Shown: positions 1 to 64,000 of the stretch, one piece after another | Position numbering within the stretch: the first letter of the stretch is position 1 | Layout of the letters: the number at the start of each line of letters is the position of its first letter | DNA from: an uncultured Granulosicoccaceae bacterium | Lineage (GTDB): Bacteria > Pseudomonadota > Gammaproteobacteria > Granulosicoccales > Granulosicoccaceae | DNA: 64,000 bases | Assembly (NCBI GenBank): GCA_938035525.1 | Contig: CALHOI010000046.1 | Location: 1 to 64,000, forward strand | Direction: 5' to 3' | Position numbers and translations under genes: made by a program | The notes under the pieces: generated by a model | Database searches by the model: none | Told to the model about the DNA's origin: nothing | The model's input: only the letters and a program-made list of their open reading frames with translations

Positions 1-16
1 CCTCTTCTCGGCACCA
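1..16 (+). tRNA. 3' end of a tRNA, probably tRNA-Leu (partial, cut by window start)
   Basis: The first 16 bases fit the end of a tRNA: a T-stem 3' half CCTCT, an acceptor 3' half TCTCGGC, discriminator A and an encoded CCA. Discriminator A, a G-C-rich acceptor stem and the CAAGTCC seen before the second copy fit tRNA-Leu, and Pseudomonas-type genomes carry tRNA-Leu genes next to purA. The rest lies outside the window, so identity and anticodon cannot be checked. Confidence 0.4.
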
Positions 17-115
17 TCTCCACAGATAAGTACCAATGCTTTTTGCTGTGCGCTGGGGAGCATATGCTCGTGAGAGCAATTGCATTGCGCGTACAAGTCC
101 TCTTCTCGGCACCAT
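1..115 (+). repeat. 17-bp direct repeat of a tRNA 3' end, copies 98 bp apart
   Basis: CCTCTTCTCGGCACCAT occurs at 1-17 and again, exactly, at 99-115. In the second copy the bases before it (from about 94) read CAAGT, as a tRNA T-loop would, but no matching T-stem 5' half or acceptor 5' half (GCCGAGA) lies in 17-98. The second copy is therefore a duplicated tail and not a second full tRNA. Duplicated tRNA tails are typical of integration sites; simple duplication is the other reading. The spacer holds small palindromes (GAGCATATGCTC at about 58-69). Confidence 0.55.
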
Positions 116-123
116 ATCTAAGA

Positions 124-783
124 CTAATCCAGCCCTAATAATTGGGTGACCTTGTCCATATTGTCAAAGCACGTTAAACCCAGTTCTTCGAATGCGGGGT
201 TGGGGCGTTCGGGGGTGTAGGCCAGGCATGGCATTTTCGCGTTGATCGCACCTGTTACGCCGTTCAGGCTGTCTTCAATAACAACACAGTTTTGCGGCGA
301 TACACCAAAGTGTTTTGCGGCACTCAGGAATAAGGTTGGGTCGGGTTTCCAGCTTTGAATTTGATAAGCGGAAAACATGGCCCCTTCAAAAAATGGCAGT
401 AACTTGGTTTGACCTAAAGTCAGGTTCATTTTGTCGATAGGACCATTGGACGCTACGCAAAACGGCAAGTCGATACTTTGCAAATGCGTCAGTAACGTAT
501 GAATGCCGGGTATAGGGTCAACACCTTCACTGAGCTTGGATTTGACCTTTGCGTAAATAGTTTCTATCCAGTCCGCCGGTAAAACCAATCCTTTGGCTTC
601 AACATTGGTTACCACATTCTCCATGGAACCACCAACAAACAAGCCCATGCATTGCTTTAAATCCAGATCCAAACCACGTGCGGCCAAGTCATCTCGGAGC
701 ACCTGATTAAAAATAACCTCCGAGTCAACCAGCACACCATCGCAATCAAAGATAATTAATTGCGGCGGTTTATTAATGGCCAT
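124..783 (-). CDS. HAD-superfamily (subfamily IA) sugar-phosphate phosphatase
   Basis: A haloacid-dehalogenase-type phosphatase, related to beta-phosphoglucomutase and 6-phosphogluconate phosphatases, acting in the cytoplasm on a small phosphorylated metabolite that cannot be named. All four HAD motifs are visible: the nucleophile loop DCDGVLVDSE near the N terminus, ASNGP (motif II), the lysine of WKPDP (motif III) and the acidic pair in IEDSLNG (motif IV). I chose the ATG at 783 (219 residues), which lies two bases past the purA stop; a TTG six bases earlier is possible. No clear ribosome binding site is present, so translation is probably coupled to purA. A small HAD gene behind purA may be a housekeeping (metabolite repair) phosphatase, which is inference. 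Confidence 0.85.
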   Translation of the reverse strand: MAINKPPQLIIFDCDGVLVDSEVIFNQVLRDDLAARGLDLDLKQCMGLFVGGSMENVVTNVEAKGLVLPADWIETIYAKVKSKLSEGVDPIPGIHTLLTHLQSIDLPFCVASNGPIDKMNLTLGQTKLLPFFEGAMFSAYQIQSWKPDPTLFLSAAKHFGVSPQNCVVIEDSLNGVTGAINAKMPCLAYTPERPNPAFEELGLTCFDNMDKVTQLLGLD

Positions 784-785
784 AT

Positions 786-2143
<1,358 letters not shown>

Positions 2144-2146
2144 TCA

Positions 2147-3376
2147 TCAGCTAAGTGTGTTCAGCTGCCACTGACCATCATTAAAGATGAGTTCACGGTC
2201 GCACTGCACAGTTTGCAGTGAACGATCAATGCCGGCCAGCTCAGTTAGCACCCGCTCGCCACGGTTTCGCAACTTGACGATTTCCAGCCAGGCTGCATTA
2301 ACATTGGCAGCGGCGACGTAAATAGCCTCTTGTGATCGGTTGGCCGGTGGCATTTTGTCAGCCAGCTTTTTCAGATCACCGCTAAACCCGGTTGCAGGGC
2401 GCGGTCGCCCAAACGCAGCACCGACATCATCGTATCGCCCACCTCGTGCAAGCTCTTCGCCGTTTGACGTGTAGGCCGCAAACAATACCCCTGTGTGGTA
2501 GCTGTAGCCGCGCAACTCGGCCAAATCAACATTAATCGCGATGTCGGGGTGTGTGCTTTTGACACCTTCTATAACCGCCTGCAAATCGTCTAAAGCATCA
2601 CGTGCTTCTGTGGGCGCATCAGCAAATGCCGTTCGAGCATCATCAACGATGCTGTCGTTGCCCCGCAGTTGCATCAGCTGAGCAAGCATGTGTTCGATAC
2701 CGGTTGACTGTGCTTGCGGTACATTGGCAAGAATAGCGCTGACATCGGGAAATGAGCCACGCTGAACGCTTTGGAATAACTCGCTGGCTACCTCATCTGA
2801 TAACGCAAGTTTGGATACCAACGCGCGGTATACGCCGACATGGCCAAGATCGAGTATCAGCGATGATGCGTTGATACCCGCTTCGCTGAGCGTATCCAAC
2901 ATAAGACGAATAATTTCGATATCGCTGTGCGGGCCACTGTGACCAAATAACTCGGCGCCAAATTGCAATGGACTGCGACTCCCGCCAAAGCCATCTGTTC
3001 TTGTGCGCAACACGCTACCCGTATAAAAAAGACGGTTAGGCCCATCGCTGCGCAAAGAATGCGCGTCGATTCGGGCAACCTGCGGAGTCATGTCAGCACG
3101 TATTCCCAAAGCACGACCATTTTGCTGATCGACCAGCTTGAACGTCTGCAAATCCATGGTTTCACCGGTGCCGGTTAACAGGCTGTCCAGGTATTCGATC
3201 ATCGGCGGCATGACAAGCTCGAATCCCCAGCTTTGGCAACGCTCAATGATTTTTTTTCGAAGCGATTCTACCTGCCAGGCGGCATCGGGTAGCAGCTCGT
3301 CGACGCCATCAGGAAGCTGCCATCGGTCTGAGGAAAGTTGATTCACCGGTCTTATTGCACGCAGGTCAGTAGACAA
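2147..3376 (-). CDS. hisZ: ATP phosphoribosyltransferase regulatory subunit
   Basis: HisZ is a catalytically inactive histidyl-tRNA-synthetase paralogue that partners the short-form HisG in the first step of histidine synthesis. The 409-residue protein has the family's opening DRWQLPDGVDELLP, the motif-2-like TGTGETMDLQTFKLVD and RADMTPQVARI segments, and GRYDDVG further on. No ATG is available near the family start; the TTG at 3376 is preceded by GAGG four bases away and by an in-frame stop at 3383-3385, so TTG is the best start, with a GTG at 3346 as alternative. Presence of HisZ implies a short HisG elsewhere in the genome. Confidence 0.93.
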   Translation of the reverse strand: MSTDLRAIRPVNQLSSDRWQLPDGVDELLPDAAWQVESLRKKIIERCQSWGFELVMPPMIEYLDSLLTGTGETMDLQTFKLVDQQNGRALGIRADMTPQVARIDAHSLRSDGPNRLFYTGSVLRTRTDGFGGSRSPLQFGAELFGHSGPHSDIEIIRLMLDTLSEAGINASSLILDLGHVGVYRALVSKLALSDEVASELFQSVQRGSFPDVSAILANVPQAQSTGIEHMLAQLMQLRGNDSIVDDARTAFADAPTEARDALDDLQAVIEGVKSTHPDIAINVDLAELRGYSYHTGVLFAAYTSNGEELARGGRYDDVGAAFGRPRPATGFSGDLKKLADKMPPANRSQEAIYVAAANVNAAWLEIVKLRNRGERVLTELAGIDRSLQTVQCDRELIFNDGQWQLNTLS

Positions 3377-3474
3377 ACGGCCTCAATCATACTGGACATG
3401 GTCGCGATGCGCACTAGTTGTGGAGGATTACGACCAGTTCCTGCGTGGAATTATCGCCGAACTGATACCAAGTT

Positions 3475-3493
3475 GGGGCAGCTCGGGGCAGCT
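3475..3493. repeat. Short tandem duplication, period 10 bp
   Basis: GGGGCAGCT occurs at 3475-3483 and 3485-3493, in the gap between hflC and hisZ, directly next to a hairpin. Confidence 0.75.
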
Positions 3494-3522
3494 GACACCT
3501 TAATCGAAGCTAAGGTGTCGGC
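3491..3522. other. Hairpin in the hflC-hisZ gap
   Basis: GACACCTTA (3494-3502) pairs with TAAGGTGTC (3511-3519) around an 8-base loop, and three more pairs, one of them G-T, extend it to 12. No T run follows on either strand, so this is not a classical intrinsic terminator; it may be an RNA processing or stabilising stem between hflC and hisZ. Confidence 0.5.
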
Positions 3523-3546
3523 GCTGGCCCACAATCTGAACCAAAC

Positions 3547-4422
3547 TTACTTGGCCGTGCCAGGCCCGTTAAAGTAACGGAAAAACTCCGAATCAGGCTT
3601 TAGCATGAGCACGTTGTTATCCCCGCTGAACGCCTGACGATACGCACTCAAACTGCGATACAAGCTGTAGAACTCAGGGTTCTCGGTGTACGCTTCGGCG
3701 TAAATTCGTGCCGATTCCCCATCTCCGGTACCTCGGGTGGTCTCGGCGGTGGCATACGCACTGGCCAGGGTTTCTTCCCGTACACGATTAGCGGTTGCGC
3801 GAATTTTCTTGGAACTCTCTTCACCCTCAGAACGGATTTCACGGGCAATTTTGGCACGCTCCTGTTCCATTCTGCGGTAAACCGACTCTCGCACATCTTC
3901 GGGTAGTTCGACTTTTTTGATTTGCACATCGACTATCTCAATACCCAGTCCGCTGGCCTGCTCATCGAGCTTGCTGCCAACTTCTTCGGTCAACGTTGAG
4001 CGAGCAGTAGAAACAACCTGTCGAATGGTACGGCTCTTTATCGCATTGCGGACTTCGTTGTTACCCAACTGCGTAATACGACTATCTGCGCGTGACTCAA
4101 CAGTACCAATACGTTTGTAGAACGTGTTGGCATCAACGATTCGCCATTTGATAAAGAAGTCGACGATCACGTTTTTGTTTTCACGCGTCAGCATCCTTTC
4201 GGGCGGCACATCGAGCGTGAGAATTCGGCCATCAAACTTATGTATGCGATGCAGCAATGGCATTTTAGTGTGTAATCCCGGCTGCAATTCGCTGTCGGTG
4301 ATTTCACCCAACCATACTTTAATGGCCAGCTCCCTTTCGTTTACGGTAAACACAAAAGCGGATGCAATCAGCAACAGTAATGCCACCAGAGCAATGAAAA
4401 ACGGATTCAGTATGCGGCTCAT
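3547..4422 (-). CDS. hflC: Membrane protease modulator HflC (SPFH/prohibitin family)
   Basis: HflC forms, with HflK, a large inner-membrane complex that surrounds and modulates the FtsH protease. The 291-residue protein has one N-terminal membrane segment (about residues 7-27) followed by an SPFH/band-7 domain and an Ala/Glu-rich helical region (EQERAKIAREIRSEGEE) typical of the periplasmic cage. The ATG at 4422 overlaps the hflK stop in an ATGA, so the two are translationally coupled in the expected 1:1 pairing. It is followed by a 170-bp gap with a hairpin and then hisZ. Confidence 0.96.
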   Translation of the reverse strand: MSRILNPFFIALVALLLLIASAFVFTVNERELAIKVWLGEITDSELQPGLHTKMPLLHRIHKFDGRILTLDVPPERMLTRENKNVIVDFFIKWRIVDANTFYKRIGTVESRADSRITQLGNNEVRNAIKSRTIRQVVSTARSTLTEEVGSKLDEQASGLGIEIVDVQIKKVELPEDVRESVYRRMEQERAKIAREIRSEGEESSKKIRATANRVREETLASAYATAETTRGTGDGESARIYAEAYTENPEFYSLYRSLSAYRQAFSGDNNVLMLKPDSEFFRYFNGPGTAK

Positions 4423-5708
4423 CGCAGTGCTCCTCTGTCACGTGAACGGGTTGAATCGCGATTCAACTCGGTTTCATCGAGCGGTGTGTTGCTAAAGCGC
4501 GGTGCATCGGCGGTAGAACTGTTTAAGGTATTGGGACGGGCAGACCCGGAAATACCCTGATTGTTGTTACCGCCTTGGTTTATCAGCTTATCGATGGGTA
4601 AATACATCAAGCTGTTACCTTCGTTTGAATCAACAAGCACTTTACTGGTGTTAGACAATACGCTTTCCATTGCCTCTATGTAAAGTCGCTCGCGCGTCAC
4701 CTCCGGGGCTTTCTCAAACTCTGCCAGCAGCGACAAAAAGCGCCGTGACTCACCAAGTGCAGATTGTTCGACGCGGGTTTTATAACCTTCCGCTTCCTGA
4801 ATAATGCGTTCCGCATCACCACGCGCAATAGGCAGTATTTCGTTTTGATAGGCTTCAGCCTGCGAGATGATTCGTTCTTTGTCTTCTCGTGCTTTGATGG
4901 CATCAGAAAACGCTGCCTGTACTTCATCAGGTGGCTGCGCTTCTTCTAAACTGACGGCTGTGATTTCAAGACCTGTTTCGTACTCATCAAGGATGGATTG
5001 CACGCTGACCAGTACCGTCTTTTGCAGCGCATCAGTATCGACAACCTCAGTTTCAATTTTGTCGTCGCCTTCCTCGGCCTCTGGTATGGCGGCAGTCGTC
5101 AATATAGCTTCCATATTCGCTTGACCAATAGCTGCGCGAACCGCACTTTCGACCACTTGTTCCAACGTGGTGTCCGGCCGACTGACTTTAAACAGGTAAT
5201 CTTCGGCGTTTTTAATGATGTACTGCACCGACAAGGTGATCTTGACCAGATTCTCGTCTTGAGTCAGCGTGATTTGCTGATTCATTTTTGCGCTTCGAAC
5301 CAGCTCGACATCAACGCGTTCCACGTTTTCAATCGGCCACGGCATGTGCCAATGGATACCGGGGTTGGTGGTTTTTGTGTGCGCACCAAATCGTGTGACA
5401 ACACCGGCTTGCGCAGGCTCGACAATGTAAATGCCTGAGGCAATCCACAGCATCAAGCCGATAACGGCCAACGCCATCAACCCATAGCCACCAATTTTGC
5501 CGCCGGGCATACCACCGCCCGAGCTGCCCGACAGGCTGCCGTTACCGGAGCCGCCCTGGCCGCCAAACAAGCTGTTGAATCGTTTTTTCAGGTTTTTGAA
5601 AACTTCGTCTAAATCGGGTGGCCCACCACTATTGTTGCCGCCACCACCGGAATTATTCCGGTTGCCCCAAGGGTCGTTGTCGTTTCCACCTGGCTCATTC
5701 CAAGCCAT
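4419..5708 (-). CDS. hflK: Membrane protease modulator HflK (SPFH/prohibitin family)
   Basis: HflK is the partner of HflC in the FtsH-associated complex. The 429-residue protein opens with a Gly/Asn-rich cytoplasmic tail (residues about 1-70: NDNDPWGNRNNSGGGGNN and GGQGGSGNGSLSG), then one membrane segment (about 75-95), the SPFH domain with VVTRFGAHTKTTNPGIHWHMPW, and a long helical arm containing AREDKERIISQAEAY. The C-terminal tail is polar and Asn/Ser-rich. ATG at 5708; 40 bp separate it from hflX upstream. Confidence 0.97.
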   Translation of the reverse strand: MAWNEPGGNDNDPWGNRNNSGGGGNNSGGPPDLDEVFKNLKKRFNSLFGGQGGSGNGSLSGSSGGGMPGGKIGGYGLMALAVIGLMLWIASGIYIVEPAQAGVVTRFGAHTKTTNPGIHWHMPWPIENVERVDVELVRSAKMNQQITLTQDENLVKITLSVQYIIKNAEDYLFKVSRPDTTLEQVVESAVRAAIGQANMEAILTTAAIPEAEEGDDKIETEVVDTDALQKTVLVSVQSILDEYETGLEITAVSLEEAQPPDEVQAAFSDAIKAREDKERIISQAEAYQNEILPIARGDAERIIQEAEGYKTRVEQSALGESRRFLSLLAEFEKAPEVTRERLYIEAMESVLSNTSKVLVDSNEGNSLMYLPIDKLINQGGNNNQGISGSARPNTLNSSTADAPRFSNTPLDETELNRDSTRSRDRGALR

Positions 5709-5748
5709 AGGTTATTGCTCCACTGCCGAGTAAAGACGGCCGGTTAAG

Positions 5749-7083
5749 TTATGCGCGTCCAGATGCCGCAAGTTTAGGCGAATCTGGCGTAAATTGGTCT
5801 GAAATCTCGTGCTCTCTTTCCATTTTGGCGAAGTCGATAGTATCCATGTCGACGTGCAACAGCGAACCACCGTCATTTTCGGTGCGTTCTTCAAGCACCG
5901 CGCTGGCGTTAAACAGCTGCGCCCGAATTTTACCTTGTGCGGGAGTCAACTTTAACCATCCTATAGTACGGTGTTTTGACACTCTTTCTGTGACGGCGTC
6001 GAGCAACAGCTCGATGCCGTCGCCAGTAACGGCCGACACCCACACCGCTATGGGTTCGCCGGTGTCTGTACGATCGATACGAGCTTCGAAGCTGGTTCGA
6101 TCAATTTTGTTATAAACAATCAGCTGCGGCACAGCATCTGCGCCGATACTCCCCAAAACCTCATCAACGTCGGCAATTCGCTGATCTTTCAAGTCATCGC
6201 TAACATCGATCACGTGCAACAGCAATTGCGCCTCCCGGGTTTCTGTCAATGTAGACAGAAACGCTTCAACCAACTGGTGCGGTAAATCGGAAATAAAACC
6301 AACTGTATCGGCCAGTACCGCCGCCGTCCCACCTGCTAATGTAAGGCGTCTTAGTGTGGGATCAAGTGTAGCGAACAGTTGGTCCGCTGCATAAACCTTT
6401 TCCAGGGTCATGCGATTGAACAAGGTAGATTTACCCGCGTTGGTGTAGCCAACCAGCGCCACTGTGGCAATGCCCGATTTAGTCCTCTGGCTGCGCCCCT
6501 GCTCCCTCTGCTTGCGCACCTTGGACAAACGCTGTTTGAGCATTTTAACGCGCTCATTCAGTAACCGGCGATCGGTTTCCAGCTGCATCTCACCTGGTCC
6601 GCGCAAGCCAATACCACCTTTCTGGCGTTCCAGGTGGGTCCATCCGCGTACCAAACGCGTTGATAAATGGGTTAACTGCGCCAACTCAACCTGCAATTTT
6701 CCTTCAAAGGTTCGGGCACGTTGCGCAAATATATCCAGTATCAGTGCTGCTCTGTCTAGCACTCTGACTTTGAGTTCTGATTCGAGGTTTCGTTCCTGGC
6801 TTGGCGAAAGTCGCTGACCAAACAGCACGACATCGACTTCATGTTGTTTGAGCAAGAAGCGCAACTCCTCAAGCTTCCCCTTACCAATGAAGTGCCTGGA
6901 ATCGGGTCGACTGCGCGAGCCAACCAACAGATCAACGACTTCCAGTCCGGCAGAATTAGCCAGCTCGACAAATTCGTCTCGCGAGGCTTGCACATCGACA
7001 GGAAATTCACTTTTGTGGGATCCGTGTTGGATATCGATATGAACAAGGAGCGCGCTGTCTCCAAAATCGGGTCTATCAAACAA
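5749..7083 (-). CDS. hflX: Ribosome-associated GTPase HflX
   Basis: HflX is a translational GTPase that splits stalled ribosomes, notably under heat stress. The 444-residue protein has the N-terminal HflX domain, the linker with WTHLERQKGGIGLRGPGE, then the G domain: GYTNAGKSTLFN (G1), DTVGFI (G3) and NKID (G4). It begins with a TTG at 7083 whose product MFDRPD aligns with the MFDR start of the E. coli protein; an AGGAG lies 12 bases upstream. No ATG gives a better fit. It sits between hfq (217 bp upstream) and hflK. Confidence 0.96.
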   Translation of the reverse strand: MFDRPDFGDSALLVHIDIQHGSHKSEFPVDVQASRDEFVELANSAGLEVVDLLVGSRSRPDSRHFIGKGKLEELRFLLKQHEVDVVLFGQRLSPSQERNLESELKVRVLDRAALILDIFAQRARTFEGKLQVELAQLTHLSTRLVRGWTHLERQKGGIGLRGPGEMQLETDRRLLNERVKMLKQRLSKVRKQREQGRSQRTKSGIATVALVGYTNAGKSTLFNRMTLEKVYAADQLFATLDPTLRRLTLAGGTAAVLADTVGFISDLPHQLVEAFLSTLTETREAQLLLHVIDVSDDLKDQRIADVDEVLGSIGADAVPQLIVYNKIDRTSFEARIDRTDTGEPIAVWVSAVTGDGIELLLDAVTERVSKHRTIGWLKLTPAQGKIRAQLFNASAVLEERTENDGGSLLHVDMDTIDFAKMEREHEISDQFTPDSPKLAASGRA

Positions 7084-7175
7084 TGGGGCAAACTACTCCT
7101 GAGTGTGGCACCCGACGGTGACTCATCTTGTCGATGTTATTCGAGCTGTCTAGCTTAACAAGTTTTAGCAGGCCA

Positions 7176-7214
7176 CCGGGTTCTCATAGGCGGTTCTCAG
7201 AGGCGGTTCTCAGA
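7176..7214. repeat. Short tandem repeat, period 13 bp, about three copies, hfq-hflX gap
   Basis: AGGCGGTTCTCAG occurs exactly at 7189-7201 and 7202-7214, preceded by a degenerate copy (GGGTTCTCAT at about 7179-7188). The repeats lie in what would be the hfq-hflX intercistronic RNA. Confidence 0.85.
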
Positions 7215-7299
7215 GGTAGCTCTAGACGCGGCCCTTTTACGCGGCTCACTAATGGGTGCGCAGGCAACAAACAGACGCGCAGTTGCAGGTGCGGAAATC

Positions 7300-7911
<612 letters not shown>

Positions 7912-8733
7912 ATGAACAACAAAACCACAAGCAACTCCACATTAACGGCTACAACCACGGCAACAAACACTAAGCCAAACCGCTTCGGGCCTGCGTTACA
8001 GCACTGCTTGCACATTATCCTTGGTGCAGCAACGGGCCTTGCACTGAGCACACAAGCCATTGTCGCAGACACTCAGGTTCGCATCACATCCGAGAACCAT
8101 ACGGCAGCTTTTTCCGAAGGCTATGCACTGTCAGTTGAAGACTGGAACGCGCAAACCCGAGCTTTTCGCAACGATCTTTCAGGTACTTTTCACCACCAGT
8201 CTCAAGAGCGCTCACAAGTGTGGATTAGCGACATCGGTACATTACTGTTCGACGACAATGATGGCGATGGTTACCATGCCGGCTTCAGCTTGACCCTCGA
8301 TGTGGACAGCGAGTATGGCGACACGGAAGTGTATGCCAGCATCTACCTTGAACCTCAGAACTCACCCACGATTCTGTTACACACCACAGGCCGTTTTGCT
8401 GTTTACGGCAGCACCATCGGTGACGAATACCGAGTGGACACTGAACTACGTAATAGCTTCGCGTCCGATGACTACAACGTGATCATTGATATTCACGATG
8501 CCTGGTCAGATAGGTTGCTGGACACAGCAAATGCCCGCGGTTTTAGCAATCTGAGTCAGCTACCACTGGAATCAGCCGATTTAGACTACGGCAGCGAGAC
8601 GGACCACACGTCCGAGCAAAACCAGGGTTCAGCCGATGTGGTTGTGACCGAGTACGCAGGTCTGTTTCATCCAGCCTTGTTGTTATTGCTGGCAGGCGTA
8701 GCATGTTTCCGGCGCTATCAAGTGAGTAAATAG
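7912..8733 (+). CDS. Choice-of-anchor H family secreted protein
   Basis: A 273-residue exported protein. Residues about 1-50 form a long leader with a hydrophobic core (HIILGAATGLALSTQAIVA). The middle part has the family's pattern of a dosage-type beta domain: IGTLLFDDNDGDGYHAGFSLTLD, then YNVIIDIHDAWSDRLLD and LSQLPLESADLDYG. The end is a sorting-signal-like tail: a hydrophobic stretch (FHPALLLLLAGVACF) followed by RRY, as in GlyGly-CTERM anchors, although no Gly-Gly is present. The family name comes from known homologues with alternative C-terminal anchors; its function is unknown. GAGGA precedes the ATG. It probably sits in the outer envelope after C-terminal processing, which is inference. 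Confidence 0.75.
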   Translation: MNNKTTSNSTLTATTTATNTKPNRFGPALQHCLHIILGAATGLALSTQAIVADTQVRITSENHTAAFSEGYALSVEDWNAQTRAFRNDLSGTFHHQSQERSQVWISDIGTLLFDDNDGDGYHAGFSLTLDVDSEYGDTEVYASIYLEPQNSPTILLHTTGRFAVYGSTIGDEYRVDTELRNSFASDDYNVIIDIHDAWSDRLLDTANARGFSNLSQLPLESADLDYGSETDHTSEQNQGSADVVVTEYAGLFHPALLLLLAGVACFRRYQVSK

Positions 8734-8786
8734 TCAGCATAAAGCGACACAGAGATAAAAAACTAACCAAAAAAAACGACCCTATA

Positions 8787-8792
8787 TATAAT
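8787..8792 (+). promoter_or_regulatory. Candidate -10 box for the prpE-pccBA-mce operon
   Basis: A perfect TATAAT lies within TATATATAATG, 72 bp before the prpE ATG. The expected -35 position (about 8764-8769) is poor, so the promoter may need an activator. Confidence 0.5.
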
Positions 8793-8813
8793 GTTTGCCA
8801 TCGTCGCCTGACC

Positions 8814-8844
8814 CTTGGTCGCACAGATTTCTTGTGCGGCCAAG
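8814..8844 (+). promoter_or_regulatory. Strong hairpin in the prpE leader
   Basis: CTTGGTCGCACA (8814-8825) and TGTGCGGCCAAG (8833-8844) form a 12-pair stem with one G-U and a 7-base loop, between the candidate -10 box and the start codon. A competing small stem, CAAG/CTTG (8841-8852), shares the 3' arm. No T run follows. It could be an operator dyad or a leader RNA switch. Confidence 0.55.
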
Positions 8845-8863
8845 CCAGCTTGAGAGCAAACAC

Positions 8864-10762
8864 ATGAGTCAATACAAAGAAACCTTTCAACGCGCCAAAG
8901 CGTCACCAGCCGAATTCTGGAGCGAAGCCGCAAAAGACGTTCATTGGGATACTTTCCCAAGTAAAACGCTCAACACGGACAATTCGCCGTTTAACAAATG
9001 GTTTGAAGACGGGCAAATCAATGCTTGCTACAACGCACTGGACGTCCATGTAGAAAACGGACGAGCTGATCAAACAGCGCTGATCTATGACAGCCCCATA
9101 ACCGACACACAACGAAAAATATCCTATCGCGAGTTGCGCGACTCAGTAGCGCTATTTGCCGGCGCTATAGCAGCCGAAGGCGTCAGCAAAGGTGATCGCG
9201 TATTGATTTATATGCCGATGATTCCCGAAGCCCTTATTGCTGTGCTCGCTTGTGCAAGATTAGGGGCTGTGCATTCGGTTGTGTTTGGTGGCTTTGCTGC
9301 GAACGAATTGGCAGTGCGCATTGATGATTGCGAGCCCAAACTGATACTCAGTGCTTCATGCGGGATTGAACCTGCACGAGTGGTCGAATACAAACCACTG
9401 CTGGACAACGCAATTGAACTTGCAAAGTATAAAGTCCCGCGCTGTATTTTGTTTCAGCGTGATGCGCTGCAAGCACCATTGATCGAAGGTCGCGATATCG
9501 ACTGGAATGAAGCTGTATCAAATGCATCGCCTGCCCCTTGTGTGCCCGTTGCCAGCACCGACCCGCTCTACATTCTTTATACCTCCGGCACAACCGGCCA
9601 GCCCAAAGGTGTGGTTCGCGATACCGGTGGCAGCGTTGTGTCGTTAAAGTGGAGCATGTCTAACATCTACGGTGTACAGCCGGGTGATGTTTACTGGGCA
9701 GCTTCCGATATCGGCTGGGTTGTTGGACACTCTTACATTATCTATGGCCCTTTGTTTCACGGCTGCACCACTATCTTGTATGAAGGTAAACCGGTAGGCA
9801 CACCAGACGCCGGTGCCTTCTGGCGCGTCATCAGTGAACACAAAGTGAAGGTCTTGTTCACCGCACCCACAGCATTTCGAGCCATTAAAAAAGTGGACCC
9901 TAATGGCGACTTTTTAAAGCAGTACGACATGAGCCAGTTTGAAACCTTGTTTCTTGCCGGTGAACGATGTGACCCAGATACACTGGAATGGGCGCAACAA
10001 AAACTCGGTGTTGATGTTATCGATCACTGGTGGCAAACCGAAACTGGCTGGGCAATTTGCGCAAACTGCCTGGGCATAGAAAAACTGCCCGTTGTTTCCG
10101 GCTCTCCGTCTGTGCCTGTACCGGGTTACGACCTCGATGTACTCGATGAACAAGGCAATCCAGTGGCGGCAGGTGAGATTGGCGCGTTAGTGGTTAAGCA
10201 ACCGCTACCACCAGGTACATTTACCAACTTATGGGGTGCGCCTGAGCGTTACCAAAGCGCCTACTTCACCACATTCAACGGCTATTACGAAACCGGCGAC
10301 GCAGGCTATGTCGATGAAAACGGCTACGTGTTTGTCATGGCGCGAACAGACGACGTTATTAATGTTGCTGGTCATCGACTATCAACGGGCGCTATTGAAG
10401 AAGTACTGGCTGGGCACCCTGATGTTGCAGAGTGCGCCGTCTTGGGTGCCGCCGATGAGTTAAAAGGCCAGCTACCCATTGGGCTTGTCATTATTAATGA
10501 TGGCTGCGATCGTTCCAACGATGATATCAGTGCAGAGTTAGTTAAACGCGTGCGCGAACACATTGGTCCGGTTGCGGCATTTAAATCTGTTGCGGTAGTC
10601 AACAAGTTACCCAAAACTCGTTCTGGAAAAATTCTGCGCGCTACCATGCGTTCCATAGCCGACTCATCCAATTGGAATACGCCTGCAACCATAGAAGACC
10701 CAACCGCACTGGATGACGTTACCGATGCATTAAAACAACTGGGCTATGCTGAAAAATCATGA
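8864..10762 (+). CDS. prpE: Propionyl-CoA synthetase (propionate-CoA ligase)
   Basis: This acyl-CoA synthetase of the ANL superfamily activates a short acid, most likely propionate, to its CoA ester with ATP. The 632-residue protein has the P-loop [12 protein letters not shown], the acyl-site region [23 protein letters not shown], and a C-terminal KTRSGKILR holding the lysine that is acetylated in the family. GVVRDTGGS after the P-loop resembles PrpE/ACSS3 more than acetyl-CoA synthetase. I chose the ATG at 8864 over a TTG at 8795 because the product then starts like the family ([11 protein letters not shown]). Its TGA overlaps the pccB ATG. The operon context (propionyl-CoA carboxylase, epimerase) supports propionate as substrate. 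Confidence 0.9.
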
Positions 10763-12291
10763 GCACTATTGCTTCAAGACTGGCTGAAAAACGTGCGGCC
10801 GCACTCGCAGGTGGTGGTCAGCGACGAGTGGATGCGCAACACGCAAAGGGCAAACTCACTGCACGCGAACGGTTAAGCGTTTTATTCGACAAAGACACGT
10901 TTCGCGAATGGGATATGTTTGTCGAACACGACTGTACCGATTTTGGTATGCAGGACAATCGCATACCCGGCGATGGGGTTGTTATCGGTTACGGACAGAT
11001 AAACGGCCGGCTCACTTTTGCCTTCAGCCAGGACTTTACCGTGCTTGGCGGATCACTGTCGGCTGCGCACGCAAAAAAAATCGCTAAGGTCATGGATCAC
11101 AGCATGCGTGTGGGTGCGCCGATTATCGGCATCAACGATTCTGGTGGTGCGCGCATACAAGAAGGCGTTGCATCGTTAGGTGGTTACGCCGACGTGTTTC
11201 AGAAAAACATTCTGGCCTCTGGCGTGGTCCCGCAAATATCGTTAATCATGGGACCGTGCGCCGGTGGCGCGGTTTACTCCCCTGCCATGACCGACTTTAT
11301 TTTTATGGTGCGCGATTCATCGTATATGTTTGTTACCGGTCCGGACGTGGTTAAAACCGTCACACACGAAACCGTCACGCAAGAAGAACTCGGTGGCGCG
11401 GGCACACACACCAGCAAAAGCAGTGTGGCCGACTGTGCCTTTGATAACGACATTGAAACCCTGGAACAGGTGCGTCGGTTTATGTCGTTCATGCCGCAAA
11501 ACAATCGCGAGGCGGTACCCAACTTACCGACTTCAGATGCTGCCGACAGACTATGCCCAGCGTTGGATACCTTGGTGCCTGAAAACCCCAACTTGCCATA
11601 CGACATCACTGAGTTAATTCGCACCGTCTGTGATGAACAGGATTTCTTTGAACTGCAGGCTGACTTTGCTGGCAATATTATTATCGGGCTTGGCCGCATC
11701 AATGGTGAGACTGTTGGCTTTGTTGCCAATCAGCCAATGGTTTTAGCCGGATGCCTTGATATCAATGCCAGTCGCAAAGCGGCGCGCTTTGTGCGCTTTT
11801 GCGATGCGTTTTCTATTCCTATCGTGACCTTTGTTGATGTACCTGGCTTTTTACCTGGCACCGCTCAAGAGTATGGCGGCATTATTAAGCACGGCGCAAA
11901 GTTGTTGTTTGCCTATGGCGAAGCCACGGTTCCTAAAATAACCATCATCACGCGCAAAGCTTACGGCGGTGCCTATGATGTTATGGCATCAAAACACTTA
12001 CGTGGTGATATTAACTACGCATGGCCGTCAGCAGAAATTGCCGTCATGGGGCCTAAAGGTGCCGTAGAAATTATTTTTCGCGCCGACAAAAACGATCCCG
12101 AAAAAATAGAACAACGCACGGAAGAGTACCGTGAAAAGTTCGCCAACCCTTTTGTTGCAGGCAGTCTGGGGTTTATAGATGATGTTATCGACCCACACAC
12201 AACGCGCGCTCATTTAAGTATGGACCTGGCGATGTTGCGCAGTAAAACGCTGGAAAATCCGTGGAAAAAACACGACAACATACCACTATAA
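10759..12291 (+). CDS. pccB: Propionyl-CoA carboxylase beta subunit (carboxyltransferase)
   Basis: PccB transfers the carboxyl group from biotin to propionyl-CoA, giving (S)-methylmalonyl-CoA. At 510 residues it has the usual length of an acyl-CoA carboxylase beta chain. The two oxyanion-hole/crotonase-like halves are visible: [18 protein letters not shown] and later [17 protein letters not shown] and [11 protein letters not shown]. The ATG overlaps the prpE stop (ATGA), and pccA begins 10 bp after its stop. Other acyl-CoA carboxylases share this fold, so the substrate assignment rests on its neighbours prpE and mce. Confidence 0.94.
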
Positions 12292-12301
12292 AAACTGGCA
12301 A

Positions 12302-14263
12302 ATGACTAATACAATCGACAAAATACTGATTGCCAATCGCGGTGAAATCGCGTGTCGTGTCATCAGAACAGCCAAAGAACGCGGCATCAAAACCGTAGCC
12401 GTTTATTCCGATGCCGATAAGTATTCATTGCACGTGCAATTGGCTGACGAAGCTGTGCACATTGGCGGCAGCGCCTCCAGTGAGAGTTACTTGAAAATGG
12501 ACGCCATCGTTGATGCCGTTAAAGCCACCGGTGCTCAAGCCGTACACCCCGGCTTTGGTTTTTTATCTGAGAATGCTGACTTCGCTAAACGTTTAAATCA
12601 CGAGGGCATTGTTTTTATCGGCCCTGGCGTGCGCGCCATTCAGGCCATGGGCGACAAAATTGAATCAAAAAAGTTGGCCAACGAGGCAGGTGTTAACACG
12701 GTTCCAGGTCATCCGGATGCTGTTCCAGATGCCGACACGGCTTACGCTGTGGCGCAAAAAATCGGTTGCCCCGTGATGCTCAAAGCCTCCGCCGGCGGTG
12801 GTGGTAAAGGCATGCGCGTGGCCAATACACTTGATGAAGTCAAAGAAGGTTTTATCAGTGCGCAAAACGAAGCTCGAACCTCGTTTGGTGACGATAGGGT
12901 GTTTGTCGAAAAATTCATTGAACAACCACGCCATATAGAAATTCAGATTATCGCCGACCAACACGGAAATTGTTTGTACTTGGGCGAACGCGAATGCTCC
13001 ATTCAACGTCGGCACCAAAAAGTGCTCGAAGAGGCGCCCTCCTCTTTTATCAGTGACGCCACGCGAAAAGCGATGGGTGAACAAGCCGTGTCACTGTCAC
13101 AGGCAGTTGACTATCAATCAGCAGGTACCGTTGAATTTATTGTCGATGCCAATGAGCAATTTTATTTTCTGGAAATGAACACTCGCCTGCAGGTTGAACA
13201 CCCAGTAACCGAATGTATTACCGGTTTAGACTTGGTCGGGTTAATGATAGATGTGGCGGAAGGTAAAAAACTGCCCATGCAACAAAGCGACATCAAGCTC
13301 AACGGCTGGTCGTTCGAGGCACGGGTTTATGCCGAAGATCCCGACCGCGGTTTTCTGCCATCCATTGGTCGCATTACGCATTACCAACCACCGGCACAAA
13401 ATGCGTTTGATGCACCAGCAGGGGTACGGGTGGATACTGGCATCCACGCCGGTGGAGAAATTTCCATGTACTACGACCCCATGATTGCCAAGCTGGTGAC
13501 CTGGGCCCCCTCTCGTATGGAAGCTATAGCAAAAATGCAGGAAGCCCTGGATAACTATCAAATTGAAAGTGTGCAACACAACATTCCGTTTCTGTCGGCC
13601 TTGTTTGATCACCCTGCGTTTCAGGCAGGAGAGCTCACTACACGGTTTATCGAAGACCACTTTGCCGATGGTTTTAACAGCGCAACTTACCGTTCTGCAC
13701 TGATCGACCAACTGCCTGTGGTTGCAGCAGTCATAGAGAGTCGGCACCGACAACGCCTGGGCGCGTGCAGCGACAGTGATGTTGGCGATCTGCATGTTAT
13801 CGACAGCCTTGATCCGGATAACAAGACCGTTATAACCGCTGAAGAAAGAGCAGAGCTTGGCTCAGGCTGGCAGCCAGGCGAACCTCTACTGACCGGTACA
13901 CTAAACTCAGATCAGGTTAGCGTCGGTGTCAAACGCATTGGTAATCAATGGCAACTAAGCCATCGCGGCAGTGTCCGCCGTTTTCAGGTTATGCCCTCCC
14001 ACGTTGCATCGCTCATGGTGCACATGCCAGAAAAGAGCGTGCAGGATTTATCAAAATACCTGCTCTCACCCATGCCTGGGTTACTGATGAAGGTACTGGT
14101 TAACGAGGGCGATAGCGTCAGCGTTGGGCAAGATCTGGCTGTTATAGAAGCAATGAAAATGGAAAACACCCTGAAAGCCGAGAAAGCCGGCACAGTAGAG
14201 AAAATAGTGGCCAACAGCGGTGACAACCTCGCGGTCGATGCCGTTATCATGGAATTTACATGA
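12302..14263 (+). CDS. pccA: Propionyl-CoA carboxylase alpha subunit (biotin carboxylase + biotin carrier)
   Basis: PccA carboxylates its own biotin using ATP and bicarbonate. The 653-residue protein has the biotin carboxylase domain in the first 450 residues (ATP-grasp loop KASAGGGGKGMRVA; catalytic EMNTRLQVEHPVTE), a linker that corresponds to the BT domain, and a C-terminal biotinyl domain with EAMKMEN, the modified lysine being about residue 619. The end of the gene overlaps mce by ATGA. The gene belongs to the prpE-pccB-pccA-mce operon. Confidence 0.95.
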   Translation: MTNTIDKILIANRGEIACRVIRTAKERGIKTVAVYSDADKYSLHVQLADEAVHIGGSASSESYLKMDAIVDAVKATGAQAVHPGFGFLSENADFAKRLNHEGIVFIGPGVRAIQAMGDKIESKKLANEAGVNTVPGHPDAVPDADTAYAVAQKIGCPVMLKASAGGGGKGMRVANTLDEVKEGFISAQNEARTSFGDDRVFVEKFIEQPRHIEIQIIADQHGNCLYLGERECSIQRRHQKVLEEAPSSFISDATRKAMGEQAVSLSQAVDYQSAGTVEFIVDANEQFYFLEMNTRLQVEHPVTECITGLDLVGLMIDVAEGKKLPMQQSDIKLNGWSFEARVYAEDPDRGFLPSIGRITHYQPPAQNAFDAPAGVRVDTGIHAGGEISMYYDPMIAKLVTWAPSRMEAIAKMQEALDNYQIESVQHNIPFLSALFDHPAFQAGELTTRFIEDHFADGFNSATYRSALIDQLPVVAAVIESRHRQRLGACSDSDVGDLHVIDSLDPDNKTVITAEERAELGSGWQPGEPLLTGTLNSDQVSVGVKRIGNQWQLSHRGSVRRFQVMPSHVASLMVHMPEKSVQDLSKYLLSPMPGLLMKVLVNEGDSVSVGQDLAVIEAMKMENTLKAEKAGTVEKIVANSGDNLAVDAVIMEFT

Positions 14264-14682
14264 TCGGGCGATTAAATCACGTGGCGCTCGTGGTAGATGA
14301 TCTTGCTGCTGCAACGGCAACCTACAGAGACACGCTGGGTGCGCAGGTGTCTGAGCCTCAGGCATTGCCCGAACACGGTGTCAGCGTCGTTTTTGTCGAT
14401 TTGGAAAACACCCGCATCGAGCTACTGCATCCATTGGGCGATGGATCGCCGGTCAGTAAATTTCTGGAGCAACATCAAAACGGCGGTATACATCATATTT
14501 GCTTGGAGGTTGACGATATAATGACGGCAGCCGCCCAGCTGCAAGCCAAGGGGGCTCGTGTTTTGGGTGATGGTCAACCTAAAATTGGGGCACACGGCAA
14601 TCCTGTTTTATTTCTACACCCTAAAGATTTCCACGGATGCCTGCTTGAACTGGAGCACGTCGGCGGCGATAAGCACCATTAA
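14260..14682 (+). CDS. mce: Methylmalonyl-CoA epimerase
   Basis: Mce converts (S)- to (R)-methylmalonyl-CoA, the form used by the mutase. The 140-residue protein is a vicinal-oxygen-chelate fold with the family's start IGRLNHVALVVDDL, the metal ligands expected in NHVAL, GIHHICLEVDDI and CLLELEHV, and GAHGNPVLFLHPKDFHGC. Its ATG overlaps the pccA stop. It completes the operon; the mutase subunits lie about 20 kb away. Confidence 0.95.
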   Translation: MIGRLNHVALVVDDLAAATATYRDTLGAQVSEPQALPEHGVSVVFVDLENTRIELLHPLGDGSPVSKFLEQHQNGGIHHICLEVDDIMTAAAQLQAKGARVLGDGQPKIGAHGNPVLFLHPKDFHGCLLELEHVGGDKHH

Positions 14683-14706
14683 GCACCGCGTTTTGGTACT
14701 AATACC
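14679..14706 (+). repeat. Dispersed 28-bp repeat, copy A
   Basis: This segment begins at the mce stop codon and matches 24 of 28 bases at 24789-24816. Both contain GCGTTTTGGTA and end in AATACC, with a GGTA/TACC dyad inside. The role is unknown. Confidence 0.5.
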
Positions 14707-14797
14707 TTGCTCGATCACGCTGCAGGTATTAACTTATACCCAATAACCCGTAGAATGGGCACTCAGTAATTGCTCAGCCAGAACTGTTATTACCGAC

Positions 14798-15610
14798 ATG
14801 GACTCCCCTGTATCCAATAAACCCTCACTGCAACGACTCAGCGACAGGTCGGTGCACGTGCTGGAAGAAACCACCATTATTGGCCGACACGAAGATTGCA
14901 ATCTGGTGTTGAAATCAGAACGCGGAGCATCGCGCAAACACGCCCGCATCACGGTTGAAAACAATGCTGCCGTGCTGATGGACCTGGGTTCGCTCAATGG
15001 CACAACGGTTAACGGTCGTGAAATCAGTCGAGCGGTGCAACTCAGCGATGGTGATATCGTTGTATTCGACGAACAAGAGTACCGCTACGCAGGCCCGGTC
15101 TCACAACCCAGCACCAATGGCGACAACGTGACTGTGATTGCAAACAAAGACGAAATTGGCCGCCCAGAAAGCATCAAACCAGCCATTCATGTGGTCGACC
15201 CCAACACCATGGGCGACAACAACGCTCAGCAATCGCAACAATACGCCGAACCACCGGTACTGCAAACAGCAAGCCACGCACAACAACCACGACCAGAACC
15301 TCATGCACAGCAAATGGCCGAAGCCGGACCCTTTGATGACACCGAGGCCTGGCCAGTTGAGGATGTTGCAGCAGATTCACAGCACAACGATCAACAGCAA
15401 GGCCACACTGCCATACCGGCAACATCACGCCCGGGTGGTGATGTGCCAAGGCCCAAACGCCTGCAGGAAAAACTCGCACCCTACCCCAACGAGCAAAAAC
15501 CTAAAGCGAGCTGGTTAAGTTGGGTGGCCATCGTGCCCCTGATTATTTTGTTTATGCTGGTTGCCTTTTATTTTGCCTACAAAGCAGGTTTTAGCGCCGG
15601 GTCGTTATGA
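14798..15610 (+). CDS. FHA-domain protein with C-terminal membrane anchor
   Basis: A 270-residue phosphothreonine-reader protein. The FHA domain spans about residues 20-95 and shows the hallmark residues: IIGRHEDCNL (Gly-Arg), GASRKHARI (Ser and His) and LGSLNGTTVNG (Asn-Gly). Residues about 110-230 are Gln/Pro/His-rich and probably disordered. The C terminus has one membrane helix (WVAIVPLIILFMLVAFYFAY), so the FHA domain should face the cytoplasm. Its stop overlaps the phosphatase ATG. No protein kinase is seen nearby, so its phosphorylated partner is unknown. Confidence 0.87.
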   Translation: MDSPVSNKPSLQRLSDRSVHVLEETTIIGRHEDCNLVLKSERGASRKHARITVENNAAVLMDLGSLNGTTVNGREISRAVQLSDGDIVVFDEQEYRYAGPVSQPSTNGDNVTVIANKDEIGRPESIKPAIHVVDPNTMGDNNAQQSQQYAEPPVLQTASHAQQPRPEPHAQQMAEAGPFDDTEAWPVEDVAADSQHNDQQQGHTAIPATSRPGGDVPRPKRLQEKLAPYPNEQKPKASWLSWVAIVPLIILFMLVAFYFAYKAGFSAGSL

Positions 15611-16368
15611 CAACAAACGCCAACGCGGCCATTGCCGGTTTAACCGACACAGGCAAGGTTCGACAGGTTAACGAAGACGCCATTTTGATCAATAGCGAGC
15701 TACGCCTGTATGCCATTGCTGACGGTATGGGCGGGCACGGCGCTGGCGATGTGGCCAGCCAACTGGCGTTAGATACCCTGTCAAAGTGCCTGCAATCTGA
15801 TTCGGTTTCTGAAGCGCTTTCGAACGAGAATATTGCTGATGAACAAGCGCTCGCACTGATCTTTCAATGCATTGTTGGCGTCAATCAATCGATCTTTCAA
15901 CGCAACGAGCAACTGGGCCAAACTGATGGCACCGGCATGGGAACCACACTGGTTGGCTTGTGTGTATTCGGGGACGGCAAACGCGCTGTTTCATTTAACG
16001 TAGGTGATAGTCGGCTTTACGAGCATCGAAATGATGCGCTTGTGCAGCTTACGCGCGACCACACCATGTACCGCGACTGGGAAGAAGCAGGACGCATTGG
16101 CCCTGCACCGCCGCGCAACATTATCATGCGCGCGATGGGTCTTTTTGCCGAAGTCGACATTGATATGGAAGTGATTCCCATGCGCACCGACGCCGGTTAT
16201 TTACTGTGCTCCGACGGGCTAACCGGTATGGTTTCTGATGAACAAATAGCGAAAACCATGAGTGACCATCAGGATGCCAACGAGCTGACAAAAATGCTTG
16301 TTCAACAGGCAAACGAGCTGGGCGGCTCGGATAATATTTCGGTGGTGGCAATCACAGCCATCAATTAA
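15607..16368 (+). CDS. PP2C-family serine/threonine protein phosphatase
   Basis: A 253-residue metal-dependent phosphatase (PppA/Stp1-like). The family motifs are present: TGKVRQVNEDA, ADGMGGHGAGDVAS with metal-binding Asp and Gly, GTGMGTTLVGL, NVGDSRLY, LTRDHT, LLCSDGLTGM and the final GGSDNISVV. It is a complete catalytic domain with no membrane segment. It is coupled to the upstream FHA gene by ATGA, so they probably act on the same phosphoprotein system. In other bacteria such pairs accompany Ser/Thr kinases or type VI secretion genes; neither is in the window. Confidence 0.93.
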   Translation: MTTNANAAIAGLTDTGKVRQVNEDAILINSELRLYAIADGMGGHGAGDVASQLALDTLSKCLQSDSVSEALSNENIADEQALALIFQCIVGVNQSIFQRNEQLGQTDGTGMGTTLVGLCVFGDGKRAVSFNVGDSRLYEHRNDALVQLTRDHTMYRDWEEAGRIGPAPPRNIIMRAMGLFAEVDIDMEVIPMRTDAGYLLCSDGLTGMVSDEQIAKTMSDHQDANELTKMLVQQANELGGSDNISVVAITAIN

Positions 16369-16432
16369 GGCAATTTAATGGTAATGCAGGCCATAAAGTG
16401 TCATATGCAACCATTTTGCATGCTACCGCTCT

Positions 16433-16438
16433 TATAAT
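16433..16438 (+). promoter_or_regulatory. Candidate -10 box for ccmI
   Basis: TATAAT lies 33 bp before the ccmI ATG. No good -35 box stands at 17 bp; a TTGCAT sits 11 bp upstream as part of a small ATGCAA/TTGCAT stem. Confidence 0.4.
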
Positions 16439-16470
16439 AGACCCACTCAAGCAAGCGCAACTATATTGGC

Positions 16471-17739
16471 ATGACTGTTTTTTTTATTGCTGCCTCAGTA
16501 TTGGTTTTTCTGGCCTTATTGAGCATTATTCCAAGCACCCTGAAAGGGTCGTCCCGTGCCGAACTCGATCAGCTTGAAACCAATGTCGGTATTGCCCGGG
16601 AACGGCGCAAGCAGTTGCAAAGTGCGCTGGCCAGTGGCGCTATGGACCAGACAACCTACGACACCGAACTGACAGAACTGGAAAACAACCTGGCTCTGGA
16701 TATTACCGCACAGGAAAAACAACAGGGCTCCACCCGTGGAGGCATGATTGCCGCTGGCCTTATTGCCCTTTTTATTCCCGTTGCATCCGGCGCATTATAT
16801 TTGCAGCTGGGTAATCCAAAGGCTGTCGACACAGCCACGATGCACGAGGACGCGGTGGCAGCCAAAGCCGAACTGGGCGACCAGCCACCTGCGTTAGCCG
16901 ACCTGCTGCCTAATCTGGAAAAGAAACTGGGCGCTAACCCCGATGATCGTGATGGTTGGCTGTTATTGGGTAAAAGTTATTTGTCCATCAGCGATTTCGG
17001 TAACGCCAAACGCGCACTGTTAAAAGCATACAACCTGGATAAAGAAGACCCGGACCTACTCTCACAACTGGCCGAAGCCAGCGCGATGGTACGTGGAGGC
17101 GACCTATCAGGTGAAGCCACTGCGTATCTGGATGACGCTTTGGCGTTAAATCCAGAACACGATCAAAGCCTTTGGTTAAAAGCCATTGCGGTGCAACAAG
17201 CCGGACAACATGAAGATGCGATAACAAGGTTCGAAAAATTACGTTCCCGCGTCACTGGCAATCCGAATGCACTTGCCAGTATCGATCAGATGATAGCTCG
17301 CTCGCAGTCTGAGCTGGGCATTGCAGCCACCAATAACAACAGCTCAGCAGAAACCGAACCGGCTACAACGCCCGGTGATAAACCGGCAAGTGTCAGTTCT
17401 TTAAGCGTAAGCGTTGCACTTGCTGACAGCGTTGTTGAAAAAGTGAATCCTGAAGATTCCGTGTTTATTTTTGCTCGTGCCAGCAATGGACCACCGATGC
17501 CGCTGGCGGTATCGCGTCATACCGTTGCTGATTTACCGGTCACTGTTGTGCTCGACGACACCATGGCAATGATTCCTGCAATGACGCTAAGCCAATTTCC
17601 CAGCGTCACTGTTGGCGCACGTGTTTCGCAAAGTGGCAATGCAATCGCACAAACAGGGGATTGGTTTACGGAACAGGAAAATGTGTTGGTTGAAGAAAAA
17701 CCAGAGCTGCAGCTAACCATTGATACTCAGAAACAGTAA
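16471..17739 (+). CDS. ccmI: Cytochrome c biogenesis protein CcmI/CycH
   Basis: CcmI holds apocytochrome c for haem attachment by the CcmF/H lyase in the Ccm (System I) pathway. The 422-residue protein has an N-terminal membrane segment, a basic coiled region (SSRAELDQLETNVGIARERR), a second membrane segment (GGMIAAGLIALFIPVASGAL at about residues 90-112), then periplasmic TPR repeats (AELGDQPPALADLLPNLEK, GWLLLGKSYLSI, GNAKRALLKAY, ALNPEHDQSLWLKAIA) and a beta-rich C-terminal domain. It normally closes a ccmABCDEFGHI operon; here it stands alone, with its own candidate promoter and terminator. Confidence 0.87.
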   Translation: MTVFFIAASVLVFLALLSIIPSTLKGSSRAELDQLETNVGIARERRKQLQSALASGAMDQTTYDTELTELENNLALDITAQEKQQGSTRGGMIAAGLIALFIPVASGALYLQLGNPKAVDTATMHEDAVAAKAELGDQPPALADLLPNLEKKLGANPDDRDGWLLLGKSYLSISDFGNAKRALLKAYNLDKEDPDLLSQLAEASAMVRGGDLSGEATAYLDDALALNPEHDQSLWLKAIAVQQAGQHEDAITRFEKLRSRVTGNPNALASIDQMIARSQSELGIAATNNNSSAETEPATTPGDKPASVSSLSVSVALADSVVEKVNPEDSVFIFARASNGPPMPLAVSRHTVADLPVTVVLDDTMAMIPAMTLSQFPSVTVGARVSQSGNAIAQTGDWFTEQENVLVEEKPELQLTIDTQKQ

Positions 17740-17772
17740 GCAACGTTATAAAAAACAACAAAACGTCTACTT

Positions 17773-17811
17773 AAAAATACCGCGCAGCAAAACGCTTGCG
17801 TGGTAATTTTT
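17773..17811 (+). terminator. Intrinsic terminator after ccmI
   Basis: TACCGCGCA (17778-17786) pairs with TGCGTGGTA (17797-17805) with one G-U, followed by ATTTTT. An A run before the stem makes it potentially bidirectional. Confidence 0.8.
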
Positions 17812-17875
17812 CGCAATTTTCCAGACCAGCGAAGTGCTATCTTAATTGAACATTTTGCTCACTGGACTAAGTACT

Positions 17876-18481
17876 ATGCGAAAAATCAAACCCCTGTTTT
17901 TTCCCATCTTGTATCTGTTTTATTTAACCTGCGCACATGCCAATTACCTCCCACCGGTTACAGGATTAGCCTTAGACGGCGATCAACTATCGTGGGATGC
18001 ACAAGATGGTGCCGATGGGTATAACGTCTATCTCGACTACACGTACTTTGACACCGTGCGTGATACGCTCACTTATACAGTGACAGAGCCTGGTGACTAC
18101 CACGTTATCTCTTTTAACGATGATGGCGTATTCGGCGTAACAAGAGATCCAAATATGACCGGTGGGCCTTTTCCTTTTGTTACGTTTGCCGGTGGCGAGG
18201 CTTTTGACTCCGTCAGCTATGACTATCAATACCGTACCTTGCTGGCTTACAACACTTGCACAGATGTAGGTCCAGGCGAGTCATGTATCGCACGTTGCCC
18301 AACTTCATTCGACCCACCGTTTGGTGGCACCAAATACGTCAGTTATATGTCTGGCGGTGCATGCAGTACGTCAGATATTGTTGAGGCAGATGCCTTTATA
18401 AGCCCACTGACATACCGATGTACTGTGCCGACTTTTTCAGGTGAAGTTGTCGCACAGGCTATTTGCGTATTTCATGACTAA
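17876..18481 (+). CDS. Secreted protein of unknown function with a fibronectin-III-like strand pattern
   Basis: A 201-residue protein that I do not recognise. The ATG at 17876 gives a clean signal peptide (MRKIKPLFFPILYLFYL, cleavage expected after CAHA). The next part, LPPVTGLALDGDQLSWDAQDGADGYNVYLDY, has the shape of a fibronectin type III beginning. The rest has six cysteines (CTDVGPGESCIARC and later CSTSD, YRCTV, AICVF), suggesting disulphides. It lies alone between the ccmI terminator and the broken EEP gene, and has no clear relation to either. Confidence 0.6.
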   Translation: MRKIKPLFFPILYLFYLTCAHANYLPPVTGLALDGDQLSWDAQDGADGYNVYLDYTYFDTVRDTLTYTVTEPGDYHVISFNDDGVFGVTRDPNMTGGPFPFVTFAGGEAFDSVSYDYQYRTLLAYNTCTDVGPGESCIARCPTSFDPPFGGTKYVSYMSGGACSTSDIVEADAFISPLTYRCTVPTFSGEVVAQAICVFHD

Positions 18482-18581
18482 GCTTCTCATTAAGCCTTTA
18501 CTTTAAGCCCGCGCTTTAAGCCTTCACACGATCAATGGATTGATCGTGTATTATCCGCGGTGCTTACCACATAAAACACCC

Positions 18582-19634
18582 ATGGTACGTACAGCAATCA
18601 ATAAACTGATATCCACCTACGCGATATTCGTGCTGCTGTGGTTTATCCATAATCGGCTTTTTCAGGATACCTGGTGGGGAATTGTTGTTCTGGATAAGTT
18701 TGCTGAGTATTTTCTGGTTGCATCCATTCCTGTTTTTTTGTTGTCGTTAGTCAGTCGGCATACTTTCACCGTTTTCCTGGCACTACTGCCGGTTGTTATC
18801 ACTGGCTATTTTTACATGCCTTTACTATCTCCCTTATCGGCTAATGCACCCGGCAACGTATCGGGTAATATTTCAGGAGATGGATCTGCTAGCGTAACAT
18901 CCGAAAGCTCTGATCGTTTTAGGGTGATGACTTACAACATATGGAATCACAATAAGGACCTGCAAGCCGTCAGCGATATCATCCAATCGTTAGACGCGGA
19001 TGTTGTTGCGTTACAGGAAATAACCGAAGACCAGCGCAGCATGGTCGTCAGTGAATTATCACCGATCTATCCTTACTTCCATATCAGCAAACCCATTCTG
19101 GGAGGCACAACTGCCCTGTTCTCAAGGCATCCTCTTCACAACATAACTGAACTGGACTTTGACATAGATCGACCAGCTGTTATTGCTGACATGGATTGGG
19201 CTGGTACTCGTGTAACGGTGGTGTCGGCACACCTCAATCCCAGCTTCTGGGCTTATTATCAGCAGCCGTGGCAACGTATTCCGGGCAATTACCACCAATA
19301 CATCAAAGATCAGAACCAGCAAGCTGACATGATTATTGACGCTCTCAAACTACGTAATGAATCAAAAGCTAAGTTCCTGGCTTGCGATTGCAATAGCCAG
19401 GAAACAGCCAGTACAAACAAATTACTCAGGTCTTAATTTAAAGACGCCTTTCGCACACTTGGCTTACAGCTTGGCAGTCCGAAAAATACGGAACTGAAGT
19501 TTGAACGTAAGTTAAACCATATAGACTACGTCTGGTTTAAAGGTGTTTTGGAGCCGGTCGCAATATACCGATCAAAAACCTCAGCCGGTTCTGATCACGA
19601 ACCTGTTGTTGCTGATTTTCGTTTTCCCGAATGA
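18582..19634 (+). pseudogene. Endonuclease/exonuclease/phosphatase-family membrane protein interrupted by one in-frame stop
   Basis: The gene encodes three N-terminal membrane helices (about residues 5-75) followed by an EEP-family hydrolase domain with MTYNIWNHN, ALQEITEDQ, SAHLNP and ACDCNS. A TAA at 19434-19436 stops it at residue 284. Reading past the stop in the same frame continues 65 codons to a TGA at 19632 and supplies the missing C-terminal part, including DYVWFKG and the catalytic GSDHEPVVADF. The stop lies between two catalytic motifs, so the truncated product should be inactive. Start: ATG at 18582; a TTG at 18540 is also open. Sequencing error or readthrough are alternatives to a true nonsense mutation. 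Confidence 0.8.
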
Positions 19635-19688
19635 TGGTTAAGTTTTCTATCCTCAAGATATACTTTTGAGCAGATGCTTAGGCCCTTA

Positions 19689-19880
19689 TCACGCTCCCTT
19701 TCCTTCCCCGCAGTCTGGACAAAATTGAGGATTTTTCCATTTCGGAATGCGGGCGGCGCAACTCCCACAAATGATGACCTTAGATCTCTTTTCGACATGC
19801 CAATGGCCTGGACCCTGATGTCTTCTGGATGCTCTTCTACGCGTGATGTTTCGATCGTCTTCTTTCGGATTAGTGATCAC
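19689..19880 (-). CDS. Small zinc-ribbon protein, putative
   Basis: A 63-residue basic protein with a likely zinc ribbon at its C-terminal half: CGSC, then 12 residues, then CPDC. It would start with a GTG at 19880 that overlaps the stop of the upstream ClpX-zinc-finger gene (GTGA), a coupling that supports it as a real gene. The N-terminal half is Arg/His-rich without a recognisable domain. Function unknown; it could also be a chance frame behind a real gene. Confidence 0.45.
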
Positions 19881-20323
19881 GGAGTTGACTCATCTTTAGA
19901 ATCAGCATTGGGTTCAGCATTAGGTTCAGCATTTCCTTCAGATATTTCTTCTGTAATGATATCGTTACACAGATCAACGCAAATATCGCAAATCTGAATC
20001 GCAGGCCCTGCAATAAGTTTACGTACGTCATGTTGTGATCGATCGCAAAAACTACAGTATAGAGTTTCGCTTTCATCTGGCGTTTTTTGTTTATCACGCT
20101 CAAGGGATGAGATTGCGGCATTTCTATTGCCCGGATTCCTTTCAAGCGTTTCTTGTATTGCTTTAAGCTTCGCAGAATACGTATTCCAGTCTGCTGCACC
20201 TTCGAATTTCGAAATAACTTCCAGGGATTCGGCGTGTTTTAGTTGGTGACCATGGTTAGCGAGTATGTCACGCAACTTGCTGGCACGAGCTTTTACTTCA
20301 TCGGGAGTAATCGTCAGGTTCAT
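19877..20323 (-). CDS. Stand-alone ClpX-type C4 zinc-finger protein with Glyoxalase_8-like N-terminal domain
   Basis: A 148-residue protein. The N-terminal 55 residues ([21 protein letters not shown], then [20 protein letters not shown]) follow the pattern of the short glyoxalase-related domain found on several small proteins. The second half, [19 protein letters not shown] and [13 protein letters not shown], closely follows the ClpX zinc-binding domain, with all four cysteines. No AAA+ ATPase part is present. In ClpX this domain dimerises and docks adaptors and substrates, so an adaptor or decoy role is conceivable, which is inference. The acidic tail contains a short EPNAEPNAD repeat. ATG at 20323; a TTG three codons earlier is less likely. 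Confidence 0.75.
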
Positions 20324-20624
20324 TATCTTCAATCTCAGTTTGGCGCGAGTTGACGACTGGTGCTCGCATTGCCAGTGACCCGCTAGCCACTAAGTTGAAA
20401 ATAGGATATCAACACATTAACCGAACCTTAATAGGCGCGAGCGGCAGGCTGTGTTCACCTGCTATAAACTTACTAGCAGAATTGTCGTATGTCAACTGTG
20501 GTCATCTACCGCATTGATGATCGTCGCCACCCCACCATTCGATCCTGATTAGTTGGGGCTGCCGTAGCTCTACAACGTTCACTTCAATGGCATAAGCATC
20601 TTCTGCCGCGGGTCGATTTGTTTG

Positions 20625-21236
20625 TCACCGTTCAGCTAAAGCGAGCTTTAATCCGAGAAATGCAAACGTCCCTGCAAAGGATCTTTTAATCCATCGCAGC
20701 ACACTAGGAGATTCAATTACATAGGTTCTTGCTTTCGCTGCAAAAGCTCCATATACAACAAATACAAAGAACGTAATTAACATGAATATAAATGCGAGGT
20801 AAGCTAGATAACTAATTGAGCCAGTTTTTTCGATTGGTACGAACTGTGGCAGGAAAGCGACGAAAAATATAGACAGCTTAGGATTAAGCACGTTCAACAA
20901 TGTTCCTTCCAACGCGGTGCGAAATAATGATTTCTCGGCTACATTCTCGGTTACCTGCATTAGCCCTTCATCGCGAATGATGCTCCAAGCCATATAAAAC
21001 AGGTATATAACGCCCAAATATTTAACGAACAGAAATGCGATAGCGCTGGCATGAAAAATAGCGGCAAGCCCCAAAATACTAGCTGTTGCCGCGGGCACTA
21101 TCCCAAAAGTGCAACCAATGGCAGCAGCAACACTAGGTTTGAAGCCACGACCTAATCCAATAGCGATTGTGTAGATAACACCAGTACCAGGCAATAAAAC
21201 TACGACCAAAGACGTTAGTAAGAACTCAACTGACAT
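20625..21236 (-). CDS. LysE/RhtB-family amino-acid exporter
   Basis: A 203-residue inner-membrane protein of the LysE superfamily, probably exporting amino acids or derivatives. It has about six hydrophobic segments and the family's N-terminal features: LLPGTGVIYTIAIGLGRGFK and later YLGVIYLFYMAW, then LLNVLNPKLSIFFVAFLPQF. The ATG at 21236 has AAGGA nine bases upstream; longer starts add a non-hydrophobic leader and are rejected. It is a single gene followed by a 300-bp gap. The substrate cannot be read from sequence. Confidence 0.9.
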   Translation of the reverse strand: MSVEFLLTSLVVVLLPGTGVIYTIAIGLGRGFKPSVAAAIGCTFGIVPAATASILGLAAIFHASAIAFLFVKYLGVIYLFYMAWSIIRDEGLMQVTENVAEKSLFRTALEGTLLNVLNPKLSIFFVAFLPQFVPIEKTGSISYLAYLAFIFMLITFFVFVVYGAFAAKARTYVIESPSVLRWIKRSFAGTFAFLGLKLALAER

Positions 21237-21358
21237 ATTGATTTTTCCTTTAAACATTAAAGTCGAGGATTGATAGCCAGCGCGTCCTGTCACTTTGGCA
21301 TTAAGCGCAATTAGTCCTTGTTGGATTTACTGCTGCCTGACTGTCAGTGCTTGACATA

Positions 21359-21388
21359 GTTCTTCTTTAAAACGTTCTTCTTTAAAAC
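21359..21388. repeat. Exact 15-bp tandem duplication
   Basis: GTTCTTCTTTAAAAC stands at 21359-21373 and, exactly and directly adjoining, at 21374-21388, in the gap between the lysE-like gene and the PPOX gene. Confidence 0.95.
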
Positions 21389-21442
21389 GCAATTATCTAT
21401 AATCAATTAGAACACGTGATGACGTTGCTATGCTCGATTTAT

Positions 21443-22084
21443 TCAGTACATGCTGTCCTTTAAATCTTGTTCTATGGTTTTATCGATTCGGGTGACTTCC
21501 TCATCAGGGATTGTACGATGATGCATCATAAGATCAGCCAGACTGGGTACTTCTTGTGGCGATCGTTGTGCTTTTATATCCCATAATTTAGATCGCAAAA
21601 TGGCTTTAGCGCAGTGACCGTACGCTTCTTCAACCTGAATAATAAGAACAAGCTTCGGCAACCTTCCTTGTACTTCAAACGGCTCCAGGAGCACGGGGTC
21701 GTGGCTTATCTGGGCGTGTCCGTTCACTCTAAGCGTAATGGGCACACCAGGAATTAAAAACAGCAATGAAACCTGTGGCGACTGTACGATGTTTCGCATT
21801 GAATCGTAGCGGCGGTTGCCTGGGCGATCGGGCAGGATTAATGTTGATTCATTTGCCACGCTAACAAACCCTGCAGGGTCCCCGCGCGGAGACAAATCGG
21901 ATTGGTTCTGTGCATTTTGAGAAGTCAGACAGCAGAAAGGCGACAGTTGAATAAACTGTTTCATTGGTTCGGTAATCACAGAGGTCGCTTTTGCCCAGAT
22001 GCTATCAGTGGTATCACCACACAAGGCCCGTAGTTTTTGCTCGTCGTCTATCAGGTATTCGGGTTTGAGGGTTAGCTCACTCAT
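21443..22084 (-). CDS. Pyridoxamine-5'-phosphate-oxidase-like FMN-dependent flavoprotein
   Basis: A 213-residue protein of the PPOX split-barrel superfamily, close to the MSMEG_1061-type subfamily. Family features are FVSVANESTLILPDRPGNRR followed by YDSMRNIVQSPQVSLLFLIPG and TLRVNGHAQIS, which form the FMN-binding barrel; the C-terminal part has [18 protein letters not shown]. The subfamily is thought to act on unidentified substrates with FMN or F420-like cofactors. The ATG at 22084 has a GAGAG upstream. Its neighbours give no functional hint. Confidence 0.85.
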   Translation of the reverse strand: MSELTLKPEYLIDDEQKLRALCGDTTDSIWAKATSVITEPMKQFIQLSPFCCLTSQNAQNQSDLSPRGDPAGFVSVANESTLILPDRPGNRRYDSMRNIVQSPQVSLLFLIPGVPITLRVNGHAQISHDPVLLEPFEVQGRLPKLVLIIQVEEAYGHCAKAILRSKLWDIKAQRSPQEVPSLADLMMHHRTIPDEEVTRIDKTIEQDLKDSMY

Positions 22085-22478
22085 GATGTAGCTCTCAACT
22101 TGTAATAACGCGACCTGTTTGCAAACTGTTAAAACGGCGTTAGCATACAGGGCGTATCATATCTCAATAATCTAGGTTAGTTTTTTGCGGAACTTATTAA
22201 TCGTGCATGGCGTCATACCGGCTCAACTAGTACTATGCTTTGTATTGTTCGGCCCATCATACCTTTGAGACGCGAGTGTCTCACGAGTTGAATTGGCAGC
22301 TATTGGTGGAGTTGTGCTTTCCGGTTTTTCCATCATGTTTTTTGGCAACATCTCTATACTTTCAGCGACAAACTATAGTCGAATAAGCACCTGCAATGTA
22401 AATTTGCAAAGACAACGTAATTGATGACCAAAAAAGGTTTATATCGCCTGGTTTATTTAAACAACGAATGAGGAACAC
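22085..22478. other. 394-bp intergenic region
   Basis: Divergent promoter region of the PPOX gene and the ADP-ribosylglycohydrolase-family gene. No consensus promoter, terminator or repeat is evident. A plus-strand frame at about 22269-22424 would give a short hydrophobic peptide (VELAAIGGVVLSGFSIMFFG) but has no credible start; it may be a relic. Confidence 0.4.
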
Positions 22479-23360
22479 ATGAATAAAAACGATGCGCTTA
22501 CAGGCACCCTGGTCGCAGACGCAGCTAGCATGGGTTTGCATTGGTTGTATGATCAGGAGCAAATCAAATTAATAGAATCCACCGGCAACATACTCTTTCG
22601 GCATCCAGAGGCCAGTGTTTACGAGAATAAACGTGGGACCTTTGTGCATGGCGTTCGGCGAGCAGGCCAGTTATCACATTATGGCGAGTCTGCACGAATT
22701 GCCGGAAAGGTTGCTTCAGAAGGAGCCTATTCAGTGGCTGAGCATCAAAAGGCGTTTATGGCAGCTTTTGGTCCGTGCGGCTTATTTCAAGGTTACCCCG
22801 ATAGGCCCACCAAAGAGCTCATTGCGCGCATGATTCTCGACGGTGATGAGCTAAGCGAAGCATCCGGTATGGACGACGACCAAATGCCCGCCGTGTGTGT
22901 GGTGCCCGGGTTGTTTGCAGGCGATCACGCTCTTTCGCAAACTTTGGCTGCCGCGAAAGTGATATCAACCAATACCGATGTGCTCAACGCCACTGAAGCT
23001 GTGCACAGCGTGTTATCGACATTAGCCAAAGGGGGAGATTTAAAAACTGCCTTAGCAGAAGCTGCCAAAGGCATTGAGAGTGAGATGGGCGAAAAAATGC
23101 GTGCAGCATTGGAAAAGCCAACTTATGAACCATTAGAAACTGCTCAGGAGTTTGGGCTGGCGTGTTATGTGCGCCACGCCATGCCATTAAGTTGGTACTT
23201 GCTTAACCATGCGAGTAGTTTTGAAGCTGTTGTGCTTGATAATATACGCTGCGCTGGTGATTGCTGTGGGCGAAGCATGGCGGTAGGCAGCATTGCTGGC
23301 TTGGCTTTTGGCGTGCCAAAGGAAATGCAAAATAGAGCCATAACCTCACTGGCTATTTAG
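22479..23360 (+). CDS. ADP-ribosylglycohydrolase-family protein (crystallin-J1-like)
   Basis: A 293-residue helical protein. The start MNKNDALTGTLVADAASMGLHWLYD matches the subfamily in which the usual GDALG metal loop is replaced by ADAxxxGxHWxYD, and the C-terminal segment RCAGDCCGRSMAVGSIAGLAFG corresponds to the family's second acidic metal motif, with one Asp retained. The canonical reaction is removal of ADP-ribose from modified proteins; this branch lacks part of the classical di-metal site, so activity is uncertain. GAGGA precedes the ATG by five bases. It is a single gene with no ADP-ribosyltransferase partner in the window. Confidence 0.8.
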   Translation: MNKNDALTGTLVADAASMGLHWLYDQEQIKLIESTGNILFRHPEASVYENKRGTFVHGVRRAGQLSHYGESARIAGKVASEGAYSVAEHQKAFMAAFGPCGLFQGYPDRPTKELIARMILDGDELSEASGMDDDQMPAVCVVPGLFAGDHALSQTLAAAKVISTNTDVLNATEAVHSVLSTLAKGGDLKTALAEAAKGIESEMGEKMRAALEKPTYEPLETAQEFGLACYVRHAMPLSWYLLNHASSFEAVVLDNIRCAGDCCGRSMAVGSIAGLAFGVPKEMQNRAITSLAI

Positions 23361-23417
23361 TCAATGACAGTCGAATGTGAGCTAATACCACCGTTCAATT
23401 CTCATTTGATTCCCCGC

Positions 23418-23633
23418 TCAAGCATCTCGCTTATGCTTTGCGCGCCCAGTGAAAATCGCATACAGGGTTATTGCCACAAAAATGGCTAACGCAGGCAGTA
23501 GGACATAATCAAGCCATCCAACAATCGATGACAGCCCAACCGCGCCAAGCAACACCACCAGTATTGGTGTAAAGCAACACAGCGCTGCGATGACAGTGCC
23601 TATCAGGCCTGTGGTAAATAGTTTTTTGTTCAT
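23418..23633 (-). CDS. merF: MerF-like mercury transport protein
   Basis: A 71-residue protein with two membrane helices separated by a short turn. The first carries the vicinal Cys-Cys of MerF (VIAALCCFTPILVVLLGAVG) followed by LDYVLLPALAIF, which fits MerF closely. Known MerF proteins carry a second Cys pair near the C terminus; here the tail is KHKRDA with none. It stands alone: no merR, merP, merA or merT in the window. Mercury import is therefore not established; a general metal role is possible. Confidence 0.8.
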   Translation of the reverse strand: MNKKLFTTGLIGTVIAALCCFTPILVVLLGAVGLSSIVGWLDYVLLPALAIFVAITLYAIFTGRAKHKRDA

Positions 23634-23637
23634 AACT

Positions 23638-23808
23638 TTAGATTACAAGCTCTACCCTACAAAATCTACTCCACGAGCTGATATTTCCGGAAAACGGAGA
23701 CGTGGCAGTGGCACCACCCAACAGCAGCTCATCTTTGCCATCGCCTTCAATATCCACCACGATCATTTGCAGCGGTTTATTTGCATCGGTTTATTTGCAT
23801 CGCCACCG
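23638..23808 (-). pseudogene. Remnant of an FG-GAP/VCBS-like repeat protein end
   Basis: The minus strand here encodes LQMIVVDIEGDGKDELLLGG, a typical FG-GAP calcium-loop pattern, ending at a TAA (23638-23640). There is no start codon for a usable protein. Upstream, an exact 14-bp duplication (23774-23801) shifts the frame; removing one copy joins it to GGDANKP, in a frame that overlaps the 3' end of the ThuA gene. I read it as the decayed tail of a former gene. Confidence 0.5.
23774..23801. repeat. Exact 14-bp tandem duplication that breaks a frame
   Basis: GGTTTATTTGCATC stands at 23774-23787 and exactly again at 23788-23801. Fourteen is not a multiple of three, so it frameshifts the FG-GAP-like remnant. 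Confidence 0.95.
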
Positions 23809-24717
23809 CTACTCGCCAACCGCATACAATAACCCACCCAACAAATGCGCCCTAAAGTCACTTTCAGCATAGCTCTCGTGCGTATGTCCACCACCGGTAT
23901 ACCATGCCCTGCCCCCATCAAACTCGTGATACCAGGCACTGGGATGATCATCACCCATAACGCCACCCAGATAAGTGCTTTCATCCAGGCTGAGTAAAAC
24001 GTTCACGTTTGCACGAGGGTTAGTTCGGTAGTCGTACCATTCGTCAGTACGTGTCCAGCTTGTGCCAAGGTGCTTCGTGGATGCGTGTGATTGGTCTTCA
24101 ACAATTTGGGTGGCTTGTTGAACGTCAGGATGGGTATCGAAATATGCACCCACCAATGATCCGTACCAGGGCCATTCATACTCGGTAAAGCTGGCTGCGT
24201 GTATCCCAGCGTAACCACCACCTGCGCGGATGTAGTTTTCGAACGCGATTTGCTCTGCTTCACTAAGCACATCGCCTGAGGTCATTACCCAAACAACGGC
24301 ATCGTACAAAGCAAGGTTATCAGCGGTAAAGACATCTAGTGACTCGGGTGCGCGCATCGTTTCCATGCCTGCAGATGCGGCGAGTTCTTCTAACGCCAAT
24401 AATGCGGTTTCAGTGGAGTCGTGGCGAAAGTCGCGCGTTTCACTGAACAACAACATACGTTTAGAGTCACCTGCTTCTTCAAAGGGATCTGGAATAACAA
24501 TGGTTGATTCACCATTGAGCTCGTCATCGACGTCGGAGCCGTTATCAGAGCCGTCATTTGATCCACCAGACGCATTACCTGCAGTCGTGTCCATTGCGTC
24601 TAAGCCGTTGCCAGCACCAACATCATTTGAGCCGGAGCCCGAACAGGCGGAACCAAACACAACACTGAGCAACAGCGCTGCCAACAACCTGTAAAATGCA
24701 TTATTGATTACCAGCAT
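23809..24717 (-). CDS. ThuA-domain lipoprotein
   Basis: A 302-residue exported protein. Residues 1-25 are a lipoprotein signal: a hydrophobic stretch (LLAALLLSVVFG) ending in SAC, the lipobox cysteine. A Ser/Gly/Asp-rich linker (residues about 26-70) leads to a ThuA-like domain (class-I glutamine-amidotransferase-like fold): RMLLFSETRDFRHDSTETAL, ALYDAVVWVMTSGDVLSEAEQ, GGGYAGIHAASFTEYEWPWYG and a C-terminal GGRAWYTGGGHTHESY. Such domains occur on secreted proteins tied to carbohydrate use. The ATG at 24717 is chosen over a TTG at 24738 for the signal peptide. It is followed by the FG-GAP remnant. Confidence 0.85.
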   Translation of the reverse strand: MLVINNAFYRLLAALLLSVVFGSACSGSGSNDVGAGNGLDAMDTTAGNASGGSNDGSDNGSDVDDELNGESTIVIPDPFEEAGDSKRMLLFSETRDFRHDSTETALLALEELAASAGMETMRAPESLDVFTADNLALYDAVVWVMTSGDVLSEAEQIAFENYIRAGGGYAGIHAASFTEYEWPWYGSLVGAYFDTHPDVQQATQIVEDQSHASTKHLGTSWTRTDEWYDYRTNPRANVNVLLSLDESTYLGGVMGDDHPSAWYHEFDGGRAWYTGGGHTHESYAESDFRAHLLGGLLYAVGE

Positions 24718-24788
24718 GATGAGTCCCGTGACATTCAATTAGGTCGCTACAGACAAACCGACATCCACTAAAACCAGTATATTCAATG

Positions 24789-24816
24789 TTAAGTAGCGCG
24801 TTTTGGTATAAATACC
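24789..24816 (+). repeat. Dispersed 28-bp repeat, copy B
   Basis: Matches 24 of 28 bases of copy A at 14679-14706, in the gap upstream of the PhzF gene. A CTGTG/CACAG stem follows immediately (about 24820-24835). Confidence 0.5.
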
Positions 24817-24917
24817 AGCCTGTGGAGTATCACACAGCACGGTAACGCGTTTTGTAAAAAACCACTAAATAATGCAGTTTTTGACATAAGCACATCCAAA
24901 TCAAAAGGGTATTCACT

Positions 24918-25904
24918 ATGCAAACTTTGAATTTCCATACGGTCGATGTTTTCACTTCTCAGCCCTTTACCGGCAACCCTTTGTCTATTGTGCTTGAGGC
25001 TGACAAACTTGACGACAGGCAAATGCAGACCATGGCTCGGGAATTCAATTTACCCGAAACCATTTTCGTGCAAACACCAGACAACGGGAAACACACAGCC
25101 AAGGTACGCATTTTTACACCCGCCGCCGAAATTCCTTTTGCAGGTCACCCCACTATTGGTTGTGCCATATTTTTAGCAGAACAACAGCAAGACGATAAAG
25201 CAGACTTTAAAACCACGATCACACTAGAGGAGCAAGCAGGCTTGGTCCCGGTAGAAGTTTCTCGTACAAATGGTCATGTTCACGCTCAACTCAGTGCGCC
25301 AGTGATACCCGAACCAGTCGGGAAACCAGCCAGCAAAGTAACAACCGATACCAACATTAATTTAGATAAGGCAACCGCTGCAAAAACACTGGGTATAAAC
25401 GAAGATCAAATAAGCAGTAGCGACACAGCAACCATGGCCCACGCAGGCGGCCCGACTTTTTTATTTATTGCGTTGAACAATAAAGCCGTGTTGTCGAAGG
25501 TGCGCGCACTGGAACCCATGGCAACGCAGTTAAGTCACGCCTATGGTGCAACAGGTATTTACGTATACCACTTGGATGCAAAATCTAATGTCGTCAACGC
25601 AAGAATGTTTGCACCAGCAGCTGGCATCCCTGAAGACCCAGCGACAGGCTCTGCAACGGCACTACTGGCATCGCAACTTAATTGCGAAAGCCAGCTTGTA
25701 AATGGCAACAATACCTTCACACTGATGCAGGGCTATGACATGGGCAGACCAAGCGACTTACAGCTTGACGTTCAATTTGACGCAAGCGATAACGCGCCAG
25801 CAAAAGGCAATGGCATTTTATCGGTGAAGGTTGCTGGATCCAGCGTCCCGGTAAGCTCTGGACAGATGCGCGTTCCAGAGCCTAAGTCTCAAACTTCCGC
25901 TTAG
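24918..25904 (+). CDS. PhzF-family isomerase
   Basis: A 328-residue protein of the PhzF/DapF-like fold (two similar halves with a cleft). The signatures are FNLPETIFVQ, containing the glutamate that acts as acid/base in PhzF; AGHPTIGCA; and EDPATGSATALL in the second half. In phenazine producers PhzF isomerises a dihydro-hydroxyanthranilate; most chromosomal homologues have unknown substrates, and no phenazine genes are near. Start at ATG 24918 with AAAAGGG upstream. Its stop lies 14 bp from the end of dnaJ, convergent. Confidence 0.88.
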   Translation: MQTLNFHTVDVFTSQPFTGNPLSIVLEADKLDDRQMQTMAREFNLPETIFVQTPDNGKHTAKVRIFTPAAEIPFAGHPTIGCAIFLAEQQQDDKADFKTTITLEEQAGLVPVEVSRTNGHVHAQLSAPVIPEPVGKPASKVTTDTNINLDKATAAKTLGINEDQISSSDTATMAHAGGPTFLFIALNNKAVLSKVRALEPMATQLSHAYGATGIYVYHLDAKSNVVNARMFAPAAGIPEDPATGSATALLASQLNCESQLVNGNNTFTLMQGYDMGRPSDLQLDVQFDASDNAPAKGNGILSVKVAGSSVPVSSGQMRVPEPKSQTSA

Positions 25905-25918
25905 GTAAATAGCTTGAA

Positions 25919-27067
25919 TTAGTTTCGCAGCTCATCAAAGAACTTTTTAACACCACCAAGCCAGCTGTGCGCCTGCGGACTGTGCTTGTGCGCGTTTGGC
26001 CCACTGATGGTTTCGTGGAACGCCATTAACAGTTCTCTTTGTTCGTTGCTCAAATTAACCGGTGTTTCTACTCGCACTTTGCACATTAAGTCGCCAACCG
26101 GGCCACCACGCACAGGCTTTACACCCTTGCCACGCAAGCGAAAGATCTTTTCTGATTGGGTACCTGCTGGTATTTTTAATTTTACTTTACCGTCCAAAGT
26201 GGGCACTTCCAGTTCGCCGCCCACTGTTGCTGTTGCAAAGTTAATGGGTACCGTGCACTGTAAGTCGGCGTTGTCCCGAGTAAACAGCTCGTGCTCTTTT
26301 ACCGCAATGGCAACGTATAAGTCCCCTGCCGGTCCGCCGTTTTCACCGATTTCGCCTTCGCCAGATAACCGAATTTTGTCGCCGGTATCCACACCAGCAG
26401 GAATTTTAACTGAGAGTTTCTTTTCTTTATTGGAACGACCGTGACCACGACACTTGGGACATGGATCGGTAATGACTTTACCTTTACCGCGGCACGATGG
26501 GCAGGTTTGCTGTACCGAGAAAAAGCCCTGCTGCATACGCACCTGGCCAACGCCATGACACGTTGGGCAGTTGCTGGGATTGGTACCGCGCTTTGAACCA
26601 CTGCCATCGCACGCATCACATGCAACTGATGTTGGCAATTTTATTTCGGTGGTGACACCTGATACGGCTTCTTCTAAGGCGATCTCGAGGTTGTATTGCA
26701 GATCATCACCACGATAAACACGTTGACCACCCGCACCTCGTGCACCGCCGCGTCCACCGCCAAAAATATCACCGAATACATCGCCGAAAATATCGTTGAT
26801 GTCGGCACCACCAAAACCACCGGGGCCACCACCGGCCTGCTGATTAACACCAGCGTGTCCGAATTGATCGTAGGCCGCGCGCTTTTGTGGGTCTTTAAGA
26901 ACCTCAAAAGCTTCTTTGGATTCTTTGAATTTATCGATAGCATCCTGGTTATCAGGATTTCTGTCGGGATGGTATTTCATGGCGAGCCGGCGATAGGCCT
27001 TTTTTAAATCGGCCTCGCTCGCATCGCGGGATACGCCTAAAATCTCGTAATAATCGCGCTCTGCCAT
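25919..27067 (-). CDS. dnaJ: Chaperone protein DnaJ (Hsp40)
   Basis: DnaJ delivers unfolded proteins to DnaK and stimulates its ATPase. The 382-residue protein has the J domain with HPD in [10 protein letters not shown], a Gly/Phe-rich region ([17 protein letters not shown]), four zinc-binding CxxCxGxG repeats ([32 protein letters not shown]) and the two C-terminal beta domains. It follows dnaK on the minus strand after a 119-bp gap with a terminator-like hairpin, so it should be expressed below dnaK. Confidence 0.98.
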
Positions 27068-27127
27068 GACTGTTATTTCTTACCTTGTGAATATACTTGA
27101 GTGCTGGAACTTGCGTTAGCTTAATGC

Positions 27128-27162
27128 AAAAGAGCCAACCATGCTTGCGCTTTGGTTGGCTC
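27128..27162 (-). terminator. Terminator-like hairpin between dnaK and dnaJ
   Basis: GAGCCAACCA (27132-27141) pairs perfectly with TGGTTGGCTC (27153-27162); on the minus strand the stem is followed by TTTT (27131-27128). Likely a partial terminator or mRNA stabiliser that lowers dnaJ relative to dnaK. Confidence 0.7.
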
Positions 27163-27186
27163 GTTATGCACTGTGCGTAAAGCTAC

Positions 27187-29127
27187 CTACGAAGCTTTAT
27201 CATCCTTAACTTCTTCAAACTCAGCATCAACCGCATCGTCAGCAGCAGCACTTGCATCACCAGCGTCATTACCACCAGCAGCACCGTCATCACCACCAGC
27301 GTCGGCTTGCTGTTGGCCATAAGCACGCTCAGCTAACTTGCCAGTGACTTCACTTAAAGCAGCCAACTTGGTTTCAATCGCTTCTTTATCGTCGCCGCCA
27401 ACAACCGCGCGCAGGTCATCAAGCTTGGCATTGATTTCGGTGCGCTCTTCTTCTTCAATCTGGTCAGCCAGATCTGTCATGGACTTTTCGGTCGCATGGA
27501 TCATCTGCTCTGCCTGATTGCGCGTGTCAATCATCTCTTTCATCTTCGCATCATCGGCTGCATGCGTTTCTGCATCGGCAACCATGCGTTCGATTTCTTC
27601 TTCCGATAAACCACTGGAAGCCTTGATGACAATGGACTGCAACTTACCGGTTGCCTTGTCTTTGGCCGATACATTCATGATGCCGTTGGCATCGATATCG
27701 AAGGACACTTCAATTTGCGGTACGCCGCGCGGTGCTGGAGGAATATCTGCCAAGTCGAATCGACCCAGTGATTTATTACCACCTGCAATCTCTCGCTCGC
27801 CCTGCAATACGTGCACGGTAACAGCAGTTTGATTGTCGTCAGCGGTGGAAAACACCTGCTGCGCCTTGGTTGGTATTGTGGTGTTTTTGTCGATGAGCTT
27901 GGTCATCACACCACCGTACGTTTCAATACCCAAAGACAAAGGTGTTACGTCCAGCAATAGCACGTCTTTTACTTGTCCACCTAAAACACCACCCTGAATC
28001 GATGCACCAATGGCAACAGCTTCATCGGGGTTAACGTCTTTACGTGGCTCTTTACCAAAGAAGTCTTTAACCACTTCCTGGACTTTAGGCATGCGTGTTT
28101 GACCACCCACCATAATGACATCATTGATGTCTGAGGCGCTTAAACCGGCATCTTTTAGAGCCGTACGACAAGGGTCGATGGTGCGTTGAACCAGGTCTTC
28201 TACCAGCGACTCAAGTTTTGCCCGCGTGACTTTAATATTAAGGTGCTTAGGACCAGATGAATCAGCCGTGATGTAAGGCAGGTTCACGTCGGTTTGCTGA
28301 GTGCTGGACAATTCAATTTTGGCTTTCTCAGCACCTTCTTTAAGACGTTGCAGTGCTAAAGGATCACTGTGCAGATCGATGCCACTTTCTTTTTTGAATT
28401 CATCAGCCAGGTAGTCGATGAGTCGGTTGTCAAAATCTTCACCACCCAGGAACGTATCACCATTGGTTGATAACACTTCAAACTGGTGTTCGCCGTCGAC
28501 TTCTGCGATTTCAATAATTGAAATATCGAACGTACCGCCACCTAAATCGTATACGGCAATTTGACCATTACCGCGTTGCTTGTCCATACCATAAGCAAGC
28601 GCTGCTGCCGTGGGCTCATTGATGATGCGCTTCACATCCAAACCCGCAATGCGGCCGGCATCTTTTGTTGCCTGGCGCTGCGAATCGTTGAAGTACGCAG
28701 GTACAGTGATAACCGCTTCGCTGACATCTTGACCCAGGTATTCTTCGGCGGTTGCCTTCATTTTCATTAGCACGCGCGCAGCTACCTCAGGTGGTGCCAT
28801 TTTTTCACCGGCAGCTTCTACCCAAGCATCGCCGTTGTCGCCTTTAACGATTTTGTACGGAACCAGATCGATATCTTTTTGCACGGCCTCTTCATCAAAG
28901 CGCCGACCAATCAATCGCTTGACCGCATAAAGTGTGTTTTGCGGGTTTGTTACTGCCTGACGCTTGGCAGGCTGACCCACCACCACTTCTCCATCTTCGC
29001 TGAACGCGACAATAGAGGGCGTGGTTCGATCGCCTTCAGAGTTTTCGATAACGCGGGGCTTACCGCCCTCCATAACCGCGACACACGAATTAGTCGTGCC
29101 GAGATCGATGCCTATAATGGTTCCCAT
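27187..29127 (-). CDS. dnaK: Chaperone protein DnaK (Hsp70)
   Basis: DnaK is the ATP-driven Hsp70 chaperone. The 646-residue length is typical. The nucleotide-binding domain shows [51 protein letters not shown] and [12 protein letters not shown]; the substrate-binding domain shows [20 protein letters not shown]. The lid ends in an Ala/Asp-rich tail and the conserved [10 protein letters not shown]. It is preceded by grpE (133-bp gap containing a 24-bp imperfect palindrome) and followed by dnaJ. Confidence 0.99.
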
Positions 29128-29160
29128 ACTTTGCTGCCTTTAACTAAAACTAAAAATTAT

Positions 29161-29184
29161 GAAGGCCCTTTGAAAGGCACCTTC
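29161..29184. promoter_or_regulatory. Imperfect 24-bp palindrome upstream of dnaK
   Basis: Outer arms GAAGG/CCTTC and inner arms CCTTT/AAAGG surround a central G, 34-57 bp before the dnaK ATG. It is not the CIRCE sequence. It could be an operator or a leader hairpin. Confidence 0.4.
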
Positions 29185-29260
29185 TGTCTTCTGACAATCA
29201 ACCTGTGGCATCAAAAAGCAAATTCAATAGCTTTTCTTGCCTTTTTTCTAATAAGGTCAA

Positions 29261-30127
29261 TTATTTGGCCACCATCACCAGCGCTGGTCTGATCAAGCGA
29301 TCGTTCAATGTGTACCCTTTCTGCATGACCCCGGCGACGGTGTTGGGCTCTTTACCCTCAACAGGCTGCATGGACATGGCTTGATGAAACTCCGGATCGA
29401 ACTTCTCATCGATTGGATTTACTTCAACAATATTATATTTTTCAAGCGCTTGCGTAAGCATTTTAAGCGTTAACTCTGACCCTTCAACGATCTTGGCTGG
29501 GTCCGCATCTTCTGCCGTAGCCGCCTGCAGTCCCATTTCCAGGCTGTCTCTGACTGGCAGTAAATCGAGCGCAATTTTCTCAAGCGCGAATTTATGCGCT
29601 TTTGTGACATCATTCTGTGCCCGCTTTCGCTGATTCTCCATTTCGGCCTGCATGCGTATCAGCTGATCTGCCTGAGAGGCGACTTTGGCCTCAGCCTGCT
29701 CAAGCTGACTTTGCAGCGGGTTATCTTCGCCATCGAGCGCATCGCCGTCCATTCGCTGGTTACCAAAACCCAGTGGGTCGTCGCTGTCAGCGTCGCTCTG
29801 CGCGCTTTCTGCCTGCGCACTGGCAGCCCGGTCGATGTCATCCTCTTGATCATCCGGGGAGTCTGACTCTGTTTCAGCTGAAGTGTCATCAGATTCTGCA
29901 TCTGCCGCAGTCACCGGCTCACGGTCAGGCTCATCCTCGTTCTCAACACCGTTATCTACATCTCTCGATGCTGATTCGACAACCGCTTTTTCATCGGGCT
30001 GGGCGTCCTTTTTGGCATCCTTGTTCGCATCTTTGCTGGTAGTGAAGGCCGAGGCATTTTCAACCTCATCCGTGTTGTCGATGTCGTCTTGATCAGATTC
30101 TTTATTGACGTCGTTTTCGGGCGTCAT
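29261..30127 (-). CDS. grpE: Nucleotide exchange factor GrpE with long acidic N-terminal extension
   Basis: GrpE releases ADP from DnaK. With the ATG at 30127 (GGAGA five bases upstream) the product has 288 residues, against about 200 for E. coli. The GrpE domain proper begins near residue 140 (QLEQAEAKVASQADQLIRMQ, the coiled coil) and ends with the beta domain (KGYTLNDRLIRPALVMVAK). The first 135 residues are strongly acidic and low in complexity (many Asp/Glu/Ser, for example ESDSPDDQEDDIDR) and likely disordered. It lies between hrcA and dnaK, all on the minus strand. Confidence 0.95.
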   Translation of the reverse strand: MTPENDVNKESDQDDIDNTDEVENASAFTTSKDANKDAKKDAQPDEKAVVESASRDVDNGVENEDEPDREPVTAADAESDDTSAETESDSPDDQEDDIDRAASAQAESAQSDADSDDPLGFGNQRMDGDALDGEDNPLQSQLEQAEAKVASQADQLIRMQAEMENQRKRAQNDVTKAHKFALEKIALDLLPVRDSLEMGLQAATAEDADPAKIVEGSELTLKMLTQALEKYNIVEVNPIDEKFDPEFHQAMSMQPVEGKEPNTVAGVMQKGYTLNDRLIRPALVMVAK

Positions 30128-30152
30128 GTGTTCTCCGTTATAGGGCAATGGT

Positions 30153-30170
30153 GACCCGCACAGGCGGGTC
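30153..30170 (-). other. Hairpin between hrcA and grpE
   Basis: GACCCGC (30153-30159) pairs with GCGGGTC (30164-30170) over a four-base loop, 25 bp before the grpE start. No T run follows on the minus strand. It may separate hrcA and grpE transcripts by processing. Confidence 0.45.
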
Positions 30171-30195
30171 AATATTCAGGTGTGAATGATAACTG

Positions 30196-31254
30196 CTATG
30201 TTCTAGAGTTCAAGGCCGCGCTTAATAATTCTGCCGCCACATCAACAATGGGAATCACTTGATCGTAGGGCATGCGCTTGGGGCCAACTACGCCCAACAC
30301 GCCGAGCACGCTACCTTCGGACTCGTAGGGCGCGGTAACCAATGAGCACTCGCCCAGGGCATCGTAACCTGATTCGCGGCCAATAAAAATTTGCACGCCG
30401 TCGGCCGACACGCATTGTTCAAGCAAATGATAGATATCACGCTTGCTGTTAAACGCATCAAACAACTCTTTTAACGTTTCCATGTTGTTCAGGTCGGCAT
30501 GACGCATCAGGTTGGTCTCGCCAGCCACAATCATGTCATTGCCATTGTCGTGGGTGTCAGGTTCTACGAAAACCTCACCCGCAACATCTATCATGAATTG
30601 CATAGCATCGCTCATGGCATCACGACGGTTTTGCAATTCGTCAAGAATAAGGTCTCGCATTTCTTGTAAGGACTTACCCAGATACTCAGCATTAAGCTGT
30701 TTGGAGATGGCTTCGAGCTCATCTTTTTTATAGTCACGATCGACGTGGATAATGCGATTCTGGATTTCGCTGTCATTCATTATAAGGATGGCCAAAATGC
30801 GCCTGTCAGATAAGGGCAGAAATTCAACTTGCTGCAGCGCTTTGCCTTCATGCTTGGGCACGGTCACCATACCTGCCATGCGAGTAAACCCGGACAGATA
30901 ATTTGATGCCGCTTTGACCAGAGCCTGTTCGCCCATTTTTGGGTCAAGCACGTTGCGAAATTCGTTGATGGCTTTGTTGTCCAGAGTCTGCACTTCAAGC
31001 ATGGTGTCAACAAACACGCGCCAGGCTTTTGAAGTGGGGATACGCCCTGCTGATGTGTGTGGGGATTTTAACAAGCCCATTTGCTCTAAATCGCCCATGA
31101 CATTTCTGACCGAGGCCGCGCTGATGTCTATGCCGGGCATACGCGACAGCGTGCGCGAGCCCACAGGCTGCCCCTCGGAAATGTAATGATCAACCAGCAA
31201 CTTTAATATTCGTTGCTCGCGATCGCTGAATTCGATGTCCATTTTTGTTGTCAT
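30196..31254 (-). CDS. hrcA: Heat-inducible transcription repressor HrcA
   Basis: HrcA represses chaperone genes by binding CIRCE operators, with GroEL modulating its activity. The 352-residue protein has an N-terminal winged helix (SDREQRILKLLVDHYISEGQPVGS, then SAASVRNVMGDLEQMGLL) followed by GAF-like domains and the family ending DVAAELLSAAL. It heads the hrcA-grpE-dnaK-dnaJ set. No CIRCE repeat (TTAGCACTC, nine bases, GAGTGCTAA) is visible upstream of hrcA, grpE or dnaK, so its targets may be elsewhere, such as groESL. Confidence 0.96.
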   Translation of the reverse strand: MTTKMDIEFSDREQRILKLLVDHYISEGQPVGSRTLSRMPGIDISAASVRNVMGDLEQMGLLKSPHTSAGRIPTSKAWRVFVDTMLEVQTLDNKAINEFRNVLDPKMGEQALVKAASNYLSGFTRMAGMVTVPKHEGKALQQVEFLPLSDRRILAILIMNDSEIQNRIIHVDRDYKKDELEAISKQLNAEYLGKSLQEMRDLILDELQNRRDAMSDAMQFMIDVAGEVFVEPDTHDNGNDMIVAGETNLMRHADLNNMETLKELFDAFNSKRDIYHLLEQCVSADGVQIFIGRESGYDALGECSLVTAPYESEGSVLGVLGVVGPKRMPYDQVIPIVDVAAELLSAALNSRT

Positions 31255-31458
31255 GGCACGTCGCTTTACTTGTTCGTGCAGGAATGGTTATCCCTGCTCG
31301 TCGTCTCGTACTTTGTGCGTTTTGTACACCAAATGCACAAACCTATGAGCGTCAACCATACACAGCCACCCAGATAACGATAAACTAGGAAGCTAGTAGC
31401 TTTGGCACCCGTAAACCTATGGCCCGGAGCCCGCTAAATCAACCAATTTGCACCTATT

Positions 31459-32670
31459 ATGCCTCGCAAACACACACAATCAGTTCAAGTCGGCAACATT
31501 ACTATGGGCGGGGCTGCGCCTATTGTAGTCCAGTCGATGACCAATACCGACACCGAGGACGCAATTCGTACCGCCGCGCAAGTGGCTGATCTTGCCAGAG
31601 CCGGGTCAGAATTGGTCAGAATAACCGTCAACACGGTAGCCGCCGCACAAGCCGTACCAGAGATTCGTGAACGACTCCTGAAAATGGACGTTGACGTACC
31701 CTTGGTTGGCGACTTCCATTTTAACGGACACAAGCTGCTTTCGTCTGTACCAGAGTGCGCTGAAGCCTTGGCAAAGTACCGAATTAATCCGGGCAACGTG
31801 GGTCGCGGTAGCAAGCGCGACGAACAGTTTTCTCAAATGATCGAGATTGCAATAAAAAACAACAAGCCGGTTCGAATCGGCGCAAATTGGGGAAGCCTCG
31901 ATCAAGACTTACTGGCTCGCATGCTCGATGAAAACGCGGCAGCTGAACACCCAAAACCGCTGGACTACATCAACCGCGAAGCGGTTATAACGTCGGCGCT
32001 GGAAAGCGCGGCACGAGCCAATGAACTGGGGCTGGGCAAAGACAAAATTATCATCTCGTGCAAAATGAGCCGAGTGCAGGATTTAGTGCAAGTATACGAA
32101 ACGCTGGCAAGTCGCTCAGACTATTGTTTGCACTTGGGGCTGACCGAAGCAGGTATGGGCTCAAAGGGTATAGTTGCTTCCACTGCAGCCTTGGCAGTGT
32201 TACTCCAGCAAGGCATTGGCGACACCATAAGAATTTCATTGACGCCCGAACCCAACGGCGATCGCACACGCGAGGTCATTGTTGGTCAGGAAATTTTGCA
32301 AACCATGGGCATGCGCTCGTTTACACCTATGGTCACGGCTTGTCCGGGTTGCGGCCGAACCAGCAGCACATACTTTCAAGAGCTGGCTGATCGCATACAA
32401 ACCTATTTGCGCGACAGCATGCCCGACTGGAAAGCAAAACACCCTGGCGTTGAAGACATGTCGGTGGCTGTCATGGGCTGCGTGGTCAATGGTCCAGGTG
32501 AAAGTAAACATGCCAACATTGGTATCAGTTTGCCGGGCACGGGTGAGCGCCCAACGGCACCGGTTTATATTGATGGTGAGAAATCTGTAACGCTCAAGGG
32601 CGATCACATTGCCGAAGAATTTCAGGGCATTGTTCAGCAATACGTCGAATCACACTACACAGTCAGCTAA
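31459..32670 (+). CDS. ispG: 4-hydroxy-3-methylbut-2-enyl diphosphate synthase (flavodoxin/ferredoxin)
   Basis: IspG (GcpE) performs the reductive ring opening of MEcPP to HMBPP in the MEP isoprenoid pathway, using a [4Fe-4S] cluster. The 403-residue protein shows the family's start ([20 protein letters not shown]), the barrel, and the C-terminal cluster cysteines in [11 protein letters not shown] and [10 protein letters not shown]. No ribosome binding site is obvious before the ATG at 31459. It is followed 28 bp later by the MnmC-like gene on the same strand. Confidence 0.97.
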
Positions 32671-32698
32671 CCGTTCATTATTTGCGGCAGGCAACACC

Positions 32699-33946
32699 AT
32701 GACGACACCACCGTGGTTTGCTTTACCAACATCTCCACCACAACCGTTAAACGCTAAACAGACAAACACACCCGTTATTGTTGTGGGTGCCGGACTTGCC
32801 GGTTGTCATTTAGCGTTCGCATTGGCAAAGCAGGATGTGCCGGTTTTATTGCTTGATGCTGCTGAGCACATTGCCGCAGGCGCATCAGCAAACGAAGCTG
32901 GTATTGTTAAACCGTTTGTGACGCGCGACGCCAATTTAGCCGATCAGTTTTATGACACCGCATTTAACTACCTGCTTAGCTTACTGAACACGAACGAACA
33001 TCTTAACGAGCACGCAGCGTTTAAGGCCTGCGGAGTATTGCAGCTGCTCAACAACCCTTATCCTGACAATAAAAGTTATGTCAGCTGTAACGCCGATCAA
33101 GCCAGCGCACAAGCCGGTATCGCATTACGCTCTGCGGCTCTACATTTTTCGCAAGCCGGTTGGCTTAACCCTGCTCAGCTTTGTCATGGATTAGTTCAGC
33201 ATGACAACATCAATATTCGTTTAAACACCCTTGTGTGTTCGATAGAACCATCCGACTGCGGCTGGCGTGTGCATACACAATCATGCAATCAAGGTAACAG
33301 CGATGTACAAACACTGGAATGTGCACAGCTGGTACTGGCCAACGGTGAGTGCTTAAACCAGTTTAGCCAAACCATAGATTTGCCTATGACACCAGCCAGC
33401 GGACAAACCAGTTGCTTTCGAGTTCTTGGCGAAAATCCTTTGCGCAAAGTTATCACTGGCAAACGCTATGTTATCCCCGATGGTGACAACGTTATTGTTG
33501 GCGCCAGCTTTACCCGCAATGCCACGAGTCGTGAGATTAGGCCAGAGGAACACGAAAAAAACCGACAAGCATTAAAAGAGCTTCTACCAACAATACGGGT
33601 CAGCGATGAGGTGGCTGGTTTTAGCGGGGTGCGCAGCACCACACCCGACCGCCTACCTGTGCTGGGTCCAATGCCCGACTTAAGTCGCTACAGGCAAGAC
33701 TATGCTTTACTCAAAAACGGTTTACCCCAACACAGGTTCCCGGCAGCCAGCTACCATCGAGGATTATCAGTGATTGGTGGCTTCGGCTCGCGCGGCATAG
33801 TCAGCGCCCCCTTATGCGCCAGACTGCTGGCCAACTACCTGACTCACCATGGTGCTGAGCCCCAAAACAAAGCATCACAACTGGCTTATTGGTCTTCGTT
33901 ATTGCACCCGGGCCGCTTTATGGTGCGCACATTAAGGCGATCGTAG
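32699..33946 (+). CDS. mnmC: FAD-dependent tRNA oxidoreductase, MnmC C-terminal-domain protein
   Basis: MnmC's C-terminal domain oxidises cmnm5(s2)U to nm5(s2)U at the tRNA wobble position. The 415-residue product begins at the ATG at 32699 (GGCAGG upstream) and carries the FAD Rossmann motif VVGAGLAGCHLAFALA, then GASFTRNATSREIRPEEH, FSGVRSTTPDRLPVLGPMPD and GGFGSRGIVSAPLCA, which match the E. coli MnmC C-terminal half. The N-terminal methyltransferase domain found in the bifunctional enzyme is absent. A separate methyltransferase elsewhere, or a pathway that ends at nm5, is expected. Close to ispG but not obviously related to it. Confidence 0.83.
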   Translation: MTTPPWFALPTSPPQPLNAKQTNTPVIVVGAGLAGCHLAFALAKQDVPVLLLDAAEHIAAGASANEAGIVKPFVTRDANLADQFYDTAFNYLLSLLNTNEHLNEHAAFKACGVLQLLNNPYPDNKSYVSCNADQASAQAGIALRSAALHFSQAGWLNPAQLCHGLVQHDNINIRLNTLVCSIEPSDCGWRVHTQSCNQGNSDVQTLECAQLVLANGECLNQFSQTIDLPMTPASGQTSCFRVLGENPLRKVITGKRYVIPDGDNVIVGASFTRNATSREIRPEEHEKNRQALKELLPTIRVSDEVAGFSGVRSTTPDRLPVLGPMPDLSRYRQDYALLKNGLPQHRFPAASYHRGLSVIGGFGSRGIVSAPLCARLLANYLTHHGAEPQNKASQLAYWSSLLHPGRFMVRTLRRS

Positions 33947-34004
33947 CATTTGATACAATTAGCCTTGTCGGGTGCTTTACTGAAATACAGGTCAAATTCC
34001 AGCC

Positions 34005-35459
34005 ATGATCGATGCCAGCAACAATCAAAACAACACAGCTTCAAATCCTGTGTCTTTCGATCAACAGACAGTTGAGCAATGGCAAGCATTGGCCGAAAAA
34101 AGCTTGAAAGGACAATCGCTGGAGTCACTGACACGTATTACGCCCGGTCAAATAACAACACACCCGCTCTACACCCGAAGACCAGAAAGCCAAACAGCAC
34201 TGCTACCGTCGCCGCTAAAACGCTGGGACAATCGTTTGGCAGTGCTGGGCAATACAAACTCAGTAAAAAACGCAAATGTGCTGGCAGGTCTAGCTGGTGG
34301 CATCAGTTCTTTGCAACTGTCTCTGGAAAATAAGGCACTGGATGATACCGACCAAAGCGCCACGCTGAGTGCCGCCGACATATTGGCTATTTTAAAAGAT
34401 GTACAGTTAAACATCGTCCCAGTCAGCCTACTAAGTGGCAAGCACTTCTCTGCTAATGCCAAAACAATAGAATCTGTTTTTGCCAAACTCGGTGTGCCCA
34501 CCACCGAAACCTGCATTGCATTTAATGCTGACCCGATTGGCTACATGGCACAAACCGGAGACACGCAAATCGATTTGCCAGTATTGCTGAACGAGCTGGT
34601 AAAACTTGCAAAACACACGCTACAACACTTACCCAAGTCAACAACCCTTTGCGTTAACGCCAGCTGCTATCACAATGCCGGCGGCAGCATCGAACAAGAG
34701 CTGGTGGCCACCATTGCGACCGCATCCATTTACATGCAATCTATGCTGGATGCAGGCATCAAGGCTCAAGACGCCTGCGACACACTGGCCTTTCAACTCT
34801 CGTGCGACGCTGACCTGTTAAGCAACGTGGTCAAACTGCGTGTTTTAAAATCACTGTGGCATCACGTTGCCACCGCGATGGGCGCAGAAAAGCCTGGTTG
34901 CCAACTGACCGTTGAGTCATCCAAACGCATGCAATCACTGATGAGTCCATGGAATAATCACTTACGTAATGTCAGTAGTGCGACTGCCGCTGCAATGGGT
35001 GGCGCGCAAAGCATTGTGATACACCCACACAATTACATCGACAACCAGTTTCTCGATAAAGACATTGCATTATCGGCTCGTGTGGCACGAAATATTCCTA
35101 TTATTGTCAGCGAAGAATCGCATTTAAACTTTGTGCACGACCCAATGGCCGGTGCCTACTCGGTAGAAACCATCAGTACAACATTGAGCAATGCCTGCTG
35201 GCAAAGCCTGCAGCAACTAGAGCGCGATGGCGGCCTGATTGACGCACTGCAAACCGGTCGGTACCAAACTGCAATAGCCCATAGCCAGAAGCAACGCATT
35301 CAACGACTGAGCGACGAACAAGATGTGCAAGTTGGCGTTAATCGATACGTGAATCCTGAAGACACGGCCAACCTGAATAACACAGCACCTGAAACTGCGC
35401 TTTCAGACAGAGCCTTGATTGTAAAAAGGGATGCACAGAGCTTTGAGGCCACATCATGA
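34005..35459 (+). CDS. mutA: Methylmalonyl-CoA mutase small (beta) subunit, short form
   Basis: The non-catalytic partner of the heterodimeric adenosylcobalamin-dependent mutase. It shares the TIM-barrel fold of the large subunit: [19 protein letters not shown] at the start, [20 protein letters not shown], then [20 protein letters not shown] and [13 protein letters not shown]. The protein ends at 484 residues, soon after the barrel; the classical small subunit of about 640 residues carries a degenerate cobalamin domain that is missing here. Its TGA overlaps the mutB ATG (ATGA), so the pair is coupled. Confidence 0.9.
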
Positions 35460-37636
35460 ATCAACCATTCAGCTTTAACAACCTTGATGCACCAGCCGCC
35501 TTAGGCACACGGGTTGGTGAAAACACACCAAACCCGGTAAAACCCACACCAGAGCAAATCGACATAAAGCGTTTGTACGACAGCACGGATTTGGCACACG
35601 CACAATTTAGCGATAGCTTCCCTGGCCTGGCACCTTACACACGTGGTCCTTATCCCACCATGTATGTCACTAAACCCTGGACGGTCAGGCAGTACGCCGG
35701 CTTTTCTACCGCGCAAGACAGCAATGCGTTTTATCGACGCAACCTGGCTGCCGGACAAAAGGGTTTATCAGTTGCGTTCGATTTACCAACGCACCGAGGC
35801 TACGACTCAGATAACCCACGCGTTGCCGGCGATGTGGGTATGGCTGGCGTAGCGATAGATTCGATTCTTGATATGCAAACTTTGTTTGAGGGTATTCCAC
35901 TGGACAAAATGAGTGTATCCATGACCATGAATGGTGCTGTGTTACCCATATTGGCGTTGTACATTGTTGCAGCCGAAGAACAAGGCGTGCCACCAGAAAA
36001 ACTCAGCGGCACCATACAAAACGATATTCTTAAAGAGTTTATGGTGCGCAACACTTATATTTACCCACCTGCCCCATCCATGCGAATAGTGGCTGATATT
36101 TTTAAATTCACTTCGCAGCACATGCCGCTGTACAACAGCATCAGTATCTCTGGCTATCACATGCAGGAGGCCGGTGCTACCGCCGATTTAGAGTTGGCCT
36201 ACACCTTGGCAGACGGCATCGAATACTTGCGTACCGGTGTTGCAGCTGGCATGCAAGTCGATGACTTCGCACCTCGCTTGTCGTTCTTCTGGGCTATCGG
36301 TATGAATCACTATATGGAGATAGCTAAAATGCGAGCGGCCAGAACCTTGTGGGCAAAACTGGTTAAACCATTTAAGCCGAAGAACCCGCGTTCATTGAGT
36401 TTGCGAACACATTGTCAGACATCGGGTTGGAGCTTAACGGCGCAAGATGTTTATAACAACATCACTCGAACCTGTGTAGAAGCGCTATCCGCCGCCAGCG
36501 GGCAGACGCAATCACTGCACACAAACGCATTTGATGAAGCCCTTGCATTACCAACCGACTTCTCGGCTGCCATTGCACGCAACACACAATTATTTTTGCA
36601 ACACGAAGCTGGTACCTGTCACACAGCCGACCCCTGGGGCGGTAGCTATTTTATGGAAACGCTGACCCGGCAACTTGAGGATAAAGCCTGGACACACATC
36701 CAGGAAGTGGAAGCGCAAGGGGGAATGGCAAAAGCCATTGAGGCGGGTATACCTAAACTGCGCATTGAAGAGGCTGCTGCAAGAACTCAAGCTTACATAG
36801 ATTCAGGGGCGCAAACCGTTGTCGGTGTTAATCAATACCAAGTGGACAACGAGCGCCCGGTTGATGTGCTTAAAGTGGATAACGCGGCTGTACTAAAAGA
36901 GCAAACAGAAAAACTGGCCCACCTCAAAGCCAATCGAGATGAAAACGCACACGCAGCGGCAATAGCGGCTTTGTCTAATGCGGCACTGTCCAATGCTGCG
37001 CAGTCCAGGCAAAGCAATTCCAGCGAGAATAATTTGCTTGCGCTGGCAATTGATGCTGCCAGAGCCAGGGCAACCGTTGGCGAAATATCAGCGGCCCTGG
37101 AACAAAAATACGGCCGTCATGTCGCACAAATACAATCCATTAGTGGTGTTTACAAAGAGGCCATGGGCAACCATACAGGGGTGCCCGAAGTGCAAACAAA
37201 AGTGGATTTGTTTACTAAGCGCTACGGCAAAAAGCCTCGCGCACTGTTGGCAAAAATGGGGCAAGACGGCCACGATCGAGGGCAAAAAGTCATTGCTTCA
37301 GCTTTTACCGACCTGGGATTTAAAGTGGATATCGGTGCACTATTTCAAACCCCGGACGAGGTGGCGGCGCAAGCAATCAAAAATGATGTTCACGTGATTG
37401 GTGTTAGTTCATTGGCTGCCGGCCACTTAACCATGGTACCGGCACTGCACCACGCATTAAGCGAGCAAGGCCGGGAGGATATTTTAATCGTGGTTGGCGG
37501 TGTGGTTCCACCACAAGACGTCGACGCACTTCGCAAAGCCGGTGCCTGCGCCGTCTTCCCTCCTGGCACCGTCGTGGTTGAAGCAGCCGAAGACCTCATT
37601 GACACTTTGCTGGATCAGCCAGTTAAAACAGGATGA
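35456..37636 (+). CDS. mutB: Methylmalonyl-CoA mutase large (alpha) subunit
   Basis: The catalytic subunit converts (R)-methylmalonyl-CoA to succinyl-CoA with adenosylcobalamin. The 726-residue protein has the substrate barrel ([58 protein letters not shown]) and the C-terminal cobalamin domain with DGHDRG, whose His (residue 606) ligates cobalt, then GVSSLAAGH and [11 protein letters not shown] linker of about 25 residues between the domains is Ala/Asn/Ser-rich with an internal LSNAA duplication. With prpE, pccBA and mce about 20 kb upstream it completes propionate entry to the TCA cycle. No meaB follows; a GGDEF/EAL gene does. Confidence 0.97.
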
Positions 37637-37722
37637 GCCAACCCAATAAAGGCTCAAATCACATGTGGAAGTAACCCCAAATTCGATCCTTTGTTGCGTC
37701 ATCGCGCTGAAATGAGACGGCT

Positions 37723-37748
37723 GCCGCTGCGAAATGCCAGGCAGCGGC
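37723..37748 (+). other. Hairpin after mutB
   Basis: GCCGCTGC (37723-37730) pairs perfectly with GCAGCGGC (37741-37748) around a 10-base loop, about 90 bp past the mutB stop. No T run follows, so termination here would not be of the classical kind. Confidence 0.5.
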
Positions 37749-37841
37749 CGCTACGTATACATAGATGCTTGTTGGCAGGGAATCTGACATTCACACCGAA
37801 TAATCGGATGTTTTCTGACTATAGGGTTCTCCCACAATAAC

Positions 37842-40334
37842 ATGGCCTCACCAAAGCACAATTCGCAACAACTGGTCACTGTGCAATGCAGTGAACAACA
37901 GGGCACACAGAGGAATTATTCGGAGTTGTTGGGCAGGTACGAATCACTAAAAACAGTTATAGCCCAATTATCCAAACTCAGTGATGCAGCTGTGGAAATG
38001 ATGAACCAGGAGTCGCTGGAAAACCTACTGGAATATATCTCAGCTGAGATAACCAGACTAACTGCCGCAAACGGCGCCTATTTACACATGGTGCACGAAA
38101 CTGGAGACTACCTACAGGTCGTTGCAGCCAGTGGTGCGTTTAAAGAACAATTAATTGGCAATACGCGAACTCGCGGCGTTGGTCTTTCTGCAAAAGCATG
38201 GGAGTCTGGAAACTGTGAATACACAGATGCCTACAACAAAGAGTTTGGCAGCCAAGTTGTGTTATTTCCCGAAGAAGTAAAAGCGGTCTCGATACCATTA
38301 TCGTTTTCAAATGAAGTTTTTGGCGTTGCCTTTATAACAGCATCGATCGAAGAAGACTTGCGCGCTCAGATACCCATGCTCAGGGAAATCACCAAGGTTG
38401 CCTCAATTTCTATTTTCTATACAAAGCAGCTGGAGGCGCAAGCCAAAGAACTGCATCGCATGCGAACACTTAACAAGCTGGGAGATACCTTGTACCAATC
38501 TACCGATTGGGACAACACCTTAAAATGTGTTAGTGAGCACTTGATTGATATTTTTGATGTGCAGCGAGTCAATATTTATCACAACTCAGATCTTAGCGAT
38601 ACACTGCGCACACACTCCGCCTATCGAGTTACAAATGGTGATGTCCGGTCTGTTGAGCAAAAAGTTGAGTCGCTTAGTCAGCACAGCATTAGTTATTGGT
38701 GTTTCGACAATAGAGCCTTTGCTCAAATAAACAGAAATATTGAAGACCCTAGAGAATCAAAGGCAGTTCACGAGTACCGCCGAATACACAATATCGGCAG
38801 CACAATGTGTGTACCGATTTGTTTTGACAAAAAGCCATGGGGTGTCATTATTATTACTAAAAGCGCTGACAAGTGCGATTTCAATGAAAACGAAGCTAAT
38901 ACGTTTCAAGCCATGATAAGTCAAATGTCAACAGCGCTACAGCGTAATGATTTGCTAAGCAAGGTACATCATCAAGCCGGTCATGACAGCTTAACAGGCC
39001 TTTCTAACCGCCGTCTATTCAAGGACCGATGTACAGAAATTGTAAACGCCGCAGCCGACAGTACTGATTCCAAATCCAATCAAAAGCAGTTCGCCATCAT
39101 GTTCTTCGATTTAGACGGTTTCAAGGCTGTCAATGATGCTTACGGTCATCATATCGGTGATCAAGTTATAAAAATTTGTACTAGTCGTATGAAAAACTGC
39201 GCTCGATCAGGAGACGTTCTGGCTCGCATGGGAGGGGACGAGTTTGCACTCATGGTAAACCTAAAAAAACATGAGTGTAATATCGACGAATTAGCAAAAC
39301 GTTTTAATGACAGCATCAGTGAACCCATCCGCATTGACCAGCTAAGAATTAATATTGGCGTTAGCATCGGTATCAGTTACTACCCGCAGGATGGCCACAC
39401 ATTTTCTGAACTACTGAACCACGCCGATATGGCAATGTATCAGGCAAAGCATGCGGGTAACGGTAAGATTCAACACTTCAACAAGCTGGTTGCTGAGAAA
39501 ATTCGCGGAAAAAATGAGCTGAGAAGCCTTTTTCAAGCTGCATTGGTAAGAAACGAATTTGAACTTTGGCATCAACCGCAAGTATGTTGGAAAACCGGTA
39601 CTGTGTGTGGCGTTGAAGCCCTCATACGCTGGAACAGCGAAGAGCGCGGCCAGGTATCTCCATTCGAATTTATACCCATAGCAGAAGAATCAGGATTCAT
39701 TGATGAGCTGGGCCTGTGGATTATGGAAGAAGCTATCCAGACGCTCAAAACGTGGGGTTATAGTGCTGAAAAGCAGTTCAGTATGAGCGTTAACATTGCA
39801 ACACCTCAGTTTCTCGACTCGAACTTCGCCAGCAAAGTTATTGAGCTACTAAATAAAAATGAAGTGCCTCCAAATCAACTCAAAGCCGAGATCACAGAAA
39901 GCTTTATAATGAACGACAGAGAATCTGTTGTTACTCAGCTAAAAATTCTAAGGGAGGCCGGAATTAATATCGCATTGGACGACTTCGGCACAGGCTTCTC
40001 ATCACTGAGTTATCTTCAGGACTTACCTGTTGATATACTGAAAATAGACCGCTCTTTTGTAAAAGATCTCAACGAGTCAAACTCTGAAAAATCCATTGCA
40101 GCCAGCATCATCGCCCTGGCAAACAGCCTGGGTTTAGCAACCGTCGCTGAAGGAATTGAATCTTATGAGCAGTTAATTGCCATTAATAATTTGGGCTGCG
40201 ACTTAATACAGGGATACTATTACTCAAAGCCAGTGCCCGCCGCCGAACTGCCCAGCGTAGTTGAAAAAATTGAAGTTGAAAAAATTGAAGTTGAACAAAT
40301 TGAACATGCAGGTGGTTTCAAAAAATCTGCCTGA
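37842..40334 (+). CDS. GAF-GAF-GGDEF-EAL cyclic-di-GMP enzyme
   Basis: An 830-residue soluble c-di-GMP turnover protein. Two GAF-type sensor domains fill about residues 40-200 and 210-370. The GGDEF domain is intact, with GGDEF at residues 464-468 and the product-inhibition motif RxxD at 455-458. The EAL domain is also intact: EAL at 592-594, SVNIATPQF, KAEITES, DDFGTGFSSL, LKIDRSFV and AEGIES. All catalytic residues appear present in both halves, so it may be bifunctional. No membrane segment is seen. The tail has a VEKIE/VEKIE/VEQIE repeat from a 15-bp duplication (40260-40304). Single gene; ligand of the GAF domains unknown. Confidence 0.95.
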   Translation: MASPKHNSQQLVTVQCSEQQGTQRNYSELLGRYESLKTVIAQLSKLSDAAVEMMNQESLENLLEYISAEITRLTAANGAYLHMVHETGDYLQVVAASGAFKEQLIGNTRTRGVGLSAKAWESGNCEYTDAYNKEFGSQVVLFPEEVKAVSIPLSFSNEVFGVAFITASIEEDLRAQIPMLREITKVASISIFYTKQLEAQAKELHRMRTLNKLGDTLYQSTDWDNTLKCVSEHLIDIFDVQRVNIYHNSDLSDTLRTHSAYRVTNGDVRSVEQKVESLSQHSISYWCFDNRAFAQINRNIEDPRESKAVHEYRRIHNIGSTMCVPICFDKKPWGVIIITKSADKCDFNENEANTFQAMISQMSTALQRNDLLSKVHHQAGHDSLTGLSNRRLFKDRCTEIVNAAADSTDSKSNQKQFAIMFFDLDGFKAVNDAYGHHIGDQVIKICTSRMKNCARSGDVLARMGGDEFALMVNLKKHECNIDELAKRFNDSISEPIRIDQLRINIGVSIGISYYPQDGHTFSELLNHADMAMYQAKHAGNGKIQHFNKLVAEKIRGKNELRSLFQAALVRNEFELWHQPQVCWKTGTVCGVEALIRWNSEERGQVSPFEFIPIAEESGFIDELGLWIMEEAIQTLKTWGYSAEKQFSMSVNIATPQFLDSNFASKVIELLNKNEVPPNQLKAEITESFIMNDRESVVTQLKILREAGINIALDDFGTGFSSLSYLQDLPVDILKIDRSFVKDLNESNSEKSIAASIIALANSLGLATVAEGIESYEQLIAINNLGCDLIQGYYYSKPVPAAELPSVVEKIEVEKIEVEQIEHAGGFKKSA

Positions 40335-40374
40335 GCTTAAATCGGACGATATTAAACCGGCATAACCAACCTTG

Positions 40375-40782
40375 TTATCGAATTGAACCAGCGCCATACC
40401 ATCGCTGTACGTTGCGCAACTGCCCAGTCTCGTCATTTATCCGAAACGCATACTGTAGCCAGACTGATTTATAACCGGGACGTTGAAACAGGAATCCGGC
40501 CACGTACCACTTTTCATCGATGGGCAGTCCTTCACCCGCCCAAACCACATCATTTTTCCAGCTGTAGCCGTTGTCAGTCATGTTTGCCATATCGAGCATA
40601 ACTCCAGGTTTGGACATAACCTGACGCTTGATATCCCACCTTTGTTGCTCTGAAAATGCGGCGTCACTTTGCGCTGACTGCGTGGTAAGCGACGTTTTGT
40701 CTTCACTGTCATCAGAAATCGCTTGAGCTGAATAAAGCGCAGACGCCAGGCAAGTGACTATCAGTACTGAAACAAATTTCAT
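40375..40782 (-). CDS. Secreted protein of unknown function
   Basis: A 135-residue protein with a signal peptide (MKFVSVLIVTCLASALYSAQA) and a mature part I do not recognise. The mature part holds EEQRWDIKRQ-like and WYVAGFLFQRPGYKSVWLQY segments with several aromatic residues, fitting a small beta-rich periplasmic domain. GGGAG lies seven bases before the ATG at 40782. It precedes nothing on its strand; upstream by 28 bp is the DUF2288 gene, so the minus-strand genes may share a transcript. Confidence 0.65.
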   Translation of the reverse strand: MKFVSVLIVTCLASALYSAQAISDDSEDKTSLTTQSAQSDAAFSEQQRWDIKRQVMSKPGVMLDMANMTDNGYSWKNDVVWAGEGLPIDEKWYVAGFLFQRPGYKSVWLQYAFRINDETGQLRNVQRWYGAGSIR

Positions 40783-40810
40783 ATATCACTCCCTGCAGAG
40801 GTCTGAATAG

Positions 40811-41161
40811 CTAATGCACGGTGGGATTGGTTTTATTGTGTTCTTGTACCAGCACCCATGGCGCGGTGACAACGCACCAGAAATCCGGTTCACGAGCAGT
40901 CCAGTCTCTTGCATCGTCATCGGATGCACGCGCAACCGATTTATCGTCTAGCCACAGTTTTAACTGATTTGTATCGTCTCTGGCAAGACAATTCGCAACT
41001 TCAACCAGATCTCGCCCCTCTAAAACCTTGATAACAACGCCACGTGCGAAATGGCGCACTAATTCAGACCAGGCAATTTGGCCGGTTTCCAAATTCAGTT
41101 TGTCATCAAGAGACAAAGGACTGTCGTCGATAGTCGGTGGTGTATCTGCGTCATCTGCCAT
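40811..41161 (-). CDS. DUF2288 family protein
   Basis: A 116-residue cytoplasmic protein. The family pattern is clear: LNLETGQIAWSELVRHFARG, VVIKVLEGRDLVEVANCLA, DDTNQLKLWLDD and FWCVVTAPWVLVQEH. The function is unknown in the literature I know; the domain occurs in gammaproteobacteria and cyanobacteria. It lies between a DUF2959 lipoprotein gene and a small secreted protein gene on the same strand. Confidence 0.8.
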   Translation of the reverse strand: MADDADTPPTIDDSPLSLDDKLNLETGQIAWSELVRHFARGVVIKVLEGRDLVEVANCLARDDTNQLKLWLDDKSVARASDDDARDWTAREPDFWCVVTAPWVLVQEHNKTNPTVH

Positions 41162-41209
41162 GTCAGTAGTGTGTGGTCGGGCCTGGTCGGCTCAGTAGGC
41201 TTAGCAGCG

Positions 41210-41860
41210 CTAACTGGCGGGCTCCATTTGCGCAATAAATTCATTTGATCGCGCAATCGATTGATTCATTTGATCAATTAGACGATCAATATCACCTTCA
41301 AGATTGGCGAACGTATTTCTCAGCGATCCAACTGCTTGTGCGTTCAGATTATGCTTTAAGAATAAAACATTATCTTTAAAGGTTTTCAGAACCGGTTCCA
41401 TACTGCGCTCAGCAGCCTGCATGCTGGTCAGCATTTCTTGATAACGGCTTTGCGTATCACGCAGCTGGTTTTTACTGTTATTACGCAGGTCAGCGCTGGT
41501 GTACTGTTCTATCTCTTGTTCCCATTCCTTGAACAGATCTTCAGCAACTTGTTCGACATCGTCGATTTCTTCGGATACTTCTTCAGCGGCGTCCCTGCTG
41601 TCGTCATATTCGTCACTGAGTCGGTTGTAGGCTTTTTTCAGCCCTGTCTCCTCAATTTGTACAACAGAGCCAAATCGCTCTAACGCATCCTTAAATTGCT
41701 CTTGTGCATCTTTTTGGGCATCACGCGCATCTTTTACGTTTGCCACTAGAATGTCGCGCTTGTGAATACCCACTTTTTCAAGTGTGTTGTACTTAACAGT
41801 GCTACACGCGCTGAATAACACCAATGCAAGACTACCAATCACTATATTACGAAGCATCAT
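41210..41860 (-). CDS. DUF2959 family lipoprotein, coiled coil
   Basis: A 216-residue lipoprotein: MLRNIVIGSLALVLFSAC gives a lipobox ending at Cys 20. The mature protein is almost wholly helical and charged (VANVKDARDAQKDAQEQFKD, SDEYDDSRDAAEEVSEEIDD), a pattern of long coiled coil, and matches DUF2959. It is probably tethered to the outer membrane and may span part of the periplasm. Function unknown. Start at the first of two adjacent ATGs, 41860. Confidence 0.85.
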   Translation of the reverse strand: MMLRNIVIGSLALVLFSACSTVKYNTLEKVGIHKRDILVANVKDARDAQKDAQEQFKDALERFGSVVQIEETGLKKAYNRLSDEYDDSRDAAEEVSEEIDDVEQVAEDLFKEWEQEIEQYTSADLRNNSKNQLRDTQSRYQEMLTSMQAAERSMEPVLKTFKDNVLFLKHNLNAQAVGSLRNTFANLEGDIDRLIDQMNQSIARSNEFIAQMEPAS

Positions 41861-41917
41861 TGTCGTTAAAGTCCGGATAAATATTGAGTAAAGCCTAAAT
41901 AGTTTTGATTTGCAAAA

Positions 41918-43459
41918 CTAACGTAAATGCGGGTTGGCTGTTCGACGAACAAGCTCATCCCACAACTCTGCATTGCAATTTCCCGCTGCAACATGCCCTT
42001 CCAGATAGCCATCGCTGAGTTCGTCAACTCGAGCCAACTGGCAACGCGCTTCCATGGTCTCCCAACGGCGCTCGTCACAGGCATTTTTCTCAACAAACTG
42101 TTGTACACAGGTAAGCCCTGCTACCAGATCATCAGATTTGGACGTGCTTGATTGATTTGGCTGAGACACAAAATCACCACCCTTGGCTTTGCTGATGGCT
42201 TTTACGGCTGAATTTTCAATCACGATGGATGACACTTTTTCGTTTAGATCATCGTTGTCCAGACAATCATCATCACCCGTTACAACCACACTTTTGCCAT
42301 TAAAATTGGCACCCTCATATAAAGTGGCCCGAAACCCCGGAGACAATTTGATCGAAGACGCTGTATCTTGGGCAATACGCAAGTCTTTTAAAGCCGACGC
42401 ACTGTGCCTGCCGACCGGCAGCTCTGCACTGCTACCGCGAAAATTACAGTGCTCGTAAACGGTTGCAACCATTTTCGCGGCTCCAGCAGTGGCGGTTGCA
42501 CCATCAACCTTGCGAACCACTATCGATGTGATGGCGTCATTGTAACGACCAATTAAGCACGGATTATTTGTGCTCAGCGTGCCCGAATCGCCACGATAAA
42601 AGTCATTGATAAAAAGTTCTGCCTGGTATCCTTCACCCACTTGCAACGCTGAAATAGTGTTGTTGCTGATGCCCAACGCATTTAAATCGGCGTTTGTGTA
42701 CTCACCCACTTGCAAAGCCGCAGACTGGCCTGTGTAGTTACATTGATCGTACACTGTCACTGCGCCTTTGGCCGCAGGCGCAGTGGCGGCAACGGCCAGA
42801 TCATTGCCACCGGTTACCGAAACCGACGTTATACGATTGGCAAAATCACCGGTATCAATACATTTAACATCACCAGAGGTTGAGGCCGAATCACCGCGTA
42901 GAAAGTCGTTTTCAAAGACGGTTAAGCTCATGCCTTTTGGCACTTTCGCCGAAGAAATTTCGTTGTTGGCCAAACCAAATTTTTTCAGTTGAGCCAGGTT
43001 GTAATCACCTACCGGCAGCACGGCTGCCAGACCAGCGTAGTTACAGTCAGAATAAACTGTAACCTGGCCTTTAACGTTGGCGGGTTTTTTTGCTTCCAGA
43101 CTCGAATTACCAAACAGGATTGATTCCTTTTGACCAAAAGCCTGTTCTGGCGCTTTAATAGTAAGAGAGCTGACAAGGTTGTTAAAGTTGTTATTTTCCA
43201 GACAAGAGTCTGAGCTCTTTAGCGTGCCATAGCGACCTTTAAAGCCATCATCCTCATGCAGTGTTACCACGAACCCCTTCTCAAATTTGACAGCGGCAAT
43301 AGCGTTGTCAGGGATACCGCGCTTGGCAAGATCGGCCGCTGTGTATTCGCCAGGCTCAAGCGTAACGCTTGGGCCTTCGTAATTACATTGACCATAAAAG
43401 TTAACGTTGGCAAATGCCGTAATAGGCAGCAGTAACAGCAGTCCAATTAGTTTCTTCAT
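41918..43459 (-). CDS. Secreted protein with four beta/gamma-crystallin domains
   Basis: A 513-residue exported protein with signal peptide MKKLIGLLLLLPITAFA. Four domains of about 85-100 residues follow, at about 19-105, 130-215, 230-320 and 330-415, each opening NFYGQCNYEG, VTVYSDCNYAG, VTVYDQCNYTG or ATVYEHCNFRG. Each half-domain carries a (N/D)(N/D)xx(S/T)S-like calcium motif, for example NNLVSS, NNEISS, ANRITS, NDAITS and NEKVSS. Two Cys per domain suggest disulphides. Residues about 430-513 form a separate Cys/Trp/Glu-rich domain (VEKNACDERRWETMEARCQL) I do not recognise. Likely a calcium-stabilised envelope or matrix protein. GGAG precedes the ATG. Confidence 0.82.
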   Translation of the reverse strand: MKKLIGLLLLLPITAFANVNFYGQCNYEGPSVTLEPGEYTAADLAKRGIPDNAIAAVKFEKGFVVTLHEDDGFKGRYGTLKSSDSCLENNNFNNLVSSLTIKAPEQAFGQKESILFGNSSLEAKKPANVKGQVTVYSDCNYAGLAAVLPVGDYNLAQLKKFGLANNEISSAKVPKGMSLTVFENDFLRGDSASTSGDVKCIDTGDFANRITSVSVTGGNDLAVAATAPAAKGAVTVYDQCNYTGQSAALQVGEYTNADLNALGISNNTISALQVGEGYQAELFINDFYRGDSGTLSTNNPCLIGRYNDAITSIVVRKVDGATATAGAAKMVATVYEHCNFRGSSAELPVGRHSASALKDLRIAQDTASSIKLSPGFRATLYEGANFNGKSVVVTGDDDCLDNDDLNEKVSSIVIENSAVKAISKAKGGDFVSQPNQSSTSKSDDLVAGLTCVQQFVEKNACDERRWETMEARCQLARVDELSDGYLEGHVAAGNCNAELWDELVRRTANPHLR

Positions 43460-43542
43460 TTTAAAGCTCCAAGCACGTGCAATGAGGTTTGTAGTTACCC
43501 AATTTATTAAACTTACTTGTCTACCTACTGTGGTGTACGAAC

Positions 43543-44280
43543 TTAGGTATACAACTGAGGCACATTGAGTTGCCCATGGATTTGGTTGCAGGCTTGCTCA
43601 GAAATATGAAAGCCTTTAGCCAGTTTATCCAGATAATCGGCTTCTGCTTTTGAGTCCAGATTAACGGTCATTAAAGACAACACATAAATTTGCTGCTCGA
43701 GTCCTTTGGGAACGCTTTTAATAAATCCGTCCACATCGAGGGGCGCCTGCATTTCAGCTCGAATAAAAGCAGCTTCCTCTGGACCAATATCACCCAGCTT
43801 GCCAACAATGTTTTCTTGTTCTTGTGCATCGACATTACCATCCGCTTTGGCCGCATTGATCATGGCACGGATAAGCAAAGCCGCCTGATTGGTTTGTTCA
43901 GTAGTCACTGGGGCCGGGGCTTGAGCTCCGGGGGCATTTTGCCCAAGCGCATTGCCTAATAAAGCGCCCATATCACCTTGCGTATTGTTAGCACTGGGGT
44001 TTGCGCCGCCCGCACCGCCTAGCAAAGCGCCTAGCAACCCACCGGCACCTCCAGCTTGCGCTGACCCACCACCCTGTTGTCCTTGAAGCTGACCAAGCAA
44101 ATCACCCAAGCCGCCACCGCTGGCACCGCCACCGGCCAGGGACCCAAGCAGACCACCCAATCCGCTACCACCTTGAGCGCTACCACCAAGCAACGAACCC
44201 AAACCACCTGCCCCAGCTGAACCGCCTTTAGACAAGGCACCGCTTAACAGTAATTTCCCTAATGTACCGACAAGATTCAT
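43543..44280 (-). CDS. DUF533/TerB-like membrane-associated protein
   Basis: A 245-residue protein. The N-terminal half (residues about 1-130) is Gly/Leu-rich with many GGLLG-type repeats (GSLLGGSAQGGSGLGGLLGS), and the C-terminal half is a helical TerB-like domain: NQAALLIRAMINAAKADGNVD, then EQENIVGKLGDIGPEE and YVLSLMTVNLDSKAEADYL. The pattern is that of DUF533 proteins such as YebE. The ATG at 44280 has a strong GGAGG five bases upstream, and is preferred over a longer start. Function unknown. Confidence 0.83.
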   Translation of the reverse strand: MNLVGTLGKLLLSGALSKGGSAGAGGLGSLLGGSAQGGSGLGGLLGSLAGGGASGGGLGDLLGQLQGQQGGGSAQAGGAGGLLGALLGGAGGANPSANNTQGDMGALLGNALGQNAPGAQAPAPVTTEQTNQAALLIRAMINAAKADGNVDAQEQENIVGKLGDIGPEEAAFIRAEMQAPLDVDGFIKSVPKGLEQQIYVLSLMTVNLDSKAEADYLDKLAKGFHISEQACNQIHGQLNVPQLYT

Positions 44281-44407
44281 ACAACCTCCAAACCAATAAG
44301 TAAAACCCGATCCTAGCACGCAAAATTTGTTGCCCGGATTGAACAGGCTTATCTCTTAACAAATGTTACTCTTTCCATACCAGCCAGCGGGCCTCAGGTA
44401 CTACACA

Positions 44408-44938
44408 GTGAACAAAATCGAATCTTATATCCGTACCATACCGGACTACCCTAAAAAAGGAATCCAGTTTCGCGATGTCAGTACTTTATTTCAGGACCCT
44501 CGCGGTTTTCGCATGGCCGTCGACATGTTGCTCCACCCTTACGCTGGACAACCAATAGATAAAGTAGCAGCACTGGAAGCCCGTGGTTTTATTTTAGGCG
44601 GTGCTATCGCTCATCAACTCTCTGTTGGTTTTGTGCCAATTCGCAAACAAGGCAAATTACCCGGCGAAACCATGCACGAGGACTACACCCTTGAATATGG
44701 CGAAGCCACCATGGAAATTCACGTTGACGCCATTGAAAAAGGCGAACGTGTATTGTTGGTTGATGATTTGATTGCTACCGGTGGTACTTGCGAGGCCGGC
44801 ATAAAGCTCCTGCAACGCTCTGGAGCAAACATTGTGGGCAGCGCCTTCATTATCGACCTACCTGCGTTAGGTGGCAAGAAGCTGATTGAGTCACTCGGCG
44901 TAGACGTACATATATTGTGCGAATTCGATGGCGACTAA
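44408..44938 (+). CDS. apt: Adenine phosphoribosyltransferase
   Basis: Apt salvages adenine to AMP with PRPP. From the GTG at 44408 the product has 176 residues, the normal length, and begins [20 protein letters not shown] like its homologues; the upstream ATG at 44363 would add 15 unlikely residues. The phosphoribosyl-binding motif [14 protein letters not shown] and the flexible loop with [17 protein letters not shown] are clear. It is a single gene divergent from the DUF533 gene; a 16-bp tandem duplication follows its stop. Confidence 0.96.
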
Positions 44939-44940
44939 CC

Positions 44941-44972
44941 AATACCAGCTCACCCTAATACCAGCTCACCCT
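44941..44972. repeat. Exact 16-bp tandem duplication after apt
   Basis: AATACCAGCTCACCCT occupies 44941-44956 and, exactly and adjoining, 44957-44972, three bases past the apt stop. Confidence 0.95.
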
Positions 44973-45044
44973 TTATTACGAAAGTTCGAATTGCAAAAGT
45001 GCGAAAACCAAAAGACCCAAAACTGCGATAAAAGGGTATTGGCA

Positions 45045-45650
45045 TTATGGTTGATTATTCTTTTGCGCAAACTGAAGTGCAATATTCAACGCTGCTTGCA
45101 CGGCTTTGCGTGCACCAGCGTCAGGTTGGCGCTGTAAAACGCCGTTGAGCTGGTCGACGCTGCGCTGTGCCTTATTTTCCTGTACTCCGTGTTCCTGTAG
45201 TCCGTGTTCCTGTACCCCTTGCTGCCGGTCACCGCGATGGAATTCCCCATGTTGCCCAGTCACTTTCTGGCGATTTTCCACGGCGTTTCGACCCGACGCA
45301 TTTAAAATAACCTGTGTACGACTGATCACTGAAGGCAACATGCGAGATTGTTCTTGGCCCTGACCAACCTGAAATAAATAGGGCTTTATTTTATTGAGTG
45401 TAATCACACCAATGCCCTTGACGTTGGTGAGCTCATCAAGTGACTGATACGGCCCATTAAGATCGCGGTAATCAACAATCGCTTTTGCTTTGGTTGGACC
45501 AATACCCGGCAACATGCCAGCAAGCACATCAGCACTAGCAGTATTAATATCAACAAGCGGACCGGCTAAGCTAGCGCGGCTGTAGGCAGTTGATTGAGCC
45601 GCAAGCGCAATCAACATTAACAACAGAATCGAACGGGAAAAAGAGCGCAT
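45045..45650 (-). CDS. comEA: ComEA-like helix-hairpin-helix DNA-binding protein
   Basis: A 201-residue exported protein. After a signal segment (ILLLMLIALAAQSTAYS) comes the ComEA domain, about residues 33-95: VDINTASADVLAGMLPGIGP and SLDELTNVKGIGVITLNKI, two helix-hairpin-helix motifs that bind DNA without sequence specificity. In competent bacteria ComEA pulls DNA into the periplasm. The C-terminal half is Gln/Arg-rich with a 15-bp coded repeat (QEHGLQEHGVQEN) and an unusual length for the family, which often ends after the domain. A perfect AAGGAGG precedes the ATG. Confidence 0.85.
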   Translation of the reverse strand: MRSFSRSILLLMLIALAAQSTAYSRASLAGPLVDINTASADVLAGMLPGIGPTKAKAIVDYRDLNGPYQSLDELTNVKGIGVITLNKIKPYLFQVGQGQEQSRMLPSVISRTQVILNASGRNAVENRQKVTGQHGEFHRGDRQQGVQEHGLQEHGVQENKAQRSVDQLNGVLQRQPDAGARKAVQAALNIALQFAQKNNQP

Positions 45651-45794
45651 GAATGAACCTCCTTGTTCAAATGGTTGAGTTCGTTTTATTCGAACTCAGG
45701 ACGATCAGGCATGATTGATCGGGCCCGATGCTTGATAAAGATTATGCGCACATCCTGCACGCATGCCCAGTTTATACCGACAACAACTCAGAAT

Positions 45795-46799
45795 TCAAGT
45801 GCTTGGCACCGTGTCTTCGTGCACGGCACTTGAACTGCTTGAACGTGCGTAGCGCAGTATGATTAATATGGCGAGTTGGGTGCCAAATATCAGCGACGCC
45901 ATCCAGAGGTGTAACGGTTGAGCAAAAATGGGCAGGTTGAGTCGGTCCATGGACATGCCCATGACCGTCGTTCCTAATAATAGAAATGCCAACAACCAAT
46001 TTAATCTGTGCAGTAACGCCGACTTTGTGTGGGTTACCAATTGCATAATCAGCCAGCCATTGAACACCACCAACCCAATGGCATAATATTTATGTACGGC
46101 AAATATCATGGGTAAATTATCAATCCACAAGTGCCGGTTCACATAGTTGCTTTGTTTGGCGATGAGATCGACCGCCTCCCTGACCTGGGTACCAAGCACC
46201 ATTTGCAGTAAACCCAAAATCATCGATAAAACGATCAACGGGTAGATCATTTTCGCCAAACCACTAACATCTATTTTTTGCAGTGTAGACCGGGCTGAGC
46301 GCAAAATGGCGGCAATAACCACACCCACAATGACCTGCGCCAAAAGCATGTGTATGGTTATTAAAACTGGATTTAAATTACTGGCGACAACACGTGAGCC
46401 CAGCCAGCCCTGAATACCGACCAACACAAACCCTGCAAACGCCAAATGCGTGACTCGAACATCGTAGCGACGAAAAGGCAATGAAAAAATCAGCGTGAGC
46501 AAAATGGTGAACCCAGTGAATACGCCAAGTAAACGGTTCAGGTACTCAGTCCAGGTTTTACGCACGTTAAACTGAGTCTCGGCGTAACCCCTGTCCGCGT
46601 AAATTTGCTGGTAATTTGCCGGAAGCTGAGATTCACTGGTTGGCGGGATCCATTGCCCAAAACAAGTTGGCCAGTCGGGGCACCCCATGCCCGAGCCGGT
46701 TGCCCGTACAATGCCACCCACTAGAATAAGCGCATAGATCGTGGCTATGGTGCCAGCGGCAAGCAACCAGAAGCGGCGGGTTTTAAGAGTCTCTGACAT
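45795..46799 (-). CDS. ctaA: Haem A synthase, COX15/CtaA family
   Basis: CtaA/Cox15 oxidises haem O to haem A for cytochrome c oxidase. The 334-residue protein from the ATG at 46799 has eight probable membrane helices. Landmarks are the first extracellular loop with GGIVRATGSGMGCPDWPTCF, the family's NVRKTWTEYLNRLLGVFTG, and histidines in HLAFAGFVLVGIQGWLGS, VLITIHMLLAQV, NRHLWIDNLPMIFAVHKY that ligate haems. The Cys pair typical of the loop is present (CPDWPTC). Its usual neighbour ctaB is not in the window. Confidence 0.9.
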   Translation of the reverse strand: MSETLKTRRFWLLAAGTIATIYALILVGGIVRATGSGMGCPDWPTCFGQWIPPTSESQLPANYQQIYADRGYAETQFNVRKTWTEYLNRLLGVFTGFTILLTLIFSLPFRRYDVRVTHLAFAGFVLVGIQGWLGSRVVASNLNPVLITIHMLLAQVIVGVVIAAILRSARSTLQKIDVSGLAKMIYPLIVLSMILGLLQMVLGTQVREAVDLIAKQSNYVNRHLWIDNLPMIFAVHKYYAIGLVVFNGWLIMQLVTHTKSALLHRLNWLLAFLLLGTTVMGMSMDRLNLPIFAQPLHLWMASLIFGTQLAILIILRYARSSSSSAVHEDTVPST

Positions 46800-46911
46800 G
46801 GTTCTCAACAATGCAATACAGCTCACCCATTTTACGTCAATTCTGTGTTTACAGACCTTTATACTGGCCCAAAAAGATGAACTTTCGCCAGAGCTTCTCG
46901 CCTAATCCAAA

Positions 46912-47595
46912 ATGAAGATAAGCCCCATAAAGCGTTTGACTGCCATTTTTGCCACTATTATCGCGGCGGCATATTACGTGGTGCCAACCGCGACCGCAGC
47001 CGATCAACCTATTGGCTCCTTTCCTGACGCGTCATTAGCCCTCTGGGAAGAAAAGTCATTTGTTGGCAACACACATTATGAGTTGGTTGCAATGGCTGAT
47101 CAAACCGTGCTGCGGGCCAGCACAGACCAGTCTGCTTCACTGTTGTACAAAGAAAAGACCATTAATTTGCAGGACACTCCCTGGATAGAATGGACATGGA
47201 AAGTGGATGCTGTTTACCAGAACATTGATGAGCGATCAAAATCGGGTGACGATTTTCCAGCAAGGCTGTACGTTGCAGTCAAAAAGGGTTTGCTGCCCTG
47301 GAACACTGTCGCAATCAATTACGTGTGGTCCTCCAATCAGCTGCCCGGCACCATATGGAAAAACCCGTTTACCAAAAAATCAATAATGATCGCAGTGCAA
47401 GGTGGCGATGCCATGACGGGGCAATGGGTGACACAGCGGCGCAACATTGTTGAGGATTTTAAACAGTTGTTCAATATCGATGTCACCAGCATTTCCGGCT
47501 ATGCTGTTATGGTGGACGGCGATAATTCAGGGCAAAAAAGTACGGCCTACTTTGGCCAGATTGATTTCTCCAATTTGGGGAGATACGCGAAATAA
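46912..47595 (+). CDS. DUF3047 family secreted protein
   Basis: A 227-residue protein with an N-terminal signal or anchor (LTAIFATIIAAAYYVVPTATA) and a DUF3047 domain: LALWEEKSFVGNTHYELVA, PWIEWTWKVDAVYQNIDERS, DDFPARLYVAVKKG and INYVWSSNQLPGTIW, ending with SGYAVMVDGDNSGQKSTAYFG. The domain has a beta-sandwich pattern; its function is unknown, possibly carbohydrate or lipid related. It is divergent from ctaA across 112 bp. Confidence 0.8.
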   Translation: MKISPIKRLTAIFATIIAAAYYVVPTATAADQPIGSFPDASLALWEEKSFVGNTHYELVAMADQTVLRASTDQSASLLYKEKTINLQDTPWIEWTWKVDAVYQNIDERSKSGDDFPARLYVAVKKGLLPWNTVAINYVWSSNQLPGTIWKNPFTKKSIMIAVQGGDAMTGQWVTQRRNIVEDFKQLFNIDVTSISGYAVMVDGDNSGQKSTAYFGQIDFSNLGRYAK

Positions 47596-47614
47596 ATCTC
47601 TCCCTATGGACAAA

Positions 47615-47634
47615 CCCGTGGGCAAACCCACGGG
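47615..47634 (+). other. Perfect hairpin downstream of the DUF3047 gene
   Basis: CCCGTGGG and CCCACGGG form an 8-pair stem around CAAA, 20 bp past the stop codon. No T run follows, so it is at best a Rho-assisted terminator or 3' stabiliser. Confidence 0.5.
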
Positions 47635-47798
47635 CAATCCAAAAGGCATATTTGCCCCGGTACGCTGCTGCTGGCCCAGTTGGCCCGATATAAGCTGTGT
47701 AATCACCTAAACCATGAGAAATTTACCTTTTAATCAGGCAAATCACGCACAATCCGGGCAATGCTCAGGTTGTCTGTAAAAGTGCTAAAAATGTCACC

Positions 47799-50111
47799 AT
47801 GAATCCGCTCAATAGTGAATCCAAGCTTCTCAAGACCTTACAGCGGCTGCCTTTGGTACGTTCAATTGATGAGCAGCGCTGGGAATCGCTGATCCCGCAC
47901 ATCAGTTTCTCCGATATGTCGCAAGGTGACGTGCTGTTTAGCCAGGGCAACAAAAGTGAAGAACTCTTCATGGTTATCGACGGAGAAATACAACTCTGTT
48001 TACCCAATAAAGACGAAAGCACACATTTCTATTTGCATTCGCGTTGTAAGGGAGAAACCGCGGGTGACTTCGCTGTTGTCAATGGTGGTACTCATTTGGT
48101 CAGTGCCGTTGCCGCAAAAAAATCCAAAGTCGCCAGATTTCCCAGGGTCGCGTTTGAACTGCTAGCCAATATAGATCCTGGCATTCTTGCCCATGTTTAT
48201 GACACGGCAGCAGAGCTATCGCGCAGGGTCATGTTGGCCAAGGTGTTCATCGATATGTTTGGCGACATTAACACCGAGACCATGGATGCCTTGCTGGACA
48301 GCACTGTTATTCGTCACTACACCAGTGGCGAAGTGTTAATCGAAGAAGGTGATGAAGCCGACGGCTTACACATCGTTGTGTCCGGTCGCCTCCAGGTTGA
48401 AACACTGAACAGTGAAAACAACACGGTTGTGCTAGCCGAGGTGCGCGCACCGGAAACCGTGGGTGAACTTGCATTAATGTCTGATTCTGTACGTACGGCA
48501 ACCGTGTACGCCATAAGAGAGTCCACAGTCGCGTTTTTGAAAAAAGACATGTTTGATGAGCTCATTGCCAAACGTCCCGATATGTTGATGCCCTTATCAA
48601 AACTGGTGGTACAAAGACATGTTGAAAAATCACGACGTGTGCACGCCAAGGCGAAAGACCAAACCATTGCCATCATTCCCCTGGACCACAAGTTACCTCT
48701 GCGTCGGTTTTTGCATCAACTCAAACGCGAGATGCGTTGCTTTGGCAATCCTTTGCTGCTTGATGCAAGGGCCTTCGATACCTTGTACGGAAAAAAAGGT
48801 GTCGCCCAAACAAACTTTGCCGATGTTTTTAATTCGGCCATAGCCGAATGGCTGGACGACAAAGAAAACAGTTACCAGGAAATTTTGTATCTTGCCGACC
48901 CTGTTATGTCGTCATGGACCAAGCGATGTATTAATCGGGCAGACCGCATCATATTATTAGCGGATGCCGATAAAGAAAACACATCGAAGCTACGCGATAT
49001 CGAACACGAGCTGCGCGCCATGCTCAGTAATGCTCGGTATCATCGCAAAGTTGATTTGGTGTTGCTACACGCCAAAGACACAAAACAGCCCTCCCACACT
49101 GCACGTTGGTTACGCAAACGAGAACTCAACGCCTATCATCACATCCGCATCGACGATGTTGATCATATGGCACGCTTGGCTCGCCGCATTTGTGGTTGTG
49201 CAAGAGGCATTGTGTTCAGTGGCGGTGGTGCACGAGGCTATGCACACTTAGGCGTGCAAAAATTAATTGAAGAGCACGAAATCAACATCGACTATATTGG
49301 TGGTTCCAGTATGGGTGGGTTGCTTGGTGCTTCCATGGCAATGGGGCAAAATACTGAAAACATCAATAGTTTATCGGCTGTGTTCGCAAACAAAAAAGCA
49401 CTTTTCGATTATACACTGCCACTGGCATCACTATTGAAATCTGCAAAACTGACCAGATTCTGCCATGAGGTTTATGGCGAATCACGCATTGAAGATTTAT
49501 GGATACCGTTTTTTTGCGTGTCATCCAATCTGGCTGATGGCAAAGAAGTCGTTCATGACAGAGGCCCATTGTGGCGAGTGGTCAGAAGCACTATTTCCCT
49601 GCCCGGCATATTCTCCCCAGTTCCAACACCGTCTGGGCAGTTATTAATTGATGGCGCAGTGTTAAATACGTTTCCTGTCGATATCATGCATGAGCAACTT
49701 GGCGGACGCGGCAGTATCATCGGGGTCAATGTGAGCCAGATAATTGAAATTCGAGCGTACTACAACTACGGAACATCGCTTTCAGGTTGGCAAGTATTGT
49801 TATCACGTTTAAACCCGTTTGCCAAAAAAATTCGTATCCCGCGCTTGGTTGAAACACTACTCAGGTCTACCGACATTAAAAGCATTATCCGACTCAACGA
49901 AACCAAAGCAATGCTTGATGTGTTAATCGAGCCCAATGTCAGTGAGATTCCATTGATGGAATTTAAATCATATAAACGAATTAGCGAGATCGGCTACGAA
50001 GCAGCAGAGAAGGTATTCAAGGAACACGGCCTGATTGGTTCAGACAAACTAACCATACCGAATCAGTCATACGACTCGTACGCTGCAGAATCCAGGTCAC
50101 AAAGTAGTTAA
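47799..50111 (+). CDS. Cyclic-nucleotide-binding patatin-like phospholipase (NTE family)
   Basis: A 770-residue protein related to neuropathy-target-esterase-type lipases. Two cyclic-nucleotide-binding domains occupy about residues 18-140 and 145-265 (first with GDVLFSQGNKSEELFMVIDG; second with GEVLIEEGDEADGLHIVVSG and PETVGELALMSDSVRTATV). A Rossmann-like middle region (LPLRRFLHQLKREM to about residue 450) follows, then the patatin domain: GGGARGYAHLGV at 475, nucleophile Ser 504 in GSSMG and Asp 618 in DGAV. It would hydrolyse phospholipids or lysophospholipids near the inner membrane; whether nucleotides regulate it is inference. Single gene. Confidence 0.92.
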   Translation: MNPLNSESKLLKTLQRLPLVRSIDEQRWESLIPHISFSDMSQGDVLFSQGNKSEELFMVIDGEIQLCLPNKDESTHFYLHSRCKGETAGDFAVVNGGTHLVSAVAAKKSKVARFPRVAFELLANIDPGILAHVYDTAAELSRRVMLAKVFIDMFGDINTETMDALLDSTVIRHYTSGEVLIEEGDEADGLHIVVSGRLQVETLNSENNTVVLAEVRAPETVGELALMSDSVRTATVYAIRESTVAFLKKDMFDELIAKRPDMLMPLSKLVVQRHVEKSRRVHAKAKDQTIAIIPLDHKLPLRRFLHQLKREMRCFGNPLLLDARAFDTLYGKKGVAQTNFADVFNSAIAEWLDDKENSYQEILYLADPVMSSWTKRCINRADRIILLADADKENTSKLRDIEHELRAMLSNARYHRKVDLVLLHAKDTKQPSHTARWLRKRELNAYHHIRIDDVDHMARLARRICGCARGIVFSGGGARGYAHLGVQKLIEEHEINIDYIGGSSMGGLLGASMAMGQNTENINSLSAVFANKKALFDYTLPLASLLKSAKLTRFCHEVYGESRIEDLWIPFFCVSSNLADGKEVVHDRGPLWRVVRSTISLPGIFSPVPTPSGQLLIDGAVLNTFPVDIMHEQLGGRGSIIGVNVSQIIEIRAYYNYGTSLSGWQVLLSRLNPFAKKIRIPRLVETLLRSTDIKSIIRLNETKAMLDVLIEPNVSEIPLMEFKSYKRISEIGYEAAEKVFKEHGLIGSDKLTIPNQSYDSYAAESRSQSS

Positions 50112-50456
50112 CAATCAGGCTAACCCCAGGTGCTGTGACGGTGTTAATTGACAAACGCTAAAGTGTTGACACCCGTATTGGTACTGTTTCGTAACACAAT
50201 AGTTTGCAGTTTCGTTCCAAAATGTTAATCATTTGTGAATGTGTTGCCCTGTAAGCCTCTGTTTGTTGCGCAGTCTCGGCACCCGGCTTACTATTAGCTA
50301 AGAGATGGCGACGGTCAGTGAGCCTGCAGGTCAGAGCACATTCCAGTGCCGTAACGTTAACGCTGCCCTGCAGCTTGTGAACACATTTTTACGTATCCCG
50401 CACAGTGCCAAACACGGCTAACTTAGCGGTCAGTATTGAAATTTAATGGAGGTATC
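50112..50456. other. 345-bp intergenic region upstream of the DUF2853 gene
   Basis: The gap follows the lipase gene. Two TTGACA boxes (50148-50153 and 50166-50171) lie 18 bp apart, in GTGTTAATTGACA and AGTGTTGACA contexts, but neither has a good -10 box at 16-18 bp. A GTTAACG/CGTTAAC-like dyad stands at about 50352-50363. No open frame with coding character. Confidence 0.4.
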
Positions 50457-50795
50457 ATGTCTAAGTTCGACGAAGCAATAACCGACTGTAAAGCTCAGCT
50501 ATCCAGCATCAATGTGGATTGCGACGAGAAACTCCTTTCGGCCGTTGCAAAAGGGTTAGGACCATCTTTATACAACCGGGACGCTAATCTGGTGGCGGCT
50601 GGAGACAAAAAAGAACTCGATAACGTGAAGGAACGTTTTGTCAGTCGTAAGCTTGGGGTTGAAGGCCCGGAAGCCGATGCAGCCATCCAACACGCCATTG
50701 ATACAATTGGATCAAGCAATCGTCAAAAACTGCGACCGGTATTTTACTACCTGATCGTAAAGCATCTAAACAAAGAATCTGTTTACGACAAGTAA
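50457..50795 (+). CDS. DUF2853 family protein
   Basis: A 112-residue cytoplasmic helical protein: MSKFDEAITDCKAQLSSINV, then LLSAVAKGLGPSLYNRDA, KKELDNVKERFVSRKLG and QKLRPVFYYLIVKHL. It matches DUF2853, whose function is unknown. The ATG at 50457 has a GGAGG six bases upstream, a much better start than the upstream frame. The long leader and strong ribosome site suggest good expression. A bidirectional terminator follows. Confidence 0.88.
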   Translation: MSKFDEAITDCKAQLSSINVDCDEKLLSAVAKGLGPSLYNRDANLVAAGDKKELDNVKERFVSRKLGVEGPEADAAIQHAIDTIGSSNRQKLRPVFYYLIVKHLNKESVYDK

Positions 50796-50854
50796 ATCGA
50801 CACAATATAGTTGGCTGACATTCTGTCAGGCCCAAAGCAAAGAAAAGCGTAAAG

Positions 50855-50882
50855 AAAAAGCCCTGTATATCAGGGCTTTTTT
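50855..50882. terminator. Bidirectional intrinsic terminator
   Basis: AAAAAGCCCTG (50855-50865), loop TATAT, CAGGGCTTTTT (50871-50881) and a further T. The A run on one side and the T run on the other serve both converging genes, DUF2853 (plus) and the giant surface protein (minus). Confidence 0.93.
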
Positions 50883-50902
50883 ATGGCCATGCACTAAGCA
50901 AT

Positions 50903-58510
<7,608 letters not shown>

Positions 58511-58719
58511 TCGAAACTCACCAGTGTGATTCAGGCACTTAATCCTTGCGCCATCTCACAATATATCGGCAACACACCGGAATGCTTGAACTGTCACTCA
58601 AGACAATAAGTCTTTAAAAACAACAGCTTAGGATGTATCAGAATCAATTCAGATAACTGATTCGCTGGTTAAAACAAAACGCATCAGAAAAACGCGGGAA
58701 AACCGTTTAAACGGCCAGA

Positions 58720-60867
58720 CTAAATGGCATTGGCATAACTGGGTTTGACTACCCCGTTTTGCGATTCGATAGTTTGGTCAAATTTTCTTAAGACCTGCTC
58801 TTTACGAATGGCCAGCGCAGACAATTTGTCTGCGGTATCAAGCTGTAATTCACGCCGGATGGATTGCCTTCGCAACGTGCTGTCGCGATAGGCCTTGAAG
58901 GTTGATTCGTTTCTTTGGGAGTTATGAGTGGCATCTTTTCCGTACAACGTTGAGTGAGCTATACACTCCAGTATGCCATCTTCTACTGAGGCCACTAATT
59001 TTTCGTCGTGCAAGAGATCTGACAAGACTCGGGATTCAAACTGTTCATCATTGACGTTGGGGTCGTTAAACAAACTGATGAGCGTGTCACGCTCAACGGT
59101 GTTCAGGCCATATTCTAATGCGACAATGGCAAGATTTTGTACCACGTATAAATCAAGATACATCATGGTGGTATCCAGCAATGCGGTACCGGCTTGCAAA
59201 CGCACACTGTTAACAGAGTGTGGTCGGCGCTTGTATTTGGGATCGATCTGACTGGCTTTTAGCTCGAGCAGCAAGCGCTCTATCAGTGGATACACAATAG
59301 CGCCTCGTACACGCTCGGCCCAGTAAATACGTGCACCACTGTTACGCCAATGCCCTGTCATAAGCTCAGGATCACGTATACCTTCTTCTAACGATACAAC
59401 CGTATCAAGCAACTTGATAACAATACCTGACAAGGTATAAGGCATATCAGCTTCGGTGGGTTTAATGTTGGTTCGCGTGAAACTGTCAAAATTATACTGT
59501 GCCTGCGGCGGCATCAAGTGTGGGTGCTTAAGCGTAATGGCGGCCTTGTTGACCCCGTCGGTATGCACATTGGAATCGGTTAGCTCTGACACCATTGCGG
59601 CGACGGGCCCACCAAAACGAAACTGAATTTTGCGCAGCGAATGACCGTAACCGGTAACTCTGGCAGACCCATCCTCAACAACGTCGTGCAACATGGCAAG
59701 GGTGACAATCAGCGGTTCGAGTGCACGGCCAAGCACACGTTCGGCAATAGCGGAAATGCGAAAAGCATGAGCCGACATAGTGCTTAACGATTTACGTCGT
59801 CCTTTCTCCAATGAGCGCATCATTTCCAGACTGGCCAGATGCACTGTTTCGATAGAGTTAGGGTTATCAGCGGCAACATAATATTCCATGACTGGCAAAT
59901 TCATGTGCACTTCGTGCACGGCTTTGCCACGCCGACCTGAGAGTCGCTCGCGTTTGTCGGGGTCGTCCAGGGCATCTCTGACAGCCATTAGCAATGTGTT
60001 ACGCAGTGGGTCGCGCAGCGCGTAGTGATCGACACCGTTTAGCCCAAATGCAATGCGTGTGCGCCAGTAGTCTAGTTGTAGAAAAGGACGCTCTGGAAAA
60101 TCGCTGGCTATATCAACCCCTTTTGCTTCTAGTTCTGCCAGGCCGTGTGCGTCCAGAAAACTGATGACCTGATCACCGGCGGCTCTGGCGGTGAGTCGTA
60201 ATCGGCTTGCCTCGATGGCGGCCACCGCTGTTGCTATTTCTTTTGAGGGTGGATCATCGGGGTTTTCGCCTGCTTCAATGGCTGCTTCAAAGCGCTCCAG
60301 ATAATCGTTTAGCTCGCGGACCTTACTGGCGACGTCGTCACCAAACCAGGAAAACAGATAGCTATCATCAATGATTTCGTGGTCGGAAGATGTAATGGCA
60401 CTGTACCGATAGGGCTTTCCGTAGGTGCCCTGCAGCATGGTGGCCACGATCATATCGTGCGTCATGCTCGGCATGCCTAAACCGTGATTGCCATACAACC
60501 GCACACCCAGCAGCATATTGGCCGCCAGCACAGCAGCATGGATAGTCGGCTCAAGCTTGGGGAGTCGATTGGTGTTAATAAGATATTGCGAGCCAAACGT
60601 GGCTATGTCGAGCTTGCTGGGGTCGATGGTTTCAGGGTCGATGTCTTGATCGCTGAACATCTCGGCGGCCAAAAGATCACGTCCACGTTGAGTATTGAAC
60701 AATTGGGGTGGCAATGAGGACAGAGGTACCGAGTGTTCGACCTCGGTGGCAATCCAGCGCCGAGAGATTTTGCCAGCAATGGCCCGCTCCATATCGCCGG
60801 TACCAGCCAGTACGCCATAGGCTCTGACAAGCTTGACGAGATCGGTTAATTGGTAGGCACGGGCCAC
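58720..60867 (-). CDS. Large HD-domain protein, RelA/SpoT-hydrolase-like, function unknown
   Basis: A 715-residue soluble protein I cannot assign to a named family. Residues about 360-430 hold an HD-type metal site: His 367 (AHAFRISAIAERV), His 394-Asp 395 and Glu 398-Asp 399 in AMLHDVVEDG, then RFGGPVAAMVSELTDSN, the order seen in the hydrolase half of RelA/SpoT. No synthetase, TGS or ACT domain is apparent. The N-terminal third (GVRLYGNHGLGMPSMTHDMI) and helical C-terminal third are unfamiliar. It begins with a GTG at 60867, GGA upstream. Between the giant surface gene and nth, each across more than 200 bp, so probably a single gene. Nucleotide hydrolysis is inference. Confidence 0.7.
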   Translation of the reverse strand: MARAYQLTDLVKLVRAYGVLAGTGDMERAIAGKISRRWIATEVEHSVPLSSLPPQLFNTQRGRDLLAAEMFSDQDIDPETIDPSKLDIATFGSQYLINTNRLPKLEPTIHAAVLAANMLLGVRLYGNHGLGMPSMTHDMIVATMLQGTYGKPYRYSAITSSDHEIIDDSYLFSWFGDDVASKVRELNDYLERFEAAIEAGENPDDPPSKEIATAVAAIEASRLRLTARAAGDQVISFLDAHGLAELEAKGVDIASDFPERPFLQLDYWRTRIAFGLNGVDHYALRDPLRNTLLMAVRDALDDPDKRERLSGRRGKAVHEVHMNLPVMEYYVAADNPNSIETVHLASLEMMRSLEKGRRKSLSTMSAHAFRISAIAERVLGRALEPLIVTLAMLHDVVEDGSARVTGYGHSLRKIQFRFGGPVAAMVSELTDSNVHTDGVNKAAITLKHPHLMPPQAQYNFDSFTRTNIKPTEADMPYTLSGIVIKLLDTVVSLEEGIRDPELMTGHWRNSGARIYWAERVRGAIVYPLIERLLLELKASQIDPKYKRRPHSVNSVRLQAGTALLDTTMMYLDLYVVQNLAIVALEYGLNTVERDTLISLFNDPNVNDEQFESRVLSDLLHDEKLVASVEDGILECIAHSTLYGKDATHNSQRNESTFKAYRDSTLRRQSIRRELQLDTADKLSALAIRKEQVLRKFDQTIESQNGVVKPSYANAI

Positions 60868-61101
60868 TTACTGTTCCATTGTATTTACTCAGTAAAGAAT
60901 AGCAAGTGAATGAGAAAAGGAAACCATACGGATTGGCAAGCAAGCGACTAATTCTGTCGTTCGGTGATGCATATCACTCTATTTAACAATCCAGCACACC
61001 ACCGGCTTTTAATAACTGGTTTTATTACCGCTAAAACACCCAGCCAGTAAAAAGGTAGTGTTATTACAAACACTCTGCTCAGTTGTTTGTGGTGCGGTTA
61101 A

Positions 61102-61902
61102 TCAGACACGATTGGATTTGGTTTTTGCCTTTATTGTTGAACCGGCCTGCTTTGCTGAGCTGGCTTTCTTTCGCGAGCTGGCTTTCGTTCGTGAGTGAGC
61201 TTTCTTTGTCAAACCAGTCTTTTTTGCCGCAGCGGATTTTTTAGTAGAGCCCGATTTCGCTTTTTGGCCGGGCTGCGTCTTTTGCTTGAATTCACACAAA
61301 TCGTTAATCGGGCATTCCGGGCATTTTGGTGTACGAGCAACACAGATATACCGGCCATGCAGAATGAGCCAATGATGGGCATCCAGCAAGTATTCCCGCG
61401 GTACAAATTTCAACAGCTTTTTTTCTACTTCGACAACGTCTTTTCCCGGCGCAATCGCGGTCCGATTAGACACACGAAAAATGTGCGTGTCTACCGCCAT
61501 AGCAATTTGCCGAAAAGCCGTATTCAATACCACATTGGCCGTTTTACGCCCGACACCGGGCAAAGCCTCCAGCGCTTCACGATCAGCTGGCACAACCCCG
61601 TTATGGCGCTCATGCAGTATTTGGCAGGTTTTAATGACATTTTTGGCCTTGGTGTTAAACAGACCGATAGTGCGAATATGATGACGTACTCGTTCTTCCC
61701 CCAAGGCCAGCATTTTTTCGGCCGTATCGGCCTCGGCATAAAGAGCTTTGGTGGCGTTGTTGACACTGACATCCGTAGCTTGAGCTGAGAGCAACACCGA
61801 AATTAACAACTCAAATGGCGAGTTATAGGCAAGCTCCGTCTTGGGTTCGGGGTTGGCCGCCTTCCAACGGGCAAAAATCTGTTCGCGTTTTGCAGGATTC
61901 AT
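61102..61902 (-). CDS. nth: Endonuclease III (DNA glycosylase/AP lyase) with basic tail
   Basis: Nth removes oxidised pyrimidines and nicks the abasic site. Residues 1-210 match the E. coli enzyme closely, with the helix-hairpin-helix LPGVGRKTANVV, catalytic Lys 120 and Asp 138 (VDTHIFRVSNR) and the iron-sulphur motif C-x6-C-x2-C-x5-C in CVARTPKCPECPINDLC. A 55-residue extension after the cluster is rich in Lys/Ala/Ser/Gly (KKSAAAKKTGLTKKAHS), like histone-type tails, and is not in E. coli Nth; it probably increases DNA affinity. Start at ATG 61902. Single gene, divergent from SRAP. Confidence 0.96.
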   Translation of the reverse strand: MNPAKREQIFARWKAANPEPKTELAYNSPFELLISVLLSAQATDVSVNNATKALYAEADTAEKMLALGEERVRHHIRTIGLFNTKAKNVIKTCQILHERHNGVVPADREALEALPGVGRKTANVVLNTAFRQIAMAVDTHIFRVSNRTAIAPGKDVVEVEKKLLKFVPREYLLDAHHWLILHGRYICVARTPKCPECPINDLCEFKQKTQPGQKAKSGSTKKSAAAKKTGLTKKAHSRTKASSRKKASSAKQAGSTIKAKTKSNRV

Positions 61903-61989
61903 AACCCCAAGATATTAACCCGAAAATCTTTCATAATGAATGCTTCCGCGATAGCATGCCAATAAAACGCGCTTAATCAAGGACAAACC

Positions 61990-62682
61990 ATGTGTGGTCG
62001 AATCAATGTTTCAGACAACGAAGGGGTGCGACTGTTGCTGGCCATGCTGGGCATGGAAGTCTGGCCAAGTCGAGACCCCAGATTCAACATAGCGCCGAGT
62101 CAAACGCTGGATGTGCTTACCGTGAATGAAAACGAGTTAGCCCACGAAAAAATGACCTGGGGCTTGTTACCGGCCTGGGCTAAACCGGGCAAATTTTCGG
62201 CGCCACTGATCAACGCTCGCAGCGAAACCATTCACGAAAAACCCTCTTTCAAAAAACTGATTGCCGAGCACAGGGCACTGATTCCAATTAATGGATTTTA
62301 CGAATGGAATCGCGAAGGCAAGGTGAAAGTACCTTACTTTATTAAGCCCAGTGATGCTAACGCGATGTTTATCGGCGCTCTGTTTCAACCACCAAAACCA
62401 GCATCTGCACAACAAGAATCTGAACGAGCCCAAGTGTGCGTGGTTACCGTTGCCGCAAACGAAAAAATGAGCCAGGTTCATCATAGAATGCCGGTGATAC
62501 TCGAACCCGATGCTGCAATAAACTGGTTACACGAAAATAATCGCGACGCATTAAGTGATTTAATGCGCCCGGCAAGCAACGATGCCTTATCTATTACACA
62601 AGTCAGCGACTACGTCAATTCGGCCCGCAATGAAGGTCCAGAGTGTGTAGCAGAAAAAAGAGTGAATGATTTGTTCGACTAG
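61990..62682 (+). CDS. SRAP-family protein (YedK/HMCES-like)
   Basis: SRAP proteins form a thiazolidine cross-link with abasic sites in single-stranded DNA to shield them. The 230-residue protein has catalytic Cys 2 (MCGRINV), the DNA-binding NIAPSQ, TWGLLPAWAK, NARSET, the active-site Glu in PINGFYEWN, and the His in VHHRMPVIL. Length and order are typical. It lies divergent from nth by 87 bp, two abasic-site functions side by side. No LexA box is obvious upstream. Confidence 0.95.
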   Translation: MCGRINVSDNEGVRLLLAMLGMEVWPSRDPRFNIAPSQTLDVLTVNENELAHEKMTWGLLPAWAKPGKFSAPLINARSETIHEKPSFKKLIAEHRALIPINGFYEWNREGKVKVPYFIKPSDANAMFIGALFQPPKPASAQQESERAQVCVVTVAANEKMSQVHHRMPVILEPDAAINWLHENNRDALSDLMRPASNDALSITQVSDYVNSARNEGPECVAEKRVNDLFD

Positions 62683-62695
62683 AATTGAAAACAAT

Positions 62696-62753
62696 TAGAA
62701 TCGATAAAATCTAGAATCGATAAAATCAGAGCGAAAAATCAGAGCGAAAAATC
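62696..62753. repeat. Two adjoining tandem duplications (16 bp and 13 bp)
   Basis: TAGAATCGATAAAATC stands at 62696-62711 and exactly at 62712-62727; then AGAGCGAAAAATC at 62728-62740 and exactly at 62741-62753. Two different units duplicated back to back fill most of the 104-bp gap before the cupin gene. Confidence 0.95.
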
Positions 62754-62786
62754 AAATTAAACAACAACGCCTTCCAGGAAAATTAT

Positions 62787-63266
62787 ATGTCCGATTACAT
62801 CATTAAAAAACAACAAATCGATAGTATGCCCGGGTTGGACAAAGTTCATTTTCTCAACGACAATGCCGTTCGCAATAATAAGTCTCTGGGCGACCTAACC
62901 GGTATAACCGGTTTTGGGTTTCATCTCATAGAAGTACCGCCAGGCAAAGATTCAACCGAATATCATGTGCATTTTTTTGAAGATGAATGCACGTATGTGT
63001 TGGAAGGCACAGGCGTGGTTACCATAGGCAATGAAGAGCACGCTATTTCAGCTGGCGATTTTATTGGTTATCGAAAAGGTGGCGAAGCCCACACAATGAC
63101 CAACAATTCAGACAGTCCACTGGTGTGCATAGTTGTTGGCGAACGACTGGCCCACGATGTCGGCGAATACCCCAGACTGGCAAAACGCATTTATCGCAAT
63201 ACCGGCATGCCATACAACGTGGTCGACATAGACGACATTGAGACACCAACTGCCGGTAAAAAGTAG
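62787..63266 (+). CDS. Cupin-domain protein
   Basis: A 159-residue small-barrel protein of the cupin superfamily. The two cupin motifs are seen: EYHVHFFEDECTYVLEGTG (His, His, Glu metal ligands likely) and GDFIGYRKGGEAHTMTNNSD (His). Further DSPLVCIVVGERLAHDVGEYP resembles a family of uncharacterised sugar- or small-acid-binding cupins. The substrate is not predictable. AGGA lies eight bases before the ATG at 62787. Function by neighbourhood is not apparent. Confidence 0.88.
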   Translation: MSDYIIKKQQIDSMPGLDKVHFLNDNAVRNNKSLGDLTGITGFGFHLIEVPPGKDSTEYHVHFFEDECTYVLEGTGVVTIGNEEHAISAGDFIGYRKGGEAHTMTNNSDSPLVCIVVGERLAHDVGEYPRLAKRIYRNTGMPYNVVDIDDIETPTAGKK

Positions 63267-63302
63267 CCGACCGGAATAGCCGGCGCTCGGTGGGCAAATC
63301 GT

Positions 63303-63335
63303 TCCGTAACTCAGTCCGTAACTCAGTCCGTAACT
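63303..63335. repeat. Tandem repeat, period 12 bp, 2.75 copies
   Basis: TCCGTAACTCAG at 63303-63314 and 63315-63326, then TCCGTAACT at 63327-63335. An imperfect hairpin (63335-63358) follows directly, between the converging cupin and small unknown genes, and may act as a terminator. Confidence 0.93.
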
Positions 63336-63358
63336 TGGTCGGCCACTTGGCCAGCCAA

Positions 63359-63577
63359 TTAGTAAGTAGAGTTAGGCGCGTCGTCCGGGTTTATGTCACC
63401 GTAGACTTCATCGGGGTCTGTGTCGTTGATCAATAATATTTCGCGAACCGTTTCGATATCTGCCAGCACCTTGTCTACTCTGCCGGCAAAGTCGTATTCA
63501 TTGACTTCTATGGCCTTTGGCATGTAACAAAAAGCCACCTTTAAAGCGTGCAAGGCATCTTCGTTTAGTTTACTCAT
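63359..63577 (-). CDS. Small conserved-looking protein of unknown function downstream of lexA
   Basis: A 72-residue acidic protein (MSKLNEDALHALKVAFCYMP, then DKVLADIETVREILLI and a DPDEVYGDINPDD tail) that I do not recognise. Its codon use, start at 63577 and position 35 bp behind lexA on the same strand suggest a real gene, possibly in the lexA transcript and therefore damage-induced, as sulA or other small genes are in relatives. The protein is not like SulA. Confidence 0.6.
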   Translation of the reverse strand: MSKLNEDALHALKVAFCYMPKAIEVNEYDFAGRVDKVLADIETVREILLINDTDPDEVYGDINPDDAPNSTY

Positions 63578-63612
63578 GACGTTTATCTGTGTTGTATTTG
63601 AGATTGGTGAAA

Positions 63613-64000
63613 CTAGTAGCTACGTAACTGCCCTACCAACACACCCTGGAAACTGACGCGATCGGGTGCGTAATGCATGGTAGACATAGATTTATTTTCA
63701 GGAATCAGTTCCACTGACTCGTTGTCATACTGACCAAGACGCTTAAGCGTTGCCTCTTGAGCATCGATCAGTGCAACAACGATGTCACCGGTACGCACCT
63801 TGTTGGTTTTGCGCAAGATAACCGTGTCTCCGTCCATTATCCCAACATCCATCATGGAGTCTCCACTGACTCTTAGTGCGTAACGATCAGGACCAATAAA
63901 AAACTCAGCCAAATCAAGGTGGACCTGATCTTCGATTGCCTCGATAGGCTGCCCGGCAGCAATCTTACCCATTAACGGCAGTTTGAAGTCGCCTGCACTG
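63613..64000 (-). CDS. lexA: LexA repressor (C-terminal part; runs off the window)
   Basis: The visible 129 residues are the S24 autoprotease domain of LexA, the SOS repressor. The reading frame continues beyond 64000, so the start and DNA-binding domain are outside the window. The autocleavage site is the Ala-Gly in GKIAAGQPIEA; the catalytic Ser lies in RVSGDSMMDVGI and the Lys in ATLKRLGQ. The end has the family's FQGVLVGQLRSY. A product could start at ATG 63972, but the frame is open upstream with matching sequence, so it is a partial gene. Confidence 0.9.
   Translation of the reverse strand, partial: SAGDFKLPLMGKIAAGQPIEAIEDQVHLDLAEFFIGPDRYALRVSGDSMMDVGIMDGDTVILRKTNKVRTGDIVVALIDAQEATLKRLGQYDNESVELIPENKSMSTMHYAPDRVSFQGVLVGQLRSY

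Follow-up and report, generated by a model that had tools for sequence, protein, structure and literature searches.

Within the window (the whole stretch of 64,000 nucleotides that was analysed, carried by a 3.6-Mb draft genome), the minus strand encodes a 715-residue protein that holds an intact HD unit of the RelA/SpoT (RSH) type and, in its N-terminal flank, what is probably a second, dead HD. We read this twin-HD protein, with somewhat better than even confidence, as an enzyme that uses a metal to hydrolyse a 3'-phosphorylated nucleotide and comprises two RSH-type HD units, of which the second is intact and the first would be regulatory. RSH hydrolases set bacterial stress-signal levels. 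By alignment, one substrate contact that is fixed in the comparison sequences, Asn148 in RelSeq numbering, is changed here to Ser or Thr, which may leave room for a different substrate.

An earlier note on this DNA had described a 715-residue protein with a SpoT-like HD site at 58720-60867. The open reading frame is present in the ORF list, on the minus strand (the note named none), and runs from a GTG start at 60867-60865 to a stop codon at 58722-58720. The residues singled out in the note, H367, H394-D395 and E398-D399, stand where it had placed them, as does the motif that follows, F418 to N433 (FGGPVAAMVSELTDSN), and further RSH residues that the note had not mentioned, R358-K359-S360 and K485/D488, are present too (Table 1). 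The arrangement of the five residues is not due to chance, since all five are invariant in the 37 full-length members, whose identities go down to 42%.

With the protein as query, homologues are found in 35 of 57 near genomes, namely in 35 of the 36 genomes of its own family, including all 27 of its own genus, and in none of the 21 near genomes from other families of the class. The single family genome that lacks a homologue (G034) is 80% complete, and in two others (G006 and G025) the homologue is present only as contig-end or partial pieces. When the family profile (A1, 23 rows) was run against 369 genomes of the class, full-length members came only from the own family (four) and from a further gammaproteobacterial family, f52 (three), in which the gene occurs in 4/4 genomes; 27 further genomes gave short matches only. 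In a 398-genome sample of the phylum only the window's own genome matched, at E 1e-12, and whole-protein searches of phage records, plasmid records and viral contigs gave no match. As far as sampled, the twin-HD gene is thus a lineage-restricted core gene. Its hosts, Granulosicoccus and relatives, are seaweed-associated marine bacteria.

Table 1. Features of the twin-HD gene and protein (window positions; residues numbered from the GTG start).
Feature	Position	Strand	Basis
Twin-HD protein gene	58720..60867	-	ORF; homologues in 35/36 family genomes; GTG start kept in 14/14 aligned loci
N-terminal segment, residues 1-99	60571..60867	-	No match; conserved in the family
Probable degenerate (pseudo-) HD domain, residues 105-255	60103..60555	-	hhalign to RSH HD; Asp ligand replaced by invariant Ala227
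Basic linker KRERLSGRRGKAVHEV, residues 305-320, between the HD units	59908..59955	-	G311-R-R-G314 in 37/37; inspection of A1
Intact RSH-type HD domain, residues 336-540	59248..59862	-	hhalign, Pfam HD_4, model alignment
Substrate-loop motif R358-K359-S360 (= RelSeq R44-K45-S46)	59788..59796	-	Alignment and conservation
H367, predicted metal ligand (= RelSeq H53)	59767..59769	-	37/37 members; 52/52 comparison rows
H394-D395-V-V-E398-D399 (= RelSeq H77-D78...E81-D82)	59671..59688	-	37/37; 52/52
F418-G419...T430-D431 helix motif	59575..59616	-	G419, T430 and D431 in 37/37; aligned with RSH FG...LTK
K485-L-L-D488-T-V-V-S492	59392..59415	-	D488 = metal ligand D144; S492 = RSH Asn148 position
C-terminal region without recognisable domain, residues 541-715	58723..59247	-	No Pfam match; hhalign
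Candidate extended -10 element TGCTATTCT, 28 bases 5' of the GTG	60896..60904	-	Inferred; TGCTAT core largely conserved

Searched alone, the window protein matches none of the Pfam families, and NCBIfam, PADLOC and the PDB sequences give nothing convincing; its NCBIfam (E 0.18) and PADLOC (E 0.025) matches were judged noise, and a PHROGs match to a metal-dependent phosphohydrolase is weak (E 0.0049, residues 385-435). With E values up to 1 allowed, 15 of 19 members match Pfam HD_4, the best at 3.7e-10. Scanned singly against the curated HD_4 cut-off of 27.2 bits, seven of ten relatives lie above it, two lie below and one has no match; the window protein itself has none. The PDB sequences searched with the family profile yield six chains, all of MESH1, SAH or Rel/SpoT type (7qoe being named as SAH, 7qpr and 7qps as SpoT), at weak values (E 0.0016 to 0.11). 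In hhalign, residues 331-535 match 52 RSH-type HD domains at E 9e-13 (probability 97.8%), a score reached by none of the 200 controls, the best of which stands at E 0.0041; against a larger RSH set the intact HD gives E 1.7e-13. The RKS loop and the His, HDVVED, FG, LT and K..D motifs coincide with those of seven long-RSH HD domains (24-29% identity). Because of the HD_4 matches of the relatives and a profile E of about 1e-12, residues 336-540 are assigned by sequence to the RSH-type HD and not to a new fold. A contig search with the general HDVVED pattern led, among the matches listed (at least seven loci), exclusively to long RSH proteins as judged by sequence. In a FastTree analysis of the HD domains the family forms one clade on a very long branch (2.56), with two viral sequences next to it at 0.85 to 0.88 support, a position that was taken as long-branch placement and left unused.

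An AF2 model of residues 336-545, built with the 52 RSH-type rows as alignment, has a pLDDT of 69.3 and a pTM of 0.65, with the insertion around residues 434-472 poorly predicted; an alignment-free AF2 model of all 715 residues reached a pLDDT of 33.6 and was useless. VIA-align 2 puts MESH1, the SAHs and Rel at the top, with Z values from 12.9 down to about 10 and 3nr1 at Z 12.9, rmsd 3.5 and 158 aligned residues, and places the YpgQ-like HD proteins behind this RSH group (Z 9.7 and lower). Foldseek returns the same order at a best E of just 5.4e-3. The RSH likeness of the model is partly built in, because the alignment rows are RSH proteins, and its support is not independent proof. The PDB chains listed for the model include the MESH1-PAPS complex 9chy. 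The suggestion in the earlier note of a new kind of hydrolase does not hold for the domain, which is found as HD_4 in the relatives and as MESH1, SAH and Rel in both the PDB profile search and the model alignment. Its idea of a nucleotide hydrolase does survive: the metal site and the ED pair are intact in sequence and strictly conserved, and are best read as those of a metal-dependent phosphohydrolase acting on nucleotides.

A distorted metal site, which would have spoken against a hydrolase, is not what the alignments show: all four ligands (H367, H394, D395 and D488) are invariant in the 37 members and align with those of all 52 comparison rows. The pair E398-D399, which corresponds to Glu81 and Asp82 of RelSeq, presumably the catalytic pair of that enzyme, is equally invariant (37/37) and recurs in 52/52 comparison rows. 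R358-K359 is found in every member, followed by Ser (34) or Thr (three) at position 360, and the motif lies nine residues before H367, the same spacing as that of R44-K45-S46 and H53 in RelSeq. The Arg44 equivalent is not universal among the comparison rows (28/52), and 17 of the 52 rows of alignment A5 carry Asp at this position. According to a study on RelSeq, Mn is bound by His53, His77 and Asp144, with Asp78 nearing the Mn upon ligand binding, and hydrolysis is abolished by R44Q or D78A; Lys45 and Ser46 touch the guanine through their main chains, and Asn148 makes contact with Arg44, the alpha-phosphate and N2 of the guanine (PMC13299517). At the position of this last residue alignment A5 has Asn in 52/52 RSH and viral HD_4 rows, and Ser (33/37) or Thr (4/37) in the members. 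(p)ppGpp is not assured as the substrate, because an otherwise fixed Asn is lost, and activity on it could be reduced or absent. The change fits another substrate choice: RSH-type hydrolases are described as having a tunable choice between (p)ppGpp and (p)ppApp, and for the metazoan enzyme MESH1 NADPH has been proposed as substrate (PMC10434055).

In the proposed mechanism the metal, probably Mn2+, would be held by H367, H394, D395 and D488, E398/D399 would assist catalysis in the second unit (336-540), and R358-K359-S360 would cover the bound substrate in the manner of Rel and the small alarmone hydrolases. The most likely cut would be that of the 3'-phosphate or 3'-diphosphate of a nucleotide, the candidates being (p)ppApp, PAP(S), NADP(H) or some other nucleotide phosphorylated at the 3' or 2' position. 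Having lost the metal site, the first unit (105-255) would probably act as a regulatory, nucleotide-binding or dimer-mimicking partner.

The evidence for this first unit comes mainly from profile comparison. In hhalign, residues 1-330 match the 52 RSH HD domains at E 4.9e-6 (probability 86%) and residues 100-300 at E 1.8e-6 (probability 90%); neither score is reached by any of 200 controls, made up of 199 column shuffles and a reversed profile; the reversed profiles give E 0.16 and 0.10, and the best of 28 unrelated neighbour protein families used as comparison gives E 0.038. Addition of 46 viral HD proteins left these values unchanged and narrowed the match to residues 134-189. As an independent line of evidence, the sole match outside the active HD in the class-wide scan was that of A1 profile positions 110-261 to one 738-aa frame (genome E 1.4e-5), which reads as SpoT-type and was hit within its HD domain. 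A Pfam scan of ten N-terminal halves, on the other hand, returned no HD, one of them (L032) matching FCD at E 0.013, and direct comparison of the N-terminal with the C-terminal halves gave only P 0.05 to 0.1. The front register is ambiguous, as MAFFT and HMMER differ from hhalign, and in both registers the Asp144 position falls on Ala227, which is Ala in 37/37. In the hhalign register H77-D78 corresponds to positions 146-147, of which the former is variable (Q/H/R), and His-Asp is found there in 4/37 only (L005, L007, L008 and L072). The stretch LRLxARAAG[DE] is almost fixed despite the lost metal site, and for this reason the unit seems to have been put to another use, most simply, it would seem, to control the active unit or to pack against it.

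The earlier note had regarded both flanks as unfamiliar and had seen no other alarmone domain. The former view applies to residues 541-715, which match nothing (against RSH HD, residues 536-700 are not above controls in hhalign, 25/200 being as good), and not to residues 105-255, which are probably the degenerate HD. The latter stands for synthetase, TGS and ACT domains, in line with the 0 Pfam families, and fails for the N-terminal flank, which scores as a degenerate HD.

The genome carries two canonical RSH genes elsewhere, with frames of 748 and 731 aa that read as SpoT and RelA. PF04607 (RelA_SpoT) finds these two genes and no further synthetase in the genome, and on this ground we dismissed the idea that the protein is paired, in toxin-antitoxin-like fashion, with a small alarmone synthetase. 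The direct neighbours of the HD gene are a giant cadherin-like protein downstream and endonuclease III upstream. The former, at 50903-58510 (-), is a surface-type protein of 2535 aa that carries DUF4347 together with LamG-like and many cadherin/Big_9 repeats, and its N terminus reads LEPRILYSA. At 47799-50111 (+) lies a protein of 770 aa in which cyclic-nucleotide-binding stretches are combined with a patatin phospholipase domain and an NTE-type P-loop-like domain. On the other side follow endonuclease III (61102-61902, -), a SRAP (SOS-associated peptidase; 61990-62682, +) and a LexA-like S24 peptidase (63613-63999, -), a group that is partly syntenic in relatives. Across 29 loci no neighbour points to a substrate. 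Endonuclease III is nearby in 16 of them, with a two-component pair or other genes elsewhere, and at three f52 loci (L043, L044 and L045) the HD gene is preceded by a same-strand 284-286-aa protein that reads, by inspection, as a fusion of an XRE-type regulator with a shikimate-kinase-like domain. We also rejected a conserved operon, because the upstream neighbour varies (nth, histidine kinase, others) and gaps to the same-strand upstream neighbour are mostly 100-240 bases. A link to the SOS response, considered since nth, SRAP and the LexA-like peptidase adjoin, was dropped as well: the LexA-box pattern has two matches in the window, which is chance level, none of them near the gene, and none in 14 upstream regions. 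In the same 14 aligned upstream regions the GTG start and first residues are always kept, and a TGCTAT-like element about 30 bases 5' of the GTG is largely kept, which together make it probable that the gene has its own promoter. The candidate -10 was not returned as second hexamer by a sigma-70 scan.

Of the other explanations, the one that deserves most attention is that the protein is an ordinary (p)ppGpp hydrolase, a SAH HD with extra regulatory segments that works beside SpoT and tolerates Ser/Thr at Asn148. All other catalytic and substrate-loop residues match those of such an enzyme, and the structures closest to the model are ppGpp/ppApp hydrolases. However, Asn148 is a guanine and phosphate contact that is Asn in every one of the 52 comparison rows and Ser/Thr in every member here, and the genome already has a SpoT and no further synthetase detectable by PF04607, so that we consider this rather unlikely. 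The loss of Asn148 could also be accommodated by a catalytically idle alarmone receptor, which would bind nucleotide and metal and signal instead of cutting, and the invariant columns of the highly conserved extra segments would fit a sensor. Such a domain would have no need for the four metal ligands and the ED pair, which are kept in 37/37, whereas they have indeed disappeared from the other HD unit of this protein; an idle receptor is therefore improbable in our judgement.

Least probable is that the protein belongs to a different branch of HD hydrolases (dNTP triphosphohydrolase, HD-GYP or YpgQ-like) and only looks like RSH. Of the 19 members, 6 match the generic HD model of Pfam when E values up to 1 are allowed, and YpgQ chains reach Z 9.7, but HD_4 scores higher and does so in a larger number of members, RSH rows have the same HDxxED pair and RK loop at exact spacing, and the PDB profile search lists MESH1, SAH and Rel/SpoT-type chains only.

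Among known proteins, SAH/MESH1 (3nr1, 5vxa, 7qod, 7qoe, 6yvc) provide the best structural matches and have the same catalytic residues in the HD and no synthetase. They consist of a single HD of about 150-200 aa, whereas the present protein has 715 aa, a probable degenerate HD and a 170-aa C-terminal region, as well as a long insertion, not shared by SAH/MESH1, that separates the FG..TD helix from the KxxD helix. The viral SAH-like rows compared have Asn at 148 in contrast to Ser/Thr here; as a separate observation, 65 viral contigs (L105-L169) encode RSH-type HD proteins, mostly of 140-220 aa. With the bifunctional SpoT/Rel enzymes the twin-HD protein shares the order of the HD unit, its motifs and profile similarity, but it is without the SYNTH, TGS and ACT domains of long RSH (Rel, RelA, SpoT), going by the 0 Pfam families. 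The same profile finds gammaproteobacterial HD_4 proteins of 440-500 aa (L047:1411-2730, L049:1369-2781, L050:1315-2817 and L053:502-1860), in which a stand-alone HD_4 is joined to a C-terminal extension; these differ in having the HD at the N terminus and in keeping Asn148 (KLADLxDN). Their extension is conserved, and three of the four have an RNNLAH motif near the end. RelA offers a precedent for a retained inactive RSH HD, as quoted from a 2011 survey of RSH proteins (PMC3153485), although there the active partner is the synthetase and here it would be another HD. In the quoted parts of that survey, the groups are long RSH, SAS and SAH, none with two HD units, and SAH is the HD domain only (PMC3153485). 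On its sequence the twin-HD protein is not filed as SAH, because it is not HD only and lacks Asn148, nor as long RSH, because it is without SYNTH, TGS and ACT. No description of a tandem HD, of a duplicated HD or pseudoenzyme in RSH, or of Granulosicoccus together with ppGpp was found in the accessible portion of the literature outside subscription papers.

A bolder form of our preferred reading, which we put forward tentatively and at less than even confidence, is that the family represents a first tandem-HD branch of RelA/SpoT proteins, in which the active HD would cut a 3'-phosphorylated nucleotide other than ppGpp, a nucleotide-sensing dead twin would switch it, and the gene would be a core gene of one lineage beside SpoT and RelA. 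The substrate range of RSH hydrolases (ppGpp, ppApp, NADPH, PAPS) is an open subject. A protein that appears to combine an intact RSH metal site, a changed base contact and a probably dead twin offers a compact natural test of substrate choice, and as a core protein of these bacteria it may also test in what way an HD enzyme can be controlled by a pseudo-HD.
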